The notes: generated by a model from the letters alone, not told the origin. A DNA stretch of 64,000 bases from Eubacteriales Family XIII. Incertae Sedis bacterium (GCA_031272365.1 JAISTX010000042.1:1-64000); one strand, 5' to 3'; shown: positions 1 to 64,000, counted from the first letter of the stretch. A program made the numbers and translations.

Positions 1-2
1 TC

Positions 3-80
3 TGCTGTGAAAAGCGGTATCTGCCGATGGATTCGATCAATGAGCTGTATGCCCAGCCGTTGCAGTTGGAGGCAGCTTAG
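3..80 (+). CDS. C-terminal end of an unidentified protein (partial)
   Basis: An open frame enters from the left edge and stops with TAG at 78-80, giving 25 residues that end in LYAQPLQLEAA. The other two plus frames in this stretch look less protein-like. The upstream part is outside the window and I do not recognise the family. It lies next to a toxin-antitoxin pair in a lower-GC stretch, so it may be part of an accessory region; this is inference. Confidence 0.4.
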   Translation, partial: CCEKRYLPMDSINELYAQPLQLEAA

Positions 81-104
81 ATGGTACAGATGGTTTTATC
101 GAAT

Positions 105-356
105 TTACACCACTTGACAAGACGCAACCTTGTGCGTCATCATATTGTACCTTCGGACATCGTCTCGACCCTGCCATTTTGCGAAAAGACGCGGCATATG
201 GGTCAAACCTTGCACCGCCTCATAGAATGCGGCTTCGAACCGCTCGGCGTATTTTATATCACCTGTGGTTTCATAATAAAAATTATCCAAATCCACGATG
301 TCTTCTTTGGTTTCATCGAGGATGCGGGCGGTATACTTGATGATCTCAGAACCCAT
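105..356 (-). CDS. RelE/ParE-family toxin, C-terminally truncated
   Basis: 83-aa protein with the ParE/RelE plasmid-stabilisation pattern: an N-terminal helix pair with DIVDLDNFYYET, a second helix (AERFEAAFYEAVQGL), then MPRLF and a basic VRRYNMMTHK segment. Toxins of this family inhibit gyrase (ParE) or cleave mRNA on the ribosome (RelE); which applies here cannot be told. Its start overlaps the upstream antitoxin by 11 bases, the usual arrangement of such operons. Family members usually run to about 95-105 aa and end with a beta strand of the type YRVLFxVDxE. Here the protein stops at CQVV. A neighbouring reading frame just past this point encodes KFDKTICTI, which resembles the missing strand, so a frameshift is likely. 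The toxin may be inactive or attenuated. Confidence 0.7.
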   Translation of the reverse strand: MGSEIIKYTARILDETKEDIVDLDNFYYETTGDIKYAERFEAAFYEAVQGLTHMPRLFAKWQGRDDVRRYNMMTHKVASCQVV

Positions 357-522
357 ACTTCTCCGCTCTGCGGATTTTCACCTGCTGCGCAAATTCTTCA
401 ACAGATAGCCTGTGTTCCTTGTGAATCGCCCGGGCAATTCTGTTCTCGACATGCTCGATGAACTCAGGAGATTTTTCATCCACATTCACAGACATGCTCT
501 TTATGGTTTCAATATCACTCAT
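346..522 (-). CDS. Antitoxin of the ParE/RelE-like pair
   Basis: 58-aa protein starting at ATG 522 behind a good ribosome binding site (AGGAGGCAATTGCG, then ATG). It begins MSDIETIKSM and ends RRAEKYGF, with a long charged helix in the middle. Its stop codon lies inside the start of the toxin gene (11-base overlap), so translation is probably coupled. Small size, position and overlap identify it as the antitoxin. The DNA-binding fold (ribbon-helix-helix or other) is not clear from sequence. In this type of operon the antitoxin usually neutralises the toxin directly and represses the shared promoter. Confidence 0.65.
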   Translation of the reverse strand: MSDIETIKSMSVNVDEKSPEFIEHVENRIARAIHKEHRLSVEEFAQQVKIRRAEKYGF

Positions 523-721
523 CGCAATTGCCTCCTGCTAGTATTATAGCCCAAAAACAAGTACCAGCAAAGTTTTTTGAATGTTGCCGGTGATTCCATA
601 TATGTCCATCAGCGTCTGGATTTGCGGGAATTGCTTGACGCTTGGGCTTTCACTTTCTATGATGGGATTTCGAAACCGGGGGGGGGCACAAATCAATTGC
701 TGTTGAAGGAAGGAGAATACC

Positions 722-1306
722 ATGTCCGGCGGACACGATGATTGCATGTATCTTTATGCGCAGATTGCAGAGGCGGCTCGTTTTGTGCGAAACGACATCG
801 TCAAAGAACCAACGAAAACTGCATACGGTGAAATGATGACGCCCCATTCCGATGCCTTGAATATGGTGTACGAAAGCGTCGCCGACGAACTGGAGAGGGC
901 GAGCGCGATGTACAAATCCATCGACTGGTGCGAGTCCGGAGATACCGGTGAAGACTCTGTGCTGATGGACTATTGGAACTTCGGATACGTGAAATCGGAG
1001 GAGGAACGTGAAGCCATCCTGGACCGTCTGGAAGAGCTGTCGCAGGAATCCCGTTGGTACACATACGATGTCTGGAGAGATTCGGGAAAACGGATTGGAA
1101 ACCACTCCGTGCACTATCGAGGGGGATGGTCGATATCCGAAGTCGAGCTGACGTATCGCGATGACGACGGAAAAGAGCAGACGATAGAGTATCCGACCTG
1201 GAATGACTACGAGGCAGCCGTAGAAAGCATCAAGGCGCAACGCGATACCCCGGAAACTGTATACAAACTGGTTGACGGGAAGCTGAAGAGAGAGCGCGTC
1301 AAGTGA
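722..1306 (+). CDS. Hypothetical protein, 194 aa
   Basis: Starts at ATG 722 with an AAGGAG ribosome binding site eight bases upstream. The product is soluble and acidic in its first half, with many Tyr and Trp (YWNFGYVKSEEEREA, SRWYTYDVWRD). It has no signal peptide or membrane segment. The last third is rich in beta-type residues (SEVELTYRDDDG, EQTIEYPTWNDYEAA). I do not recognise a family. Base composition is lower in GC than the flanking core genes, and it sits alone between a toxin-antitoxin pair and guaA, so horizontal acquisition is plausible. Confidence 0.6.
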   Translation: MSGGHDDCMYLYAQIAEAARFVRNDIVKEPTKTAYGEMMTPHSDALNMVYESVADELERASAMYKSIDWCESGDTGEDSVLMDYWNFGYVKSEEEREAILDRLEELSQESRWYTYDVWRDSGKRIGNHSVHYRGGWSISEVELTYRDDDGKEQTIEYPTWNDYEAAVESIKAQRDTPETVYKLVDGKLKRERVK

Positions 1307-1335
1307 GGAATTCGTCAGCTTCCGGCGCCTCTGGT

Positions 1336-1457
1336 CAAAAATCGTCGGGATGTGCATTGGATCGGGGCTTTTGACGCGGGTTTACGTCAAAAATCGCCGG
1401 GATGTGTAGATTTTTGGAATAATGTTCCTTGAATTCTGCACATCCCGGCGATTTTTG
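1336..1457. repeat. 19-bp repeat in direct and inverted copies
   Basis: The 19-mer CAAAAATCGCCGGGATGTG occurs at 1388-1406. A copy with one mismatch lies in the same orientation at 1336-1354, and a perfect inverted copy at 1439-1457. The inverted pair is separated by 32 bases and could form a long hairpin in RNA. No gene overlaps it. It may be the remains of a small mobile element or a regulatory structure; function unknown. Confidence 0.7.
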
Positions 1458-1488
1458 GCACGGGCTACCGGCCGAGGGTGTTCGCACT

Positions 1489-1525
1489 CAAAAAAAGCCC
1501 TTGAAAACGGTTGGCTTTCAAGGGT
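1489..1525 (-). terminator. Rho-independent terminator of guaA
   Basis: Read on the minus strand, CCCTTGAAAGCC and its complement GGTTTTCAAGGG form a stem of about ten base pairs followed directly by a run of seven T. It lies about 25 bases beyond the guaA stop codon, the expected position. Confidence 0.85.
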
Positions 1526-1548
1526 CTTGCGGGTTGCGGCTTCTGTGG

Positions 1549-3186
1549 TCACTCCCATTCGATCGTCCCAGGCGGTTTCGACGTCAAATCGTACAGCACT
1601 CGGTTCACCCCGTCTACCTCGTTCACGATCCGGTTTGCGATCGTCTCCAGGACTTCGTAGGGGAGCCTGGCCCAGTCGCTGGTCATGCCGTCGACGGACG
1701 TCACGGCGCGGACGCCTATGGCGTAGTCGTAGGTGCGGGCGTCGCCCATGACGCCGACGCTGCGGATGTTGGGCAACACCGTGAAGTATTGCCAGACGGC
1801 GCGCTCGGTGCTGTCGCCGCCGTAGCCGGCGCCGTAGTTGCGCTTGCCGGTGCGCGCAAACAGGCCTTCGTTGTAGGCGTCGATCTCCTCGCGCAGGATG
1901 GCGTCGGACTCGCGGATCAGCGCCAGCTTCTCCTCTGTCACCGCCCCCAGGCAGCGGATGGCGAGGCCGGGGCCGGGGAAGGGCTGGCGCCAGACGAGCT
2001 CGGGCGCGATGCCGAGCTCTTCGCCGACGGCGCGCACCTCGTCCTTGAAGAGGGTGCGCAAGGGCTCCAGCAGGGTCATCTTCATCGTGTCCGGCAGGCC
2101 GCCAACGTTGTGGTGGGATTTGATGACCGCCGCTGCGCCGCCGCCGCCGCCGCTCTCGACGACATCGGGGTAGATCGTGCCTTGCAATAAAAAGTCGATG
2201 CCGCCTTCCTCCTCGGACAGCAGGCGCGCCTCCTCCTCGAACACCGCGATGAATTCCGCGCCGATGATCTTGCGTTTTTGCTCCGGCTCCTCCACGCCCG
2301 CGAGCGCGGACAGAAACCGCTCCGCCGCGTTCACGCGGTGGATCTTCATCTGGAACCGGCGGCCGTAGACCTCCATGACCTGGTCGCCCTCGTCCTTCCG
2401 CAAAAGGCCGTGGTCTACGAAGAAACAGGTGAGCCGGTCGCCGATCGCGCGGTGGGTCAGCACCGCCGCCACCGACGAGTCGACGCCGCCGGACAGGGCG
2501 CAGAGCACCTTGCGGTCGCCCACCGCCGCACGGATCTCCTCGACCTTGTCGCGGACGAAATTTTCCATCGTCCAGTCGCCCGTGCAGCCGCAGACCTTGT
2601 ATAGGAAATTGACGAGCAGCTCCTGGCCGAACGGCGTGTGGTGCACCTCCGGGTGGAACTGCACGCCGTAGAGGCCGCGCGCCGAGTCCTCCATGGAGGC
2701 GGTAGGGCAGTGATCCGTGCGCGATGTCACCACAAAGCCCGGGGGCACCTCCTCGATGTAGTCCGTGTGGGACATCCAGCAGTGGCCGGGGTCGGCGATG
2801 CCGGAAAACAGCCTGGATTCCGGGGACGGGCCCTTCGCCGCTTCCGCCGTAGCAATTGCCACGCGGCCGTACTCCTTGAAGTCCGGCGACACGACGCGCC
2901 CGCCGAGCGTGTGCGCCATGAGCTGGGCGCCGTAGCAGATCCCGAGCACCGGGATGCCGAGCTCGTAGAGGCGCAGCGGCAGCGACGGCGCGCCGGGCTC
3001 GTAGACGCTCGACGGCCCGCCCGTGAAGATGATGCCCTTCGGGAGATCACCTGACCCGTCCAGCCGCCCCATCACCTTCTCAAAAGGCACGATCTCCGCG
3101 TAGACGCTCGCCTCGCGCACGCGCCGGGCAATGAGCTGATTGTACTGCCCGCCAAAATCGACCACCCAAATCGTATCGTTTTTCAT
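1549..3186 (-). CDS. guaA: GMP synthase (glutamine-hydrolysing)
   Basis: Converts XMP, ATP and glutamine to GMP, the last step of guanine nucleotide synthesis. The 545-aa protein has a class I glutamine amidotransferase domain (about 5-195) with nucleophile Cys84 in GICYGAQ and the His178/Glu180 pair in QFHPE. An ATP pyrophosphatase domain follows, with its P-loop SGGVDSS at 232-238. A C-terminal dimerisation domain ends in the family signature [12 protein letters not shown] 3186 has a strong AAGGAGATTGG ribosome binding site. It is slightly longer than the usual 510-525 aa because of an insert near [12 protein letters not shown] in the last third. guaB lies two genes upstream on the same strand with a chemotaxis receptor between them. 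A terminator follows at 1489-1525. Confidence 0.97.
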
Positions 3187-3229
3187 CCAATCTCCTTACA
3201 ATAATATCCCTGATTCATACCCAATTGAT

Positions 3230-4909
3230 TCACATCCCGACATGATAGCTTTCGAGCAGCGTTGTCAACTGATGCGCTTGACCCGTGAGCGTGTCCACGA
3301 TCTTCGCGCTCTCCTCGGCGGACTCCGTCGTGCGGGAGATCATCTCGTTCATGCGCCCGATGTCCGAGCGGATGCGCTCGACGCTCTCGCTCTGGACGAC
3401 AGAAGCGGCGGAGATCGCGGACAGCATCTCGCTGTTTTTCCGGATGCCCGCGACGATTTCCGCGAATGTCTCAGAAGTCTCATTTGCGATTTCCACGCCG
3501 GCCGCGACCTGCTTCAGGGAATCCGCGATCAAAAGGTTCGCCGAGTGGGCAGATTCGGAGCTCTTCTTCGCGAGGCTGCTCACCTCGTCCGCAACGACCG
3601 CAAAGCCGCGCCCGTACTGCCCCGCGCGCGCCGCCTCGACCGAGGCGTTGAGCGCGAGGATGTTTGTCTGGAAAGCGATCGCGTCGATGCTGGCGGAGAC
3701 CGTGCGGATCGCCTCCGCGCTTTTTTGGATCTCGCGCACCGCCTCGACCATCCGCGCGATCTCCTCCGCGCCGCGCCGCGCCTTGCCCGCGATGTCCTCG
3801 ATGAGCACGTTCGCGGTGCTCGCCTTTTCGGCGTTGTCCTGCGCCTTCTGCGTGATCTCGTCGACCGACACGAGGATGCCGCGCGACACCGAAAGCTCCC
3901 CGTTTGCGTCGTGCGCCAGGCGCGCCGATTCCTCCGCGATTTTCCCGGCCGTCTCGTTGAGGCTCTCCGCGTTGCCGGAGAAAACGGAGACCATATGCCG
4001 CAGGTTTTCCAGCGTCGTTTGCACCGCGAAGGCGAGCTCGTCCTTGTCCGAGCGCGGCGTCACCTGCACGGAAAGGTCGCCCATGCTGATGGTCTTGAAG
4101 CCCTCGACCTGCGTGCGCGTGCTCTGTGTCATGCGGTTGAACGAAGAGAAAAGCGCCCCGATCTCGTCCTCATGGTTGTACGAAAGATCCACGCCGAAGT
4201 CCCCGGCCGCCAGCCGGTCCGCCGCATCCTGCACGAGCCGGATCGGGCGCCGCATCCATTTTTCGATGACCCGCAGGGCCAGCAAAGCAAACAACAGGCA
4301 GAGCACTGCGGCGACCACCACCGCGCGTAAAGCAAAAAGATTGACACGGTTCAGCGCGCCCTCCATCGAGACATCCGCGCCTACGAAGCCGACGACCGTC
4401 CCGTCGTCCTTCACGACCGGTGTGTACGAAGACACGATCCATCCGTAGTTTTCGTCGTCGTGCAGGGGCGACTCCTGCTGCGTCCCCGTCTCGATCGCCG
4501 TGAATGCATACTCCGAATAGATATCGATGGGCTCCTTGTACAGGAAGTCGATCGGATCGTCGCCTGTCGCCGGATTGTAACCCTCGCAGTAATAGGTGAA
4601 ATACCCGTCCGAATAGTCCGAGCCGACGATGTACAGATACATGAGATTCGTCGCAACCGCCGTCCGATCCGCCGCGCGCTTGATGTGATCCCACTCGCTG
4701 TCCTTCACGCCGGTCGCCAGCGCCTTCTCCATGGCCTCCGCGTCGATCTCCGCCGCCACGCTCTGCGTGATCGCCTCCGCGCGGTTCATATATGCCGCGA
4801 TCGTGTCCTGCCGGTACAGCCAGTACGCAAGCACCCCGATCGCCGTCGTACTGACGACGATCATGACAATCACAAGCACAGACAACCGCGACGCAATTGA
4901 ATGTTTCAC
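3230..4909 (-). CDS. Methyl-accepting chemotaxis protein with extracytoplasmic sensor domain
   Basis: 559-aa membrane chemoreceptor. It has a transmembrane helix at about 11-31, an extracytoplasmic sensor region at 32-190 with the Cache-like ending [11 protein letters not shown], a second helix at 191-213, and HAMP from about 214. The long cytoplasmic coiled coil has the conserved CheA/CheW-binding hairpin tip [20 protein letters not shown] near 411-430. The start is GTG 4909 behind GGAGGGGGACTT; a TATAAT box lies at 4960-4965. The ligand is unknown. Its position between guaB and guaA is probably not functional, because a separate promoter is visible. Confidence 0.95.
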
Positions 4910-4959
4910 AAGTCCCCCTCCAACAAATTTCCATGAAAAACGATACTCATCTACCGAGT

Positions 4960-4965
4960 ATTATA
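4960..4965 (-). promoter_or_regulatory. -10 box upstream of chemoreceptor and guaA
   Basis: A perfect TATAAT on the minus strand, 51 bases before the GTG start of the chemoreceptor, in the 82-base gap after guaB. No good -35 is visible. It would drive the chemoreceptor and probably guaA, which starts 44 bases beyond the receptor stop. Confidence 0.55.
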
Positions 4966-4991
4966 TCACGCTGCGCCGCCCCGCGCCGCGC

Positions 4992-6500
4992 CTAACGGAT
5001 GACGGCCTGCTGCTCCTTGAGGATCACGTCGTGGGCGCCGCCCTCGACGATCGAAGTCGCGCTGACGAGGGTGATCTTCGCCTTCTCCTGCAACGCCCGG
5101 ATCGACAGCGCCCCGCACGAGCACATCGTCGACCGCACCTTCGCCAGCGTCTGGGACACGCCGTCCTTGAGCGGCCCCGCGTAGGGCACGTACGAATCCA
5201 CGCCCTCCTCGAACGAAAGCTGCCCGCCGTCGCCGCCGAGGTCGTAGCGCTGCCAGTTGCGCGCGCGGTTGGACCCCTCGCCCCAATACTCCTTCACATA
5301 GCTGCCGTTCACGACAAGCCGCGTCGTCGGGCTCTCGTCGAACCGCGCAAAATACCGCCCGAGCATCATGAAGTCCGCGCCCATGGCCAAAGCGACCGTC
5401 ATATGGTAGTCGTAGACGATGCCGCCGTCGCTGCAGACCGGCACGTAGACGCCGGTTTCCTTGTAATAATCATTGCGCGCCGCCGCCACATCCATGACCG
5501 CCGACGCCTGGCCGCGGCCGATGCCCTTCTGCTCGCGCGTGATGCAGATCGAGCCGCCGCCGATGCCGACCTTGACGAAGTCCGCGCCCTTTTCGGCGAG
5601 GAAGCGGAAGCCCTCCCTGTCCACCACGTTGCCCGCGCCGATCTTCACCGAATCCCCGTAGCGCGATCGCACGAACGCGAGCGTCCGCGCCTGCCACTCC
5701 GTGAAGCCCTCGGACGAGTCGATGACGAGCACGTCCACGCCCTCGTCGACGAGCGCTGGGATGCGCTCCTCGTAGTCCCGCGTGTTCACGCCGGCCCCGA
5801 CGATGTAGCGCTTCTGGTCGTCCAAGAGCTCGTTGGGGTTGCGTTTGTGCGAGTCGTAGTCCTTGCGGAAGACAAAATACGTGAGCCGCCCGGCCTTGTC
5901 GATGATCGGGAGCTGGTTGAGCTTGTGGTCCCAGAGGATGTCGTTCGCCTCGGAAAGGGAGATCCCGTCCTCGCCGTAGACGAGGTCCTTGAGCGGCGTC
6001 ATGAACTCGCTCACCTTCGCCTCCGGCGGCGTGCGGCTGACGCGGTAGTCGCGGCTCGTCACGATGCCCACGATCTTGCCCTCCGCCGTGCCGTCCTCCG
6101 TGACCGCCACCGTGCTGTGCCCGTTCTTCTCCTTCAGAACGAGGATGTCCGCGAGCGTCTGGTCCGGCCGCACATTGCTGTCCGAGCGCACGAAGCCCGC
6201 CTTGTGGTCCTTGACGCGCCGCACCATCGCCGCCTGGTTCTCGATGCTCTGCGAGCCGAAGATGAACGCGATGCCGCCCTCCTTCGCGAGCGCGATGGCC
6301 ATGCCGTCGTCCGACACCGCCTGCATCACGGCGCTGACGAGCGGGATGTTCGCCTTGAGCCCCGGCTCCTCCCCCTTGCGGAACCGCACGATCGGCGTGG
6401 AGAGGTCCACGGCCGCCGGCACGCACTCCGCGGACGAGTAGCCCGGCACAAGCAGGTATTCGTTGAATGTTCTCGACGGTTCGTCGAAGTAGCTCGCCAT
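4992..6500 (-). CDS. guaB: IMP dehydrogenase, protist (Tritrichomonas)-like type
   Basis: Oxidises IMP to XMP with NAD, the committed step to GMP. The 502-aa protein has the TIM barrel split by two CBS domains (about 105-225). Catalytic Cys319 lies in [11 protein letters not shown], Asp261 in the NAD site (DSSEGF), and the flap dyad Arg418-Tyr419 in NWQRYDLGG. These residue numbers are the same as those I recall for the Tritrichomonas foetus enzyme. Long stretches ([25 protein letters not shown]) also match that protein rather than the ordinary bacterial GuaB. The family behind the protist enzyme is known to have bacterial relatives. It follows the serine acetyltransferase gene by 28 bases on the same strand. 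Confidence 0.96.
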
Positions 6501-6528
6501 GATCCCTATCTCCTTTTCACTGCCGCCC

Positions 6529-7413
6529 CTATTTTGTCAGGACGCTTTCCCCCGTGATGCGCGAGCCCTTCGGCACGCTCGTCGTGATGAAAGCGTTCGA
6601 CCCGATCACCGACCCTTCGCCGATCACCGTGTCGCCCCCGAGGATCGAAGCCCCCGAGTAGATCGTCACATTGTCCTCGATGTCCGGATGCCTCTTGTTG
6701 CCGGAGAGCTTGCGGCCGCCCTTCGTCGAATGCGCGCCGAGCGTCACGCCCTGGTAGATCTTCACATTGTCCCCGATGCGCGTCGTCTCGCCGATGACGA
6801 TGCCCGTCCCGTGGTCGAGGAAGAAGTAACGCCCGATCGTCGCGCCGGGGTGGATGTCGATGCCCGTCCCCGTGTGCGCGTACTCCGTCATGATGCGCGG
6901 GATGAGCGGCACCTGGAGGTCCCACAGCACGTGCGCGAGCCGGAACACCATGATCGCGAAGATGCCGGGGTACGACAGGATGATCTCGTCCCGGCTCGTC
7001 GACGCCGGATCCCCGTCGAACGAGGCCTCCACGTCCCAGGCAAGCAGCTTGCGCACCTCCGGGAGCTGGGCGAGGAAGGCGTCGGCGGTCTGCGCCGCCT
7101 TGATGTACACCGCCTCGTCGGCCACCTCGTCGGAGCTGTGCCTGTACGCGCGCTCCAATTGAATAACAAGCGTCGTGCGGACGTCTGACAGGGAATCCCG
7201 CACGGAGAACTCCTTTGTGTACTCGCACATCGTCCCGCTGTCGAAAAACCCCGGGAACATGAGCTGGCGCAGGTTCCCGATCACGCCGATGATGCGGCCG
7301 CGGTCCAGGTGGTTGCGCTTGCCGATCCGGATGATCCCCGGGTGCTCCTCGTAGCTCTTCAGTATCGCGCCGACGAGCTGCTCCGTCGCTTTTTCTCTTT
7401 CCTCGTACACCAT
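6529..7413 (-). CDS. cysE: Serine O-acetyltransferase
   Basis: Transfers acetyl from acetyl-CoA to L-serine, giving O-acetylserine for cysteine synthesis. 294 aa from ATG 7413 (MVYEEREKA), chosen because GGAGGAG lies just upstream; the open frame extends further but lacks protein character. An alpha-helical N-terminal domain (to about 170) is followed by a left-handed beta helix of hexapeptide repeats ([33 protein letters not shown]) with the catalytic His in LDHGTG. The long helical N-terminus is of the EpsC type. No cysK is in the window. Confidence 0.93.
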
Positions 7414-7433
7414 ATCTTTGCCTCTCCTCCGTT

Positions 7434-8183
7434 TCAGGCCCCCGCCTCTTTCATCGCCACGATGAAGAGCGTCACGCCGACGCTCCGCGGCAGGTAGTAG
7501 GGGAAGTCGAACCGGTTTGTCTTGACGATCCGCTCCTCCGCGTCCGCCGCGCGGCGCTCCGCGTCCTCCCCGGCCGTGCCCTCCACCTCCGCGAGGAACA
7601 GGTGGATGTCCTCGATCCTCTTGAACGGCTGCCCAAACTGCATCTCCATCGCGCTCTTCTTGTACGCATAGCCCCTCTCGTTCAGGAAGGCCTCGAGCTC
7701 CGTGCCCGAGGGCGTCGTGCATTCCCCGCCGGCGCCGAGCAGCTCCATGCCCGGCGTCTGCGTCCGCGCCTTCGTGTAGATGAGCGCGCGCTCCCTTGCA
7801 TGCCCGAAGGCTTCTTCAAAAAAATCCATATTCGCGCCGAAAAAGGCGAGGAGTATGGCGTCCCAGCGCTCGTCGCCCAACGCGCGCGCGTCCATGAGGC
7901 GCGGCTCGATCTTCTCCGCCACGGCGCGGTTTTGGTAGAAGATCCGGTCGAGCTCGGCTTCCAGCGCGCCGATGCAGAGCTTGTTGTTGTCGATGGCCGT
8001 GATGTGCCGCACCATCGGCGCCAGATGGAAGGACAGGAGGCCGGGGCCGCAGCCGATGTCCGCGAGCGACCAGCCGCCGTCCAGGTAGGGCTGCGCGAGC
8101 ACGGCGAGTTTTTTGTGGAAGGCGGTGTATTCGCTGGCCTGCTTGTAGTGCTTGATTTTTTCAGGTGCCCATTGTAGATCCAA
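7434..8183 (-). CDS. Class I SAM-dependent methyltransferase
   Basis: 249-aa soluble protein with the SAM-binding motif I DIGCGPG near residue 42, motif II around ITAIDNN and a Rossmann-like core; the rest is family-poor. The substrate is unknown. The start is TTG 8183 (LQWAPEKIKHY follows). No strong ribosome binding site is visible, and translation may be coupled to the chemoreceptor whose stop is 17 bases upstream. It ends 20 bases before the serine acetyltransferase start, so it is probably in one transcript with it. Confidence 0.85.
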   Translation of the reverse strand: MDLQWAPEKIKHYKQASEYTAFHKKLAVLAQPYLDGGWSLADIGCGPGLLSFHLAPMVRHITAIDNNKLCIGALEAELDRIFYQNRAVAEKIEPRLMDARALGDERWDAILLAFFGANMDFFEEAFGHARERALIYTKARTQTPGMELLGAGGECTTPSGTELEAFLNERGYAYKKSAMEMQFGQPFKRIEDIHLFLAEVEGTAGEDAERRAADAEERIVKTNRFDFPYYLPRSVGVTLFIVAMKEAGA

Positions 8184-8200
8184 GCTATCTCAACCCGGCG

Positions 8201-9472
8201 TCACCGCGCCGCCTCCTCTGCACGTTCCCGCAATTTGTACTTCCCGACGAGCGACTTCAGGCGTTCCGTCAGCGAAGCCATCGTCTGCGCGGCGGCGGCG
8301 CTTTCCTCCGCCATCGCCGAGTTTGCCTGGACCACGCTGGAAATCTGCGAGATGCTCGCATTGATCTCCGCGATGGCGCTGCTCTGCTGCGCGGAGCTCT
8401 CGGAGAGCTTGCCCATGTTCTTTGCGTTGCCGACGGCGATCTGCCCCATATTGCTGAAATTTTCGCTCGTCTGCTCGACGATCTCCTTGCCTTCCTCGAT
8501 GCGCCCCACGCTGTTCTTGATCAGCAGCCCCGTTTCGCGCGCCGCCTCCTGCGAGCGGTTCGCAAGGTCGCGCACCTCGTCCGCGACGACGGCGAACCCG
8601 CGGCCGTGCTGGCCCGCGCGCGCCGCCTCCACGGCGGCGTTGAGGGCGAGGATATTTGTCTGGAACGCGATGTCGTCGATGACCTTGATGACCTTCTCGA
8701 TCTGCCGGGCGCTTTCCGTGATGGCCTGCATCGCCTGCGTCATGCGCTGCATGTCCTTCATGTTCTGGCTCATCATGCGCGTGTTCTCGCGCACCGACTC
8801 CAGCGTGTCGTTCGCGATCTGGGCGTTTTGCTCGCTCATCTCCTTGATCTCGGAGATGATCTCCGAGAAGCCGTCGATGGCCGCAGCCTGCTGGTTCGAG
8901 CCGCTCGCGAGGCTCTGCGCCCCGTTTGCGATCTGCCCGACGCCCGCGGAGATCTGCATCGACGTTTGCAGGAGCTGCGGCAAAAACGCGTTGCCCGCCT
9001 CGAGGATGCCCTTGATCGCTTTGCCGACGACATCGTCCTCCCCGCGCAGGCGGATGCCGCCCGAATAGTCCCCGTGCGCAATCCTCTCGAGCGCCGCCGC
9101 CTCCTCGTCCATCGCGCGGATCGTCTCGCGGATCGCGTCGGAGAGCTGGCCGATCTCGTCCTTGCTGGCGTAGGCCGGCACCACCTTGGTCTCCCCCCGG
9201 GCGACCGCGCGCGCCGAGGCCTCGAGCTCCTTGATCGGCGTGACGATGGAATTTGCGAGGTTGCGCCCGATCACGACGGTGACGATCAGGTAGACGGCGG
9301 TGAAAATGCCGGCGCCGATCGCGTAGTAGGTGAGGGTCAGCCGGATGGACCCGACGGCGACCGGCCCGACTTTGGATATGACGACGCCCGCCCCGACGAT
9401 CATGGCCACCGTAAAGATCGCCATCTCCACGTAGAGGGCAATCATCTTTTTCTCGATGGGCAAATCCTTCAT
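8201..9472 (-). CDS. Methyl-accepting chemotaxis protein without periplasmic sensor
   Basis: 423 aa. Two transmembrane helices (about 11-33 and 48-70) are joined by a loop of only about 14 residues, so there is no external ligand domain; it probably senses an internal or membrane cue. HAMP is at about 71-125. The signalling tip reads [20 protein letters not shown], followed by [13 protein letters not shown]. It ends in a basic and acidic tail (RERAEEAAR). The start ATG 9472 has a GGGTGCGGAG ribosome binding site. A TGTGGTATCAT promoter box is read toward it at 9528-9539. Confidence 0.95.
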
Positions 9473-9762
9473 CTCCGCACCCTTTCAGCCTCCGCGCCCT
9501 GTCTCATCAAAAAATATAGTCAAAAAAGATGATACCACATCGGTGCTCAACAGACAAGAGACACTGGTGTGGTATCATCGGCTTATAAGGTGTGTTGGGC
9601 GAAACACGCAAATGCACTCTTCGCCCCGTCACGCTACTTGTACGGGATCTGTGATATTCTTCGCAGATTCACTTACCCACTAATGAAGTGTACAACCGTT
9701 TCAAGCCCTTGTAAACCATTTTTTTCATTTTTCACATATTTTTTATAAATATGTTCAGCCCA
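9473..9762. other. 290-bp intergenic region with back-to-back promoter boxes
   Basis: GATGATACCACA at 9528-9539 and its exact inverse TGTGGTATCATC at 9568-9579 place two extended -10 boxes head to head. The left one faces the chemoreceptor and gives a leader of about 50 bases. The right one points rightward into about 180 bases without an open reading frame, ending in a T-rich stretch near 9717-9730. It could make a small RNA or run antisense into the aldehyde oxidoreductase gene. No other feature is seen. Confidence 0.5.
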
Positions 9763-12627
9763 CTATACCGGGTTCGCGCGGATGTTTTCCATCTCCTCGT
9801 AGAAGTCGGAGCCGAGGAAGTACTTCTTCGGCGGCTCGATCGACTTGCCCGCCGCCAGCGCGTCCAGGCCCGCCTTGACCTTCTCCGGCCGCGCCGGCAG
9901 CTCGTAGATACGGACGCCGCACGCGTCGTAGATCGCGTTGATGACCGCCACGTGGCCGCTCGACTGGAACGCCTCGGAAGCGCCCGACGACCCGAACGGG
10001 TTTTGGCGCCGCGGGTTCTCTATGAAGTCCACCGAAAGCTCGTCGGGGACGTCGAGGATCGTCGGGATGCCCGCGCCGAGGATGTTGTAGTGCTTCTTCA
10101 CGTCCTCGTAGTCCTCGGAGAGCGCGAAGCCGATCGTGTGGCTCATGCCGCCGAAGACCTGGCCCTTGACCGCCGCGACGTTGCCGACGACGCCGACGTC
10201 CGCGACCGCCTTCATCGACAGCACCGTGACCTTGCCCGTGGCGACCTCGACGGCCACCTCGGAGAGGAACATCGCGAACGTGTAGTCCGGCGTCGGGTTG
10301 CCCTTGCCCGTGTTCGGGTCGAGGTCCGCGAGCCCTTCGAACTCCTCGTTGAGGAACTGGTTCTCGTACTTCACCGGGATCCCTTCCGCCTCCATCTCCT
10401 CATGCGTGCGCAGCGTCCCGTCGGGCTTCAGCATCGCGTTGTAGAGCTTCTCGACGCACGCCTTCGTGGAGATGCCGTTCATGAAATGCGAGCGCGAAGA
10501 CGCCGACGCGCCGTGGTCCGGGCAGTACTTGCTGTCGTTCTGCACCAGCACGACGTCGTCCGCCTCGATCACGCGCTTGTCACCAAACGTCGTGCGCAGC
10601 GCCTCGAGCGTCACCATGAGCGAGCCGATATCGCCGCCCTGGCCCTGGTCCTGCCACGTGTCGTATTTGTAGAATTTTCCGTCCTTGCCGAGCTCGACCG
10701 CGACGGTGCACTGGTCCGCCGTGCCCTCCGTGACGTTGTAGCCGCCCCAGACGAGGCCGACGCCCCGGCGCACCTCCGGCGTGTCCGCCGCCTTCGCGTC
10801 CGCCACCGCCTTGTCGTACATCGGCTTGATGGCCTGCATGATCTGCTCGCCCGGGTAGTCGGTGAACGGGTAGCCGTTGATGTTGAGGTCGCCTTCGCGG
10901 GCGACGTTGCGCCAGCGGATCTCCCACGGGGAGATGCCGACCTTCTCCGCCATCATGTCCATCACCGCCTCGGACGCCGTGTAGGCCTGCGGCGAGCCGT
11001 AGCCCCGGTACGCCGTCCCGTAGGCGTGGTTCGTCGCCGCCACGCGGGACAGCCCCATGCAGTTGGGCACGTTGTACGGGAAGTACATGAAGCGCGCGAT
11101 CCGCGTCGTGAGGTCGTCGCCGAGCTCGCTGTAGGCGCCGTGGTCCAGCCCGTTGTCCCACTCGGCCGCGATGATGCGCCCTTCCTCGTCGCACCCGAGG
11201 CGCGTGTTCGTGAAGCCCGGCGCGCGCTTGCCCGAGAAGGCCATGAACTCGCCGTACGTCATCGAGAACGCCACCGGCCGGTCGTCGCACGCGATGCAGG
11301 CGATCGCCGCCAGCGCGTAGGTCGCGCCCGCGATGCCCCAGCCGAACGTGCCGCCCGTCGGGTTCTCGACGACGCGCACCTGCTCGGCAGGCACGCCCGT
11401 CGCCTCCGCGATGTCGCCGATGTTCGCGTATACCGCCATCGCCTTGCAGTGCACCGTCAGGAGCCCGTCCTCGTCCCAGTAGGCCTGCACCGTGTCGCCC
11501 TCGATCGGCATATGCGGCTCGCGCTGCGAGTAGAAGCTCGCCTCCACGACATGGGGGGCGCCGTCGATGAGCCCCTTCACGTCCGGGTCGCCCTTGACCG
11601 TCGGCTGCATCGACCAGACGTTGGGGTGCTCGTCATGGACGCGCACCGCGTCCGGCAGCGCCGCCTCGAGGTACGACAGCATCTCGGGGAGCTGCTCGTA
11701 CTCGATCGTGACCGCCGCCGCCGCCGCGCGCGCGTTCGCCTTCGTGTCCGCCGCGACGAGCGCGACGATGTCGCCGTAGTTGAAGATCTTGTCCTCCGCG
11801 AGCAGCACGTGCGTCTGCTTCGAGGCGCCTTCGACCGTGCGCGGCAGGAACTGGAACATATTGAGCCGGTTCGAGCCCTTGACGTCCTTGTGCGTGATGA
11901 CCTTGTACACGCCCGGCATCTTCTCCGCCTCCTCCGTGTGGATGCGCAGGATCTTCGCGTGGTGCGCCACCTTCGGCTGCGCCATCGCCACATGCAGCGT
12001 GCCCTCGGGCATCTTCAGCTCGACGTCGTCGCCGTAGTCGCAGACGCCCGTCACCTTCGCCAGGGCCGCGGGCCGCACGAGCGGCTTCCCGTAGAAATGC
12101 TTGTCCTCCGGCAGCTTCACCTTGATGTCCTCCACCGTGCACTCGCCGCGGAGCACCTTCGCCGCGTCCATGACCGCGTCGACGATCTGCCGGTAGCCCG
12201 TGCAGCGGCAGACGTTGCGGTGCTTCTGGAACCACGCGCGCACGTCCTCGCGCGAGGGCGACGGGTTCTCGGCGAGCAGCTGGTAGGCCGACACGATGAA
12301 ACCCGGCGAGCAGAAGCCGCACTGCACGGCGCCGTTGTGCATGAAGGCGACCTGCAGGGGATGCAGATGCATCGCCGTGCCGACGCCCTCGACCGTGATG
12401 ATGCGCTGCCCGTCCTTCATGGATGTGATTTTGCGCGTGCACGAGCGGATCACTTTCCCGTCCATGATGACGGAGCATGCGCCGCACACGCCGGTGCCGC
12501 AACCGACCTTGACCCCCGTAAGGCCGAGCCGCCTCAGTACCGAGGCAAGCGTGTCGCTTTCCGGATCGCAGATAAACGTCCGGTCCGCACCGTTGATGTT
12601 CAGGGTCATCTTCTTGAGCTGCTTCAT
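9763..12627 (-). CDS. mop: Molybdopterin aldehyde oxidoreductase (Mop type), fused 2Fe-2S and Mo subunits
   Basis: Oxidises aldehydes to carboxylic acids with water as oxygen donor, passing electrons out through two 2Fe-2S clusters. 954 aa in one chain, as in Desulfovibrio gigas Mop (907 aa). A plant-type ferredoxin domain has Cys43, 48, 51 and 63. A helical 2Fe-2S domain has Cys103, 106, 140 and 142. The Moco domains end with the catalytic Glu885 in GSSGASEAF. Motifs such as AVADVGVVGN and FGGMSHTIGFAL also fit the xanthine oxidase family. No FAD subunit is encoded beside it, so the acceptor is a separate protein. It lies downstream of the aminotransferase and antiporter genes on the same strand but also has its own promoter at 12688-12693. 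The substrate is inferred from context (an amino-aldehyde), not shown. Confidence 0.95.
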   Translation of the reverse strand: MKQLKKMTLNINGADRTFICDPESDTLASVLRRLGLTGVKVGCGTGVCGACSVIMDGKVIRSCTRKITSMKDGQRIITVEGVGTAMHLHPLQVAFMHNGAVQCGFCSPGFIVSAYQLLAENPSPSREDVRAWFQKHRNVCRCTGYRQIVDAVMDAAKVLRGECTVEDIKVKLPEDKHFYGKPLVRPAALAKVTGVCDYGDDVELKMPEGTLHVAMAQPKVAHHAKILRIHTEEAEKMPGVYKVITHKDVKGSNRLNMFQFLPRTVEGASKQTHVLLAEDKIFNYGDIVALVAADTKANARAAAAAVTIEYEQLPEMLSYLEAALPDAVRVHDEHPNVWSMQPTVKGDPDVKGLIDGAPHVVEASFYSQREPHMPIEGDTVQAYWDEDGLLTVHCKAMAVYANIGDIAEATGVPAEQVRVVENPTGGTFGWGIAGATYALAAIACIACDDRPVAFSMTYGEFMAFSGKRAPGFTNTRLGCDEEGRIIAAEWDNGLDHGAYSELGDDLTTRIARFMYFPYNVPNCMGLSRVAATNHAYGTAYRGYGSPQAYTASEAVMDMMAEKVGISPWEIRWRNVAREGDLNINGYPFTDYPGEQIMQAIKPMYDKAVADAKAADTPEVRRGVGLVWGGYNVTEGTADQCTVAVELGKDGKFYKYDTWQDQGQGGDIGSLMVTLEALRTTFGDKRVIEADDVVLVQNDSKYCPDHGASASSRSHFMNGISTKACVEKLYNAMLKPDGTLRTHEEMEAEGIPVKYENQFLNEEFEGLADLDPNTGKGNPTPDYTFAMFLSEVAVEVATGKVTVLSMKAVADVGVVGNVAAVKGQVFGGMSHTIGFALSEDYEDVKKHYNILGAGIPTILDVPDELSVDFIENPRRQNPFGSSGASEAFQSSGHVAVINAIYDACGVRIYELPARPEKVKAGLDALAAGKSIEPPKKYFLGSDFYEEMENIRANPV

Positions 12628-12652
12628 ATTATCCTATTTCGCTCCTCTCTTC

Positions 12653-12693
12653 AGGGTTCCTGCTGAACCCTACTATTACCTGAAGGTATTATA
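12653..12693 (-). promoter_or_regulatory. Promoter and leader hairpin of mop
   Basis: GTGGTATAAT on the minus strand puts a perfect TATAAT at 12688-12693, predicting a leader of about 54 bases. The leader holds a seven-base-pair hairpin (AGGGTTC at 12653-12659 pairing with 12665-12671). This would allow expression of mop apart from the sigma-54 promoter upstream. Confidence 0.6.
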
Positions 12694-12711
12694 CCACGCC
12701 GGCCCCCAGGT

Positions 12712-14067
12712 TCACCACCCGTGCTTCTGGTAGACGACCGCGCAGCTCTCGTCGATGACGGAGAGCGCCTTCTCGATGTGCTCGTCCGTGATCGTGAGCG
12801 GCGGCTCGATGCGGATCGTCTTCGCGTTGATGAGCGAGCCCGACACGAGCACGCGGCGGTTGAACATCTCGTAGACCACCTCGTAGCCCAGATCGCCGTC
12901 GACAAATTCCATCGCGATGAACAGCCCGCGCCCGCGCACGTCCGTCATGAGCTTCGGGTATTTGCCCATGATCTTGTTCAGCCCCTCCATGAAGATGCCG
13001 CCCGCGCGGCGCGCCTTGCCCGCCAGGTCCTCCTTGAGCATCACGTTGATCGCCGCGATCGCCGCCGCCGAGGCCGTCGGGCTGCCGCCCGTCGTCGTGC
13101 TGTGCAGCAGCGGGTCGGGGAACATCCCCTCGAACGCGCGCTTCGTGCACAGGCAGGCGCTGATCGGCATCACGCCGCCGCCGAGCGCCTTCGCCATCGC
13201 GATGATGTCCGGCGCCACGTCGTAGTAGTCGGTCGCAAACAGGTAGCCCGTGCGGCACATGCCCGCCTGCACCTCGTCCGCCACCATCATGATGTCGTAC
13301 TCGTCGCAGATCTTGCGGATGCCCGGGATCCACTCGTCCGGCGGGATCTGGATGCCGTTCTCGCCCTGGATCGGCTCGTAGATGATGGCCGCCGGCAGCT
13401 CGCCCACGTAGTCCATCACCTCGACCGTCTTGCGCAGGTGGTCCAGGTCGCCGAATTTGACGTGCCGCGTGCCCTGCAGCAGCGGCAGGAACGGCCCGCG
13501 GAAATGCGCCTTGCTCGTCAAAGACAGCGAGCCCGCCGTCTTCCCGTGGAAGTCGCCCTCGAACGCGATGAAATGATGCCGCCCCGTCGCCAGCGTCGCC
13601 ATCTTCAGCGAGGACTCGATCGCCTCCGTGCCCGAGCTCGTGAAAAACGTATATTTCAGATCGCCCGGCGAGACGTCCGCCAGGATGCGCGCGAGCAGCG
13701 CGCGGTTCGCGTCCACGAGCTCCGCGCTCGACAGCGGCTGCTTCGCGAGCTGGTCGGCCACCGCCTTCAGCACCGTCGGGTGCCGGTGCCCGCAGTTGTA
13801 GACGCCGAACCCGCCGAGGCAGTCGATGTACTCGCGCCCCTGCAGATCCATGAACGTGTCGCCGTTCGCGCTCCACTCCATCGCCATGTCGTCCTCGCCC
13901 GCCGCCTTGCGGTACTCCAGGAACCCGGGGTTGACATGCTCGTCGTAGTCCCAGCGGATCTCGTCGATCAGCTCCTTCATCTCCTCGCCTTCGAGCCCCT
14001 GCGCCTCGATCCATTTCAGCGATTTTTCCGTGTACGCCAGCACCTCTTCAAAACTCTTCCTCGGCAT
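12712..14067 (-). CDS. patA: Putrescine/diamine aminotransferase (class III, PLP)
   Basis: Moves the amino group of a diamine such as putrescine to 2-oxoglutarate, leaving 4-aminobutanal. 451 aa from ATG 14067 (MPRKSFEEVL), chosen for the AAGGAGG site six bases upstream. It has the class III fold with SSGTEAIE (phosphate binding), the DEVQ motif near 264 and PLP lysine Lys293 in AMAKALGGG. The C-terminal half is close to E. coli YgjG/PatA: LHSTTTGGSP, RVLVSGSLINAKTIRIEPPL. Ornithine and acetylornithine aminotransferases are alternatives, but the long N-terminus (ITE..YDEHVNPGFL style) favours the putrescine group. It is preceded by the antiporter gene with a 51-base gap. The neighbouring aldehyde oxidoreductase could take the aldehyde product. 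Confidence 0.9.
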   Translation of the reverse strand: MPRKSFEEVLAYTEKSLKWIEAQGLEGEEMKELIDEIRWDYDEHVNPGFLEYRKAAGEDDMAMEWSANGDTFMDLQGREYIDCLGGFGVYNCGHRHPTVLKAVADQLAKQPLSSAELVDANRALLARILADVSPGDLKYTFFTSSGTEAIESSLKMATLATGRHHFIAFEGDFHGKTAGSLSLTSKAHFRGPFLPLLQGTRHVKFGDLDHLRKTVEVMDYVGELPAAIIYEPIQGENGIQIPPDEWIPGIRKICDEYDIMMVADEVQAGMCRTGYLFATDYYDVAPDIIAMAKALGGGVMPISACLCTKRAFEGMFPDPLLHSTTTGGSPTASAAAIAAINVMLKEDLAGKARRAGGIFMEGLNKIMGKYPKLMTDVRGRGLFIAMEFVDGDLGYEVVYEMFNRRVLVSGSLINAKTIRIEPPLTITDEHIEKALSVIDESCAVVYQKHGW

Positions 14068-14118
14068 TTTCTTACCTCCTTGCCTCGTTGAAAAAAACGA
14101 TTGCTGCAATAACAATAA

Positions 14119-15759
14119 CTATTTGTTGAAAAACGATTTTGCGTCTTCAGGCTTCTCCGGCGCGCCGACGTTGTAGCGGTTTTCGCCGAACATCCGGCTC
14201 AGCACGATGACGGCCACGATGAAGACCGCGAACGTCGCCGCGAGCGGTATGACCCAGTTGTCCATGAAGCCGGACAGCACGAACCCGACGCACGCGCAGG
14301 CGGCGCACGTCACCGAGTAGGGGATCTGCGTCTTGATGTGGTCCGTGTGGCGGATGTTCGAGGACGCCGACGACAGGATCGCCGTGTCCGCGAGCGGCGA
14401 GCAGTGGTTGCCGAAGCCGCCGCCGCCGATGACGGCCGTGATGCACGCGAGCGGCGTGATGTCCAGCGCGAACGCGATCGGCAGCGCGATGGGCAGCATG
14501 ATCGCGTACGTGCCCCACGTCGCGCCCGTCGCGAACGTCATCACGCACGAGATGATGAAGATGAGCACCGGCACGATGAAGGCCGGCACGTTTTCCGCGA
14601 ACTGCGCCGTGACGAACCCGTCCATGTCCAGCCGTTCGCCGATCGCCCCGATCGACCACGCGAACACGAGGAGGATCGTGACGTACACGACGGACTTCGC
14701 GCCCGTCACGAAGGCGCCGATCGACTCGATGACCTTGGACACCCGGCGGACCGCGAAGTAGATGATCGAGAAAATCGTCACAATCGCGAAAGCGTAGACC
14801 AGCGCGAGGGCGCCGTCCATATTATTCAAAGCATCGTAGAAGTCGAAGGTCTCGAAGTAGCCGCCCGTGAACATCATCATCACGAAGGCGAGGATGATCA
14901 GGATCACGATCGGCACGAGCAGGTCGTTCGCGCGCCCCCTCTCGGAGACTTCGATGCTCGAGTAGTCGTCCTCGTCCTGGCCGCCGCCCGAGAAGGTCGC
15001 GTCGCAGAGCTTGCCGGTCTCGCGCGTGCGCTTCTCGGCCTTGGCCATCGGGCCGAAGTCGATGCGGAAGATGATGACCATGATGACCATGATGATGGAC
15101 AGCCACGCGTAATAATTGTAGGGGATCGACTGCACGAAGACGAGGAAGGGGTTGCCGCCCTCGACGCCGGCCGCGCGGTAGGACTCGCCGATCAAGGAGC
15201 ACAGGAAGGCGACCCAGCTCGAGAACGGGATGATCAGGCAGATGCCGACGGACGTGCTGTCGATGATGTAGGACAGCTTCTCGCGCGAGATCTTGTAGCG
15301 GTCCGTCACCGGGCGCATGATCGACCCGGTCGTGAGCGCGTTGAAGTAGTCGTCGAAGAAAATCAGAAGGCCGATGCCCCACGTCGTCGCCTCCGCGCCT
15401 TTGCGCGATTTGATGCGCTTCGACAGCAGCTCGGCGAAGCCGGCCGACCCCCCGGACCGGACCATGAGGCCGATCAGCCCTCCGAGGAGGAAGATGATCA
15501 GGATCACCTCCACGTTCCACGGGTCCGACATGACGCCGGACGCGACGTACTCCTCCACCCCGTCCTCCGAGTACGTCCCCGAGTACGTCCCCGTGATGAG
15601 CTCGATGAACGTGATGAGCGCCCCGAGCGGGTTCCCGTAGGAGTAGATCAGGCATCCCGAGAAGATACCCAAAAACAACGAAAGCAAAACCTCTTTCGTG
15701 ATGATGGCCAGCACGATCGCGAGGATCGGCGGCACGAGCGACAAAGCACCAAATTCCAT
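14119..15759 (-). CDS. NhaC-family antiporter
   Basis: 546-aa integral membrane protein with about 11-13 hydrophobic helices. It has the NhaC/antiporter signature segments FFDDYFNALTTGSIMRPV and GGGGFGNHCSPLADTAI, the latter a re-entrant-type loop. Relatives exchange Na+ for H+, and some exchange organic ions (malate/lactate, arginine/ornithine-like, tyrosine). As the first gene behind a sigma-54 promoter and ahead of an amine aminotransferase, it is more likely an amine or amino-acid exchanger than a housekeeping Na+ pump; this is inference. A charged cytoplasmic loop (GGGQDEDDYSSIE) lies in the middle. Confidence 0.9.
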   Translation of the reverse strand: MEFGALSLVPPILAIVLAIITKEVLLSLFLGIFSGCLIYSYGNPLGALITFIELITGTYSGTYSEDGVEEYVASGVMSDPWNVEVILIIFLLGGLIGLMVRSGGSAGFAELLSKRIKSRKGAEATTWGIGLLIFFDDYFNALTTGSIMRPVTDRYKISREKLSYIIDSTSVGICLIIPFSSWVAFLCSLIGESYRAAGVEGGNPFLVFVQSIPYNYYAWLSIIMVIMVIIFRIDFGPMAKAEKRTRETGKLCDATFSGGGQDEDDYSSIEVSERGRANDLLVPIVILIILAFVMMMFTGGYFETFDFYDALNNMDGALALVYAFAIVTIFSIIYFAVRRVSKVIESIGAFVTGAKSVVYVTILLVFAWSIGAIGERLDMDGFVTAQFAENVPAFIVPVLIFIISCVMTFATGATWGTYAIMLPIALPIAFALDITPLACITAVIGGGGFGNHCSPLADTAILSSASSNIRHTDHIKTQIPYSVTCAACACVGFVLSGFMDNWVIPLAATFAVFIVAVIVLSRMFGENRYNVGAPEKPEDAKSFFNK

Positions 15760-15824
15760 CGGCAGCGCCCTCCTTGTATGAAATTGTGAAATAACCTACT
15801 TCCTCAACTCTACGCGGGAAATAT

Positions 15825-15842
15825 ATGCATGAGCCGTGCCAA
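15825..15842 (-). promoter_or_regulatory. Sigma-54 (-24/-12) promoter of the antiporter-patA-mop genes
   Basis: The minus strand reads TTGGCACGGCTCATGCAT, matching the consensus TTGGCACG-N4-TTGCW with a single change in the -12 element. Transcription would start near 15813, about 54 bases before the antiporter ATG. The gene directly upstream and divergent encodes a sigma-54 activator, which strongly supports the call. Confidence 0.85.
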
Positions 15843-15884
15843 GTCGGAAAACGGCGGATTTGCGTGAAATTTATTTAATATTCA

Positions 15885-15897
15885 GACAATGATTGTC
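15885..15897. promoter_or_regulatory. Candidate activator-binding palindrome
   Basis: GACAATGATTGTC is a perfect 13-base palindrome lying about 45 bases upstream of the sigma-54 promoter, between the divergent genes. A looser pair, TTTGCGT and ACGCAAA, flanks it. The position suits an enhancer for the neighbouring activator, although such sites usually lie 80-150 bases away. Confidence 0.45.
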
Positions 15898-15976
15898 CTG
15901 CCTTTGTGACGCAAACTGTGCTACAATAGGAACACTTTGTGGGGGGTCATCCGGCGGCGATCGGGAGGTGATTGGG

Positions 15977-17524
<1,548 letters not shown>

Positions 17525-17559
17525 AGGGGCGCGGCGGCCTACGCTTCCCCATTGTGTGG

Positions 17560-17565
17560 TATGAT
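17560..17565 (+). promoter_or_regulatory. Extended -10 promoter giving a leaderless mRNA
   Basis: TGTGGTATGAT ends at 17565; transcription would begin at about 17571-17572, on the GTG/ATG start of the next gene. No ribosome binding site is present between box and start. Confidence 0.65.
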
Positions 17566-17570
17566 TTCCG

Positions 17571-20429
17571 GTGATGATGAAACAGGTCAGTGACTATCTT
17601 GCGCAGTTCGACCGGTGCCTTGCGGGGGAGCCGGCCTATTGCATGGCGGCCTGCCCCTTCCATCTGGACGTGCGCGCGTTCACGGAGAGCGTGGAGCAGG
17701 GGCGCATCTCGGCGGCCTACCGGCTGTACCGCGACGCGACGGGCTTCCCGGCCATCGCGTCCGCGCTGTGCGCAAGGCCGTGCGAGGCGGCCTGCCCGCT
17801 CCGGGGCACGGAAGGCGGCGCGATCCGGCTTTCGGAGATCGAGCGGGAGGTCGTGCGGGAGGCCACGGACAGGAAGCCGAGCGAATACAACCTGCCGCCG
17901 CGCGGGAAGCGCGTCGCCGTCATCGGGGCGGGGCTCGCCGGGCTCGCGTGCGCGCTTAGGCTCGCGCAGAAGCGCGTCGCGGTGGAGGTGTTCGAGGCCT
18001 CGGGCGAGATCGGCGGGGGCGGATGGGGCTCCGGCACGGCCGCGGCTGCAATAACAAAAGAAGACGCGCTCGCGGAAATCGCGCTGCAGTTCGGGGATAC
18101 GGAATACACCTTGCATTTGAATACCGCCATCGGCGCGCGCGAGGACGTGAACGCGCTGGGCTTCGACGCCGCCTTCGTCTGCACGGGCGCGGGCGGCGAG
18201 TCCTTCGGCCTCCCCGTGGATGCGGACGAGCCCTGCCTGCTGGACCCTCGGGACAAGCCCGAGGGTGACAACAGTGGTGTCATCCCGGCGCAGACCCCCA
18301 CCGATGTCATTCCGGGCTTGACCCGGAATCCAAAATCGGAATCAAAGGCAGATGCGCAGCATCCGGCATCCGCAGGCGGCGCGGCATCCACCGGCGCCAC
18401 GCGCGGCGGGCTGGCCGACCTGTCGGCGGGCGCCGGCGTCGGCTGGTTCGCGGGCGGCGCGCGCACCGGGCGCGAAGGGGCGGAGGCGCTCGCGCACGGC
18501 CTCTCCGCGGCCGCCGCCATCGACGCCTTCCTGCGCACGGGCAAGCTCGCCTTCCCGGACGGGCGCGTGGAGACGAAGCTGCCCCCGAAGGCAGCGGGCG
18601 ACCTGGGAAAGCCGCACGCCGGGCCGGAGGCGGCGCGGTGCCTGCGCTGCCGCTGCGACGCGTGCATGGTCTTCGCCGACCTCCCGGCCTACACGGGCAA
18701 ATGGCCGCTGCGCATCCGCGACGAGGTCTTCGCCACCGCGCTGCCCGGCAAGTCGGAGGTCAAGGCGACGCCCGCGCGCCGCCTCATCAACATGGACAAC
18801 CTCTCCGGCGTCTTCGAGACGGTCTGCCCGGCGGGCATCGACCTCGACGGCCTGCTGCTCGCGGGGCGCCAGAGCCTGCACCGGCAGGAGAAGATGCCGT
18901 GGGCCTTCCACGAATTCCACCTGCGCGACATGGAGCACGCGGACAGCATCGAAGCCGCCGCCGCGATCTTTCATAGCAAACAGTCGGGAGGGCTTGTGTT
19001 TTTCCCGGGGTGCCAGCTCGGCGCCTCCGACCCCGGCCTCGTGGCCGCCGCCTGGGACGCGCTCCTGAAGCTGGACGCCGCAGGGGCGATCCAGCTGGAG
19101 AAGCTCGTCCTGCGCTGCTGCGGCGCGCCCGCCAAATGGGCGGGGGACGAGGAGCTCTTCCAACAGAAGCTGAAGGGGATCCTCCTGCACAACAGCGGGT
19201 GGCGCACATCGCCCACTTTCGTGATGGCCTGCCCATCGTGCATGCGGGTTTTCGAAGAACACCTGCCGGAGGTCAAAACGGTGTCGCTCTATGAAGTGCT
19301 GGCGGAGCATGCCGGCGCCCTTGGCGCGCTCCATCCCCCCGAAAGCCCCAAAGGCCCCTACGCCGTGTTCGACGCCTGCGCCGGGGCGCGGCTGAAGCCC
19401 GAAAAGGCGGACGCCCTGCGCGCATCGGTGCGCCGCCTCGCGGCTATCGCGGGGCTCGAGACCGAAGAGCTCCCCATCCAAAAGGACGTCGCGCGCTGCT
19501 GCGGGTTCGGCGGCCAGCCGGATTTCGCCGACCCGGGCTTCGCGAAGGCCGTGGCCGGCAGCCGCGCGGAGGAGTCGGAGCGGCCCTACCTCTGCTACTG
19601 CAGCAACTGCCGGGACGCGTTCCTGAAGAACGGCAAGGAGGCCATGCACGCGCTGGAGCTGCTCGCCCCCCCCGGGGCGGAGCCGGGGCAGGAAGCCGCC
19701 GGCCGGCTTCGCGGCATGGCGGAGCCGGGGCGCGCGCCGACCGCGTCGCAGCGGCGGGAAAACCGGAAGCTTCTGAAGGAGTACCTGTGGGCCACCTCGC
19801 CGGAGGACACGCTAAGCAGGCTCGGGCCCCGGAGGGACCCCCCGCCCCGCCCCGGCGAGAGCCGCTACTACAACCTCGAAATCCCGCCGGAGCTGCTGGC
19901 CCAGATGGACGCGGACCACATCCTCGTGGAGGACGTCCACGCCATCATCGTCCACATGCGGCAAACAAGGCAAAGCATCTACCGCCCGCGCGACGGCAGG
20001 CATTTCGGCAACCTGACCATTGGCCAGACGACGTACTGGATCTCATACAGCGACAAGGTGGGGCGGCGGGGCGTCTGCCTGGTGGGCCCCTATGGGGAAG
20101 TCGGGTCGGACCGGCTCGTGCTCACTTCCGCCTACCTGCACCGCATCGCCTTCGTGCCAGAGGAGGCATGGAACGCGCTCCACCGGTGGACGGCCGCCGG
20201 CACGCACAAGCCCGCCGGCGCCGAAAAGAAAATCCCCGAAGAGGACGAAGCCCTCGTCTGCGAGTTTTGCGGCGTGGACATGGAGCCGATGGAGGCGGAG
20301 TTTGCCTACCTCGGGCGCAGCTTCCGGCACCGCGTCGTGCGCTGCCCGCAATGCGGGGCGCCCTACATCCCCGAAGCGCTGGCGCGCGGCCGCATCCGCA
20401 TCGTGGAAATGGCCCTGGAAGACAAATAG
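17571..20429 (+). CDS. Multi-domain FeS/FAD/CCG redox fusion protein near aldehyde oxidoreductase
   Basis: 952 aa, starting GTG-ATG-ATG without a ribosome binding site. Order seen: (1) a GltD-type N-terminal FeS domain with CMAACPFH and CARPCEAACP (about 24-75); (2) an FAD-binding GAGLAG at 119-124 followed by a much shortened flavin domain that rejoins the usual GWFAGG motif near 291; (3) a ferredoxin-like CLRCRCDAC (357-365) and CPAGIDLD; (4) two CCG domains as in heterodisulfide reductase HdrD, with FFPGCQ, LRCCGAPAKW, ACPSCM and RCCGFGGQP; (5) a C-terminal domain with CEFCG and CPQCG (zinc ribbon or cluster) ending RIVEMALEDK. Parts 1-4 resemble oxidoreductases encoded near Mo hydroxylases, and part 5 the small redox protein found beside Mop in Desulfovibrio (DVU_1557 type, from memory). 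It probably takes electrons from the nearby aldehyde oxidoreductase. An in-frame repeat insertion lies at about residues 223-256. Confidence 0.75.
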   Translation: MMMKQVSDYLAQFDRCLAGEPAYCMAACPFHLDVRAFTESVEQGRISAAYRLYRDATGFPAIASALCARPCEAACPLRGTEGGAIRLSEIEREVVREATDRKPSEYNLPPRGKRVAVIGAGLAGLACALRLAQKRVAVEVFEASGEIGGGGWGSGTAAAAITKEDALAEIALQFGDTEYTLHLNTAIGAREDVNALGFDAAFVCTGAGGESFGLPVDADEPCLLDPRDKPEGDNSGVIPAQTPTDVIPGLTRNPKSESKADAQHPASAGGAASTGATRGGLADLSAGAGVGWFAGGARTGREGAEALAHGLSAAAAIDAFLRTGKLAFPDGRVETKLPPKAAGDLGKPHAGPEAARCLRCRCDACMVFADLPAYTGKWPLRIRDEVFATALPGKSEVKATPARRLINMDNLSGVFETVCPAGIDLDGLLLAGRQSLHRQEKMPWAFHEFHLRDMEHADSIEAAAAIFHSKQSGGLVFFPGCQLGASDPGLVAAAWDALLKLDAAGAIQLEKLVLRCCGAPAKWAGDEELFQQKLKGILLHNSGWRTSPTFVMACPSCMRVFEEHLPEVKTVSLYEVLAEHAGALGALHPPESPKGPYAVFDACAGARLKPEKADALRASVRRLAAIAGLETEELPIQKDVARCCGFGGQPDFADPGFAKAVAGSRAEESERPYLCYCSNCRDAFLKNGKEAMHALELLAPPGAEPGQEAAGRLRGMAEPGRAPTASQRRENRKLLKEYLWATSPEDTLSRLGPRRDPPPRPGESRYYNLEIPPELLAQMDADHILVEDVHAIIVHMRQTRQSIYRPRDGRHFGNLTIGQTTYWISYSDKVGRRGVCLVGPYGEVGSDRLVLTSAYLHRIAFVPEEAWNALHRWTAAGTHKPAGAEKKIPEEDEALVCEFCGVDMEPMEAEFAYLGRSFRHRVVRCPQCGAPYIPEALARGRIRIVEMALEDK
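18240..18337. repeat. Palindromic repeat pair inserted in frame in a coding gene
   Basis: Two facing palindromic units. 18240-18272 carries CCCTCGGG and CCCGAGGG around ACAAG. 18303-18337 carries ATTCCGGG and CCCGGAAT around CTTGA (18309-18329). A third partial unit (GTGTCATCCCGGC) lies between. They encode LDPRDKPEGDN and DVIPGLTRNPK, peptide strings well known from palindromic repeats in Alphaproteobacteria and Rickettsia. The reading frame stays open. A third related unit is at 50356-50388. Confidence 0.8.
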
Positions 20430-20457
20430 GGGCAGACTGCGCGCGCCCGCCGGAAAA

Positions 20458-21225
20458 TCATTTCCGCACGGCCAGCATCACCAGCCGCCCGTTCTCCTGG
20501 GAATACTCGCAGGTCGAGAGCATGATCATCTTCTCCCCGTACATCGGGCGCATCGTGGGGTCCATGATCTGCATCCGGCTCTCCACCTGCTGCATGAACG
20601 CGTCGAACGCCGCCTGGTCCTCGAAATCGCTCACCGCGTAGTAGGCGAACTCCGCCGGGTCGTCCGTGTAGACCTGCGTCTTGAAGAGCCCGTAGACCAC
20701 GTACTCGTTGCGCTCCGTCAGCGTGTCGAAGATCACCTCCTGGTGCGCGTTGAAAAAGTCCTTCTCGAGCCAGTCGCCCATCGTGCCGAACATCGCGCCC
20801 GTCTTCATATGGTGCCCGTAGATGATGACCATGTCGGTCGGCTTGTCCACGTCGCTGATCTCGCTCGCGAACAGCGAGCCGGCCGTCTGGTACTGCTTCT
20901 TGAAATTTTTGTCGATGTAGTACTCGGGGCTGTCCTTCGTCTGCATGACCGGGTAGTCGATCTCCGAGTCCGGGATGCGCAGCCACCCGACGAAGTCGCC
21001 GTTCTCCTCCTTCAGGCTCTGGTAGTAGGGCAGCAGGTCCTCGTAGGACATCGGCTCGTAGCTCACCCCGTCGTCCGACTCCTTCTCCGCCGGCGGCCGC
21101 AGCTGCGCGTACGCGTCCTCCGACTTGCTGTTCGCGCTGTAGTACCGGATGAGCTGGAAAGCGCTCACCGCGAAGACGATGGCGCAAATAATAATCAGAA
21201 CGATCGTGAATCCCCTCTTTTTCAC
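20458..21225 (-). CDS. srtB: Class B sortase
   Basis: 255-aa membrane-anchored transpeptidase that cleaves a sorting signal and links proteins to the cell wall. An N-terminal signal-anchor helix (about 7-28) is followed by the sortase barrel with catalytic His138 in YGHHM, Cys239 in LSTCEYS and Arg247 in ENGRLVM. The sequence around LRIPDSEIDYPVMQ and the helix before the active-site region fit class B. No LPXTG- or NPXTN-type substrate is visible beside it. Its stop-to-start overlap with the Hpt gene upstream (4 bases) places it in one operon with the two signalling genes. Confidence 0.93.
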   Translation of the reverse strand: MKKRGFTIVLIIICAIVFAVSAFQLIRYYSANSKSEDAYAQLRPPAEKESDDGVSYEPMSYEDLLPYYQSLKEENGDFVGWLRIPDSEIDYPVMQTKDSPEYYIDKNFKKQYQTAGSLFASEISDVDKPTDMVIIYGHHMKTGAMFGTMGDWLEKDFFNAHQEVIFDTLTERNEYVVYGLFKTQVYTDDPAEFAYYAVSDFEDQAAFDAFMQQVESRMQIMDPTMRPMYGEKMIMLSTCEYSQENGRLVMLAVRK

Positions 21226-21833
21226 AGAACCTGCTCGAGCCGCTCCCTTACCTCTTCATAACCAAACGCCGCCACCTGCTTGACGAGCCAGGCCACGAGG
21301 TCGCCGCCCGTCTCGTAGTCGCAAGCCTCGAGCTCCGAGGCCGCCTCCTGCATCCGCTCCGCGTCGAAGGCCTTGCTCGCCTCCAGCATCCGCTCGAGCG
21401 CAGCGCGCTCCGGCGCGGGCTTCTTCGGCTTGCCGCCGCCCTGGTGCAGCAGCTGGAGCACCTCGCGCAGGCCGTCGGTGAACGACTCGATCTGCTCGAT
21501 CAGGGCCTGGTTCCCGCCGGACACCTTCGCGAAATCGCCCGCTTTCGCCGCGAGCTCGAGCTCCTTCGCCATGTCGCCCTCGCGCGTCGCGCCGATGCCG
21601 TAGCAGCTGCCCTTCACGCCGTGCACCTCGATCGCGTAGTCGGCAATCGCTTCCTCCCGGCAAAGCCCGGCCAGCTTGTCCAAGTGGCCGCCGATGTTGT
21701 CGGCATAGGTACGCAGCACCTTCAGGTAGAGCGCCGCGTTGCCCGCGAAGAGGCCCACGGCCGCGTCCACGTCCATCTCTGGCAGCCCCGCCGCGGCGAA
21801 GGCCGTCTTCAGCTTGTGCAAGTCTTCGTTCAT
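21222..21833 (-). CDS. Histidine phosphotransfer (Hpt) domain protein
   Basis: 203 aa. An Hpt four-helix domain covers about 1-115 with the phospho-accepting His71 in EVHGVKGSCYGIGA. The remainder is a second helical region (APERAALERMLEASKAF...) with no recognised motif. Such proteins relay phosphate between hybrid kinases and response regulators. It overlaps the upstream response regulator by four bases (ATGA), so that protein is the likely partner. No kinase is encoded nearby. Confidence 0.85.
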   Translation of the reverse strand: MNEDLHKLKTAFAAAGLPEMDVDAAVGLFAGNAALYLKVLRTYADNIGGHLDKLAGLCREEAIADYAIEVHGVKGSCYGIGATREGDMAKELELAAKAGDFAKVSGGNQALIEQIESFTDGLREVLQLLHQGGGKPKKPAPERAALERMLEASKAFDAERMQEAASELEACDYETGGDLVAWLVKQVAAFGYEEVRERLEQVL

Positions 21834-22918
21834 TTCGTGTTCAGCTCCTTGCGGATGTCGCGGAAGTCCTGTTCATGCCGACGCACGACTTCGATCAGAT
21901 AGGGATCGAAATGCGTGCCGGAGTCTTCATATAGGATAGCAAACGCGTCGTCATCCGTAAAGGCTTTTTTGTAGGGGCGCTCGCTCGTCAGCGCGTCGAA
22001 CACGTCCGCGACCGCCGTCATGCGCGCGGACAGCGGGATGTCCTCGCCCTTCAGCCCCTTCGGGTAGCCCCCGCCGTTCCACTTCTCGTGGTGGCCGATC
22101 GCGATGTTGTGCGCCTCGCCGAGCAGGTCGTCGGTGCCGAGCTTGGCGACCGCGGCCTCGAGGAAATGCGCCCCGGCGTCCGGGTGCGACTTGATGATGT
22201 CAAACTCCTCGACCGTCAGCTTGCCCGGCTTGAGCAGCACGTGGTCGGGCATCGCGATCTTGCCGATGTCGTGCAGCTTCGCCGCCTCGGCGATGTCGTC
22301 CGCGAGCTGCGGCGTCATCTCGTAGCCCGGCCTCGGGTGGTCGATGAGGTCCTGCGCGATGACGCGGACGAAGCTCGTCACGCGGAGGATGTGCTCGCCC
22401 GTGTCGTGGTCGCGCATGTCGCCCGCGCGCGCGAGCAGGTCGAGCGTGATGCGCTCCCTCTCGAGCAGCTTGCGGTTCGCGTCCTGCAGCTCCTCCGTCT
22501 TCTCGAGGACCCGCTCCTCCAGCTCGTTGCGGTAGGACTGCAGCTCGAGCTGCAGCGCCACGCGCCGCGCGAGCGAGCCGTCCTTGATCGGCTTCAGCAG
22601 GTAGTCCATCGCGCCCCTGTCGAGCGCCGTGAGCTCGTCGTCGCCGTCCGCCGACCCCGTCAGGAAGATCACCGGGATGGATTTGAGGCTCGCCTTCTCC
22701 TGGAGGCGCGCGAGCACGTCGAAGCCGCTCATGCCGCCCGGCATATTGCAGTCGAGCAGGATGAGGTTGGCGTCGTTCCCGTCAAGGAATTTGAGGGCTG
22801 CCTCCCCCGTCGTAAAGGGGCGCACCGTATACTTGTCCCGGAGGATGCTCATGATTTGATTCAAAATGATCGGATCGTCATCTATAGTGATGATGATCTT
22901 CTTTTCGCCTTCGTGCAT
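21830..22918 (-). CDS. Response regulator with HD-GYP phosphodiesterase domain
   Basis: 362 aa. A receiver domain (about 6-120) has acidic residues TIDDDP and phospho-acceptor Asp56 in LLDCNMP. A coiled coil at 125-160 is followed by an HD-GYP domain with metal ligands His216-Asp217 in LHDIGK and the GYP region as HHEKWNGGGYPKGL. HD-GYP enzymes hydrolyse cyclic di-GMP, linking this operon to the choice between motile and sessile states. Start ATG 22918; the leader contains an AGGGT site. It is first in the operon with the Hpt and sortase genes. Confidence 0.93.
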   Translation of the reverse strand: MHEGEKKIIITIDDDPIILNQIMSILRDKYTVRPFTTGEAALKFLDGNDANLILLDCNMPGGMSGFDVLARLQEKASLKSIPVIFLTGSADGDDELTALDRGAMDYLLKPIKDGSLARRVALQLELQSYRNELEERVLEKTEELQDANRKLLERERITLDLLARAGDMRDHDTGEHILRVTSFVRVIAQDLIDHPRPGYEMTPQLADDIAEAAKLHDIGKIAMPDHVLLKPGKLTVEEFDIIKSHPDAGAHFLEAAVAKLGTDDLLGEAHNIAIGHHEKWNGGGYPKGLKGEDIPLSARMTAVADVFDALTSERPYKKAFTDDDAFAILYEDSGTHFDPYLIEVVRRHEQDFRDIRKELNTK

Positions 22919-23056
22919 AATCTACCCTGCTTACCCCGTTCGATTCATGTTTGCCCTATAATATGATAACATAACACAAACTCTTTTGTTGCGTTATTTT
23001 ACAGAATAATAATACCCGTTTTTTCGTGCCTGAACCGTCAAAAAGGAGGGCAATTT

Positions 23057-23509
23057 TTGAAAGAAGCAAAAAAGATCCTCGTCAGCGCCTGCCTGTACGG
23101 CGGGCCGCCATGCCGGTACGACGGCGGGGAGGCCCCCTGCCTGCACCAGAGGTTCCTGGAGTGGAAGGCGCAGGGGCGGCTCGTGCCGGTCTGCCCGGAG
23201 GTGTCGGGCGGGCTGCCTGTGCCGCGCCCGGCGGCGGAGCGCTGCGGGGCGCGGGTCTTGAACGCGGCGGGCGCGGACGTCACGGACGCCTTCGCGCGCG
23301 GCGCCGCCGAGGCCCTGCGGCTGGCGCGGGAGCACGACGTCTGCTTCTGCGTCCTGAAGGAGCGCAGCCCGAGCTGCGGCGCGCACGCGGTCTACGACGG
23401 CACGTTTTCGGGCGCGCAGATCCCGGGGCGGGGCGTCGCCGCCGAAGCCCTCGCCGCCGCCGGGTTCGCCGTGTACTCGGAAGAAGACGTGCCCGAAATC
23501 GAGGGGTGA
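23057..23509 (+). CDS. DUF523 family protein
   Basis: 150 aa starting at TTG 23057 after AAAAGGAGGG. It matches the DUF523 family by the N-terminal VSACLYGGPPCRYDG, the central PVCPEVSGGLPVPR and the KERSPSCGA motif. The paired cysteines suggest metal or FeS binding, but the function of the family is not established. It is convergent with mtnA, whose stop lies two bases away. Confidence 0.88.
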   Translation: MKEAKKILVSACLYGGPPCRYDGGEAPCLHQRFLEWKAQGRLVPVCPEVSGGLPVPRPAAERCGARVLNAAGADVTDAFARGAAEALRLAREHDVCFCVLKERSPSCGAHAVYDGTFSGAQIPGRGVAAEALAAAGFAVYSEEDVPEIEG

Positions 23510-23511
23510 GC

Positions 23512-24570
23512 CTACAGGCCCAGCGCCGCGATGGACTCCGTGTACGGCGGGCGCAGCACGCCGCGCTCCGTCACGATGCCGGAGATCAGGCCCGCCGGCG
23601 TCACGTCGAAGGCCGGGTTGAACACGCCGACGCCCTCCGGCGCCATGCGCTTCTCGTACCACAGCTCCGTGACCTCTTCACCGGGCCTCTGCTCGATCGG
23701 GATCTCCTTGCCCGTCGGCGTCTTCACGTCGATCGTCGACGTCGGGCCCAGCACGTACACGGGCACGCCGTAGTGGTTCGCCGCGATCGCGAGCAGCGAC
23801 GTGCCGATCTTGTTGGCCGTGTCGCCGTTGGCCGCGACCCGGTCGCAGCCCACGAGCACCGCGTCCACCTGGCCCGTCTGCATGAGCGCCGAGCTCATGT
23901 TGTCGCAGAGCACCGTCGCGTCCAGCCCCGCCGCCGACAGCTCGAAGGCCGTCAGCCGCGCGCCCTGAAGCAGCGGCCGCGTCTCGTCGCAGAAGACGCG
24001 GAACCCGTAGCCGCGCTCGTGCCCGAGGTACATCGGCGCCGTCACCGTGCCGTACTCGACCGTGCCGAGCCGCCCCGCGTTGCAGTGCGTGAGCAGCCCC
24101 ATGCCCGGCTTGAGCAGCGTGAGCCCGTGCTCGCCGATCGCGAGGCACATCTGCGTATTCTCGTCGTTGATCGCCACCGCCTCCTCGTGCAAGAGCGCTT
24201 TCAGCTCCTGCACGCTGCGCCCCCGGTTCCCCTTGGCGGCGCGCGTCATGCGGTCGAGCGCCCAGAAGAGGTTGACCGCCGTCGGGCGCGAGGTCGCGAG
24301 GTAGTCGGCGGCCTTCTGGACGGCCGCCTCGAACGCCGCGGGGTCCTCCTCCGGGCACGCCTTCGCCGCGAGGTAGAGGGCGTAGGCCGCCGTCACCCCG
24401 ATCGCCGGGGCGCCGCGCACGCGCAGCACGTTGATCGCCTCCCAGATGTCCTCCTGCTTCGAAAGGCGCAGGAGCTTCAGCTCGCCCGGGAGCAGGGTCT
24501 GGTCGAGCATGAGGATTTCGGACGCGGCGTCGTCGAGCGCCACGGTCGGGTAGTCGGCCAATTGTTTCAT
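23512..24570 (-). CDS. mtnA: S-methyl-5-thioribose-1-phosphate isomerase
   Basis: Isomerises methylthioribose-1-phosphate to methylthioribulose-1-phosphate in methionine salvage. 352 aa with the family signatures RVRGAPAIG (51-59), catalytic Cys163 in THCNAGRLGT and Asp243 in GCDRVAANGDTANKIGT. No other methionine-salvage gene is in the window. Some anaerobes use MtnA-family enzymes in alternative methylthioadenosine or 5-deoxyribose salvage, so the exact pathway is open. It starts four bases after dapA ends and is probably co-transcribed with it. Confidence 0.95.
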   Translation of the reverse strand: MKQLADYPTVALDDAASEILMLDQTLLPGELKLLRLSKQEDIWEAINVLRVRGAPAIGVTAAYALYLAAKACPEEDPAAFEAAVQKAADYLATSRPTAVNLFWALDRMTRAAKGNRGRSVQELKALLHEEAVAINDENTQMCLAIGEHGLTLLKPGMGLLTHCNAGRLGTVEYGTVTAPMYLGHERGYGFRVFCDETRPLLQGARLTAFELSAAGLDATVLCDNMSSALMQTGQVDAVLVGCDRVAANGDTANKIGTSLLAIAANHYGVPVYVLGPTSTIDVKTPTGKEIPIEQRPGEEVTELWYEKRMAPEGVGVFNPAFDVTPAGLISGIVTERGVLRPPYTESIAALGL

Positions 24571-24574
24571 ATTC

Positions 24575-25453
24575 TCAAATCACCCCATAGGCGGCCATCT
24601 CCGCCTTCAGCTTCTCGTAGTTTTGCTCCTCCATCGGGCACAGGGGGAGCCTGTACTCGTAGGCGCATTTGCCCATCATGTGGAGCGCCGCCTTGACGGG
24701 GACGGGGTTCACCTCGCAGAACAGCGCGTCCGTCAGGTGCTTCGTCGCCAGCTGCAGCGCCGCCGCCTTCTTCGTGTCGCCTGCGAGGAACGCCGCCGCC
24801 ATCTCGTGCGTGTCCTTCGGGACCACGTTCGCGAGCACGGAGATCACGCCCTTGCCGCCGACGCTCATGAGCGGGATGATCATGTCGTCGTTGCCCGAGT
24901 ACAGGTCGAAACCCTCCGGCGCGCGCCGCGCGATCTCGACCACCTGCGAGATGTTGCCGCTCGCCTCCTTCAGCCCCACGATGTTCGGGATCTTCGCGAG
25001 CGCGTCCACGTCGTCCGGCGTGATGTTCATGCCCGTGCGCCCCGCCACCGAGTAGAGCAGGATCGGCAGGCTCGTCGCCTCCGCCATCGCCTTGAAATGC
25101 GTATAGAGCCCTTTGTGCGTGGCCTTGTTGTAGTAGGGCGTCACGTGCAGCAGCGCGTCGGCCCCGGCCTTCTCCGCGCCCTTCGTGAGCTCCACGCCGT
25201 GCGCCGTGTAGTTGCTCCCCACGCCCGCGATCACGGGGATGCGCTTCGCGATGGCCTCCACCGCAAACCCGATCGTTTCAATCTGTTCCTCGTCCGTCAG
25301 CGTCGACGCCTCTCCCGTCGTGCCGCAGATGACGATCGCGTCCGTGCCCTCCGAGACTTGCCAGTCGAGCAGGGCCTTCAATGCGTCGTAGTCCACGGCG
25401 CCGTCCTTGAACGGCGTGATGATCGCTACGGCCGAGCCTTCAAAAATAGCCAT
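24575..25453 (-). CDS. dapA: 4-hydroxy-tetrahydrodipicolinate synthase
   Basis: Condenses pyruvate with aspartate semialdehyde in the lysine/diaminopimelate pathway. 292 aa from ATG 25453 (MAIFEGSAVAII), chosen for the AAAGGGTGAG site upstream and the standard family length. It has the TIM-barrel Schiff-base Lys162 in VGLKEASGN, Tyr107 in VTPYYNK, GTTGE at 44-48 and the ILLYSVAGRTG strand. The upstream TGGTATGAT box on the minus strand is a likely promoter. Other members of the family (N-acetylneuraminate lyase) are less likely given these motifs. Confidence 0.94.
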   Translation of the reverse strand: MAIFEGSAVAIITPFKDGAVDYDALKALLDWQVSEGTDAIVICGTTGEASTLTDEEQIETIGFAVEAIAKRIPVIAGVGSNYTAHGVELTKGAEKAGADALLHVTPYYNKATHKGLYTHFKAMAEATSLPILLYSVAGRTGMNITPDDVDALAKIPNIVGLKEASGNISQVVEIARRAPEGFDLYSGNDDMIIPLMSVGGKGVISVLANVVPKDTHEMAAAFLAGDTKKAAALQLATKHLTDALFCEVNPVPVKAALHMMGKCAYEYRLPLCPMEEQNYEKLKAEMAAYGVI

Positions 25454-25531
25454 TGTACTCACCCTTTCTATCCAAAAGAAAAAACTATTAAATATCATAC
25501 CACCAACCGTTTGAATTGTCATTTTCTGTGG

Positions 25532-25537
25532 TATACT
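25532..25537 (+). promoter_or_regulatory. Extended -10 box, leaderless start
   Basis: TGTGGTATACT with the hexamer TATACT at 25532-25537 and a TTTGAA -35-like hexamer 16 bases upstream. The seventh base after the box is the A of the ATG at 25544, so the transcript is predicted to begin at the start codon. Confidence 0.7.
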
Positions 25538-25543
25538 TCATGT

Positions 25544-26554
25544 ATGAAGAAACTTTGGCATGCCTTTCTGCTGTTTTTTGCGTTGCTGGCCATGGCGGCG
25601 GTTTTTTCCGCGTGCGGGGGGACGGGCGCGGGCGGCGCGTCCGGCGACGGCAGCGGCGGCACGGTCGGGCAAGCCATCTCGGACATCAAGAACAAGATCA
25701 CGGGAGGCGGCGGAACCATCAAGGAGGATGAGACTTTGCCAGACCGGGATCCGACGCCACAGGTGCTCGAAGACACGGCCACGGGGGTGGCGGTCTTCGG
25801 GGATCAGGGGGCGGCGGTCGACTATTCAAACATCAACGACGGCTACATCATGGTAAAGTACGAGGGGGACAATCCAAAAGTAAAACTGCAGATCACCAAG
25901 GACGGCGCGGACACCTACACCTACGACGTGGCGACGAACGCCGGGTGGGTCGCCTTCCCGATCCAGGAGAGCGGCGGCTACACGATCGCGGTCTTCCTCA
26001 ACATCAGCGGCGACCAGTACTCGCAGGCCGCGGCGGCCTCGGTCTCGGCGCAGCTCACGGACGAGTTCGCCCCCTTCCTGCGCCCGAACCAGTACTGCTA
26101 CTTCACGAGCGACTCCGAGGCGGTCGCGACGGGCGCGGAGCTCGCGGCCGGCGCGAAGAGCGACCTGAAGGTCATCGAGAACGTCTTCATCTACGTCACG
26201 GACAACGTGGCCTACGACTACGACAAGGCGAGCACGGTGCAGAGCGGCTACCTGCCGAACGTGGACGATACGCTCTCCTCGGGCGCGGGCATCTGCTTCG
26301 ACTACGCCTCGCTCACGACGGCCATGCTGCGCTCGCAGCGCATCCCGTGCCGGCTCGTCGTCGGCTACGCGGGGCAGGCCTACCACGCGTGGATCAGCGT
26401 GCACGTCGAGGGCATCGGGTGGGTGGACAACATGATCGAGTTCCACGGCGACACGTGGACGCGCATGGACCCGACGTTCGCGGCAAGCGGGGATCGGGCG
26501 GATCCGAACGTCATCGGCGACGGCACAAACTACAATCCGAAATATTATTATTGA
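25544..26554 (+). CDS. Transglutaminase-like lipoprotein
   Basis: 336 aa. A lipoprotein signal peptide has lipobox VFSAC (Cys24), followed by a Gly-rich linker. A beta-type domain at about 95-170 precedes a transglutaminase-core domain with the Cys-His-Asp triad: Cys251 in GAGICFDYA, His281 in AYHAWISV and Asp309 in RMDPTF. Such domains act as cysteine proteases or amidases on the outer face of the membrane. The gene is leaderless and sits just before the pilus operon, with a 76-base gap, so a role at the cell surface linked to the pilus is possible but unproven. Confidence 0.88.
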   Translation: MKKLWHAFLLFFALLAMAAVFSACGGTGAGGASGDGSGGTVGQAISDIKNKITGGGGTIKEDETLPDRDPTPQVLEDTATGVAVFGDQGAAVDYSNINDGYIMVKYEGDNPKVKLQITKDGADTYTYDVATNAGWVAFPIQESGGYTIAVFLNISGDQYSQAAAASVSAQLTDEFAPFLRPNQYCYFTSDSEAVATGAELAAGAKSDLKVIENVFIYVTDNVAYDYDKASTVQSGYLPNVDDTLSSGAGICFDYASLTTAMLRSQRIPCRLVVGYAGQAYHAWISVHVEGIGWVDNMIEFHGDTWTRMDPTFAASGDRADPNVIGDGTNYNPKYYY

Positions 26555-26630
26555 AAAAGGGGTGGATGAAAACCGATGGGTTATTATAATAGTAGAAACA
26601 CAGTGAGGATACACACCTCGGGAGGTCAGA

Positions 26631-27680
26631 ATGGCTGGTAAACTCAACCTGTCCGCAGAAGAACTCGCGGCTTTCAGCGCGCAGCTCGCGCTCACGGTGA
26701 AGACGGGGATCCCGCTTTCGGAGGCGGTGATGATCCTGCGGGACGAGGCCGACACGGAGCAGGCGAGGAAGCTGCTGGGCGCCATCTTGGGCAAGCTCGA
26801 AATGGGCGGCGCGCTCGCGGACGCGCTGCGGGACACGGGGGCCTTCCCCGCATACATGACGCAGATGGTCGAGATCGGCGAGGCGTCCGGGCGGCTCGAC
26901 AACGTGCTCGACTCGCTGCAGAAATACTACGAGCGCGAGGACAACATCAGCAAGAGCGCGAAGAGCGCGATCACCTACCCGGCGATCATGCTGGTCATCC
27001 TCGTCGTCATCATCGTCATCCTCGTGACGAAGGTGCTGCCGATCTTCGACCAGGTCTTCGAGACGCTCGGCGTGACGATGGAGGAGATGACGCCGCTCGC
27101 GGCCGGCGCGATGAGGCTCGGGAACGTGATCTCCAGCTTCTCGCTCGCGCTCGTCGTGATCATCGTCGTGATCGCGGCGGCCGTCATCATCCTGCGGCTC
27201 ACGAAGGGCGGCCGGCTGGGGATGGCGCACATGGCGCAGAAGCTCTTCCACACGCTCTCGGACCGCATGGCGGCCGCGAAGTTCGCCTCGGGCATGGCGC
27301 TCATGCTCGCGAGCGGGCTCGACGTCGACCGCTCGCTCGAGCTCACAGAGCCACTCATGGACAACCCGGTCATGCGCGACAAGGTCGAGAGGCTGCGCGC
27401 GTTCACGGGGATGGGCGGCGCGTTCACGGAGGGCGTCGTGGACGTGAAGATCTTCACGGGCATGCAGGCGCGGATGCTCACGCTCGGCTTCAAGTCAGGC
27501 AACCTCGACGTCGTCATGGACCACATCGCGGACGATTATGAAAAGGAAGTGGACGACCGGCTCGACCGGCTCATCTCGATCATCGAGCCGACGATGGTCG
27601 CGATCCTCTGCGTCATCGTCGGCCTCATCCTGCTCTCGGCGATGCTCCCCCTGCTCGGGGCGATGAGCTCGATCCTGTGA
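26631..27680 (+). CDS. pilC: PilC/GspF-family inner membrane platform protein
   Basis: 349 aa with two T2SS-F domains (about 10-130 and 215-340), each ending in hydrophobic helices. Three transmembrane segments are visible: LVILVVIIVILVTKVLP, LALVVIIVVIAAAVIIL and VAILCVIVGLILLSAMLP. The motifs GIPLSEA and LASGLDVDRSLEL are typical. It is the platform on which type IV pili or type II secretion pseudopili are assembled. It begins a six-gene operon ending in pilT. The start ATG 26631 has a CGGGAGG site. Confidence 0.93.
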   Translation: MAGKLNLSAEELAAFSAQLALTVKTGIPLSEAVMILRDEADTEQARKLLGAILGKLEMGGALADALRDTGAFPAYMTQMVEIGEASGRLDNVLDSLQKYYEREDNISKSAKSAITYPAIMLVILVVIIVILVTKVLPIFDQVFETLGVTMEEMTPLAAGAMRLGNVISSFSLALVVIIVVIAAAVIILRLTKGGRLGMAHMAQKLFHTLSDRMAAAKFASGMALMLASGLDVDRSLELTEPLMDNPVMRDKVERLRAFTGMGGAFTEGVVDVKIFTGMQARMLTLGFKSGNLDVVMDHIADDYEKEVDDRLDRLISIIEPTMVAILCVIVGLILLSAMLPLLGAMSSIL

Positions 27681-27699
27681 CGGGGCAAGGGGGCAGGTC

Positions 27700-28029
27700 A
27701 TGACCGGCAGGGTATTCAGGCCAAGACGGACGGCGGGCGCGGTGCGCACGGTGGTGTACATCCTCGTTCTGATCGCCTGCGTGGCCATCGTCTACTTCGG
27801 GCTGCAGAGCCTCGGGCGGACGCAGAGCGGCGAGCAGGCGAAGGTCGCCGAGGACGCGATCATCCGCGCGGCCGTGCAGTGCTACGCGCTGGAGTCGCGC
27901 TACCCGCCGAGCCTCGAGTACCTCGAGGAAAACTACGGGCTGATGCTCGACCACGACAAATTTGTCTACCATTACCGGGCGAACGGCACGAACCTGCGGC
28001 CGGAGATCGAGGTGTTTGCGTATGAATAA
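27700..28029 (+). CDS. Small membrane protein, pilus operon
   Basis: 109 aa with one transmembrane helix (VYILVLIACVAIVYFGL, about 19-35) after a basic N-terminus. A soluble domain follows with a pattern resembling pseudopilins (AEDAIIRAAVQCYALESRYPPSLEYLEENYGL). There is no classical prepilin cleavage motif. It starts at ATG 27700, 19 bases after pilC, and overlaps the next gene by eight bases. It probably functions as a minor pilin or pilus assembly factor; that is inference from position. Confidence 0.7.
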   Translation: MTGRVFRPRRTAGAVRTVVYILVLIACVAIVYFGLQSLGRTQSGEQAKVAEDAIIRAAVQCYALESRYPPSLEYLEENYGLMLDHDKFVYHYRANGTNLRPEIEVFAYE

Positions 28030-28504
28030 AGGCACGAGGAGCCATTCCTTCAATCTCGTATTCACGATCCTCCTGCTCGGGATCTTCGCCATGGCGGCGA
28101 TCTTCGTCGCGGTGCTGGGCGCGAAGATCTACGCGAACAGCGCGGAGAAGCTCCAGGCCAACTTCGACACGCGCACATCGATCGTCTACCTTTCGGAGAA
28201 GATCCGCACGAGCGCGGGGGCGGGCGGCGTGTCCGTGCAGGAGCTCGAGGGCGTGGGCGACGCGCTCGTGCTGACGGAGGCCGTGGACGGCAAGACGTAT
28301 GAGTCGTGGATCTACGTGCGGGACGGCGAGCTTTGCGAATCCACCGTGTCGGCGGGCGCGACGGTGCTGCCCGCGGCGGGGCAGCGGATCATGACGCTCA
28401 AGTCGTTTTCGGCGGAGGTCGTGGACGGGGGGGTCACCCTCCAGGTCCGCACGGCGGACGGCCAGACGGCCTGGACGTTCATCAGCGGGAGGGTGGACGG
28501 ATGA
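28022..28504 (+). CDS. DUF4860-like pilin-type membrane protein
   Basis: 160 aa from ATG 28022, with one N-terminal hydrophobic helix (LVFTILLLGIFAMAAIFVAVLGA) and a beta-rich extracytoplasmic region. It resembles DUF4860 proteins found in small clostridial pilus operons (from memory). It lacks the Glu at position 5 of classical type IV pilins. Its stop overlaps the next start (ATGA at 28501), showing tight coupling. Confidence 0.7.
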   Translation: MNKGTRSHSFNLVFTILLLGIFAMAAIFVAVLGAKIYANSAEKLQANFDTRTSIVYLSEKIRTSAGAGGVSVQELEGVGDALVLTEAVDGKTYESWIYVRDGELCESTVSAGATVLPAAGQRIMTLKSFSAEVVDGGVTLQVRTADGQTAWTFISGRVDG

Positions 28505-29004
28505 AGAAAAAAGCGATACAGGCGTCGAAATCCGCCATCTTCCTCTTCGAGCTCATGATCGTGATCCTCGTGTTCACGGTCGCCGCCGCGATCTGCTCCG
28601 AGATCTTCGCGAGCGCGTACGCGATGAGCAAGGAGTCGCGGGCGCTGACGATGAGCGCGATCAACGCGCAGACGGTCGCCGAGCAGTTCAAAGCCTCGGA
28701 CGGCGAGGCGGCGGACCCCCTGTATTTCGACAAGGACTGGAACGAGGTGCACAGCGCGGACGACGCGAAGTACGTCGTGGAGCTGCAGCGCCTGCGGCCG
28801 GACGACCCGGGCACCCCGGAGGAAGCGGACGAAGGCGCAGAGGACGCGGCGCTCGGCGAGTGGCGGCACGCGGCGGGGGACGACGCGGGCGAGGAGCTCG
28901 GCCCCCTGCACGTCGCGGACGTGTCGGTCTACGAGAAGGCGGCGGGCGAGCCCGTCGCATGGAAACGGGTTTACACGCTGACGGTAAAGGAGTATGTGGG
29001 CTGA
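28501..29004 (+). CDS. Type IV pilin-like protein
   Basis: 167 aa. A short basic leader is followed by SAIFLFELMIVILVFTV, which looks like a type IV pilin N-terminus. If cleaved after the Ala, the Glu falls at position +5 of the mature protein, as in classical pilins, although the usual Gly at -1 is replaced by Ala. The C-terminal part is acidic and low in complexity (EEADEGAEDAA), then DVSVYEKA. It is translationally coupled to both neighbours. No prepilin peptidase gene is in the window. Confidence 0.7.
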   Translation: MKKKAIQASKSAIFLFELMIVILVFTVAAAICSEIFASAYAMSKESRALTMSAINAQTVAEQFKASDGEAADPLYFDKDWNEVHSADDAKYVVELQRLRPDDPGTPEEADEGAEDAALGEWRHAAGDDAGEELGPLHVADVSVYEKAAGEPVAWKRVYTLTVKEYVG

Positions 29005-29471
29005 TGGCGAGAACGGCTTCCGGCGAAAGAAGGAACTCATTCGGCACCTCGATGGGGGTGTCGTCGGTGATCGCGATCCTGGTCATCCTCGTGCTGGTCG
29101 TCTTCGCGGCGCTCTCCATCACGACCTCGAAGGCGGACCTGACGCTATCGCAGAAGACCGCGGACGGGGTCCAGGCCTTCTACGCGGCGGACGGCGCGGC
29201 GGAGGAGCGCATGGCGGAGGTGGCGGCGGCGATCGAGGCGTCCCCGCGGGACTGGGCGGAGGCGCTCGGCGATGCGTATACGGTGGTACCGGACGGCACG
29301 GGCGGGAAGCTCATCCAGTACACGGAGCCGATCGACGAGCACCGGGATTTGGTCGTGGAGCTGCGCGCGGCGCCGAACGGCGCGCTGACGCGGAAGCTTT
29401 GGCAGGTGGTGTCGTCGGGCGACTGGACGGCGGACACCGGTTTGGATCTGTACATCCCCGAGCAGGGATGA
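29004..29471 (+). CDS. Minor pilin/PilX-like membrane protein
   Basis: 155 aa from ATG 29004, which overlaps the previous stop by one base (TGATG). An N-terminal helix (VSSVIAILVILVLVVFAALSI) is followed by a segment rich in Ala and Thr/Ser (TTSKADLTLSQKTADGVQAFYAADGAAEERMAEV), the kind of long amphipathic helix seen in PilX/GspK-like minor pilins. No enzymatic motif. Function inferred from the operon. Confidence 0.65.
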   Translation: MARTASGERRNSFGTSMGVSSVIAILVILVLVVFAALSITTSKADLTLSQKTADGVQAFYAADGAAEERMAEVAAAIEASPRDWAEALGDAYTVVPDGTGGKLIQYTEPIDEHRDLVVELRAAPNGALTRKLWQVVSSGDWTADTGLDLYIPEQG

Positions 29472-29490
29472 CGTGGGAACGGAGCAGGAT

Positions 29491-30564
29491 ATGGAATTGG
29501 TATTGGACACGATATTGCGCGAGGCCTCCGCGAAGGGGGCGTCGGACATCTACCTCGTTTCGGGCAAGCCGCTTTCGATGAAGGTCGGCGGCGTGATCGA
29601 GGAGGTGTCGGGGGAGCGGCTCATGCCGGACAACACCCAGGACCTCCTGCAGGAGATCTACGGGATGTCGCAGGGGCGCAACATCGCGCGCGTCGAGGAG
29701 TCCGGGGACGACGACTTCTCGTTCTCGCTGCCGGGGGTGGCGCGCTTCCGCGTGTCGGCCTTCAAGCAGCGCGGCACGCTCGCGGCGGTCATCCGCGTCG
29801 TGGCCTTCGACCTGCCCGACCCGACGGCGCTGTCGATCCCGCCCGTCGCGCTCGCCCAGGCCCAGCGCAAGAAGGGCCTCGTCCTGGTGACCGGCCCGAC
29901 GGGCAGCGGCAAGTCCACGACGCTCGCCTGCATCATCGACGAGATCAACAAGACGCGCAACGCGCATATTATCACGCTCGAAGACCCGATCGAATTTTTG
30001 CACCGGCACAACAAGAGCATCGTCAGCCAGCGCGAGGTCACGCTGGACACGCAGTCGTACGTGGTCGCGCTCCGCGCGGCGCTGCGGCAGGCGCCGAACG
30101 TGATCCTGCTCGGCGAGATGCGCGACTCGGAGACGATCGACATCGCGATGACGGCGGCGGAGACGGGGCACCTCGTGCTCTCGACGCTGCACACGGTCGG
30201 CGCGGCCAACACGATCGACCGCATCGTCGACGCCTTCCACGCCAACCAGCAGGGCCAGATCCGCGTCCAGCTCTCGATGGTGCTCGACGCGGTCATCAGC
30301 CAGCAGCTCGTCCCGCGCAAGGACGGCGGCATCGTGCCCGCCTTCGAGGTCATGATCGTCAACGACGCGATCCGCAACATGGTCCGCGAGAGCAAGATCC
30401 ACCAGATCGACGGCGTCATCACGAGCTCGGCGGCCGAGGGGATGATCACGATGGACGGCAGCCTCCTGAAGCTCTACAAGGAGGGCGTCATCACGGACAT
30501 CACGGCGGTGGCCTTCGCCACGCAGCCCGAGCTCATGAAGAAACGCATCGCCGGCGGGATGTAG
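29491..30564 (+). CDS. pilT: Type IV pilus retraction-type ATPase PilT
   Basis: 357-aa secretion ATPase. ATG 29491 is preferred over GTG 29473 because CGGAGC lies at the right distance and PilT proteins begin with this type of helix (ILREASAKGASDIYL). Walker A GPTGSGKST is at 135-143. An Asp-box region carries LEDPIEF, Walker B-like LLGEMRDSET follows, then the His-box STLHTVGAANTIDRI. The PilT-specific AIRNMVRE segment is present. No PilB extension ATPase is encoded, so this single motor may serve both directions or an unlinked PilB is used. A strong hairpin follows its stop. Confidence 0.93.
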   Translation: MELVLDTILREASAKGASDIYLVSGKPLSMKVGGVIEEVSGERLMPDNTQDLLQEIYGMSQGRNIARVEESGDDDFSFSLPGVARFRVSAFKQRGTLAAVIRVVAFDLPDPTALSIPPVALAQAQRKKGLVLVTGPTGSGKSTTLACIIDEINKTRNAHIITLEDPIEFLHRHNKSIVSQREVTLDTQSYVVALRAALRQAPNVILLGEMRDSETIDIAMTAAETGHLVLSTLHTVGAANTIDRIVDAFHANQQGQIRVQLSMVLDAVISQQLVPRKDGGIVPAFEVMIVNDAIRNMVRESKIHQIDGVITSSAAEGMITMDGSLLKLYKEGVITDITAVAFATQPELMKKRIAGGM

Positions 30565-30593
30565 GGGGGCGAAGCCCGTCCGCGCCGCCCCCC
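30564..30593. terminator. GC-rich hairpin between convergent genes
   Basis: GGGGGGCG at 30564-30571 pairs with CGCCCCCC at 30586-30593. It lies between the ends of pilT and the DUF4173 gene and can serve both, although no long T run follows on either strand. Confidence 0.55.
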
Positions 30594-30611
30594 AGGGGCA
30601 CTCCTCTCCTA

Positions 30612-32411
30612 TCACATGCCGAGGATGTCCAGGGCTTTCTCCGACTGCAGATTCCAGCCCGTGTAAGGGATGTCGTCCCGCTCGAAGTTTAGGTCCGGCA
30701 CGCCGTAGGCGCCGGCCTCTGTGAAGTAGATGTCGGAGAGCTCGTCGACGTACTCGTCGCCGTAGAGCGCACGCTCCGATGCCGTGTTTTCGGGGTCGAA
30801 GTCGATCTTCTTGCCCGCCAGATAGTCCGCCGCCATGGCGCGCACGTCCGCGTCCGGCGCCTCCTCCGCGAGCCGCTCGATGTAGGGGTATTTGGCGTCG
30901 GACAGGTTCGTCAGCAGCTCGAGGTCGACCGGAAGCTCGCTCGCCGTGCGCACGCCCCGGTCGAGGTAAGCCTCCACGTTGTACTTCGCGACGACGCTGT
31001 CCGCGTTGACGAGGAAGACCGTGAGGATGAGCACGGTGACGACCCCGACGAACGGCCTGCCCGCATTGAAGGGGCGCAGGTGCCAGATGGTCAGGATGGC
31101 GAAGAAGCAGAGCAGCAGGACCATGAACCACAGCGCGTGGAACCGGGACCGCGTGAGCCCCCACTCGCCGATGTAGAGCAGCATCTTGCTCATCCCCGTG
31201 AGCACGAGGAGGATCGTCAGCCCCGAGAGCAGCCCGCCGAAGAGGCGCAGCTTTTTCGGGTACTCCGCCTGGCCGCGCTTCGCGAACCACCACGCGGAGC
31301 CGACGACGCCGAGGTTGATCGCGCCGACGGCGCACAGCTCGAAGAAGCCGCGCCGCGCGTATTCCGCGTAGCTGTACTGCCCGGGCAGGTCGCCGCGGAA
31401 CGCCGAGAAGAGGTAGGCGCCCATGCCGACGAAGAACAGCACGTAGATCACGCAGAGCACGATGATCGGCGCGTGCACGGCCGCAGCGGGGATCTTGTGC
31501 GCGCCCGCGATCGAGCGCGAGACGCCCTCCTCGGTGATCCCGCCCACCTTCCGCTTGTGCGCGTTGCCGTACAGGATGCCGTAGAAATAGCAGGCCACGG
31601 GGAGGCCGACCGCCGTCTCCCAGCAGTAGCGCCAGATGTTCTCGAGCCGCAGCACCTCCGCGATTTTCTTCGCGAGCTCCTCGAAGCCGGCGTCCGCCGC
31701 GTAGAGCAGCGCGACGATGCCCGCAATAATAGGCAGGCAGACGATGACGCCGATCAGGCCGACGAGGAAGCGCTTGCCGCCCTGCCGCTCCTTCGTGTTG
31801 TTGTGCAGGCTGCGGAACAGGCCCGTGAAGTTGCCGATGGCGACGGGGATGAGCTGGTTGATCCCGTCGAAGAAGAGGAAGCCCGTCAGCTTCTTGCCGA
31901 TCAGGTTGCCCGTCGAGTAGGCGATCCACACCGCGAACGTCGCGATCTCGAAGATCACGAGCCACGCGTAGATGGCCGTGTGCTGGTAGAGCAAAAATGG
32001 GAAGGCGCCGACCAGAAGCGCGGCGAGCCAGAAGAGGCTCCACCGGTTCTGCCGGATGCCCTTGACGTGCATGTAGACGAGGCTCACGCCCGCGAGCGTG
32101 AAGATGAGCAGCGAGATGCCGAGGCCCGAGGGGACTGAGACGCCGCCCGTGAAGTAGTCCACCTCGTAGTACTGCCCCTTGAGGATCTCCTTCGGGAGCA
32201 GCCACTCCCAGAAGAGGAAGCCGACGACGATGAGGACGAAGGCGAAGGCGGCGTCGCCCTTGCCGAAGGTGTAGGGCGTCTTCGGGGCCGGCCTGTACAC
32301 GGGCACGTAGCTTGGCTGGTATGGGTACGGCTGTGCGTAGCTGCCCGCGGGCACGGCCTGCGGGGGCGCGCCGGCGTATTGCGGCTGCGCGTTATTCATT
32401 TTCTCGTTCAT
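30612..32411 (-). CDS. DUF4153/DUF4173 polytopic membrane protein
   Basis: 599 aa from ATG 32411 (AAAGGAG eight bases upstream). A Pro/Tyr/Gln-rich cytoplasmic N-terminus (about 1-48) is followed by some 12 hydrophobic helices and a soluble C-terminal tail of about 120 residues. The segment YSYAEYARRGFFELCAVGAINL is the signature I associate with DUF4173. Function of the family is unknown. It is downstream of, and probably co-transcribed with, the YozG-type regulator and DUF2975 gene. Confidence 0.82.
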   Translation of the reverse strand: MNEKMNNAQPQYAGAPPQAVPAGSYAQPYPYQPSYVPVYRPAPKTPYTFGKGDAAFAFVLIVVGFLFWEWLLPKEILKGQYYEVDYFTGGVSVPSGLGISLLIFTLAGVSLVYMHVKGIRQNRWSLFWLAALLVGAFPFLLYQHTAIYAWLVIFEIATFAVWIAYSTGNLIGKKLTGFLFFDGINQLIPVAIGNFTGLFRSLHNNTKERQGGKRFLVGLIGVIVCLPIIAGIVALLYAADAGFEELAKKIAEVLRLENIWRYCWETAVGLPVACYFYGILYGNAHKRKVGGITEEGVSRSIAGAHKIPAAAVHAPIIVLCVIYVLFFVGMGAYLFSAFRGDLPGQYSYAEYARRGFFELCAVGAINLGVVGSAWWFAKRGQAEYPKKLRLFGGLLSGLTILLVLTGMSKMLLYIGEWGLTRSRFHALWFMVLLLCFFAILTIWHLRPFNAGRPFVGVVTVLILTVFLVNADSVVAKYNVEAYLDRGVRTASELPVDLELLTNLSDAKYPYIERLAEEAPDADVRAMAADYLAGKKIDFDPENTASERALYGDEYVDELSDIYFTEAGAYGVPDLNFERDDIPYTGWNLQSEKALDILGM

Positions 32412-32429
32412 CACAGCAACTCCTTTCTA

Positions 32430-32645
32430 TCATTTGCCGGCGCCGGGGGCGAATTCCAGGATGTCGCCCGGCTGGCAGTCGAGCTCCCGGCACAGGGCCT
32501 CGAGCGTCGAGAATCGTATGGCTTTCGCCTTGTTGTTTTTCAGCACGGACAGGTTGACGGGCGTGATGCCGATGCGGGCCGCGAGGTCGCCGGCGGAGAC
32601 GCGCCGTTTCGCCATCATGATGTCCAGATTGATCATAATACTCAT
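32430..32645 (-). CDS. YozG/XRE-type small transcriptional regulator
   Basis: 71 aa, essentially a single helix-turn-helix of the Cro/CI type (SAGDLAARIGITPVNLSVLKN, then RFSTLEALCRELDCQPGDILEF). It starts at ATG 32645 after GGAGGAGGGG. Proteins of this type are usually encoded next to DUF2975 membrane proteins, as here, and are thought to control the pair. The palindrome at 33221-33257 is the likely binding site. Confidence 0.88.
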   Translation of the reverse strand: MSIMINLDIMMAKRRVSAGDLAARIGITPVNLSVLKNNKAKAIRFSTLEALCRELDCQPGDILEFAPGAGK

Positions 32646-32657
32646 GGCCCCTCCTCC

Positions 32658-33119
32658 CTATATCGTGTAGTCGTTCTCATCTTTGATCAGGCGGGCCGCG
32701 TCGATGATGTTTTTCATGACGCGCATCAAGAGGAAGAAGAAGCCGGCGGCGAGCGCGATGAGGATCATCGCCGGTGTCCAGATCCGGAAGATGCAGGTCG
32801 CGACGAGGATGCCCGCGATCGCGAAGCTGCACCAGGATATCGTGCGGAGCCGCCGCACGTTGGCCAGCGTGAAGATCTCGCCCGCCTGGATGCTCTTGAG
32901 CAGGCCGTGCAGGCAGATGAGCGCGACGAGCGCCGCCGCGCAGCACCCGTACAGGCTCGGCAGCACGATCGCGAGCGTCTCCGTCCGGAAGAGGATGGAC
33001 TCCTGGTAGGGGAACCACTTCGGCGCCACCGGCAGCCAGACCGCGAATGCGATCACCGCCACGATGGCGATCCACGTGCTCACGAGGGAGAGGACGACGG
33101 ACTTCGCGTCATTCCACAT
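32658..33119 (-). CDS. DUF2975 membrane protein
   Basis: 153 aa from ATG 33119 with AAAGGAG nine bases upstream. Four transmembrane helices, with the family segment LKSIQAGEIFTLANVRRLRTISWC between helices 2 and 3. It has no known biochemical role; the family is coupled to YozG-type regulators and may sense membrane or envelope conditions. It is first in the operon with the regulator (12-base gap) and the DUF4173 protein. Confidence 0.85.
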   Translation of the reverse strand: MWNDAKSVVLSLVSTWIAIVAVIAFAVWLPVAPKWFPYQESILFRTETLAIVLPSLYGCCAAALVALICLHGLLKSIQAGEIFTLANVRRLRTISWCSFAIAGILVATCIFRIWTPAMILIALAAGFFFLLMRVMKNIIDAARLIKDENDYTI

Positions 33120-33194
33120 TGCAAACGGCTCCTTTCTCTTTGGCCTTCTTGGCGACAACGGATATGAATCGATTCTGTCGGTTCCGACACATAG

Positions 33195-33223
33195 AAAATA
33201 GCACGAAAGAAATCGTTTGTCAA
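33195..33223 (-). promoter_or_regulatory. Sigma-A promoter of the DUF2975-XRE-DUF4173 operon
   Basis: On the minus strand a perfect TTGACA (33218-33223) and TATTTT (33195-33200) are separated by exactly 17 bases, about 75 bases before the DUF2975 start. The -35 overlaps the end of the palindrome at 33221-33257. Confidence 0.85.
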
Positions 33224-33257
33224 TAAAAATTTATCGAAATTCGATAAATTTTTATTG
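33221..33257. promoter_or_regulatory. Perfect 18-bp palindrome, candidate operator and terminator
   Basis: CAATAAAAATTTATCGAA (33221-33238) and its exact complement (33240-33257) flank a single base. It begins immediately after the stop codon of the peptidase gene and reaches into the -35 of the divergent-pointing operon promoter. Being so AT-rich, it is a poor terminator stem but a good protein-binding palindrome; control by the small XRE regulator is inferred. Confidence 0.7.
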
Positions 33258-35795
33258 TTATTCGACTATGCCCTGCGTCCAGATTTCGTTGCCGTAGATG
33301 TCCGTCAGGCGGTACATCGACACCGTCTGCACGTCCTCGGTGGAGACGTTGTAGATCTCCAGCGCCGCCATGCCGCCTTTCGGCACGGTGATCCGGTCGC
33401 CGAACATGTACGAGTCCTCGTAGTTGCCGTCGTAGTCGTAGAAGTCGCAGACGAAGTCGATGACGTCGCCCTCGGCGAGCGCCGTGTCGACCTTCGCGAC
33501 CGCGTCCGTCCCGCCGAGGTAGTCGGCCTGGGCGCCGACGACGGAGCCGTACGGGTTGTTGTTGTCGAAGACGAGGATGAGGTTCATGCGGTCGCCGTTC
33601 ACGAGGGCCGGCACGTACCCGGTGTAGCAGTAGCGGTCGCCCTCCGTCTCCTCGCTGAGGAGGTAGTAGCTGACCGCCTGGCCGTCTATGGCGATCCAGC
33701 TGCCGGGGTTGTCGAGGACCAGGTCGCCGTCGTCGGTCCACTCGAACACGTTGTCGACGCCGAGGTCGATGTAGCCCTCGCCGTCGTCGACGTAGACGGA
33801 GAGGCCGATGGATTTGACGAGGCCCCACTTCTCCTCGGGGAGGCGCAGGGTGTTGCGGCCGCCGGAGGAGCCGTACTCGAAGTCGGCTTCCGTCAGGCTG
33901 TTCTCCGCGTAGTAGGCCGAGGCGCCGAGCGCGCGGTCCCGGTCGAACCAGCCCTCGAGGTCGGACGCCGAGAACGAGCCCGTGCCGCCGAGGCCGCCTG
34001 TGCCGAAGGTCTGCGAGGAGCCGCTGGAGAGGAAGGAGCCGAGCAGGCTTTCGACGTCGCCGGTGGAGAGCGCGCTGCCCCCGCCGCCGAAGAGCGAGTC
34101 GAACAGGCCGCTGCCGGACGAGGAGGCGGTCGAGCCGCCGCCCGTCAGCATGCTGAACAGGTCCGTGCCGCTGCCGGCCGCGCCGCCGCCGGACGCGACG
34201 ATCTGCCCGCCGGCCGCGAGGCTCGCGAAGCTCTTCACGCAGTCCGTGTACTCGTCGTCCATGCCGATCTTCTCGTAGGTGGACAGCGCCTGGTTGACCT
34301 TGCTGAGCGACTGGTAGGGGAAGTAGATCGACACGCCGTTCGCGTTCGTCATGTTGGAGCTGATGCGGTTGTATTTGACGCAGCCGTCCAGCGCGTCCGT
34401 GAGCGGCTCGCCGCCCCCTGTGTCGAGCAGCTTGACGAAGTGGACCAGGTCGATCTGGTTGATCTTCGAGGAGGCGGAGAAGTCGCGCGCGCCGCTGCGC
34501 GCGTCCGCGACCTGCTGGTAGGCCTCCGCGTCGAGCAGGCCCTTCGTGTCCTCCGCGAAGGCGCGGAACGCGGACGGCACCGTGCCGCGCATCTCCGCAA
34601 GGTCGATGAGCGAGAGCGTCGATTTGCCGCCCTGCTGCCGCGCGCTCTTGTCGATGAAGTCGTCGATGATCTGCTTGCCGATCTTGGTCGTCGGCGCGCC
34701 CGGGTCCTGCGCGAGCATCGTCACCCAGTCCGTGTAGTACCACCCCGTCCCCGGCTCCGTCGCCTCCGACGCGATCATGTAGTCCGCGTAGGGCTCGAGC
34801 ACGAACGCCGTCTCCAGGGTCCCCATGAGGCAGGCGTCGAAGCCCACGAGGTCGAACTGCACGCCGCCGTTTTTCAGCGCCGTGCCGATCTCGTCGATCG
34901 TCATGGTGTCGCCCGGCTCGTACTCGTCGTAGCCGTAGCCGGAGATCGAGCCGCCGCCGTGGTCCCACAGGATGAGGATCATGCGGTCGGCGGGGTAGCG
35001 CTCCGCCCCGTAGCGGATGAAGTCCGAGAGGGTCCCCGGGTCGGTCATGGGCTTGCGCCCGAGGTTGTCCTCGAGCAGCACGAGGCCCTTGCTTGTGACC
35101 TGGTACCTCTGGTTGGTGCGGTCGGAGATGACTGAGTTTTGCCAGTTCTTCGTGCCGCCCGTTTCGACGATGATATTGATGTTGTCGAGCGATTTCGCGT
35201 AGGCGATCTCGTTGAGGTCCGCCGTCGCCATGCCGCTCTCCGACTCGAGGTCGGTGCCGCACAGGTAGAGGAGGATGGTGGCGGTGTCCGTCCCGTCCCC
35301 CTTCAGCTGCGTGTACTTGGCGCGCGCGGCGCTGTCGACGGACGTGTCGACCGCGTGGGCTTTGTAGGCTTCCTGCGCGGTTGTGTTGCCACCGGTGCCG
35401 CCTGTGAAGAGGCCGGTTCCGTAGTCGTCTAGGGCGGCGGCCCCGGTCGCCGCGCCCGTCCCGGTGTCGTAGATGCCCCCGGCCGTGTCATCGCCGCCGA
35501 ACAGGCCGCCCAGGCCGCCGCTGGAGTTCCTTGCGATCAGGATGATGATGACGACGACCACGATGGGGATGATCCTGGTCAGGCAGCCGGAGCCTGAGGT
35601 GGGGACGTTGAACCGCTGGTAGCCCCCGGAGCCGCCCTGGCTGTAATAGCCGCGGCGCCCGCTGCTCCCGCTGCCGCCGCCGGAGGGCGGGCGCCCGCCG
35701 CCGCCGACCGGGCCGCCGCCGAGGCCGGAGCCGCGCCGCCCGAAATTGCCGCTTCCCGCGCCGATGCGCGTGTTCCTCCCTGTGGGTCTACTCAT
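33258..35795 (-). CDS. Clostripain-family (C11) cysteine peptidase, membrane-anchored
   Basis: 845 aa. A Gly/Arg/Ser-rich cytoplasmic N-terminus (1-70) is followed by one transmembrane helix (about 73-88), so the bulk is outside the cell. The C11 catalytic domain runs from about 170 to 480 with His279 in LILWDHGGG and Cys322 in FDACLMGTLE, the canonical pair. A Gly/Ser-rich linker near 500-590 leads to a C-terminal beta-rich region of about 230 residues with no recognised family. C11 enzymes cleave after Arg or Lys and usually self-activate. Cell-surface protein processing is likely. Confidence 0.9.
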   Translation of the reverse strand: MSRPTGRNTRIGAGSGNFGRRGSGLGGGPVGGGGRPPSGGGSGSSGRRGYYSQGGSGGYQRFNVPTSGSGCLTRIIPIVVVVIIILIARNSSGGLGGLFGGDDTAGGIYDTGTGAATGAAALDDYGTGLFTGGTGGNTTAQEAYKAHAVDTSVDSAARAKYTQLKGDGTDTATILLYLCGTDLESESGMATADLNEIAYAKSLDNINIIVETGGTKNWQNSVISDRTNQRYQVTSKGLVLLEDNLGRKPMTDPGTLSDFIRYGAERYPADRMILILWDHGGGSISGYGYDEYEPGDTMTIDEIGTALKNGGVQFDLVGFDACLMGTLETAFVLEPYADYMIASEATEPGTGWYYTDWVTMLAQDPGAPTTKIGKQIIDDFIDKSARQQGGKSTLSLIDLAEMRGTVPSAFRAFAEDTKGLLDAEAYQQVADARSGARDFSASSKINQIDLVHFVKLLDTGGGEPLTDALDGCVKYNRISSNMTNANGVSIYFPYQSLSKVNQALSTYEKIGMDDEYTDCVKSFASLAAGGQIVASGGGAAGSGTDLFSMLTGGGSTASSSGSGLFDSLFGGGGSALSTGDVESLLGSFLSSGSSQTFGTGGLGGTGSFSASDLEGWFDRDRALGASAYYAENSLTEADFEYGSSGGRNTLRLPEEKWGLVKSIGLSVYVDDGEGYIDLGVDNVFEWTDDGDLVLDNPGSWIAIDGQAVSYYLLSEETEGDRYCYTGYVPALVNGDRMNLILVFDNNNPYGSVVGAQADYLGGTDAVAKVDTALAEGDVIDFVCDFYDYDGNYEDSYMFGDRITVPKGGMAALEIYNVSTEDVQTVSMYRLTDIYGNEIWTQGIVE

Positions 35796-35878
35796 GGTCG
35801 TATGCCCTTTCTCCTATCCGCGGTACGTACGATAGCCGTAAACGATGGTATTATTTTATCATTATTCCAGACTCTGTG

Positions 35879-36289
35879 TCACAACAACCCCTCGACCAAT
35901 TTCAGCACCTCGTAGTCGGCCGCGAGCCATTTGACCGAGTAGAGGTCGCCCCTGCCCAGCCACGCGGAGGCGCTGTGCTCGAGCAGCGTGATGCGGCCCG
36001 GCGCCGCGCAGAGGAAGCAGTCCATGACGAGGTGGAATTCGGGGTAGTCCCACTCGACGGTGGCGAGCAGGCGCCCCACGCGGATGTCCGCGTCGAGCTC
36101 CTCCTTGATCTCGCGGGCGAGCGCGGCCTCGGGGGCCTCGCCGGGCTCGACCTTGCCGCCGGGGAATTCCCACCAGCCCGCGTAGCCGCCGTACCCCCGC
36201 TGGACGGCGAGGATGGCGCCGCCCTCCACGATCACCGCCGCGGCGACATGGATCGTCTTCCGGTTTTTTTCGTTTGCCCAATCATTCAT
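35879..36289 (-). CDS. mutT: Nudix hydrolase, MutT type
   Basis: 136 aa from ATG 36289 (MNDWANEKNRK). The Nudix box is complete: GGKVEPGEAPEAALAREIKEEL. The N-terminal IHVAAAVIVEGGAILAVQRG and C-terminal LEHSASAW/LAADYEVLKLV match MutT-type 8-oxo-dGTP pyrophosphatases that cleanse the nucleotide pool. A TATCCT box at 36299-36304 leaves room for a leader of only about three bases, so it may be effectively leaderless. It is divergent from the next Nudix gene. Confidence 0.9.
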   Translation of the reverse strand: MNDWANEKNRKTIHVAAAVIVEGGAILAVQRGYGGYAGWWEFPGGKVEPGEAPEAALAREIKEELDADIRVGRLLATVEWDYPEFHLVMDCFLCAAPGRITLLEHSASAWLGRGDLYSVKWLAADYEVLKLVEGLL

Positions 36290-36353
36290 ACACCAGATAG
36301 GATAACACACCCGCGAACCGGGGGCAGGCGCCCGCTGCCCGCGCCGCATGTGG

Positions 36354-36359
36354 TATACT
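36354..36359 (+). promoter_or_regulatory. Extended -10 box close to a start codon
   Basis: TGTGGTATACT with TATACT at 36354-36359; the ATG at 36369 is nine bases after the box, so the 5' leader is at most about three bases. Confidence 0.65.
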
Positions 36360-36368
36360 CATTTCTGC

Positions 36369-37031
36369 ATGGAAGACAAGCTGACGATTTCGGATATTGC
36401 GGAGGGGTTGCGCGGCCACCGGCCGGAGCCGGTCGGCAGGTACCGATTCTTTTCGGTGCTGCTGCCGCTCGTGGAGAAGGGCGGCGAGCTGTGCGTGCTG
36501 TACGAGGTGCGCGCGGAGGATATGGACGTGCAGCCCGGCGAGGTGAGCTTCCCCGGCGGGGCGATCGAGGCGGGCGAAACCGCCCAGGACGCCGCCGTGC
36601 GCGAGACCGTGGAGGAGCTGTGCGTGCCGGAGGGCTCGGTGCGCGTGCTCCAGGAGCTCAACTACCTCGTGACCTACAGCAATTTCACCCTGTACTGTTT
36701 CTTGGGGACGATCGACGCGGCGGCCCTTGCGGCGGCCACCCCGTCCGCGGCGGAGGTGAAGGAGACCTTCCTCGTCCCGCTGTCCTGGCTGCTTGCGCAT
36801 GAGCCCGAAACATACGTCAACCGCGTCGTGCCGAAGCCGGCGGAGGATCTGCCGGTGCGGAAGCTGAGCAAGGACGGGGACTACCCGTGGCGCACGGGCA
36901 AGTCGACCGTGATGATCTACACGTGGCCTGACCCGGGCACGGGGGAGGAGCGCGTCATCTGGGGCCTGACGGCCCGGCTGACGCAGGACTTCGTCAGGCT
37001 GCTGAAACAAAGGAAGGAAGAGGCCATATGA
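36369..37031 (+). CDS. Nudix hydrolase, CoA pyrophosphatase type
   Basis: 220 aa from ATG 36369 (MEDKLTISDIAEGL). An upstream in-frame ATG at 36348 overlaps the promoter and is not used if the promoter call is right. The Nudix box GGAIEAGETAQDAAVRETVEEL is preceded by QPGEVSFP, the extended signature of the CoA pyrophosphatase (NudL/NUDT7) group, which cleaves CoA to 4'-phosphopantetheine and 3',5'-ADP. Its stop overlaps the MoxR start (ATGA), coupling it to the next two genes. Confidence 0.88.
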   Translation: MEDKLTISDIAEGLRGHRPEPVGRYRFFSVLLPLVEKGGELCVLYEVRAEDMDVQPGEVSFPGGAIEAGETAQDAAVRETVEELCVPEGSVRVLQELNYLVTYSNFTLYCFLGTIDAAALAAATPSAAEVKETFLVPLSWLLAHEPETYVNRVVPKPAEDLPVRKLSKDGDYPWRTGKSTVMIYTWPDPGTGEERVIWGLTARLTQDFVRLLKQRKEEAI

Positions 37032-37897
37032 CAGAATCTATCCCCCAGATCAAGCAATCCCTGATGGAGCACGGCTATATCGCCGACGAGGGGCTGTGCG
37101 CCGCGATTTTCGTGGCGCGCTCCCTGGACAGGCCGCTGCTCATCGAGGGGGCGGCCGGCGTCGGGAAGACGCAGATCGCGAAGACGATGGCCGAGGTGCT
37201 CGGGCGCCCGCTCGTGCGGCTGCAATGCCATGTCGGCATCGACGAGACGCGGGCCCTGTGCGAATGGAACTACCAAAAGCAGCTGCTGGCGATCCAGGCG
37301 CACGCAAGCGGCACGGGCGCAGCCGGGGGCGCGGACGCGATCATGGAGTCGATCTTCTCCGAGGCCTTCCTGCTCGAACGCCCGCTGCTCCGGTCCATCC
37401 GGAGCGAGGAGCCGGTCGTGCTGCTCATCGACGAGCTCGACAAGACCGACGAGGAGTTCGAGGCTTTCCTGCTCGAGCTGCTCGCGGAGTACCAGGTCAC
37501 GATCCCGGAGATCGGGACCATCCGCGCGGTGTCGAAGCCGTTCACGGTGCTGACGAGCAACGGCGCGCGCCCGCTGTCGGACGCGCTCCGGCGCCGGTGC
37601 GCCTACGCCTGGCTCGACTACCCGGACACGGAGAAGGAGATCGCGATCCTGAAGACCCGGTTCCCGGGCGCGGAGGAGCTGCTCGTGCGCGACGTGGCGG
37701 AGGCCGTGGCGGAGCTCCGCGCGCAGCCGCGCATCATGAAGAAGCCCTCGATCGCCGAGTCGATCGACTGGCTCGCCGCGCTCGAGGCCCTCGGCGCGAA
37801 GCGGCTTGGCCGGCTGGAGACGGAGGCGACGATCAGCGCCGTTTTGAAGGGGCGCGCCGACATCGAGGAGGGGCTTTCGCCGAAACCCGTTGAATAA
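37028..37897 (+). CDS. MoxR-family AAA+ ATPase (CoxD-like)
   Basis: 289 aa with Walker A GAAGVGKT near 41-48, Walker B VVLLIDELDK, sensor 1 VLTSNGARPLSDALRRRC and an arginine-rich segment after it. MoxR ATPases remodel or activate protein complexes together with a VWA partner; the closest named pair is CoxD/CoxE of molybdenum CO dehydrogenase maturation. The VWA gene follows with an eight-base overlap. A molybdenum hydroxylase (mop) lies about 25 kb away, which makes that client worth testing. Confidence 0.9.
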   Translation: MTESIPQIKQSLMEHGYIADEGLCAAIFVARSLDRPLLIEGAAGVGKTQIAKTMAEVLGRPLVRLQCHVGIDETRALCEWNYQKQLLAIQAHASGTGAAGGADAIMESIFSEAFLLERPLLRSIRSEEPVVLLIDELDKTDEEFEAFLLELLAEYQVTIPEIGTIRAVSKPFTVLTSNGARPLSDALRRRCAYAWLDYPDTEKEIAILKTRFPGAEELLVRDVAEAVAELRAQPRIMKKPSIAESIDWLAALEALGAKRLGRLETEATISAVLKGRADIEEGLSPKPVE

Positions 37898-39122
37898 GGG
37901 CATCGTCACCGAAAACCTCGTCGTTTTCTTCGGGAACCTGCGCGAGGGCGGGCTGCTCATCGGCCCGTCCGAGACGGCGGACGCGATCGCCTTTATATCG
38001 GCGGCCGGGCTTTCCGACAGGCCGACGGTGCGCACGGGCCTGCGCGCGATGCTCGCCAAGTCCCGGAAAGAGCAAGCCGTTTTCGACGCGGCGTTCGACA
38101 CGTTTTTCGTGGGCGCCGAAACGATGGAGACGCGGCAGCGGGAGATCCTCGACAAGGCATCGCGGCGGCAGGAGCGGATCGAGACGGGGCGCGACGCCCT
38201 CGAGCGGTACGAGGTCTCCGAGGAGCTCGCGGAAGCTTTCGCCTCAGCGACGGAGGAGCGCAAGGAGTGGCTGAAGAACATGCTCGACTACGCGCAGGAC
38301 GGCAACCGCAACCTGCCGCTCATGGAGGCGTACCTGAAGAAGATCGCGTCCGGGTGGCTGTCCGAGGAGGGCGGCGTCGGGCTCGAGCAGCCGGACGGCC
38401 AGGACGACAGCCTGCTGCACAAGAGCTTCGCGTCCATCACCGAGGAGGAGATCCCGCAGGCGCTCCGCCTCGTCGAGGCGCTCGTGCGGCGCATCCTGCT
38501 CGCCTCGGAGCGGCGCTACCGCAGGAACGGCCGGCGCGGGATGCCGGACCTCCGGCAGACGATCCACCGGAGCCTCAGGACGGGCGGCGTCCCGCTCTCC
38601 CCCGCCTACAAGAAGCGCCCCCGCTCCTCGCGGCGCATCGTGGTGCTCTGCGACGTCTCGGAGTCCATGGTGCGGTTTTCGGAATTCGCGCTGACCTTCA
38701 TCACCGCCCTGTCGCGGCGCGACGGGAAGCTGCGCGCCTTCATCTTCTCCGAGGGCCTGGCGGCGATCGGCACGGAAGACCTCACGCATTTTGAGAAGAA
38801 TGTGCACGAGAGCGGCCTTTGGCGGCGCGGCACCGACATCGGCGGCGCGCTGGGCGCCCTGCTCGCGGAGCGCCCGCCCGCGATCGACGCGCAGACGCTG
38901 CTGCTCGTGCTGTCGGACGCGAAGACCGTGAACCGCCCGCTCGCGGAGGAGATGCTCCACGAGGTGGGCAGCCACACGCGCGAGATCCTCTGGCTCAACC
39001 CCGAGCGCCAGTTTTCCGCGTTCGCCGAAAGGATCGCCACAAAATACGCAGCGGAGCATGTGACCATGCTCCGCTGCAGCAGCATCGAAGAATTGGCGAG
39101 GGCCTGCGCCTCCGCCTTGTAG
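37890..39122 (+). CDS. VWA-domain protein (CoxE-like)
   Basis: 410 aa starting at TTG 37890, inside the end of the MoxR gene. A helical, highly charged N-terminal half is followed by a von Willebrand A domain with the metal-site motif DVSESM near 255 (DxSxS) and later GTDIGGAL and SDAKTVNRP. CoxE/YehP-type proteins work with MoxR ATPases in cofactor insertion or complex activation. The order Nudix-MoxR-VWA is tightly packed, so one transcript is likely. Confidence 0.9.
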   Translation: MNKGIVTENLVVFFGNLREGGLLIGPSETADAIAFISAAGLSDRPTVRTGLRAMLAKSRKEQAVFDAAFDTFFVGAETMETRQREILDKASRRQERIETGRDALERYEVSEELAEAFASATEERKEWLKNMLDYAQDGNRNLPLMEAYLKKIASGWLSEEGGVGLEQPDGQDDSLLHKSFASITEEEIPQALRLVEALVRRILLASERRYRRNGRRGMPDLRQTIHRSLRTGGVPLSPAYKKRPRSSRRIVVLCDVSESMVRFSEFALTFITALSRRDGKLRAFIFSEGLAAIGTEDLTHFEKNVHESGLWRRGTDIGGALGALLAERPPAIDAQTLLLVLSDAKTVNRPLAEEMLHEVGSHTREILWLNPERQFSAFAERIATKYAAEHVTMLRCSSIEELARACASAL

Positions 39123-39131
39123 CCCCGCGCC

Positions 39132-40901
39132 TTACAGCCCCAGCCGTTTTTTCAGCGCCGACTGCTGCGCGCGCACCGCGTCCGGCAGCCGGTCGAATTT
39201 CGCGAAGAACTCGCTCTGGTTTTCGATCTCCTGCGCCCAGCTCTCCTTGTCGATCGAGAGCAGCGCCCGGATCGTGTCGAGGCTGACTTCATCCTCCAGC
39301 CCGGTGATCTCGATGTCCTCGGGCTTCGGCATATAGCCGATCGCCGTCTCGTCCGCGTCGACGGCGCCTTTCGCGCGGTCGAGGATCCATTTCACGACGC
39401 GGAAGTTCTCGCCATAGCCCGGCCAGATGAAATGCCCTTCGTCGTCGAGCCGGAACCAGTTGACATTGAAGATCTTCGGCGGGTTCGGGATCTTCTTGCC
39501 CATCTCGAGCCAGTGCCCGAAATAGTCGCCCATATTGTACCCGCAAAACGGCAGCATCGCCATCGGGTCGCGGCGCACGACGCCGACCTGGCCCGCGGCC
39601 GCGGCCGTCGTCTCGGAGCCCATCGTCGCGCCGACGAAGACGCCGTGCTCCCAGTCGAAGCTCTGGTAGACGAGGGGCGCGACCTTGGCGCGCCTGCCGC
39701 CGAAGAGGATCGCCGAGATCGGCACGCCCTGCGGGTTCTCCCATTCGGAGCTGATGCAGGGGCACTGCCCCGCCGGCGCCGTGAAGCGCGAGTTCGGGTG
39801 CGCCGCCTTCTCGGGGCTGTCCGGCGTCCAGGGGTTGCCCTTCCAGTCGGTCGCCTCGGCCGGCGCGTCCGTGCCCATGCCTTCCCACCAGACCGTGCCG
39901 TCCGGCAGCAGGGCGACGTTCGTGAAGATCGTGTTTTTCTTCGTGGTGAGCAGCGCGTTCGGGTTGGACTTCATGCTCGTGCCCGGCGCGACGCCGAAGA
40001 AGCCGTACTCGGGGTTCACCGCCCAGAGCCTGCCGTCCTCGCCGATGCGCATCCACGCGATGTCGTCGCCGACCGTCCAGACCTTGTAGCCCTTCTCCCG
40101 CGCGTACTCCGGCGGGATCATCATCGCGAGGTTCGTCTTGCCGCACGCCGACGGGAACGCCGCCGCGATGTAGTCCACCTTGCCGTCCGGCGCCTCCACG
40201 CCGAGGATCAGCATATGCTCGGCGAGCCAGCCCTGCGTCTTCGCGAGGTAGCTGCCGATGCGCAGCGAGAAGCATTTCTTGCCGAGCAGCACGTTGCCGC
40301 CGTAGCCGGATCCGATCGACCAGATCGTGTTGTCCTCCGGGAAGTGGCAGATATAGCGCCGCTCCGGGTTGAGGTCGAGCTTGGAATGCAGGCCCTTCAC
40401 AAAGTCCGCGGGGTCGTCCGACGCGTCCAGGTAGTCCATCGCGACCTTGCCCATCCTGGTCATGATGCGCATGTTCAGCACGACGTAGATGCTGTCCGTC
40501 AGCTCGATGCCGACCTTCGAGAACGGCGAAGCCGCCGGCCCCATCAGGTAGGGGATGGCGTACATCGTGCGCCCCTTCATCGACCCGTCAAACAGCCCCC
40601 CGAGCTTCGCGTAAGCTTCGTCGGGCGACATCCAGTTGTTCGTCGGGCCCGCGTCCTCCTTCTTCGATGTGCAGATGAACGTCAAATGCTCAACCCGCGC
40701 CACGTCGTTCTCCGCCGTGCGGTGGTACACGCAGCCGGGCAGCTTTTCCTGGTTCAGCAGCAGGATTTCCCCCGACGCGGCCGCCTGCTCCGTGAGGCGT
40801 TCCTTCTCTGCCTCCGAGCCGTCGATCCAGACGATCCCGTCCGGCTTCGTCAGCTGCGCCATCTCCTGCACCCATTCATTTACCGCTTTGTTTTTGTACA
40901 C
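39132..40901 (-). CDS. pckG: Phosphoenolpyruvate carboxykinase (GTP)
   Basis: Interconverts oxaloacetate and PEP using GTP/GDP. 589 aa, typical of the GTP family, with the P-loop FPSACGKTNLAMM, substrate loop WKGNPW, GTP-site residues in FNVNWF and the WSIGSGYGGN segment. Start is GTG 40901 after GGAGGCAAATCAAG. In anaerobes this enzyme often works toward oxaloacetate. It stands alone between convergent and divergent neighbours. Confidence 0.97.
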   Translation of the reverse strand: MYKNKAVNEWVQEMAQLTKPDGIVWIDGSEAEKERLTEQAAASGEILLLNQEKLPGCVYHRTAENDVARVEHLTFICTSKKEDAGPTNNWMSPDEAYAKLGGLFDGSMKGRTMYAIPYLMGPAASPFSKVGIELTDSIYVVLNMRIMTRMGKVAMDYLDASDDPADFVKGLHSKLDLNPERRYICHFPEDNTIWSIGSGYGGNVLLGKKCFSLRIGSYLAKTQGWLAEHMLILGVEAPDGKVDYIAAAFPSACGKTNLAMMIPPEYAREKGYKVWTVGDDIAWMRIGEDGRLWAVNPEYGFFGVAPGTSMKSNPNALLTTKKNTIFTNVALLPDGTVWWEGMGTDAPAEATDWKGNPWTPDSPEKAAHPNSRFTAPAGQCPCISSEWENPQGVPISAILFGGRRAKVAPLVYQSFDWEHGVFVGATMGSETTAAAAGQVGVVRRDPMAMLPFCGYNMGDYFGHWLEMGKKIPNPPKIFNVNWFRLDDEGHFIWPGYGENFRVVKWILDRAKGAVDADETAIGYMPKPEDIEITGLEDEVSLDTIRALLSIDKESWAQEIENQSEFFAKFDRLPDAVRAQQSALKKRLGL

Positions 40902-40964
40902 CTTGATTTGCCTCCTTATTGATTTCTATATACGGCGATAATCATATCACAAACATTGTGAATC

Positions 40965-41645
40965 TTACAAACATTCCTCATTTTCCGCATAGATGCCGAT
41001 ATCCTTCACGAGCACCTTGCCGGACAGCCCGCTGCCGGGCGGCCGCGTATGCCCGACCTTCCGGTACGCGAAGGTCACGGTGACGTCGGCCTGCACGGCC
41101 TCGCCGGGCGCCTCGCCCGTGTCCGCCGAAACGCCGGAGGGGATGTCCAGCGACAGCACCCGCGCGCCCGCCCCGCGCGCCGCGCCCATCCACCGGATCG
41201 CCTCCGCAAAATCCCCCGCCGGGGCGCGCCCGCCGCCGATGCCGAAGACCGCGTCCACCACCGTCGTCGCCGGGGCCGCCGCCGAAGCGCCGGAAGCGCC
41301 GAACTCCGCCCAGGCCACAACCGGCACGCCGTAGCTCTCCGCGATCCTCCACTGCTGCCGCGTCTCCGCGCTGCGTTTCGCGGGGTCGCCGACGAACACC
41401 ACCGTGGCGTCGTGCCCGGCCAGCCGCAGCAGCCGGCAGACCGCAAAGCCGTCGCCCCCGTTGTTGCCCGGCCCGCACACGCACAGGACCCTCGCCAGGT
41501 CGAACCCCTCCTCCCGGAGGGCCTCGGCGGACGCCAGCGCCGCGCGCTCCATGAGCACAAGCGACGGGACGCCGTGGATCACGATCGTGCGGTCGTCCAT
41601 GTGCTTCATCTCGGCGGACGTGACGAGCCTCTCCGCCCCGCTCAT
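40965..41645 (-). CDS. nnrE: NAD(P)H-hydrate epimerase
   Basis: 226 aa covering only the YjeF N-terminal domain: the helix with SLVLMERAAL, the glycine-rich CVCGPGNNGGDGFAVCRLL, and DAVFGIGG with DIPSGVSADTG. It epimerises damaged NAD(P)H hydrates. In many bacteria it is fused to the NnrD dehydratase; here the dehydratase half is absent and must lie elsewhere. It overlaps the upstream methyltransferase gene by four bases. Confidence 0.92.
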   Translation of the reverse strand: MSGAERLVTSAEMKHMDDRTIVIHGVPSLVLMERAALASAEALREEGFDLARVLCVCGPGNNGGDGFAVCRLLRLAGHDATVVFVGDPAKRSAETRQQWRIAESYGVPVVAWAEFGASGASAAAPATTVVDAVFGIGGGRAPAGDFAEAIRWMGAARGAGARVLSLDIPSGVSADTGEAPGEAVQADVTVTFAYRKVGHTRPPGSGLSGKVLVKDIGIYAENEECL

Positions 41646-42808
41646 TTCGCCCCCTTCCGGCCGCCGCCCGGCCGCGCGCCGTGGTATTGGTAGAACGTCG
41701 TCTCCAGCCGCCCGTTGTAGAGCTTGCGCCGGCGGTCTGCGGGGCGCCCGAACGCAAGGCTCTCAAATGCCCGATGCGTCGTGATGAGGAATAATGACCA
41801 CGCCGGATGCGCCTTCATGAAAGCGCCCACCTCGCGGTAGAGACCTTCGACTTCGCCCTGCTCCCCGATGCGCTCGCCGTACGGCGGGTTCGTGACGAGG
41901 ATGCCCTGCGTCTCCCCGCCCGCCGCCTCGGAGCCGGCGAACTCCGCAAACGTCTGCCGCGCAAACGTGACGCAGTCGTCCACCCCAGCGTTCAAAGCGT
42001 TTTCCCGCGCCGCCTCCACGGCGTCCAGGGAGCGGTCGGACGCGAGGATGCGCACGTCCGCTTTCAGGTCGATCCTTTTGTAGGCATCCGCGCGCTCGCG
42101 CTTCCAGACCTCCTGCGGCACGAAGCCCCAAGCTTCCGCCGCAAATTTCCTCCCGAGCCCCGGCGCGATGTTGCGCCCGATCATCGCCGCTTCGATCGGG
42201 ATCGTGCCCGACCCGCAGAGGGGGTCGGCCAGCAGGCGGCCCTCCTTCCAGAACGAGAGGCTCACGAGCGCCGCCGCGAGCGTCTCCTTGATCGGCGCCT
42301 CCACGTGCCGCGCCCGGTAGCCGCGTTTGTGCAGCCCCGGCCCGGTCGTGTCGACGGCCACGCTCACCTGGTCCTTCAGGATGCGGACCAGCACGTTGTA
42401 TTTCGCCCCGCTCTTCGAAAACCGCTGCGCGCCGTAGGTGTCCGACAGCCGGGAGACGAGCGCCTTCTCCGCCACCGACTGGCAGGCCGGCACGCTCGAC
42501 AGCTTCGATTTGACCGACGAGACGTTCATAACGAAATTTCCGTCGGGGGGGACCAGCGTCTCCCAGGGCAGGGCCTTCACCCCCTGGAACAAGTCCTCGA
42601 AGGACAGCGCTTCAAATGCGCCCATTTTCAAGAGCACCCGGTCCGCGCACCGCAGCCACAGGTTCGACTTCGCCAGCCCCGCCTCGTTCGTGACATAGGT
42701 GATGCGCCCGTCCTCGCGCTCTGTCACCAAAAAACCGAGCGCCTCCAGCTCGCGGCGCACGACCGCCTCCAGCCCGAACGACGCCGTCGCGATGAGCTCC
42801 AGTTTCAA
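41642..42808 (-). CDS. THUMP-domain RNA methyltransferase (RlmL N-half type)
   Basis: 388 aa: an N-terminal ferredoxin-like and THUMP region (about 1-160), then a UPF0020/class I methyltransferase with DPLCGSGTIPIEAA as the SAM motif and the catalytic NPPYGER. It matches the family that makes m2G in 23S rRNA (RlmL, 2445) or in tRNA; the exact target is not decidable. Starts at ATG 42808 and is followed by nnrE. Confidence 0.92.
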   Translation of the reverse strand: MKLELIATASFGLEAVVRRELEALGFLVTEREDGRITYVTNEAGLAKSNLWLRCADRVLLKMGAFEALSFEDLFQGVKALPWETLVPPDGNFVMNVSSVKSKLSSVPACQSVAEKALVSRLSDTYGAQRFSKSGAKYNVLVRILKDQVSVAVDTTGPGLHKRGYRARHVEAPIKETLAAALVSLSFWKEGRLLADPLCGSGTIPIEAAMIGRNIAPGLGRKFAAEAWGFVPQEVWKRERADAYKRIDLKADVRILASDRSLDAVEAARENALNAGVDDCVTFARQTFAEFAGSEAAGGETQGILVTNPPYGERIGEQGEVEGLYREVGAFMKAHPAWSLFLITTHRAFESLAFGRPADRRRKLYNGRLETTFYQYHGARPGGGRKGAK

Positions 42809-42881
42809 GCTTTCATCTTCCTTCCTCGCATTTCTTCCATATCAAACGCATTTCGCTTTCATATTATTATACAGGATTTTT

Positions 42882-42910
42882 TTGCATTCCCACCCTTCAA
42901 GGTGTAGAAT
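42882..42910 (+). promoter_or_regulatory. Promoter of ferritin
   Basis: TTGCAT (42882-42887), a 17-base spacer and TAGAAT (42905-42910), 43 bases before the ATG. A short palindrome CACCCTTCAAGGTG lies in the spacer. Confidence 0.6.
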
Positions 42911-42952
42911 GATGCTACAGACTGAAAACAAACGCACCAGGAGGTGAAAGAC

Positions 42953-43474
42953 ATGATCAGCAAGAAACTGCTCAAGGCGCTCGGCGACCAGCTCAACGCG
43001 GAGTTTTACTCGGCCTATCTCTATCTGGCGATGTCCGCCGAAATGGACAACGCCGGCTTCAAGGGGTTCGCCAACTGGCTCTACGTGCAGGCCCAGGAAG
43101 AGCGGGCGCACGCGGCGCATATGTTCCAGTACATCGTCGACCGCGGCGCGGTGCCGTCGTTCGGGCCGATCGAGGGCATCAAGGGCGACTTCTCCACGCC
43201 CGTCAAGGTCTTCGACCGCGTCCTGAAGCACGAGCAAAACGTCACGAAATCGCTCAACAGCATCGCCACGATCGCGCAGGCGGAGAATGACCACGCGACC
43301 TACCAGTTCGTGATGTGGTACGTGAACGAGCAGGTCGAAGAGGAAGACAACGCCGACGAGTACCTCACGCGCCTGAAGCTCAGCGAGGGCAACATCAGCG
43401 CCATCTACAACCTCGACACGATCCTCGCGGCGCGGGTGTTCGTCGACCCGTTCGCAGGCGCGGCGCAGGCGTAG
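42953..43474 (+). CDS. ftnA: Ferritin
   Basis: Iron-storage four-helix protein, 173 aa from ATG 42953; AGGAGGTG stands at the ideal distance, so the GTG three codons earlier is not the start. Ferroxidase-site residues are present: Glu in NAEFYSAYLY, EERAHAAHMF, AENDHATYQF and the Gln of VNEQVEEE. No haem-ligand methionine pattern of bacterioferritin is seen. It is expressed alone from its own promoter. Confidence 0.95.
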   Translation: MISKKLLKALGDQLNAEFYSAYLYLAMSAEMDNAGFKGFANWLYVQAQEERAHAAHMFQYIVDRGAVPSFGPIEGIKGDFSTPVKVFDRVLKHEQNVTKSLNSIATIAQAENDHATYQFVMWYVNEQVEEEDNADEYLTRLKLSEGNISAIYNLDTILAARVFVDPFAGAAQA

Positions 43475-43503
43475 CCAGCCGTCAACCAAATAGATTTACA
43501 GCA

Positions 43504-44469
43504 TCATTCGCTCGCCAGGTAGGCGTCGTTGAGCCAGCCCCCGCCCCCGTCAAAGAGGCAGAAGGTCCAGTCCTGCGCGCCCGCCGCGAGCTTGGCGATC
43601 TTGACGACGCGCGTGCCGTTGGGCAGTTGCACGTAGGCGTAGTGCTCCGTCGTCGGGCCGGACCGCACATTGAGGCCCGCCTCCGTGTTCGCGATCACGG
43701 CCGGCTCGGGCTCCGCAAGGAAGGTGTCCGGGATCACATTCATCTGCTCGGTCGCCAGGTACGGCTCGCCAAAGTACAGCTGGGTGATCGGGGCCGGCTG
43801 GAGCACGAGGAAGACGTTGCTCTTGATGACGTCGGTGTCCCCTTCCGAGACGAGCAGCACCGCCTTGACGTCGCCCGCGTACAAGCGGAATTTCAGCGCG
43901 AGCGTCCCTTCACCGGCGGACCGGCCGGGGTCGGTGTACTCGTCCGGGGACTTGCCTTCCGCGTTTTCGCCCGCCTTGCCCCCGTACAGATCCATCGACA
44001 GCTCGCCGCCGTCCGCGCTCAGCGTGTAGGTGCCGAAGTATTTTTTGCCGTAGTACGGCGACCCGTCCGAAAAATATTTGTAGCGCCCGCCCTCGAACGT
44101 GCAGGTGCCGTCCTCGTTGAATTCGAAGAAAAACTCGTTGTTCACGGTGCCGTCGTTCAGCGCCGCGCTATCCGGGTTGACCCCCGCCCACGACCCGACG
44201 AGCGAGGAGGCCCCCGCGGTGGACACCGGCTCCAGCTCGACCAGCACGCTGCTGCCCGTGGGGGGCGCGCTGCTGCCTCCGTCCGGCTTCTTGCCCTCCG
44301 ACCCCACGCTGTTCGCAATCACGCAGATGATCACGATGATGGCGATGATGACCGCGGCCAGCACAAGGAACTGCCGCCGCTTCTTCTTTGCCAGCAGCAC
44401 AATCTGCCGCACCGCCTCCCATATCCACGATAGGTTTGCGCTGTTTCTTTTGTTGCTTCTTCTCGCCAT
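43504..44469 (-). CDS. Membrane-anchored protein with C-terminal SH3-like domain
   Basis: 321 aa. A basic N-terminus (KKKRRQ) leads into one transmembrane helix (LVLAAVIIAIIVIICVIA). A beta-rich domain near 85-200 (GSWAGVNPD, GTYTLSADGGELSMDLY) precedes a bacterial SH3 domain (GLNVRSGPTTEHYAYVQL to GGWLNDAYL). SH3 domains of this type often bind cell-wall peptides. It is a diverged paralog of the next gene: GSWAGV/GGWSGV, TLSADG and the SH3 block line up in the same order. Confidence 0.8.
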   Translation of the reverse strand: MARRSNKRNSANLSWIWEAVRQIVLLAKKKRRQFLVLAAVIIAIIVIICVIANSVGSEGKKPDGGSSAPPTGSSVLVELEPVSTAGASSLVGSWAGVNPDSAALNDGTVNNEFFFEFNEDGTCTFEGGRYKYFSDGSPYYGKKYFGTYTLSADGGELSMDLYGGKAGENAEGKSPDEYTDPGRSAGEGTLALKFRLYAGDVKAVLLVSEGDTDVIKSNVFLVLQPAPITQLYFGEPYLATEQMNVIPDTFLAEPEPAVIANTEAGLNVRSGPTTEHYAYVQLPNGTRVVKIAKLAAGAQDWTFCLFDGGGGWLNDAYLASE

Positions 44470-44481
44470 GGCTTGCTCTCC

Positions 44482-45405
44482 TTAAACCGCTTCTGATTCT
44501 GTGCTTTCTTCCTCGGGTGCGCCCGCCGCGCCCGCGTCCACTGCTCCACTGCCCCCCGTCAGGTAATCCGTGTTCAACCACCCCCCGCCTTCCGCAAACA
44601 GGCAAAACACCCAGTCCTCCGGCCCGTCCTGCATCGCCGCGACGCGGTAGGCCGCCGTGCCGTTCTGCAGCGTGCCGAAGCTGTCGTAGTCCGTGCCCGG
44701 GCCCGAGCGCACGTTCAGCCCCTCGAGGGTGTTCGTGACCGCGCTGGCCTCCGGGTTCGGGAATAGGGCATCCGGGACGACGCTCCCTGTCTCCAGCGAC
44801 GTCTCGCCGAAAAAGCGCTGCCCTGCGGAGTCCGGCTGCATCACGAAGAAGACGCCCTCGTCGATCACGACCTCCGTGTCGCCCGTCCCTTCCGGCAGCC
44901 CCGCCAGCGCACGCTCCTGCGAGACGAGGACAAACGGCTGCACGCCATCGATATGGATGACCCGGAACCGCACCGTGGCAAACAGCTTCGCGTTCGCCCG
45001 CCCCTGGTCGTGGTACTCCTCCACCGCCCCGCCCGCAGTCTCCACCGTCTCGTATTCGCCGTGGTACAGATCCAGCGTGAGCTCCCGCCCGTCCGCGCTC
45101 AGCGTGTAATCCCCGTAGTATTTGCAGCTGAGCGTGCCCGCCCCGTATTTTGCGAGCTGCATCGTGCAGGCCCCGCCCTCGTCGAACGTGAAGACGTACA
45201 TATTGTTTGTCGCCTCGGTGTCCGGGTAGACGCCGCTCCAGCCGCCCGTCAAATCAAACGCCGGCGGCGGCGCGTTTTCGCCCCCGCTCCCGGAGCCTCC
45301 CTCGCCGCCCCCCGGCCCCGCCGCAGAGCCCGAACCCTGATCGCAGGCGGCCAGCGCCAGCGAGACGATTGTCAGAATGATTGCCACAACGGTGGCTTTT
45401 TTCAT
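44482..45405 (-). CDS. Lipoprotein with C-terminal SH3-like domain
   Basis: 307 aa from ATG 45405 with GAGGAGAGG upstream. The lipobox LALAAC gives Cys21. A Gly/Ser-rich linker leads to the same beta-rich domain as its neighbour (GGWSGVYPD, DYTLSADGRELTLDLYHG) and an SH3 domain (LEGLNVRSGPGTDYDSFG to GGWLNTDYL), then an acidic tail. Where its paralog uses a membrane helix, this one uses a lipid anchor. Function unknown; envelope location is supported by the signal sequence. Confidence 0.82.
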   Translation of the reverse strand: MKKATVVAIILTIVSLALAACDQGSGSAAGPGGGEGGSGSGGENAPPPAFDLTGGWSGVYPDTEATNNMYVFTFDEGGACTMQLAKYGAGTLSCKYYGDYTLSADGRELTLDLYHGEYETVETAGGAVEEYHDQGRANAKLFATVRFRVIHIDGVQPFVLVSQERALAGLPEGTGDTEVVIDEGVFFVMQPDSAGQRFFGETSLETGSVVPDALFPNPEASAVTNTLEGLNVRSGPGTDYDSFGTLQNGTAAYRVAAMQDGPEDWVFCLFAEGGGWLNTDYLTGGSGAVDAGAAGAPEEESTESEAV

Positions 45406-45499
45406 CGCGCCTCTCCTCATACAATTATTGTAGCATACCCGGGAAAATAATTGATGGAATTCGTTTGTATTCTATGTTAGAATACACATTGCGCGGTTT

Positions 45500-45575
45500 G
45501 CTACCCTAGCTCAGTTGGTAGAGCAGCTGATTCGTAATCAGCAGGTCGGGGGTTCAAGTCCCCCGGGTAGCTCCA
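45500..45575 (+). tRNA. tRNA-Thr (anticodon CGT)
   Basis: 76-base cloverleaf with encoded CCA. The acceptor stem GCTACCC pairs with GGGTAGC. The D arm carries AGCTCAGTTGGTAGAGC, the anticodon stem-loop GCTGA-TTCGTAA-TCAGC gives anticodon CGT, and the T arm is CGGGGGTTCAAGTCCCCCG. It reads ACG codons. Confidence 0.97.
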
Positions 45576-45577
45576 TG

Positions 45578-45612
45578 CGGAACAAGCAGGGCTTCATGCC
45601 CTGCTTGTTCCG
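45578..45612 (+). terminator. 15-bp hairpin after the tRNA
   Basis: CGGAACAAGCAGGGC and its perfect complement flank the loop TTCAT, starting three bases after the tRNA. No T run follows, so it may aid processing or Rho-independent termination only weakly. Confidence 0.55.
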
Positions 45613-45769
45613 TATCCAGACAATTGTGCAATTCACCTCAATACATAATATGCTCCCGCACCTCGTTTTCCGGCTCGGTTAGCCCTGCCAATTAAGGCAT
45701 ACTGCAGGGTTACTGCTTTTCGGCGTGGTACAATGGGATAAATCTGTTAGATTCACAAGGAGCAAGGAT

Positions 45770-46186
45770 ATGAAATCTTATCGGAAGGAACTGCATTTCA
45801 GGACGGACACGCGGCGGGCGTTTGTCAACATCACGCCGCAGGTTGAGGACGCGCTGCGTGAGAGCGGGATACGCGAGGGGCTTTGCCTTGTCAACGCGAT
45901 GAACATTACCGCGAGCGTGTTCATCAACGACGACGAGAGCGGGCTACATCGCGACTATGAGCGGTGGCTCGAAAAGCTCGCGCCGGAGAAGCCTTATGAC
46001 CAATATGATCATAATGGTTATGAGGACAACGCCGACGCGCATCTGAAGCGCACGGTCATGGGGCGCGAGGTGGTCGTCGCCGTTACGGGCGGGCGGCTCG
46101 ACTTCGGGACGTGGGAGCAGATCTTCTACGGCGAATTCGACGGCAAGCGCGACAAGCGGGTCTTGGTCAAAATTATTGGAGAATAG
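45770..46186 (+). CDS. YjbQ/UPF0047 family protein, first copy
   Basis: 138 aa from ATG 45770 (CAAGGAGCAAGG upstream). It belongs to the YjbQ family, whose members have weak thiamine-phosphate synthase activity and an unsettled main role. Matching segments are [50 protein letters not shown] and [16 protein letters not shown]. In the relatives I recall, the segment before ASVF reads NAMHIT with a metal-binding His; here it is NAMNIT, so one ligand is apparently lost. The likely promoter is GTGGTACAAT ending at 45732. A second, intact-looking paralog is at 51304-51723. Confidence 0.88.
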
Positions 46187-46212
46187 AAGTTGATATTCGG
46201 GAGGACAGTATC

Positions 46213-46449
46213 ATGCCACACGTTGTCATCAAAACCATCAGCGGGCCGTCACAGGCGCAGCTTCAGGAAGCTGCCGAGCAGATTGCGGCCGTCGTCAACA
46301 AGACGATGGGCAAGCCGGAGAAGTACATCTCCGTGTCCGTCGAGGAGTATTCCTACGGAGAGTGGCCGGATGTCTACGACGAGTACGTCAAGGACAAGGA
46401 CAACGTGCTTGTGAAGCCGGGATATTCAGATCCAAAGACGTTTGAGTGA
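46213..46449 (+). CDS. 4-oxalocrotonate tautomerase-like protein
   Basis: 78 aa from ATG 46213 with GGGAGG upstream, 26 bases after the YjbQ gene. The start MPHVVIKTISG leaves Pro as first residue after Met removal, the catalytic base of the tautomerase superfamily. The later VVNKTMGKPEKYISVSVEE also fits, although the usual Arg pair is not clear. The substrate is unknown. Probably co-transcribed with the YjbQ gene. Confidence 0.82.
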   Translation: MPHVVIKTISGPSQAQLQEAAEQIAAVVNKTMGKPEKYISVSVEEYSYGEWPDVYDEYVKDKDNVLVKPGYSDPKTFE

Positions 46450-46490
46450 CATATTTTTCATATCATGGGCGAGGCGGATGCCCCGCCCGC

Positions 46491-46713
46491 GTGTCATGGG
46501 GACGTATAATTTGACACACTCCCCAGCCTCGGCGCCCTTGAACTCTTTGTGCTCGTTGCTCGCCCTTACAATTGAAATTTGCCGACCACTTCAGCTGTTC
46601 CACCACTACCTTTCGCAGCTCGAGCGGATTCAAGAAGCCATTGCAGCAGAAACCGGGATGCAGCCCCACCTTGGAGAAGAAGTAATGTGTCAAATTATAC
46701 GTCCCCATGGCAC
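46491..46713. mobile_element. Short inverted-repeat element, copy A (MITE-like)
   Basis: A 223-base element bounded by inverted copies of a terminal repeat of about 28 bases, TGTCATGGGGACGTATAAT...TTGACACA, at 46491-46519 and 46686-46713. There is one mismatch near the outer edge of the right end. The interior has no credible gene. The first 100 bases or so and the last 40 match the element at 50793-51153. It carries no transposase and must be, or have been, mobilised by one elsewhere. Confidence 0.75.
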
Positions 46714-46728
46714 GCCTGACGATTATGG

Positions 46729-46734
46729 TATACT
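46729..46734 (+). promoter_or_regulatory. Extended -10 box, leaderless start of the glycosylase gene
   Basis: TATGGTATACT, hexamer at 46729-46734; +1 falls on the A of ATG 46741. There is no ribosome binding site. Confidence 0.7.
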
Positions 46735-46740
46735 GGTGCC

Positions 46741-47244
46741 ATGCTGCTGACCCACCCATGGCCGCCGCTCTACCAGAGCGACTCGAAAGTGCTCATTCTC
46801 GGTACGATTCCGTCTCCCAAGTCACGGGAAATGGGGTTTTACTACGGCCATCCACAAAACATCTTCTGGCGGACGCTCGCCAATGTGCTCGGGCAGTCGG
46901 AGCCGCCCTATGATAGGGACGCGCGCCGCGATTTTGCATTACAAAACAGGATTGCCCTGTGGGACGTTTTGCATTCCTGCGAAATAGACGGGGCCTCTGA
47001 CGCAAGCATCAAAGACCCCGTGCCCAACAAATTCCGCCCCATCCTTGAATCATCACAAATCTCGTCCATTTTCACAACAGGCAAGACCGGCACTTTGTTA
47101 TTCAATCAATACTGCGCGGTGGAAGCGGGCATTCCTTCAATCTACCTGCCGTCAACAAGCCCGGCTAACCGTGCCGCCCAAGCCCGACCGGAATACCGCG
47201 AGCAGTGGATGCAGGTCGCCCAAGCGCTCGGGACAGCAGAATAG
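46741..47244 (+). CDS. Uracil-DNA glycosylase superfamily protein (hypoxanthine-DNA glycosylase type)
   Basis: 167 aa beginning MLLTHPWPPLYQ. Motif 1 is LILGTIPSPKSREMGFYYGHPQN and motif 2 LPSTSPANRA, with ALWDVL in between; this set fits the family 6 group active on deaminated adenine (hypoxanthine). The gene is leaderless: TGGTATACT ends at 46734 and the ATG begins exactly seven bases later. This promoter lies just outside the inverted-repeat element A. Confidence 0.88.
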   Translation: MLLTHPWPPLYQSDSKVLILGTIPSPKSREMGFYYGHPQNIFWRTLANVLGQSEPPYDRDARRDFALQNRIALWDVLHSCEIDGASDASIKDPVPNKFRPILESSQISSIFTTGKTGTLLFNQYCAVEAGIPSIYLPSTSPANRAAQARPEYREQWMQVAQALGTAE

Positions 47245-47261
47245 CGGGACGGTGTGATGGC

Positions 47262-47290
47262 GTGTCATGGGGACGTATAATCTGACACAC
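47262..47290 (+). repeat. Solo terminal repeat of the inverted-repeat element
   Basis: One copy of the 28-base end sequence with a single change (ATCTGACACA instead of ATTTGACACA), followed by TCCCCGAAGGGGGA, a short palindrome. No partner end is found nearby, so this is a solo remnant between the glycosylase gene and the surface protein gene. Confidence 0.75.
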
Positions 47291-47406
47291 TCCCCGAAGG
47301 GGGAAATATAGACTTTTGGTTCGAAAATACCATTCTGTTTCAAACTGCGGCGAGCGGGGTATGAGAAAAGGAAGTACGAATATCGCTCGGAGTGAGGAGA
47401 AGAAGG

Positions 47407-50400
47407 ATGGTTCACAAGGAAATGAGGATAGGTATGGTTTCGGCGCGGCACAGGACGCTGCGCATGATGCTGGCGTTTTTGCTGGCGCTCTGCATGGTGG
47501 TCAGCTACACGGTGCCGCTTTCCGCGTTCGCGGAGGAGGCGCCAGAGGAGCCTTCCGCGGGCGTGGAGCAGCCGGCGGAAGGTGGCGGCGAGCAAGACCC
47601 GCCACCGGCCGAGGGCGGCGAGCAGCCGTCGGGGACGGAGACACTCCCGCCCGCAGAGGGCGGTTCGAAAACCGTCTCGCAAGGCGGCGGCGAAGGTGGT
47701 GAAACCGGCGCCGGCGGTAACGGCGAAGGGCAGGAGCCCGCGGACGGCACGGGCGGCGAAAACGGCGGCGGTAGCGTGGATGGCGGAGAAGACACCGTCA
47801 CGCCCGACCCGCAGCCCGCGGGCGAGGACATGCTTGATGGAATCGTCACGCTCGGATTCGAACCGCTGGCGAATGTTAACTGCAGTGTATATTGGTATCA
47901 TCAGACAAGTAGCCTCGTGAAAGGATCCGATCCTGCACAGGCGGTGCTGCGTCTTGACTTCGACAATGAAGCAGAAGCGGATCTGAGCGACTTGGTCGTG
48001 ACGGTCAGTGAAAACGAGGATCTATTTGCCATCAACAAGGTTTATAACCAGACTCAAGTTTTTGTCTATATCGTTTTGAAAGATTCCAACATCGCACCGG
48101 CCACTTACGATACAGGGACTGTGTATTTTTCGAGCGCGCAAAACGATTGGTCCGGTAGCCGCGCGAGCGGGAGCATCACCGTGACGCAGCCCGCGCCGAC
48201 GGGGCTGGCGATCCTCGACGGCTACGATCACGGCACCTCGGCGGCGAATATCGAGGCGGTAGCGGGCGAGACGGCGTACATCGACATCGACATCCTGCCG
48301 GATGCGCCGAACGGCGCGAAGTTCATCTGGGGCACGGCCACGGTCGACCTCGCGTATACGATTGACGGTGAGGACGCGCTCTTCGATGTTATCGACGCGT
48401 CCGCGTTCGCCGTGACGATCAACAAACAGCTCCAGGTAGTCTGGGATGAAGGCGAAGGCGGCAAGGCGGTCTACCAGATCCCGACGCTGCCGTTTGAGTC
48501 GACGAGCGTCGACATTGCCGTGACCCCGGGCTACGCGCTCGCGGGCAAGACGGTGAGCTACACGATCACCGTCCACTACGACAGCGTGAGCTATGGCGGC
48601 ACCGGCGTGCTCTCCGCGCAAGGCACGATCAAGGTGAACCCGCCTGCGGGACCGACGATCTCCGCGGCCGCGTCCCTCGACTTCGGGACGAAGACGGTCG
48701 GACAGATTGGTGCACCCGAGCTGTGGACGACGTTCCAATGGAGCGTACCAGATTCCCGCATCGGAAACATGAGCGGATTGGTCGGCATGAATCTCGTCTC
48801 GGTATCGGACGACTTTGAAATCGTCTCTGCATGGTACGACGAAAACCAGCCCATTGCGACCAATCAGGTCACCGTCAGACCGAAGGCGTCTCTGGGCATA
48901 GGACTCCACACCGGCACGCTCACCCTGACGCTGCCGAGCAGCTATGGCGCGGGTATCAAGTGGACGAAGACCGTCCCCCTCAGCATCAATGTGGTGCAGC
49001 CCGCGCCGTCGGAACTAAAGGTGGTCGAACGCGACGGCCAGACGCCCGCCGCCGACATCACGCTCTGTCCCGGGCAGACGAAGAAGCTGACGGTCGACAT
49101 CAAGCCGGACGCGCCGGTGGAAGGCCAGCCGTACGAGTGGGGCACGGCGACGCTCTGCCTCCGATTTTGGGTCGACGGATTTTCTCCCGATAATGCCGGC
49201 GTCAGCGTTTCATTCTTCGATGTGACGCTCGAGGGCCTCGAAGACTATCCCGTGCCATGGTCCAATGAGGGAGAAGCCAGCATCTATCTCGACCGTTTCA
49301 GCTCGGAAACCATGGACTTCAACGTGACGCCCGGGGCAAAGCTGGCGGGAAGAACCGTGACATACGAAATATCGGTGTATGACACCGAAGGCATCGACGT
49401 CGTGTCCACCACCGGCACAATCACCGTCGCGGCGGATCACGCCTACGGCGCGTGGGATGACAACGAGACGACCGGCACCGGCACGCGCACCTGCACCCGC
49501 TGCGGGCACACCGAGACGCGGCACTTCCCGACGGGGCTGCTGGTCGCGACGCGCGGCGACTACAAAGACGCGCGCGACATCACGCTCATCCATGGTGACA
49601 CGGCTGAGCTGACGGTGGACATCCTGCCGGATGCGCCGGTGGAGGGCAGTCCGTATCTTTACGGCAACGCCAGTATCACGCTCTCCTGGTGGGTGAAAGG
49701 TATCGACGTGCCGGGGAAAGAGCTTGCGGTCAATATCACCGGCCTTGGCCCGGTGGCCTGGGGCGACATATCGGGCAATGGCAACTCTGGTGGCGTGGCA
49801 CATTTCCTGAACGTGCCGTTCACATCCGAGGTGATGGACTTCGCGGTCACGCCTTCGGAAGCGCTCGCTGGCCTGGACGTCCATTACGACATCCAGGTCA
49901 CCTACGACAACACTACCTACGGCGGAAAGTCCCGCCTGTTGACCACGGAAGGTGTGATTCACGTCACGTCTCCGGAGCCTGTGATCTACCCGGTGCTCGA
50001 AGACTTCGGCACGTGGAGCGGCGCGGGCACGTTGACGGCACGCGTAGGCGCACAGGGCGACACCTTTGTGCTGCTCAGCTATCAGGGCAATCCTGTTGCG
50101 GAGGACAACTACGACGTGACGACCGACGGCGCGTTCATCACGCTACACGCGGACTATCTGGCGACGTTCGCGGCGGGGACGCATATGCTGCTGGCGGAGT
50201 TTGAGAGCGGGGTTTCCGCACCTATCACGCTGGTGGTGCCAGCGGCGGTAGCCGGTGGTGTGAGCGGTGGCTCCGGCGATAGCGGCTCGAGTGGTCAGGA
50301 TTCGACGACCGGCGCGCAGAATGACAGCGAGGTGTCTACTGCAGATGCCGAGGGTCTGGATTCCCGGGTCAAGCCCGGGAATGACAGTGTGCTGTCCGGG

Positions 50401-50655
50401 AATGACAAAGGGAATCCCTCTGACAAGGATCCGGACCGGAGCGCTTCACCATCTGCGGCTTCTCGCAATGAAAGCGAACTGTCCGCGGGAAGTGGCGGGG
50501 AGCTCGGCGAAGTCATCGCGGAGCCGCAGGAGCCTGACGCGGCCGACGCGGCGCACAGCATGGCGGGCACCGCAGCGCTCATCCTGATTGCGGCGGGCGC
50601 AGCGGCGGGCCTGCTCCTCTTCGTGACCGGCAAGCGTCGCAAACAGAACACATAG
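47407..50655 (+). CDS. Large surface protein with three repeated modules
   Basis: 1082 aa from ATG 47407 (AGGAGAAGAAGG upstream). A signal peptide is cleaved after LSAFA. An acidic Gly/Pro/Glu linker to about 130 is followed by a beta-rich domain and three diverged modules of about 150 residues sharing AADITL/DARDITL, VDIxPDAP(V)EG, WGTAT, MDF/VDI(x)VTPG and ALAGxTVxYxI. A C-terminal Ser/Asp-rich stalk precedes a transmembrane helix (AALILIAAGAAAGLLLFV) and a basic tail GKRRKQNT. No LPXTG is seen before the helix, so sortase anchoring is doubtful. The function is unknown; adhesion or cell-surface structure is the usual role of such proteins. The stalk contains an in-frame palindromic repeat at 50356-50388. 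Confidence 0.85.
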   Translation: MVHKEMRIGMVSARHRTLRMMLAFLLALCMVVSYTVPLSAFAEEAPEEPSAGVEQPAEGGGEQDPPPAEGGEQPSGTETLPPAEGGSKTVSQGGGEGGETGAGGNGEGQEPADGTGGENGGGSVDGGEDTVTPDPQPAGEDMLDGIVTLGFEPLANVNCSVYWYHQTSSLVKGSDPAQAVLRLDFDNEAEADLSDLVVTVSENEDLFAINKVYNQTQVFVYIVLKDSNIAPATYDTGTVYFSSAQNDWSGSRASGSITVTQPAPTGLAILDGYDHGTSAANIEAVAGETAYIDIDILPDAPNGAKFIWGTATVDLAYTIDGEDALFDVIDASAFAVTINKQLQVVWDEGEGGKAVYQIPTLPFESTSVDIAVTPGYALAGKTVSYTITVHYDSVSYGGTGVLSAQGTIKVNPPAGPTISAAASLDFGTKTVGQIGAPELWTTFQWSVPDSRIGNMSGLVGMNLVSVSDDFEIVSAWYDENQPIATNQVTVRPKASLGIGLHTGTLTLTLPSSYGAGIKWTKTVPLSINVVQPAPSELKVVERDGQTPAADITLCPGQTKKLTVDIKPDAPVEGQPYEWGTATLCLRFWVDGFSPDNAGVSVSFFDVTLEGLEDYPVPWSNEGEASIYLDRFSSETMDFNVTPGAKLAGRTVTYEISVYDTEGIDVVSTTGTITVAADHAYGAWDDNETTGTGTRTCTRCGHTETRHFPTGLLVATRGDYKDARDITLIHGDTAELTVDILPDAPVEGSPYLYGNASITLSWWVKGIDVPGKELAVNITGLGPVAWGDISGNGNSGGVAHFLNVPFTSEVMDFAVTPSEALAGLDVHYDIQVTYDNTTYGGKSRLLTTEGVIHVTSPEPVIYPVLEDFGTWSGAGTLTARVGAQGDTFVLLSYQGNPVAEDNYDVTTDGAFITLHADYLATFAAGTHMLLAEFESGVSAPITLVVPAAVAGGVSGGSGDSGSSGQDSTTGAQNDSEVSTADAEGLDSRVKPGNDSVLSGNDKGNPSDKDPDRSASPSAASRNESELSAGSGGELGEVIAEPQEPDAADAAHSMAGTAALILIAAGAAAGLLLFVTGKRRKQNT
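50356..50388 (-). repeat. Palindromic repeat unit inside the surface protein gene
   Basis: ATTCCCGGG (50360-50368) and CCCGGGAAT (50374-50382) flank TCAAG. It encodes LDSRVKPGNDS in frame. On the other strand it reads TGTCATTCCCGGGCTTGA, almost identical to the unit at 18303-18337. A partial second copy (TGTCCGGGAATGACA) follows. Confidence 0.8.
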
Positions 50656-50690
50656 GCGCCGCATTCCATCAAGCGCGGTGGTATGTCATT

Positions 50691-50738
50691 TATAATCAGC
50701 CGAAACGGGGTCAAAAAGGCATGTTTCGGCTGATTATA
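50691..50738 (+). terminator. Long hairpin after the surface protein gene
   Basis: TATAATCAGCCGAAAC (50691-50706) pairs perfectly with 50723-50738 around a 16-base loop. It lies about 35 bases after the stop codon and ends in an AT-rich stretch. It is a probable terminator. Confidence 0.65.
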
Positions 50739-50792
50739 GAATTTGAATTTTCACGTCGACAGGCGGACCTGTTCGTTATAGAATTGCCATGC

Positions 50793-51153
50793 GTGTCATG
50801 GGGACGTATAATTTGACACACTCCCCAGCCTCGACGCCCTTGAACTCTTTGTGCTCGTTGCTCGTCCTTACAATTGAGATTTGCTGACTGCTTCAGTGGA
50901 CTTTCCGCTCTGCCGCGGCCCCGTCAAGCTGACGACAGGATACTGTGCCGCACGGTCACGGAGCGTCTGTGTCAATTCCCGTTCAACAAATTTCATTGAT
51001 GCCTCCCAAAATCTATGCATATTTTATATAAGAATAACAAATTTGCATAGATTCCGCAATGCCGATTTTCACTGGTTGCCGCTACCAAGCAACAGGATAA
51101 GCTTCCGTCAGAAAAGAAGAAGTAATGTGTCAAATTATACGTCCCCATGACAC
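50793..51153. mobile_element. Short inverted-repeat element, copy B
   Basis: A 361-base element with the same terminal repeat as copy A at 50793-50821 and 51126-51153. Its left 100 or so bases and right 40 match copy A. The middle differs and holds an internal inverted repeat (AATCTATGCA/TGCATAGATT near 51010-51056) and a piece of an ATPase gene. Confidence 0.75.
50868..50996 (-). pseudogene. N-terminal fragment of an AAA ATPase trapped in element B
   Basis: 42 codons from ATG 50996 with GGGAGGCATCA upstream. The reading is ERELTQTLRDRAAQYPVV then SLTGPRQSGKST, a Walker A motif in the setting typical of AAA_14/DUF4143 ATPases (usually over 370 aa). After GKST the frame runs into the element's shared left end (EAVSKSQL, stop). 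A natural gene has been cut right after its P-loop. Confidence 0.7.
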
Positions 51154-51303
51154 ACTGTTCTCCCGTATTCCCTGTACTCCATGATGTACCCATTATAATA
51201 TAATGATCGCGAAAGATTCCACTTCGTCCGGACTCGCGCGATCATTTTGTAGTACAATTGCCGCAAAGGTAACAACATAGAGTCTTATCGGAGAAAAATA
51301 TTG

Positions 51304-51723
51304 ATGACCAGACATTTTGAATACATGCTCGCCGCGCCGCGCGAGGATTTTTACGATATCACATCGCAGGTGCGCGAAGCCGTGCGTACGAGCGGCATAG
51401 AAAGCGGCATCGCTGTGGTCTTCTGCCCGCACACGACGGCGGGGATCACGATCAATGAGAATGCCGACCCCGACGTGGTGCGCGATTTGCTCTTTGCCTT
51501 GGGCAAGACATACCCCGACCGCCCGGAGTTTCGCCACGGCGAGGGCAATTCGGCGGCGCATTTGAAGGCAAGCGTGATCGGGTCGAGCGTGACGGTGATT
51601 GTCGAAGACGGGCGGTTGGCCTTGGGGACGTGGCAGGGGATATATTTCTGCGAGTTTGACCCGCCGAGGAAGCGGAAGTTTTTTGTGAAGGTCATGGGGA
51701 GGAATGCCCAAGCAAAATTGTAG
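51304..51723 (+). CDS. YjbQ/UPF0047 family protein, second copy
   Basis: 139 aa from ATG 51304. It has the standard motif set of YjbQ: DITSQVREAVRTSG, CPHTTAGITINENADPDVVRDLL, NSAAHLKASVIG and LALGTWQGIYFCEFD. Unlike the copy at 45770 it keeps the His of HTTAG. It is about 35% identical by eye to that copy, so the two belong to different subgroups rather than a recent duplication. Confidence 0.9.
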   Translation: MTRHFEYMLAAPREDFYDITSQVREAVRTSGIESGIAVVFCPHTTAGITINENADPDVVRDLLFALGKTYPDRPEFRHGEGNSAAHLKASVIGSSVTVIVEDGRLALGTWQGIYFCEFDPPRKRKFFVKVMGRNAQAKL

Positions 51724-51786
51724 TATAATGGGGCGGCAAAGTTAACAAATATCATTGCGGCGCGGGGGTTGAAGGAGGGTATTATT

Positions 51787-53286
51787 ATGGATTTCAGGTT
51801 TGGCACAGTCGGCAGTATCTACAAAAACCATTTCCGCCCGGATCGGCCGGCGGTGTATTTCAAAGAAACAACCTACACGTATCAGGAGCTCGACGACAAG
51901 GTGCGGGCATTCGCAAACTACCTGAAAGCGAAGGGCGTCGCGAAGGGCGACAAGGTCATCCTCGACGCGGGCAACTGCCCGGAGTTCCTCTTCCTGTACT
52001 GCGGCGTCGGGCGCAATGCGGCCGTGGTCGTGCCGGTCAACCCGATGCTGACGCTGCCCGAGCTCACCTACATCGCGGGCGACTCGGACGCGGCGTGGAT
52101 GATCGTCCAGGAAGGCGTGATGGCGAAGCACGGCTACACGGAGGAGGGCCTTTCCGAAGCGCTCGGCGTGCGTGTGCTCGTGCTCGGGGAGGCGATGCTC
52201 GCCGAGGCGGAGGCGGCGCCCAGGGACGACTTCGACCTGATCGAGAGCCCGGATGAAATCTCGACGTTCCTGTACACCTCCGGCACGACGGGGCAGCCCA
52301 AGGCGGCGATGCTCTCCCACCACAACCTCGTCGTGAACGCCTGGCAGGACTCGGTGATGCTGCAAATGTACGACGACGACGTCTTCCTCTGCGTGCTCCC
52401 GATGTTCCACGTCTTCGCTTTCACGACCAGCATCCTGATCCCGCTGTTCCGCGGCGCGTCCACGGACATCGTCGAGGCCTTCCAGCCGAAGACCGTCATC
52501 AGCGAGCTGCTCGCGAAGAAGGTCAACGTCTTCCTCGGCGTGCCGGCGATGTACATGGTCCTGATCGAGGCGGGCAAAAACAACATCAAATTCCCCGACC
52601 TGCGCATCGCGGTGTCCGGCGGCTCCGCGCTGCCGGTGGAGATCTACCGCCAGACGAAGGAGCTCGTCGGCTTGCCGGTCATCGAGGGCTACGGGCTGAC
52701 GGAGGCGTCGCCCGCCTGCACCTTCAACCCGACGTTCGGCGTGCAGAAGGCCGGATCCATCGGCGTGCACATCCCCGAGATCACCGTGATCGTGGGCGGC
52801 GAGAACGACGAGGAGCTGCCGGTCGGCGAGGTCGGCGAGCTGCTCGTGCGCGGCGAAAACGTGATGAAGGGCTACTACAACCGGCCGGAGGAGACGGCGG
52901 AGGCGCTCCGGGGTGGCTGGCTGCACACCGGCGACCTCGCGAAAATGGACGAGGACGGGTATTTCTTCATCGTCGACCGCAAAAAGGACATCGTCGTCGT
53001 CGCCGGCCTCAACGTCTACCCGCGCGAGGTGGAGGAAGCCCTGTACGGCCACCCGCAGATCAAAGACGCCGCCGTCATCGGCAAGCCGGACGCGCTTCGC
53101 GGCGAGGCGCTTGTCGCCTATGTCGTGCCCAAAGAGGGCGAGGCGCCGGACACGAAGGAAATCATCGCATGGCTCAAGGAGCGCCTCGCGGCCTACAAGA
53201 TCCCGCGCCGCGTCGAGCTGCGCGAGGAGCTCCCCCGCAACAGCTCCGGCAAAATCCTCAAGCGCCTCCTGAAAGAGGAAGCGTAG
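51787..53286 (+). CDS. Acyl-CoA ligase (AMP-forming)
   Basis: 499 aa from ATG 51787 (GAAGGAGGG upstream). Adenylate-forming enzyme with the P-loop TSGTTGQPK at 164-172, the A5 motif GYGLTEASP, the hinge RKKDIVVVAG and the catalytic Lys near 489 in SSGKILKR. It is closest in pattern to long-chain fatty-acid and related CoA ligases; the substrate cannot be fixed. No beta-oxidation or menaquinone genes are beside it. Confidence 0.92.
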   Translation: MDFRFGTVGSIYKNHFRPDRPAVYFKETTYTYQELDDKVRAFANYLKAKGVAKGDKVILDAGNCPEFLFLYCGVGRNAAVVVPVNPMLTLPELTYIAGDSDAAWMIVQEGVMAKHGYTEEGLSEALGVRVLVLGEAMLAEAEAAPRDDFDLIESPDEISTFLYTSGTTGQPKAAMLSHHNLVVNAWQDSVMLQMYDDDVFLCVLPMFHVFAFTTSILIPLFRGASTDIVEAFQPKTVISELLAKKVNVFLGVPAMYMVLIEAGKNNIKFPDLRIAVSGGSALPVEIYRQTKELVGLPVIEGYGLTEASPACTFNPTFGVQKAGSIGVHIPEITVIVGGENDEELPVGEVGELLVRGENVMKGYYNRPEETAEALRGGWLHTGDLAKMDEDGYFFIVDRKKDIVVVAGLNVYPREVEEALYGHPQIKDAAVIGKPDALRGEALVAYVVPKEGEAPDTKEIIAWLKERLAAYKIPRRVELREELPRNSSGKILKRLLKEEA

Positions 53287-53354
53287 CCGCCCGCAAGGCA
53301 GGCTGATACTGCACGAAACGCATACCTTGCATTCCCCCATGCGCCGCAATGGTT

Positions 53355-53360
53355 TATAAT
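53355..53360 (+). promoter_or_regulatory. -10 box of a leaderless gene
   Basis: ATGGTTTATAAT with a perfect TATAAT at 53355-53360; the GTG at 53367 begins exactly seven bases after it. Confidence 0.65.
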
Positions 53361-53366
53361 ACCGTT

Positions 53367-54014
53367 GTGAGCGACTGGGTGATACGAGGATATGAGCTGT
53401 TGACCGTCATCGTTCCGTTCTGGGTGACGCTTGAGGCAGTGGGCCGCGCGAACCGGCGGCGGGGGCAGATAGATGGCAGAAGCTACGTGCTGGGGGCATG
53501 GGTCTTCGCGATCTACATCTTTGGCGTCTTCCATTTCACGGGCGCGGGCACGCTGCACGACATCCTGCGGCTCGGGCTCTCGCTGCGCGACGACCAGGCA
53601 AACCTCCAGTTCCTGTCCGACTACATGATCCCGTCGGAGTACGCGCTCAACGTCGTGCTCTTCCTGCCGTTCGGCTTCCTCGTGCCGCTGCTCTGGCCCA
53701 AGGCCAACCGCCTCCCCGTCATCGTGCCGGCCGGCTTCGCCTTCTCCCTCCTGATCGAGCTCAGCCAGCTATTGAATAATAGAGCGAGCGACGTGGACGA
53801 CCTGCTCATGAACACGCTCGGCGCGCTCGCAGGCTTCCTGCTGTTCCGCGCCGCCTTTTTCGGTGCGGCTGCCACCGGGCAGGGCGCGCGGGCCGAGCGG
53901 CTGCAAGCGCGGGAGAGCGCGGTCAAACACGAGCCGCTGCTCTACATCGCCGTGATGTTCCTCGGGCGCTTCCTGCTGTTCAACGAAGTAGGGCTGTGGG
54001 GGATGCTGCCCTAA
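53367..54014 (+). CDS. VanZ-family membrane protein
   Basis: 215 aa if started at GTG 53367, which fits the promoter spacing; an ATG at 53349 lies upstream of the -10 box. Five hydrophobic segments. The VanZ signature includes EYALNVVLFLPFGFLVPLL and LLIELSQLL with DVDDLLMNTLGALAGF. VanZ proteins give low-level teicoplanin resistance in enterococci; in most genomes their role is unknown. No other van genes are present. Confidence 0.85.
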   Translation: MSDWVIRGYELLTVIVPFWVTLEAVGRANRRRGQIDGRSYVLGAWVFAIYIFGVFHFTGAGTLHDILRLGLSLRDDQANLQFLSDYMIPSEYALNVVLFLPFGFLVPLLWPKANRLPVIVPAGFAFSLLIELSQLLNNRASDVDDLLMNTLGALAGFLLFRAAFFGAAATGQGARAERLQARESAVKHEPLLYIAVMFLGRFLLFNEVGLWGMLP

Positions 54015-54031
54015 CGCAAAAATTATTTTTC

Positions 54032-54089
54032 GTCAAGTGCTTGACAAATAGCGCGCCAGCCGCTATACTCTATTTTGTCAGGTACTTGA
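54032..54089 (+). promoter_or_regulatory. Promoter and twin operators of the MarR gene
   Basis: TTGACA (54041-54046), 17 bases, TATACT (54064-54069): a near-perfect sigma-A promoter. The palindrome GTCAAGTGCTTGAC (54032-54045) overlaps the -35, and a related TCAGGTACTTGA (54078-54089) lies just after the -10. The pair is placed for autorepression by the MarR protein encoded 45 bases downstream. Confidence 0.8.
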
Positions 54090-54133
54090 TTATTTGAATA
54101 ACACATAGATATGCAATAGAGAGGAATAGGACT

Positions 54134-54805
54134 ATGAATGAGATAAAGACGACGATTGCCGAACAATTGCGGCAACTGCAGATGCTGATGCACCGCGCAT
54201 CGTTCCACCCCTTCATGGCGGGGGGGCGGGCGCACAACCCGCACCGCGGGCAGGGGCGCGTGCTCGCCATCCTCAAATTGAAGCCGGAAATCAGCCAGCG
54301 GGAGCTCACCTACCTTTTGGGCATGAGCAGGCAGTCGATTGCCGAACTGCTGGCGAAGCTCGAGAGGAGCGGCTACATCACGCGCGAACCGTCCGAGGAG
54401 GACAGGCGCGTCGTGACGGTCCGGCTGACCGAGGCGGGCAAGTCCGCCGCCGACGGCGCCGAGGAAGAAGCGCCTGAAACGGAAAAGATACTGGGCTGCC
54501 TGAATGACGACGAGCTCGCCGCGTTCAGCGGCTATCTCGGGCGGATCATCCAGCGCTATGAAGAGCAGTTCCCGGAAGAGGACTTTGAGCAGAGGCGCAA
54601 AATGATGGAGGAGTTCATGGCGCAGCACGGGCACGGCTTCGGCGGGCACGGCAGGCCCCACGGCCGCGGTTGCGGCGGCGGGCATGGCAGACCCCGCAGG
54701 CACGGCTCCGGTGACCATGAGCGGTTCCCCGGGCATCCGCACGACCGGCCCATGCACCACGGTTTCCCCGGGCAGCGATGCCGGGGCGGCGCGGACCATA
54801 GCTGA
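54134..54805 (+). CDS. MarR-family regulator with a His-rich tail
   Basis: 223 aa. A winged helix covers about 35-110 (ISQRELTYLLGMSRQSIAELLAKLERSGYI, wing EEDRRVVTVRLT), with a dimerisation helix to about 150. Beyond about residue 160 runs a tail of some 55 residues made of His, Gly, Arg, Pro and Asp with two Cys. Ordinary MarR proteins stop near 150 aa. The tail may bind metal (Zn, Ni, Cu) or nucleic acid. No effector gene is adjacent on the same strand except the downstream flavoprotein behind a terminator. Confidence 0.9.
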   Translation: MNEIKTTIAEQLRQLQMLMHRASFHPFMAGGRAHNPHRGQGRVLAILKLKPEISQRELTYLLGMSRQSIAELLAKLERSGYITREPSEEDRRVVTVRLTEAGKSAADGAEEEAPETEKILGCLNDDELAAFSGYLGRIIQRYEEQFPEEDFEQRRKMMEEFMAQHGHGFGGHGRPHGRGCGGGHGRPRRHGSGDHERFPGHPHDRPMHHGFPGQRCRGGADHS

Positions 54806-54819
54806 CGGGTTTTCACAAC

Positions 54820-54855
54820 ACGGGCGGGCGTCTGCCCCGCCCGTCGCTTTTTTTT
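54820..54855 (+). terminator. Terminator of the MarR gene
   Basis: ACGGGCGGG (54820-54828) pairs with CCCGCCCGT (54836-54844), followed by CGC and a run of eight T. Confidence 0.88.
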
Positions 54856-54934
54856 GCGCAGGGCGCAGCCTCGGGGCAAAATTTCAATTCCTGTTGTATC
54901 AGGAAATGCCAGCGCTGCCAGCAACCGGTGGAAA

Positions 54935-55016
54935 ATACCGCAATAGTTGAAAAAATGCCCCCCAGAGGCAGACTTCGGGGGGTTCGGATACCGCAATAAT
55001 TGAAAAAATGCCCCCC
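54935..55016. repeat. 29-bp direct repeat in a non-coding stretch
   Basis: ATACCGCAAT-A-TTGAAAAAATGCCCCCC occurs at 54935-54963 and 54988-55016 with one mismatch (G/A). The C run is also complementary to GGGGGG at 54977-54982. The 312-base gap 54806-55117 holds otherwise only the MarR terminator and a TATAAT promoter near 55082 for the next gene. Confidence 0.7.
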
Positions 55017-55117
55017 CGCGGGTTCGGAACGCCGGTTTCGGCGGCGTGCAAAAGGGTGTCGAGGCGTGGGCAATATTATTGTATAATGCTCTCAGGAGAA
55101 ATGAAGGAGAGTGGGCG

Positions 55118-55798
55118 ATGAAAATCGTTGCGGTACACAGCAGATTCACGGGCAGCACGCATGCGATTGCTTTGATGCTGCTGGATGAGATCGGGCGGCT
55201 CGAGCCGGGGGCGCAGATCGACGAGTTTTGCGTGGCGGGCTTCAAGCCGTGCGTCGGGTGCTTTTCGTGCTTCGCGAACGGCGAGGACACCTGCCCGCAC
55301 TATGCGGAGGTGCACCCGATTGCCACGGCGATCGAGCAGGCCGACGTGGTGGTGCTGGATTCGCCCACCTATGTGATGGGCATTTCCGGCGCGATGAAGT
55401 CGTTCCTCGACCACCTCGCCTACCGGTGGTTCGCGCACCGCCCGCACCCTTCGATGGGAAAAAAGATCGGCGTCGCGATTTCCACGACCGGCGGTTCGGG
55501 CGTCAGGGGTGTGACCAAAGCCTTGAAAGCGCAGTTTTTCGGGCTGAGCATGGCGAAATACTACCGCCTGGGTTTCAGCATCATGGCGTTCAACTGGGGC
55601 GACGTCAACCCGAAGAAGAAGGCCCGCATCGAGCGCGCCGTCCGGCGCACCGCGCGCCGGGTCGTCGCCCTGTCCGGCAAGGCGAAGCGCGGCCTGTTTC
55701 TGAGGCTGCTGCTGTGGGGCATCCATTTCATGCAGCAGAAAAACGACTGGTTCCCGCTGGACCACCAATGGTGGAAGGACAACGGGTGGATCAAATGA
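55118..55798 (+). CDS. Flavodoxin-like NAD(P)H/FMN oxidoreductase
   Basis: 226 aa from ATG 55118 (AAGGAGAGTGGGCG upstream). A flavodoxin-like fold has the FMN phosphate loop HSRFTGSTHAIA, the cysteine cluster CVGCFSCFANGEDTCP as in iron-sulfur flavoproteins, and the second FMN loop DSPTYVMGISGAMKSFLDH. A basic C-terminal part has one hydrophobic stretch (GLFLRLLLWGIHFM), perhaps membrane-associated. It is probably an electron carrier or quinone/nitro reductase. Confidence 0.85.
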   Translation: MKIVAVHSRFTGSTHAIALMLLDEIGRLEPGAQIDEFCVAGFKPCVGCFSCFANGEDTCPHYAEVHPIATAIEQADVVVLDSPTYVMGISGAMKSFLDHLAYRWFAHRPHPSMGKKIGVAISTTGGSGVRGVTKALKAQFFGLSMAKYYRLGFSIMAFNWGDVNPKKKARIERAVRRTARRVVALSGKAKRGLFLRLLLWGIHFMQQKNDWFPLDHQWWKDNGWIK

Positions 55799-55852
55799 AC
55801 GAGGCGCTGGACGGCTTTCAGATGCCGAAGAGGTAGGAAGCGGCGGAGCCCG

Positions 55853-56317
55853 TCATGCGCATCCCTGCGGTGCGCACGTTGCTGCCGGATTTTGGGAAGC
55901 CGCGCGGAATGTCAATTCGCTGAGCTTGCCGACAAATTTGCAGTTTTTGAAAGAGCTTGCGCGGAAGTCGACCTCTTTCCATTTGCAATCCTTGAACAGG
56001 CAGTTGACAAACGCCGGGCGGGAAAAAAGCCCCCCGCGGAAATCGCAATTCAGGAATTCACAGTCCTCAAACCGGCCCGCCGGCGCCCCGATGGGCGCAT
56101 CGCCCAAACCGCCCCCGCGGAAAGAGCAATTTTTGAATGTGCAGTTGCACGTCCGCACGTCGTCCAATATGGATTCGTCAAAAACACAGTCCACGAATGC
56201 AGCCCCGTTGAAAATCGGGTGGTTGAAGTCCGAGTAGAAAAAATCAAACCGCTCAAACCGACCATCTGTGAAGGAGGCTTTGCGCCCCCATAGCCGCCCT
56301 TTTTTTTCGTCACTCAT
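55853..56317 (-). CDS. Pentapeptide-repeat protein
   Basis: 154 aa from ATG 56317 (GAGGAGAGG upstream). Tandem pentapeptides of the A(D/N)LXX type run from about residue 20 to 130 (FNGAAFVDCVF, CNCTFKNCSF, RFEDCEFLNCDF, FVNCLFKDC, FKNCKF), forming a right-handed quadrilateral helix. Unusually many Cys. The last 15 residues lose the pattern (RAASQNPAATCAPQG), and another frame continues with a longer hydrophilic tail, so a frameshift near the 3' end is possible. Function unknown. Confidence 0.8.
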   Translation of the reverse strand: MSDEKKGRLWGRKASFTDGRFERFDFFYSDFNHPIFNGAAFVDCVFDESILDDVRTCNCTFKNCSFRGGGLGDAPIGAPAGRFEDCEFLNCDFRGGLFSRPAFVNCLFKDCKWKEVDFRASSFKNCKFVGKLSELTFRAASQNPAATCAPQGCA

Positions 56318-56335
56318 TTTGGCCTCTCCTCGTTC

Positions 56336-56425
56336 TCGAAAACGCCGGCAACCGACCGCTCCACAATCCGTATTCATGTTCTCCCGTAAAAATATTATCG
56401 CACAAAAACCCGCGCCCCACAATAG
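56336..56425 (-). repeat. Duplicated upstream region, copy 1
   Basis: About 90 bases upstream of the pentapeptide gene match, at roughly three bases in four, the region at 57150-57240 upstream of the SUFU gene. Shared blocks include CGCGCCCCACAA, GCACAAAAA, AATATTAT and GTTCTC in the same order. On the minus strand this gives an ATAATATT -10-like box before each gene. Confidence 0.6.
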
Positions 56426-56474
56426 AATTCGCCGTCGCTGAACGGAAAAATGCCGGGTGCCGGCGCGCCTGCCG

Positions 56475-57137
56475 TCAGATGTATTCCTTCGTCCTCGCCA
56501 GATCCGTGACCAGCATGGGGTTGTCCGCCCGCATCCGCTCCACCAGCAGCTTCGCATTGTCCGGGTTCCCATTGGCCCAATCCAGCTCCCGTTGCGTGAT
56601 GCCTACGAACTGGATGAAATCCAGCCGCCCGTGCACGGTGTCCATGCCTTCGAATTCCGTGTCGCTGACGCTGACCAGCCCCTTCAGCATGCTGCCCGAT
56701 CCAATCTTGATGGGCTCGCCGCCCCCGGAGACAAACTGCAGCGGCTCGAACCAGCGCTTTTGCCTATAGGTGTAGCGCGCCAGATTGCCCAGCATGTCGA
56801 GCGCCCAGAAACAGTCCTCATTGCTCTTGGCAACGAGCTTCATGGTCATCTCGTAGCCCCAGTTGCTGAACTCGCCGCCGTAGGATTTTGGGTTGCCGTA
56901 GAGGCTGGACATTCCAAACGTGACGATATGCCGGTAGCCGGCAGCCGAAACATAGATGTTGTACCCGTCTAGGAACTCGTCGCCGCCGGAAATGGCCCGC
57001 TTGGCCAACTCCGTCACATAGTGGCTTTCCTTTTGGTCGCCGTAGACCTTCCTGCAGGCCTCGGTCACCGCGTCCCAGCCCGGGGCAAAATGGCCGCCGC
57101 CCTGCAACCTTTCCATATACTCTTCCCTGGTCATCAT
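56475..57137 (-). CDS. Suppressor-of-fused (SUFU) domain protein
   Basis: 220 aa from ATG 57137 (GGGAGGG upstream). It matches the bacterial SUFU domain: APGWDAVTEACRKVYG at the N-terminus, YVSAAGYRHIVTFGMSSLYGNP, GYEMTMKLVAKSNEDCFWALDMLGNLARYTY and GITQRELDWANGNPDNAKLLVERM. Bacterial SUFU proteins are often immunity proteins of polymorphic toxin systems. No toxin gene lies beside this one. It is divergent from the lipoprotein gene at 57282. Confidence 0.88.
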   Translation of the reverse strand: MMTREEYMERLQGGGHFAPGWDAVTEACRKVYGDQKESHYVTELAKRAISGGDEFLDGYNIYVSAAGYRHIVTFGMSSLYGNPKSYGGEFSNWGYEMTMKLVAKSNEDCFWALDMLGNLARYTYRQKRWFEPLQFVSGGGEPIKIGSGSMLKGLVSVSDTEFEGMDTVHGRLDFIQFVGITQRELDWANGNPDNAKLLVERMRADNPMLVTDLARTKEYI

Positions 57138-57149
57138 CGCAATACCCTC

Positions 57150-57240
57150 CCGAAACGACGGCATCCAGCCGTTCTCCTATCTCCATCAACGTTCTCAAAC
57201 AATAATATTATTGCACAAAAAACCGCGCCCCACAACATGG
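57150..57240 (-). repeat. Duplicated upstream region, copy 2
   Basis: Second copy of the roughly 90-base segment described at 56336-56425, here upstream of the SUFU gene. It ends next to CATGGTATAAT (57236-57246), the rightward promoter of the following lipoprotein gene. Confidence 0.6.
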
Positions 57241-57281
57241 TATAATGCTCGGAGTCTGAAACAATAATAAAGGAGAGTGCG

Positions 57282-58151
57282 ATGATGAGAAAGAAAACCA
57301 CGATTGTAGTTGTTTTTGTGCTGGCCCTGGCCCTGCTTGCGGGGTGCGGCGGCGGCGGTGCCGCCGACAGCGCGGAGGCCACCGGCGGCGGCGGCGCTCC
57401 CGCGGATGCCACTGAAGCGGCGGAGGCAGTCTCGCCCCCGTCCGTGGCCGGGCAGGGCGAGGGGGCGGGCTTCGACTCGCCGGAAGCGGCGGCGACCGCC
57501 TACCTGGAGGCGTTCAAGGCGGGCGACCTGGACGCGATGGTCGCTTGCTTCGCGGTGGAATCCTATGTGGAAGGCTGCGACTACGAGGCGCAGCTGGACC
57601 GCATAGGCGCCTTCATGTACACCACGGCGCTCACCTACCCCATCCCCACGGACAGCGGGCTCGGGCAGGAGATCAATTTCGAGGCGCGCCGCGGCCAGAT
57701 CATTTCCTACGCGAGGACGCATTTCATGATGGTCGGCGCGTACAATTCGGAATTTTGGACGGTTTACCAGGAAGCGTTCCTGGACGCGGCCTCCGTCGAG
57801 CTCGAGGAGGGCGACGCCGGCAAGCTGGCCGCGCTGTACGAAGAGGCCATGAACGGGGACGCCTGGAAGGCGATTGACAAGATCGAGGCGCAGGACCCGG
57901 CGGCGCTGTCCCCGGAGCACTACGAGTCCGAAAACAACCAGAAGAACATGCAGGCGCTTGCCGCCATCTACGGGTGCGAGGAGCTCGTCAGCGCGCCGGT
58001 CTACTTTGAAGTGGACGGCGAGCCGTATTTCTTCGGGCCCGACGCCGGCCTGTACGACGGGAAGTGGTACCTCGTCACGCCATACGGCAACATCTGCTCG
58101 CTCATGGATGTGGCGAACATGACCGCCGGCCTGGTCCCGACCGAGGCCTGA
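57282..58151 (+). CDS. Lipoprotein of unknown function
   Basis: 289 aa from ATG 57282 (AAAGGAGAGTGCG upstream; TATAAT at 57241-57246). The lipobox LALLAGC gives Cys22, followed by a Gly/Ala-rich linker to about 60. A helical domain begins DSPEAAATAYLEAFKAGDLDAMVACF, the start seen in NTF2-like/DUF4878-type proteins. A C-terminal domain ends in FFGPDAGLYDGKWYLVTPYGNICSL. A small extracytoplasmic binding or scaffold role is likely but unproven. Confidence 0.8.
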   Translation: MMRKKTTIVVVFVLALALLAGCGGGGAADSAEATGGGGAPADATEAAEAVSPPSVAGQGEGAGFDSPEAAATAYLEAFKAGDLDAMVACFAVESYVEGCDYEAQLDRIGAFMYTTALTYPIPTDSGLGQEINFEARRGQIISYARTHFMMVGAYNSEFWTVYQEAFLDAASVELEEGDAGKLAALYEEAMNGDAWKAIDKIEAQDPAALSPEHYESENNQKNMQALAAIYGCEELVSAPVYFEVDGEPYFFGPDAGLYDGKWYLVTPYGNICSLMDVANMTAGLVPTEA

Positions 58152-58220
58152 CGCCGCCCCTACACGCTACGGTACAACACCGTAGGGGCGGATGGCAATC
58201 CGCCCGAGGGAGGGCCGGCC
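58152..58220. terminator. Hairpins between convergent genes
   Basis: CTACGGT/ACCGTAG and GGCGGAT/ATCCGCC form two adjacent seven-base-pair stems, and CCCTACACGCT is repeated at both ends. The GTAGGGGCGGATGGCAATCC core resembles intergenic repeats common in Clostridia. It probably terminates both converging transcripts. Confidence 0.5.
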
Positions 58221-59228
58221 CTACACGCTGCGGTACAGCAGGCGGTCCATCGCCTTCAGGTTCTCCGGCGGGGTGGCGGCGGGGATCTCGCAGCCCGCGG
58301 CGATCATGGTCGTTTCGTCGCCCGCCGCGATGCAGGCCCGGACGCCCTGCCGGACGTCCTCCACGCTGCCGAGCAGCATGACGCCCGCCGGGTCGACGTT
58401 GCCGTCCACCGCGGTCGGGGTGCCCTGGAAGGTGCGCACCGCTTCCGCGAAGTCCACCATGTGGTCGACGTCGAGGATGTCCGGCGCGACCCGGGCGAGG
58501 AGCGGCAGGAGCGGGGTGATGTTGCCGCATATGTGCAGCTTGACGCCCGCGCCGAGGCCGTGGATGTACGCCACGAGCCGCCTGTCGTAGTCCAGCGCGT
58601 ATTGCTCGTAGAGCGCGGGGCCGATGAGGGAGGCCACCGCGTTGCCGACGCCGATATAGTCCGCGCCCGCCTCGACCTGGCGCTTGGCGAAGAGGCACTG
58701 GAAGCCGAAGATCGCATCCATCGTCTCCCTCATGCCCGGCGGCTCGTCCATCAAATCCACCATGAGGCGGCTGATCTCCCGCATGTCCGCGGTTTCCGCC
58801 AGCACGCCCTCGACCCAGCCGACCACCGGGTATTCGCCCGCCGAGCGGCGCGCCAGCTCGCCGGCGCCCAGGATGCGGTCGAGCGTGCGCGGGCTGTCCA
58901 GGGGGTCTGGCAGCGCGAGGCGGTCCGCCCCATAGGCCTCGTAGATCGGCGAATGCGTGACGTAGGGCGGCCCGTTTTCCTGGAAGGCGATGTCGGCGCC
59001 GAGCGCGGACGCCTCGCGCGCCGGGTCGGAGATCGTGCAGTACACGTCGATGCCGTACATCTCCGCACAGCGCACGTTGCCCTCGCAGAGGTGCCGGTAG
59101 TCCTGCGCGTACGCGCTGTAGGACACGCCCGCCTCCTTGGCCGCGAGGCCCATCACGATGTTTAGGTTCGGGATCTTGTCGACCGGCCGGCCGGCCAGCC
59201 GCGCCCGCAATCGTTCGCTTGGTTTCAT
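58221..59228 (-). CDS. Uroporphyrinogen decarboxylase (URO-D)-family protein
   Basis: 335 aa from ATG 59228 (MKPSERLRARLAG). It has the URO-D/MtbA fold: GVPVDKIPN-type start, a catalytic-type His in KLHICGNITPLL, DVDHMVDFAEAVRTF and GNVDPAGVML. True HemE has other conserved Arg/Asp residues near the N-terminus. The HxCG motif, a zinc-thiolate site, fits corrinoid-dependent methyltransferases of the MtaA/MtbA branch, so methyl transfer to a corrinoid or thiol is more likely than haem synthesis. No corrinoid protein is encoded nearby. The gene is leaderless (TATAAT at 59235-59240). Confidence 0.85.
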   Translation of the reverse strand: MKPSERLRARLAGRPVDKIPNLNIVMGLAAKEAGVSYSAYAQDYRHLCEGNVRCAEMYGIDVYCTISDPAREASALGADIAFQENGPPYVTHSPIYEAYGADRLALPDPLDSPRTLDRILGAGELARRSAGEYPVVGWVEGVLAETADMREISRLMVDLMDEPPGMRETMDAIFGFQCLFAKRQVEAGADYIGVGNAVASLIGPALYEQYALDYDRRLVAYIHGLGAGVKLHICGNITPLLPLLARVAPDILDVDHMVDFAEAVRTFQGTPTAVDGNVDPAGVMLLGSVEDVRQGVRACIAAGDETTMIAAGCEIPAATPPENLKAMDRLLYRSV

Positions 59229-59234
59229 GGCGTC

Positions 59235-59240
59235 ATTATA
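59235..59240 (-). promoter_or_regulatory. -10 box of a leaderless gene
   Basis: GGCGTATAAT on the minus strand, six bases of GACGCC, then ATG. The predicted +1 is the A of the start codon at 59228. It lies in the 23-base gap after the lipoprotein gene. Confidence 0.65.
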
Positions 59241-59251
59241 CGCCAAAGACC

Positions 59252-59875
59252 TCACTGCGTCACGGTGTCGTTGCCGCGCACCGGCAGCACCTCGAGGTCC
59301 GTCGCCTTGACGACGATGTAGTCGAAGCCGTTCTCCTGATAGGTGTCGACGACGCCCGTGATGCGGCACCAGTCGTCGTCCTGCGGCATCTCGCCGTCCC
59401 AGAAAAACTCGAAGCCGACCGTGGCGTCGTAGCCGCAGCAGCCGGGGCCGTTGCGGACGATGCAGTGGTAGGCCACGTCCTCCCCGTCGCCGTACGTTTC
59501 CGGCTGGTAGCAGACGTAAAACCCCTCGTACCGGATCGTCTTGCCGATGTAGTCGGCCGTGTTGGCGTAGATGTCGTTCATCTGCCCGACGAACATCTTC
59601 TCGCCGATGTCGAGGAGGGACGCGTCCTCCGCCACAGCGTCCGCGCCATCCCCCGATGCGGCAGCCGTCTCCGCCGCCTCCGCCGAATCCCCGGCCCCTG
59701 CCCCGGAAATATCCACCGCGACCGTGCCGCCGCCGTTCTTGGGGGCGTCCGCGGCCGCCGTGGCCGCCCCGGAATCCCCGCCCGCCGCGGAATCCCCGCC
59801 CGCGTCTTTCCCGCAAGCGCACGCCAGCACGAGCAGGAGCGCGGCGGCAAGCAGGATGGTGATTGTTCTTTTCAT
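59252..59875 (-). CDS. DUF1980-like lipoprotein of the zinc-uptake operon
   Basis: 207 aa from ATG 59875 (AAGGAGGCTTGTATC upstream), overlapping the permease gene by four bases. It has a signal peptide with lipobox-like VLACAC and an Ala/Gly/Asp linker to about 90. A beta domain contains YIGKTIRYEGFYVCYQP, GPGCCGYDATVGFEFFWDG and CRITGVVDTYQENGFDYIVV. The CC pair and strand order resemble the C-terminal domain of YcgQ (DUF1980), a protein repeatedly found with zinc uptake genes. A role in zinc handling outside the membrane is inferred. Confidence 0.75.
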   Translation of the reverse strand: MKRTITILLAAALLLVLACACGKDAGGDSAAGGDSGAATAAADAPKNGGGTVAVDISGAGAGDSAEAAETAAASGDGADAVAEDASLLDIGEKMFVGQMNDIYANTADYIGKTIRYEGFYVCYQPETYGDGEDVAYHCIVRNGPGCCGYDATVGFEFFWDGEMPQDDDWCRITGVVDTYQENGFDYIVVKATDLEVLPVRGNDTVTQ

Positions 59876-60696
59876 GATACAAGCCTCCTTATCTGTCCGG
59901 CGGCGGTGAAAATGAGAAACGCCGCGAGGTTTGCCAGGACGACGCTCGCCCCGGCAGGCGTGTTGAATGTGTACGATGCGAGCAGCCCGAAGAAGAAGCA
60001 GACGACCGAAAGCGCTGCCGCGCAGACGGTCACCCGGGCGAAGCTCCGGAAGACGCGCATCGCCGAGAGCGCGGGGAAGATGATGAGGCTCGAGATGAGC
60101 ATCGCGCCCATGATGCGCATGCCGACGGCGATGACGAGCGCCGCCAGCAGGGCGAGGAGCATCTTGTAGACGCCCGTGCGCGTGCCCGTCGCCTTCGCGA
60201 AGCCCTCGTCGAACGTCACCGCGAAGATCTTGTTGTAGAAGAGGACGAAGAGCGTCAGGACGCCGGCGGCGAGGCAGATGCTGAGCACGACGTCGCTCTT
60301 CTTCATCGCGAGGATCGTGCCGAAGAGGTAGTTGCACACGTCGGTGTTCATGCCGACCGTCATGGCGAGCACGACGACGCCGACCGCGAGCGAGCTGCTC
60401 GAGATGAGCGCGATGGCGGCGTCCCCCTTGATGCGGCTGTTCTCGCTGATGCGCAGCAGCAGGAAGGCCGCGAGCAGCACCACGGGCACGGACACCTGCA
60501 AGGGCGCGAGGCCGAGCGCGACCGCGACCGCGAGGGTGCCGAAGCCAACGTGGGAGAGGCCGTCCCCGATCATCGAATAACGTTTCAGGACGAGGCTCAC
60601 GCCGAGCAGGGCCGCGCAGAGCGCGACGAGCGTGCCGACGACGAAGGCCCGCACGATGAAGGGGAACGAGAACATTTCCTGCGCGAGGTCAAACAT
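59872..60696 (-). CDS. znuB: Zinc/manganese ABC transporter permease
   Basis: 274 aa from ATG 60696, starting eight bases inside the ATPase gene. Eight or so membrane helices of the ABC-3 family with SMIGDGLSHVGFG, LISSSSLAVGVVVLA and VGMRIMGAMLISSLIIFPALSA. With the ATPase and binding protein encoded immediately upstream it forms a complete importer. Confidence 0.94.
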   Translation of the reverse strand: MFDLAQEMFSFPFIVRAFVVGTLVALCAALLGVSLVLKRYSMIGDGLSHVGFGTLAVAVALGLAPLQVSVPVVLLAAFLLLRISENSRIKGDAAIALISSSSLAVGVVVLAMTVGMNTDVCNYLFGTILAMKKSDVVLSICLAAGVLTLFVLFYNKIFAVTFDEGFAKATGTRTGVYKMLLALLAALVIAVGMRIMGAMLISSLIIFPALSAMRVFRSFARVTVCAAALSVVCFFFGLLASYTFNTPAGASVVLANLAAFLIFTAAGQIRRLVS

Positions 60697-61405
60697 GGAA
60701 ACCCCCTTTCCCGGCCTTCGCGAACTCCCCGTAGCCGGCCACGTCCCCGTAGTAGAGCGGCGCGGTGGCCATGTGCAGGATCTTCGCCTGGCTGCGGAAA
60801 GCGCCGTCCAGGTCGTGCGAGACCATGAGGACCGCCATGCCGCTTTCGTGCAGGGCGCCCAGGATCTCGTACAGGCCGGCGGCGGCGTGCGGGTCCAGGC
60901 CCGCCACGGGCTCGTCGAGCAGGAGGAGCTTCTCCGAGGCGCACAGGGCACGGGCGAGCAGCACGCGCTGCTGCTGCCCGCCCGACAGCATCTGGTAGGA
61001 CGCGCGGTGCAGGTCCCACACGCCGAAGCGCTCGAGGTGGGCGCGGGCCGTCTCGCGGTCCTTCTTCGTGTAGAAGGGCGGGAAGCCCTTGCGGTTCAGC
61101 AGCCCCGACATCGCCACCTCCGTGACGGTCGCGGGGAAGTCCTTCTGCACGGCCGTCTGCTGCGGCAGGTAGCCGACCTCGCTGGGGCGGAGCCCCGTGT
61201 AGAGGACGCGCCCCTCCGTCGGCTGGACGAGCCCGGCGATCATCTTGAGCAGCGTCGTCTTGCCCGAGCCGTTCTCCCCGACGATGCAGAGGAAGTCGCC
61301 CTCGCACACCGACAGGTCCACGCCCTGGACCGCGTAGCCCGCCGCCGCTTCGTACCGCAGCGACAGGCCTTCGCAGCGGAGCAGTTCCTTCGGGGCTGCT
61401 TCCAT
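60689..61405 (-). CDS. znuC: Zinc/manganese ABC transporter ATPase
   Basis: 238 aa with Walker A GENGSGKTT, Q-loop LPQQTA, signature LSGGQQQRVLLARAL, Walker B LLLLDEPVAGLD and switch His in VSHD. The pattern FPATVTEVAMSGL is typical of ZnuC/AdcC. The gene starts one base after the binding protein stop. Confidence 0.95.
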   Translation of the reverse strand: MEAAPKELLRCEGLSLRYEAAAGYAVQGVDLSVCEGDFLCIVGENGSGKTTLLKMIAGLVQPTEGRVLYTGLRPSEVGYLPQQTAVQKDFPATVTEVAMSGLLNRKGFPPFYTKKDRETARAHLERFGVWDLHRASYQMLSGGQQQRVLLARALCASEKLLLLDEPVAGLDPHAAAGLYEILGALHESGMAVLMVSHDLDGAFRSQAKILHMATAPLYYGDVAGYGEFAKAGKGGFHV

Positions 61406-61406
61406 A

Positions 61407-62411
61407 TCAGTTCAATCCTTTCTCCAATGCCGCGGCGTTCCTCCGCATCAGGTCCACGTAGGTCACGCCGCTGTCGAAATCGTCCTTCGTGAGGTTCTCG
61501 CAGGAGTTCAGCTCGAGCACCTCCGCGCCCGTTTCCTCCGCGATGGCCTCCGCCACATTGCCATTCGTCAGCTCGACCTTGTAGATGTAGGGCAGGCCCT
61601 CGCGCCCCACGGCCTCGATCAGGTAGGCGATCGTCCGTGCGCCCGCGTCCGACTGGTCGCTGCACCCCGGGAACGCGGCCGCGTAGTCGAGCCCGTAGTC
61701 CTCCGTGAAATACCGGAGCGGGAATTTGTCCGCGACGACGATCATTTTGCGGCCCGCGCTTGCGACGACGCCCTCGATCTCGGCGTCGACGGCCTCCAGC
61801 TCCTGCGCGTAGGCCGCGGCGTTTTCGCCATAGGCATCCGCATTCCCCGGGTCGGCCGCGCCCATCGCGTCCGCGATCACGCCGAGCAGGACGAGGGCGT
61901 TTTTCGGCGAAGTCCAGACGTGCTCGTCGGCCTCGGCCCCCTCCTCTGCGGCGTTCGCGTCCGCATCTGCCTCCTCTTCCTCTTCCTGCATGCCCTCCTT
62001 CAGCTCCTCCTCGTACGTCTGCACGTGGTCGATGAGGCGCACGATCTGCATGCCGCCCGTGTCGATGCCCGCGAGGATCTGGTCCGCCCAGACGTCGCTC
62101 TCGCCGCCGACGTAGACAAAGACGTCGGCGTCCTGTACGGTCTTCACGTCCTGCGGGGATGGGTCGAACGAATGGACCGACGTCCCCGGCGGGATGAGCA
62201 GCGTGACCTCCGCGTCCGTGCCGGCCGCGACCGCGCGGGCGAAGTCGTACTCCGGGAAGATCGTCGTGACGACGTTCAGCCGGCCGCTGCCGCCTGCGCT
62301 GCCGGGCGGCTCCGCGTCCGAAGCGCCGTCGGCCGGCCCCGCGCCGCCACAGGATGCGAGCAGCAGGCCGGCAAGCAAGATGATTGCAATAATATATTTT
62401 CTTTCTTTCAT
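61407..62411 (-). CDS. znuA: Zinc ABC transporter substrate-binding lipoprotein
   Basis: 334 aa; lipobox LLLASC (Cys21), cluster A-I type fold. Metal-site residues include the His of TSVHSFDPSP and the His of EADEHVWTSPKN, preceded by a Glu/Asp-rich loop (EEEEEADADANAAEE) that replaces the His-rich loop of other ZnuA proteins. The segment KFPLRYFTEDYGLDYAAAFPGC and the Asp in QSDAGART complete the site. The third usual His is replaced, as in the FPxRYL subgroup of Firmicutes proteins. First gene of the importer trio. Confidence 0.92.
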   Translation of the reverse strand: MKERKYIIAIILLAGLLLASCGGAGPADGASDAEPPGSAGGSGRLNVVTTIFPEYDFARAVAAGTDAEVTLLIPPGTSVHSFDPSPQDVKTVQDADVFVYVGGESDVWADQILAGIDTGGMQIVRLIDHVQTYEEELKEGMQEEEEEADADANAAEEGAEADEHVWTSPKNALVLLGVIADAMGAADPGNADAYGENAAAYAQELEAVDAEIEGVVASAGRKMIVVADKFPLRYFTEDYGLDYAAAFPGCSDQSDAGARTIAYLIEAVGREGLPYIYKVELTNGNVAEAIAEETGAEVLELNSCENLTKDDFDSGVTYVDLMRRNAAALEKGLN

Positions 62412-62480
62412 TGAATCCCTCTCATACCGCGTGAATACGTGGCGGGACAGGCCTGCGCCGCCACGGAAAGCCGCGGGGGC

Positions 62481-62819
62481 TCAATTGTTCAAACGGGCAT
62501 GGTCGGAGAACAGCGGGGTGCGCCTCGGGGCGCCCAGGTCCATGGCGGGGCCCGGTGCGGCGAAGCCCGCCCAAGACGGCCGCTTGACGCCGCGCAGGGA
62601 AAACGCAAGGCCGGCCGCCGCGAAGCCGATGCCCGCGAGCGCCGCCCCGCAGGCCGTCACCTGGTGGCAGATGGGGCAGTCGTCGTCGATGTGGGCGTGC
62701 TGCACGTGCGAAACGATGAACGCGCCCGCCGCAAGGATGACGGCGAGCAGGAGCAGCGCCGCAACTTTGGCGGCCGTCTGACTGGCGTCCCTTTTCACTT
62801 GACCTACAACTCCCTGCAT
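62481..62819 (-). CDS. Small membrane protein with His/Cys motif, zinc cassette
   Basis: 112 aa. One N-terminal membrane helix (VAALLLLAVILAAGAFIV) leads directly to SHVQHAHIDDDCPICHQVTAC, an obvious metal-binding cluster outside or at the membrane. A second helix (ALAGIGFAAAGLAF) and a Pro/Arg-rich tail follow. It sits 69 bases upstream of znuA on the same strand. A TAGAAT box at 62827-62832 places +1 within a base of ATG 62819, so it may be leaderless; a GTG at 62795 preceded by GGGAG is an alternative start. Confidence 0.7.
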   Translation of the reverse strand: MQGVVGQVKRDASQTAAKVAALLLLAVILAAGAFIVSHVQHAHIDDDCPICHQVTACGAALAGIGFAAAGLAFSLRGVKRPSWAGFAAPGPAMDLGAPRRTPLFSDHARLNN

Positions 62820-63007
62820 AGGTACTATTCTACCGCCAACCGGCTATACCGTCAAATCGCCGGCTTCCCGGCGGCGGCGGCGCAGGAAGCAAACATTCGA
62901 AATTTATTCGATTGAAACAAAAATTTTTCTTTCATTTCCTCTTGGTTTATAGTACAATGGTAATGGCGTTGATCACAATAGATGATTGATAGGGGTGATA
63001 TTGTAAC

Positions 63008-63808
63008 ATGATAGGTAATGATTTGCTCTCGATTAAGGATTTTTCAAAACTGACAGGGATCAAGCAATCCACGCTTCGGTACTACGACGATTTGGGTTTG
63101 TTTTCTCCTGCAAAGCGTGGCGACAACAGCTACCGGTACTATTCGCCGCATCAGATCATCACGATCAACTCGATCAATCTGCTGCACGAGCTGGATATGC
63201 CGATACGCTCGATCTCCGAAATCCAGCGCAACCGCACGCCGGAGCGCGTGCTGGAGGTGCTCTCCGAGAAGGAGTCGGAGCTTGAAGCAGAACTCTCGAA
63301 AATTGAACGCTCCTACAATGTCATCAAGACGCTCCGCCGCCTGATCGGCATCGGCCTGACGGTGGACGACAATGCGATCGAGATCCGGCATATGGACGAG
63401 CTGCCGATCGTCATCGGGCCCAGGAACGATTTCCGGGATTCCCTCTATTTTTACGACGCATTCCTGCGGTTCTGCGCCGAGTCGAAGCAATACCGCATCG
63501 ACCTGCGCTTCCCGGTCGGCGGCCTCTTCGAGGATTTCGACACCTTCAAGGAGCATCCGGGCGAGCCGTGCAATTTCTTCTCGGTCGACCCCAGCGGCAT
63601 AGACAAGAAGCAGCCCGGGAAATACCTCGTCGCCTACACACGCGGCTACTACGGCAACACCGGCGACATGACCGAGCGTGTCAAACGCTACCTCGACGAG
63701 AACAAACTCACGCCGGCCGGCCCGGTCTACAACATCTTCCTGCTCGACGAGCTGAGCATCAAGGAGCAGGACCAGTACCTGATGCAGTTTTCGATGCGCG
63801 TCGAATGA
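63008..63808 (+). CDS. MerR-family regulator with GyrI-like effector domain
   Basis: 266 aa. The N-terminal winged helix has LLSIKDFSKLTGIKQSTLRYYDDLGLF and SYRYYSPHQI, a linker coiled coil runs to about 110, and the GyrI-like/BmrR C-terminal ligand domain follows (YLVAYTRGYYGNTGDMTERVKRYLDENKL). Such proteins bind bulky hydrophobic or cationic drugs and activate efflux genes; no target is nearby in the window. Start ATG 63008 with AGGGGTGAT; a TACAAT box lies at 62953-62958. Confidence 0.9.
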   Translation: MIGNDLLSIKDFSKLTGIKQSTLRYYDDLGLFSPAKRGDNSYRYYSPHQIITINSINLLHELDMPIRSISEIQRNRTPERVLEVLSEKESELEAELSKIERSYNVIKTLRRLIGIGLTVDDNAIEIRHMDELPIVIGPRNDFRDSLYFYDAFLRFCAESKQYRIDLRFPVGGLFEDFDTFKEHPGEPCNFFSVDPSGIDKKQPGKYLVAYTRGYYGNTGDMTERVKRYLDENKLTPAGPVYNIFLLDELSIKEQDQYLMQFSMRVE

Positions 63809-63821
63809 AAAAATAGCAAGA

Positions 63822-64000
63822 CTACGCGCGCAGGCGGTAGAGGAGAAGGGCGATGAGCGTTTTGCCGTCGCTCATTTCTTTTCTGTCGATCATGCCGTAG
63901 AGCTCCTGCGGGGTGGACAGCACGAGGTCGATCGACTCGTTTTCGTCGAAATCCGTCTCGCCCGCCGTCAGGCCGCTTGCGAAATAGATGTGCAGCAGCT
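63822..64000 (-). CDS. Nudix hydrolase, ADP-ribose pyrophosphatase type (C-terminal part only)
   Basis: The reading frame enters from the right edge and stops with TAG at 63822-63824. The 58 visible residues read HIYFASGLTAGETDFDENE, then VLSTPQELYGMIDRKEMSDGKT and a final LLLYRLRA. This is the C-terminal pattern of ADP-ribose pyrophosphatases (FLASGL...DEDE...SDAKT). The Nudix box itself is outside the window. Confidence 0.75.
   Translation of the reverse strand, partial: LLHIYFASGLTAGETDFDENESIDLVLSTPQELYGMIDRKEMSDGKTLIALLLYRLRA

Follow-up and report, generated by a model that had tools for sequence, protein, structure and literature searches.

A conserved operon of Clostridia that joins PilC and pilin-like proteins to PilT, in genomes with and without PilB

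Introduction

Type IV pili are extended by PilB and retracted by PilT. The operon described here, from a bacterium of Family XIII Incertae Sedis (Eubacteriales), encodes a platform protein, four small pilin-like proteins and PilT behind a transglutaminase-like lipoprotein, and contains no PilB. In the preliminary description of this DNA it was proposed that such a pilus runs on PilT as single motor. This raises the questions whether PilT is the only motor at hand, what the small proteins are, and which kind of machine these parts could form. In the literature searched, with subscription papers mostly outside its reach, no description of PilT-without-PilB systems was found, and no paper on DUF4860, the family of one of the small proteins, was found either.

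The operon and its genes

The window, i.e. the whole stretch of 64,000 nucleotides that was analysed, lies on contig C22; the genome amounts to 2.92 Mb in 88 contigs and is about 89% complete. The seven genes are all on the plus strand. The transglutaminase-like lipoprotein (25544-26554) carries the lipobox FSAC and matches PF01841 (Transglut_core) with 70 bits (E 2.8e-19), confirming its earlier recognition ahead of pilC. It is separated by 76 bp from pilC (26631-27680), which encodes a short-form PilC/GspF platform protein (PF00482, T2SSF, 153 bits, E 5.6e-45; TIGR02120). This is a single two-domain T2SSF protein whose start corresponds to about position 57 of the GspF model, as does that of ComGB. 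There follow p3 (27700-28029), a small protein with a transmembrane helix, DUF4860 (28022-28504; PF16152, 77 bits, E 1.4e-21), p5 (28501-29004), p6 (29004-29471), a membrane protein, and pilT (29473-30564), which has a GTG start and encodes the module's only motor. The junctions from pilC to pilT measure +19, -8, -4, -1 and +1 bases; hence all five overlap or lie within 20 bases, one more than the four close junctions counted before.

As had been noted before, PilB and PilM/N/O-like proteins are without a match in the 64,000-nt window, and pilT is the sole PF00437 match on the window's contig. The operon itself also has neither a prepilin peptidase nor a canonical major pilin. A few genes past the operon, window:33258-35795 on the minus strand encodes a large exported-looking protein of 845 aa, which contains a DHGGG motif and by eye resembles clostripain.

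Gene order and distribution

Since these genes recur in identical order in approximately 100 loci, the operon is not a chance arrangement. The order TG-pilC-p3-DUF4860-p5-p6-pilT, with TG the transglutaminase-like gene, is kept in most complete loci. DUF4860 is present in 17 of 61 relatives and p3 in 41 of 381 sampled genomes of the class (completeness at least 90%, contamination at most 5%). A contig scan covering 84,980 species was performed with a closer set of p3 sequences, the first p3 alignment being too diverse for a scan, and gave at least 367 confirmed p3 places, of which the best 80 were taken. Hosts among these best 80 are Family XIII (Anaerovoracaceae), Oscillospiraceae, Lachnospiraceae and Sedimentibacter, as well as Thermoclostridium, Fermentithermobacillaceae and some Coriobacteriales MAGs. 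The carriers comprise many gut and environmental Clostridia.

Variation concerns the two ends. In some lines the TG gene follows the operon or is in its neighbourhood; in one Thermoclostridium group no TG gene was found nearby, and in one Lachnospiraceae group the locus is without pilT. Locus L110 (L110:6874-10523) shows the variant order pilT-pilC-p3-DUF4860-p5-p6-TG, and in a relative of the same genus pilC is preceded by a tandem pair of transglutaminase-like genes (L041:3897-6149, the same locus as L087). Two whole, divergent operon copies share one 9 kb contig (L089:195-8845), and genome G377 has three p3 copies on three contigs; each may be real or an assembly effect.

The lipoprotein had been put forward as something to look for beside the operon in relatives. 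In most of them it lies upstream or downstream of the operon or in its vicinity, with an almost invariant triad (Cys 94/94, His 94/94, Asp 92/94); its nearest PDB structures are 3isr and 6g49. A simple lipobox pattern matches just 38 of the 94 copies, so some may not be lipoproteins. A BTAD/Trans_reg_C (SARP-like) regulator family adjoins the operon in 25 of the approximately 100 loci at a median of 79 bp (e.g. L161:4417-5754, L167:5794-6993 and L168:4940-6133); none was seen adjoining the operon of the window.

PilT and PilC form clades of their own

The window's PilT scores 424 bits against TIGR01420 (PilT/PilU; cut-off 319), 137 bits against the ComGA model, which is under the cut-off of 300, and 46 bits against the TadA family. 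Its nearest PDB structure is the PilT of A. aeolicus (2ewv, 345 bits). The Walker A Lys, Walker B, His box and AIRN(L/M)IRE are kept in most copies, Walker A reading GPAGSGK in most operon copies and GPTGSGK in the window. In quick trees without bootstraps, with support by SH-aLRT, 60 of 61 operon PilTs group together (SH-aLRT 100) to the exclusion of every one of the 11 canonical PilTs, which include the second copy from the same genome, and all 40 operon PilCs are apart from the seven canonical PilCs (SH-aLRT 100). The PilT of L110 lies outside the main operon clade on a long branch.

The gene set resembles comGB-comGC-comGE/F/G, which could point to a DNA-uptake device, a ComG-like pseudopilus with PilT in the place of ComGA. 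Sampled carriers do have ComEC, but since it occurs in 386 of 393 genomes its co-occurrence says nothing on DNA uptake, and among the recurrent neighbours of the operon no competence gene stood out. We consider this reading very improbable.

Other pilus genes in the same genome

Four strong PF00437 matches are found in the window's genome: the PilT of the window, a second PilT (C30), a TadA-type ATPase (C81) and a PilB (C79; 408 bits, T2SSE and MshEN domains). On C79, pilM-, pilN- and pilO-like genes precede pilB, and the run of genes stops 23 bases short of the contig end; PilM shows a weak TIGR01175 match and the pilO-like gene a weak match to a GspM model, while the pilN-like gene gave no match to the family models. 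A second, full PilC is on C45, and C42 carries a prepilin peptidase and a canonical N_methyl pilin. Because of the PilB on C79, the idea of a single-motor pilus fails for this organism and was rejected. Repeats of the CTCAATTNTCAATT type (L009:10893-10974, L010:5026-5102 and L184:12945-12965) occur in several places in this genome as well as near the end of C30; they are possibly behind contig breaks.

A search of the genome for pilB and pilD had been proposed, a complete second set being expected to reduce the operon to an accessory one. Both genes are indeed present on other contigs. The operon might then supply extra minor pilins, PilC and PilT to a canonical type IV pilus driven by a PilB coded elsewhere, for which it speaks that other contigs of this genome carry PilB, PilD, canonical pilins and PilM/N/O-like genes, and that PilB is found in 24 of 49 carriers (see below). 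Against it stand the operon's own PilT and PilC clades and its persistence in the other 25 carriers, so that it is not merely accessory to the canonical pilus; moreover, six of the searched genomes have no peptidase and no T2SSE ATPase besides the operon's own. We judge the accessory role quite unlikely. Since the window's genome has PilB and peptidase, the two systems could share parts.

Motors and peptidases in carrier genomes

A PilB-type ATPase, defined as a PF00437 match of more than 300 bits (PilB or ComGA type), is present in 24 of 49 carriers and absent from 25. The latter all reach a completeness of about 90% or above, and some of them consist of a single contig or are near-closed; the motor count of G315 is ambiguous on account of fragments. 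A TadA-type ATPase is also present in most PilB-less carriers. The operon's PilT is the only PF00437 (T2SSE-family) match in six genomes, namely G186, G351, G263, G358, Negativibacillus massiliensis (G440) and Merdimmobilis hominis (G450), in none of which PF01478 (Peptidase_A24) was found. For N. massiliensis and M. hominis all first-look candidates were scored, and G186 is one contig, 100% complete. N_methyl prepilins are absent throughout G351, G263, N. massiliensis and M. hominis; G186 has three, and G358 has only its own p5. The genus of G358 keeps canonical signals, so there the peptidase may merely be missing from the draft.

PilT was not seen with every copy of the module. Genomes G160 and G299 (the latter 99% complete) retain pilC together with all four pilin-like genes (L172:6504-9170 and L186:7458-10273), and a genome search found no PilT in either. 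In G246 the operon is without pilT; the sole PilT of this PilB-less genome lies 40 kb away and is nearest to canonical PilTs. As it falls outside the operon clade, the view that the operon always has its own PilT was dropped.

The missing pilT of G160 and G299, together with lost prepilin cleavage sites (next section), is what one could expect of a decaying, functionless pilus operon. The open frames, gene order, motor motifs and transglutaminase triad are nevertheless conserved across many families, and we give decay next to no chance.

Pilin-like proteins and their signals

The helix described earlier as pilin-like, with Glu at +5 and Ala at -1, is that of p5, which reads MKKKAIQASKSA up to position -1 and IFLFE from there on. 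In the PDB the profile of p5 hits type IV pilins for the most part, consistent with a GspI/PilV-like pilin. The Glu is invariant in the alignment of p5 and is kept in 103 of 104 loci, with Gly at -1 in 21 of 104.

For DUF4860 an AF2 model (pLDDT 92) gave a weak result by Foldseek alone and a clear one in a second look with VIA, in which the ten best matches are type IV pilins/GspJ (EpsJ, XcpW) with Z of 9.8-8.7, the next being 5.1; the EpsJ/XcpW/GspJ structures among them score 9.5-8.7. DUF4860 is thus predicted to have the GspJ fold of a minor pseudopilin. Gly-1/Glu+5 are found in 13 of 106 copies; p5 has Gly-1 too in all 13 of these cases, and those on the PilT tree are mostly early-branching. 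Basal members retain both class III signals. From this distribution on the PilT tree, the ancestral state was probably cleavable, with the site lost in most of the family.

The p3 proteins form an unnamed family with the motif QCYALExxYPPSLxYL; for the window's copy no Pfam match reaches the cut-off of its family. Profile searches of the PDB with p3 and p6 gave no relatives. The AF2 model of p3 (pLDDT 89) has a weak Foldseek match, and the VIA second look is supportive, its top three matches all being type IV pilins (Z 8.3, 6.4 and 4.6, the first being PilA4), which suggests a type IV pilin fold for p3. No p3 copy has the Gly-1 signal; in five copies that fit the Glu pattern, position -1 is Leu, Glu or Arg. 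The p6 protein has an invariant Gly18 before the transmembrane segment in its alignment, no Glu+5 and a sub-threshold PilX_N match (E 0.011), and might, tentatively, be GspK/PilX-like.

Classical pilin polymerisation would not be expected without prepilin cleavage, which counts against the explanation preferred below. A non-filament machine was also considered, a minimal T2SS-like device of monoderms in which the pilin-like proteins stay uncleaved and anchored, PilT on PilC acts as a piston that exports or displays surface proteins, and the lipoprotein attaches or trims these. Most copies of p5 and DUF4860 have lost the cleavage Gly, which would fit this, as would the peptidase lacking in some genomes and a family including large repeat adhesins near the operon in 12 loci. 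The adhesin link nonetheless concerns a minority of loci, with two examples checked by Pfam, and p5 retains Glu+5, a residue with a role in the packing of pilin subunits. We hold this device to be unlikely. Giant repeat adhesins (Flg_new, YDG, MBG, MucBP) are seen at L119:10778-16267 and L168:1-3482 and are possibly substrates; a regex recount of InlB-type repeats gave only two loci, neither very close, so the link rests on BLAST clustering and is a lead only.

Proposed function

The absence of PilB from about half of the carriers suggests that a pilus-like structure may be built or operated by this module through a mechanism that is so far undescribed. Our preferred explanation, which we find somewhat better than evenly probable, is a distinct and ancient module, widely inherited and belonging to the type IV filament superfamily, in which PilT, instead of PilB, works a short pseudopilus-like complex. 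We infer the structure assembled, PilT as its driver, the motor direction, the roles of p3 and the lipoprotein, the transglutaminase target and the cell function along the following lines. PilC would be the membrane platform; DUF4860 (GspJ-like), p5 (GspI-like) and p6 (GspK-like) would form a minor-pilin initiation or tip complex, and p3, as a small pilin-fold subunit, could form the stem. PilT would dock on PilC, initiate or cycle the short complex of minor-pilin-like proteins and move it in and out of the membrane, so that a short, pseudopilus-like structure would form in place of a long pilus. The lipoprotein, exported and with a Cys-His-Asp triad, may crosslink or trim the protruding complex or its cargo. 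In its favour are the conserved gene order, the separate PilT and PilC clades, the carriers without PilB, G246 with its unlinked PilT among them, the kept motor and transglutaminase motifs, the predicted pilin folds and the MSHA precedent (see below). The PilT-less G160 and G299, the TadA-type ATPase of most PilB-less carriers, the PilB and peptidase of the window's own genome and the weak Foldseek match of the p3 model weigh against this explanation.

More tentatively, and with a probability that we put below even, these operons would represent a separate class of type IV filament machine, frequent in Clostridia, in which PilT alone assembles or drives, some hosts do without peptidase, and a dedicated transglutaminase-like lipoprotein acts on the outer parts. 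Cultured PilB-less bacteria with PilT as sole motor, some of them also peptidase-less, would offer a direct test of PilT-driven assembly and of whether pilin-like proteins work uncleaved. DUF4860 and the unnamed p3 family would at the same time gain a likely role in common gut bacteria.

Comparison with known systems

With the type IVa pilus the operon shares the PilC platform, a PilT with retraction-type motifs and minor pilins. It differs in having no PilB, PilM/N/O, peptidase or canonical major pilin, several carrier genomes being without PilB or peptidase altogether, and in that the class III signals are mostly lost (Gly-1 in 21/104 p5 and 13/106 DUF4860). The ComG pilus is similar in the short ComGB-like PilC, the run of small pilin-like proteins and the one ATPase, but the ATPase of the operon is of the PilT clade, not ComGA/PilB, and the DUF4860 and p3 families and the transglutaminase-like lipoprotein are additional. 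The GspI-GspJ-GspK tip of the T2SS pseudopilus resembles the set of p5 (GspI-like), DUF4860 (predicted GspJ fold) and putatively GspK-like p6, whereas the motor is PilT with no GspE, the hosts are mostly Gram-positive and the cleavage motif is mostly lost. The Tad pilus (CpaF/TadA) likewise has one ATPase per system, yet ATPase and platform of the operon belong to other families and there is no TadB/TadC pair. Finally, the MSHA pilus of V. cholerae provides a precedent for PilT in extension, since extension there requires PilT in order to begin, and PilT may aid the assembly of minor pilins (PMC9815625), although MSHA still requires the extension motor MshE.
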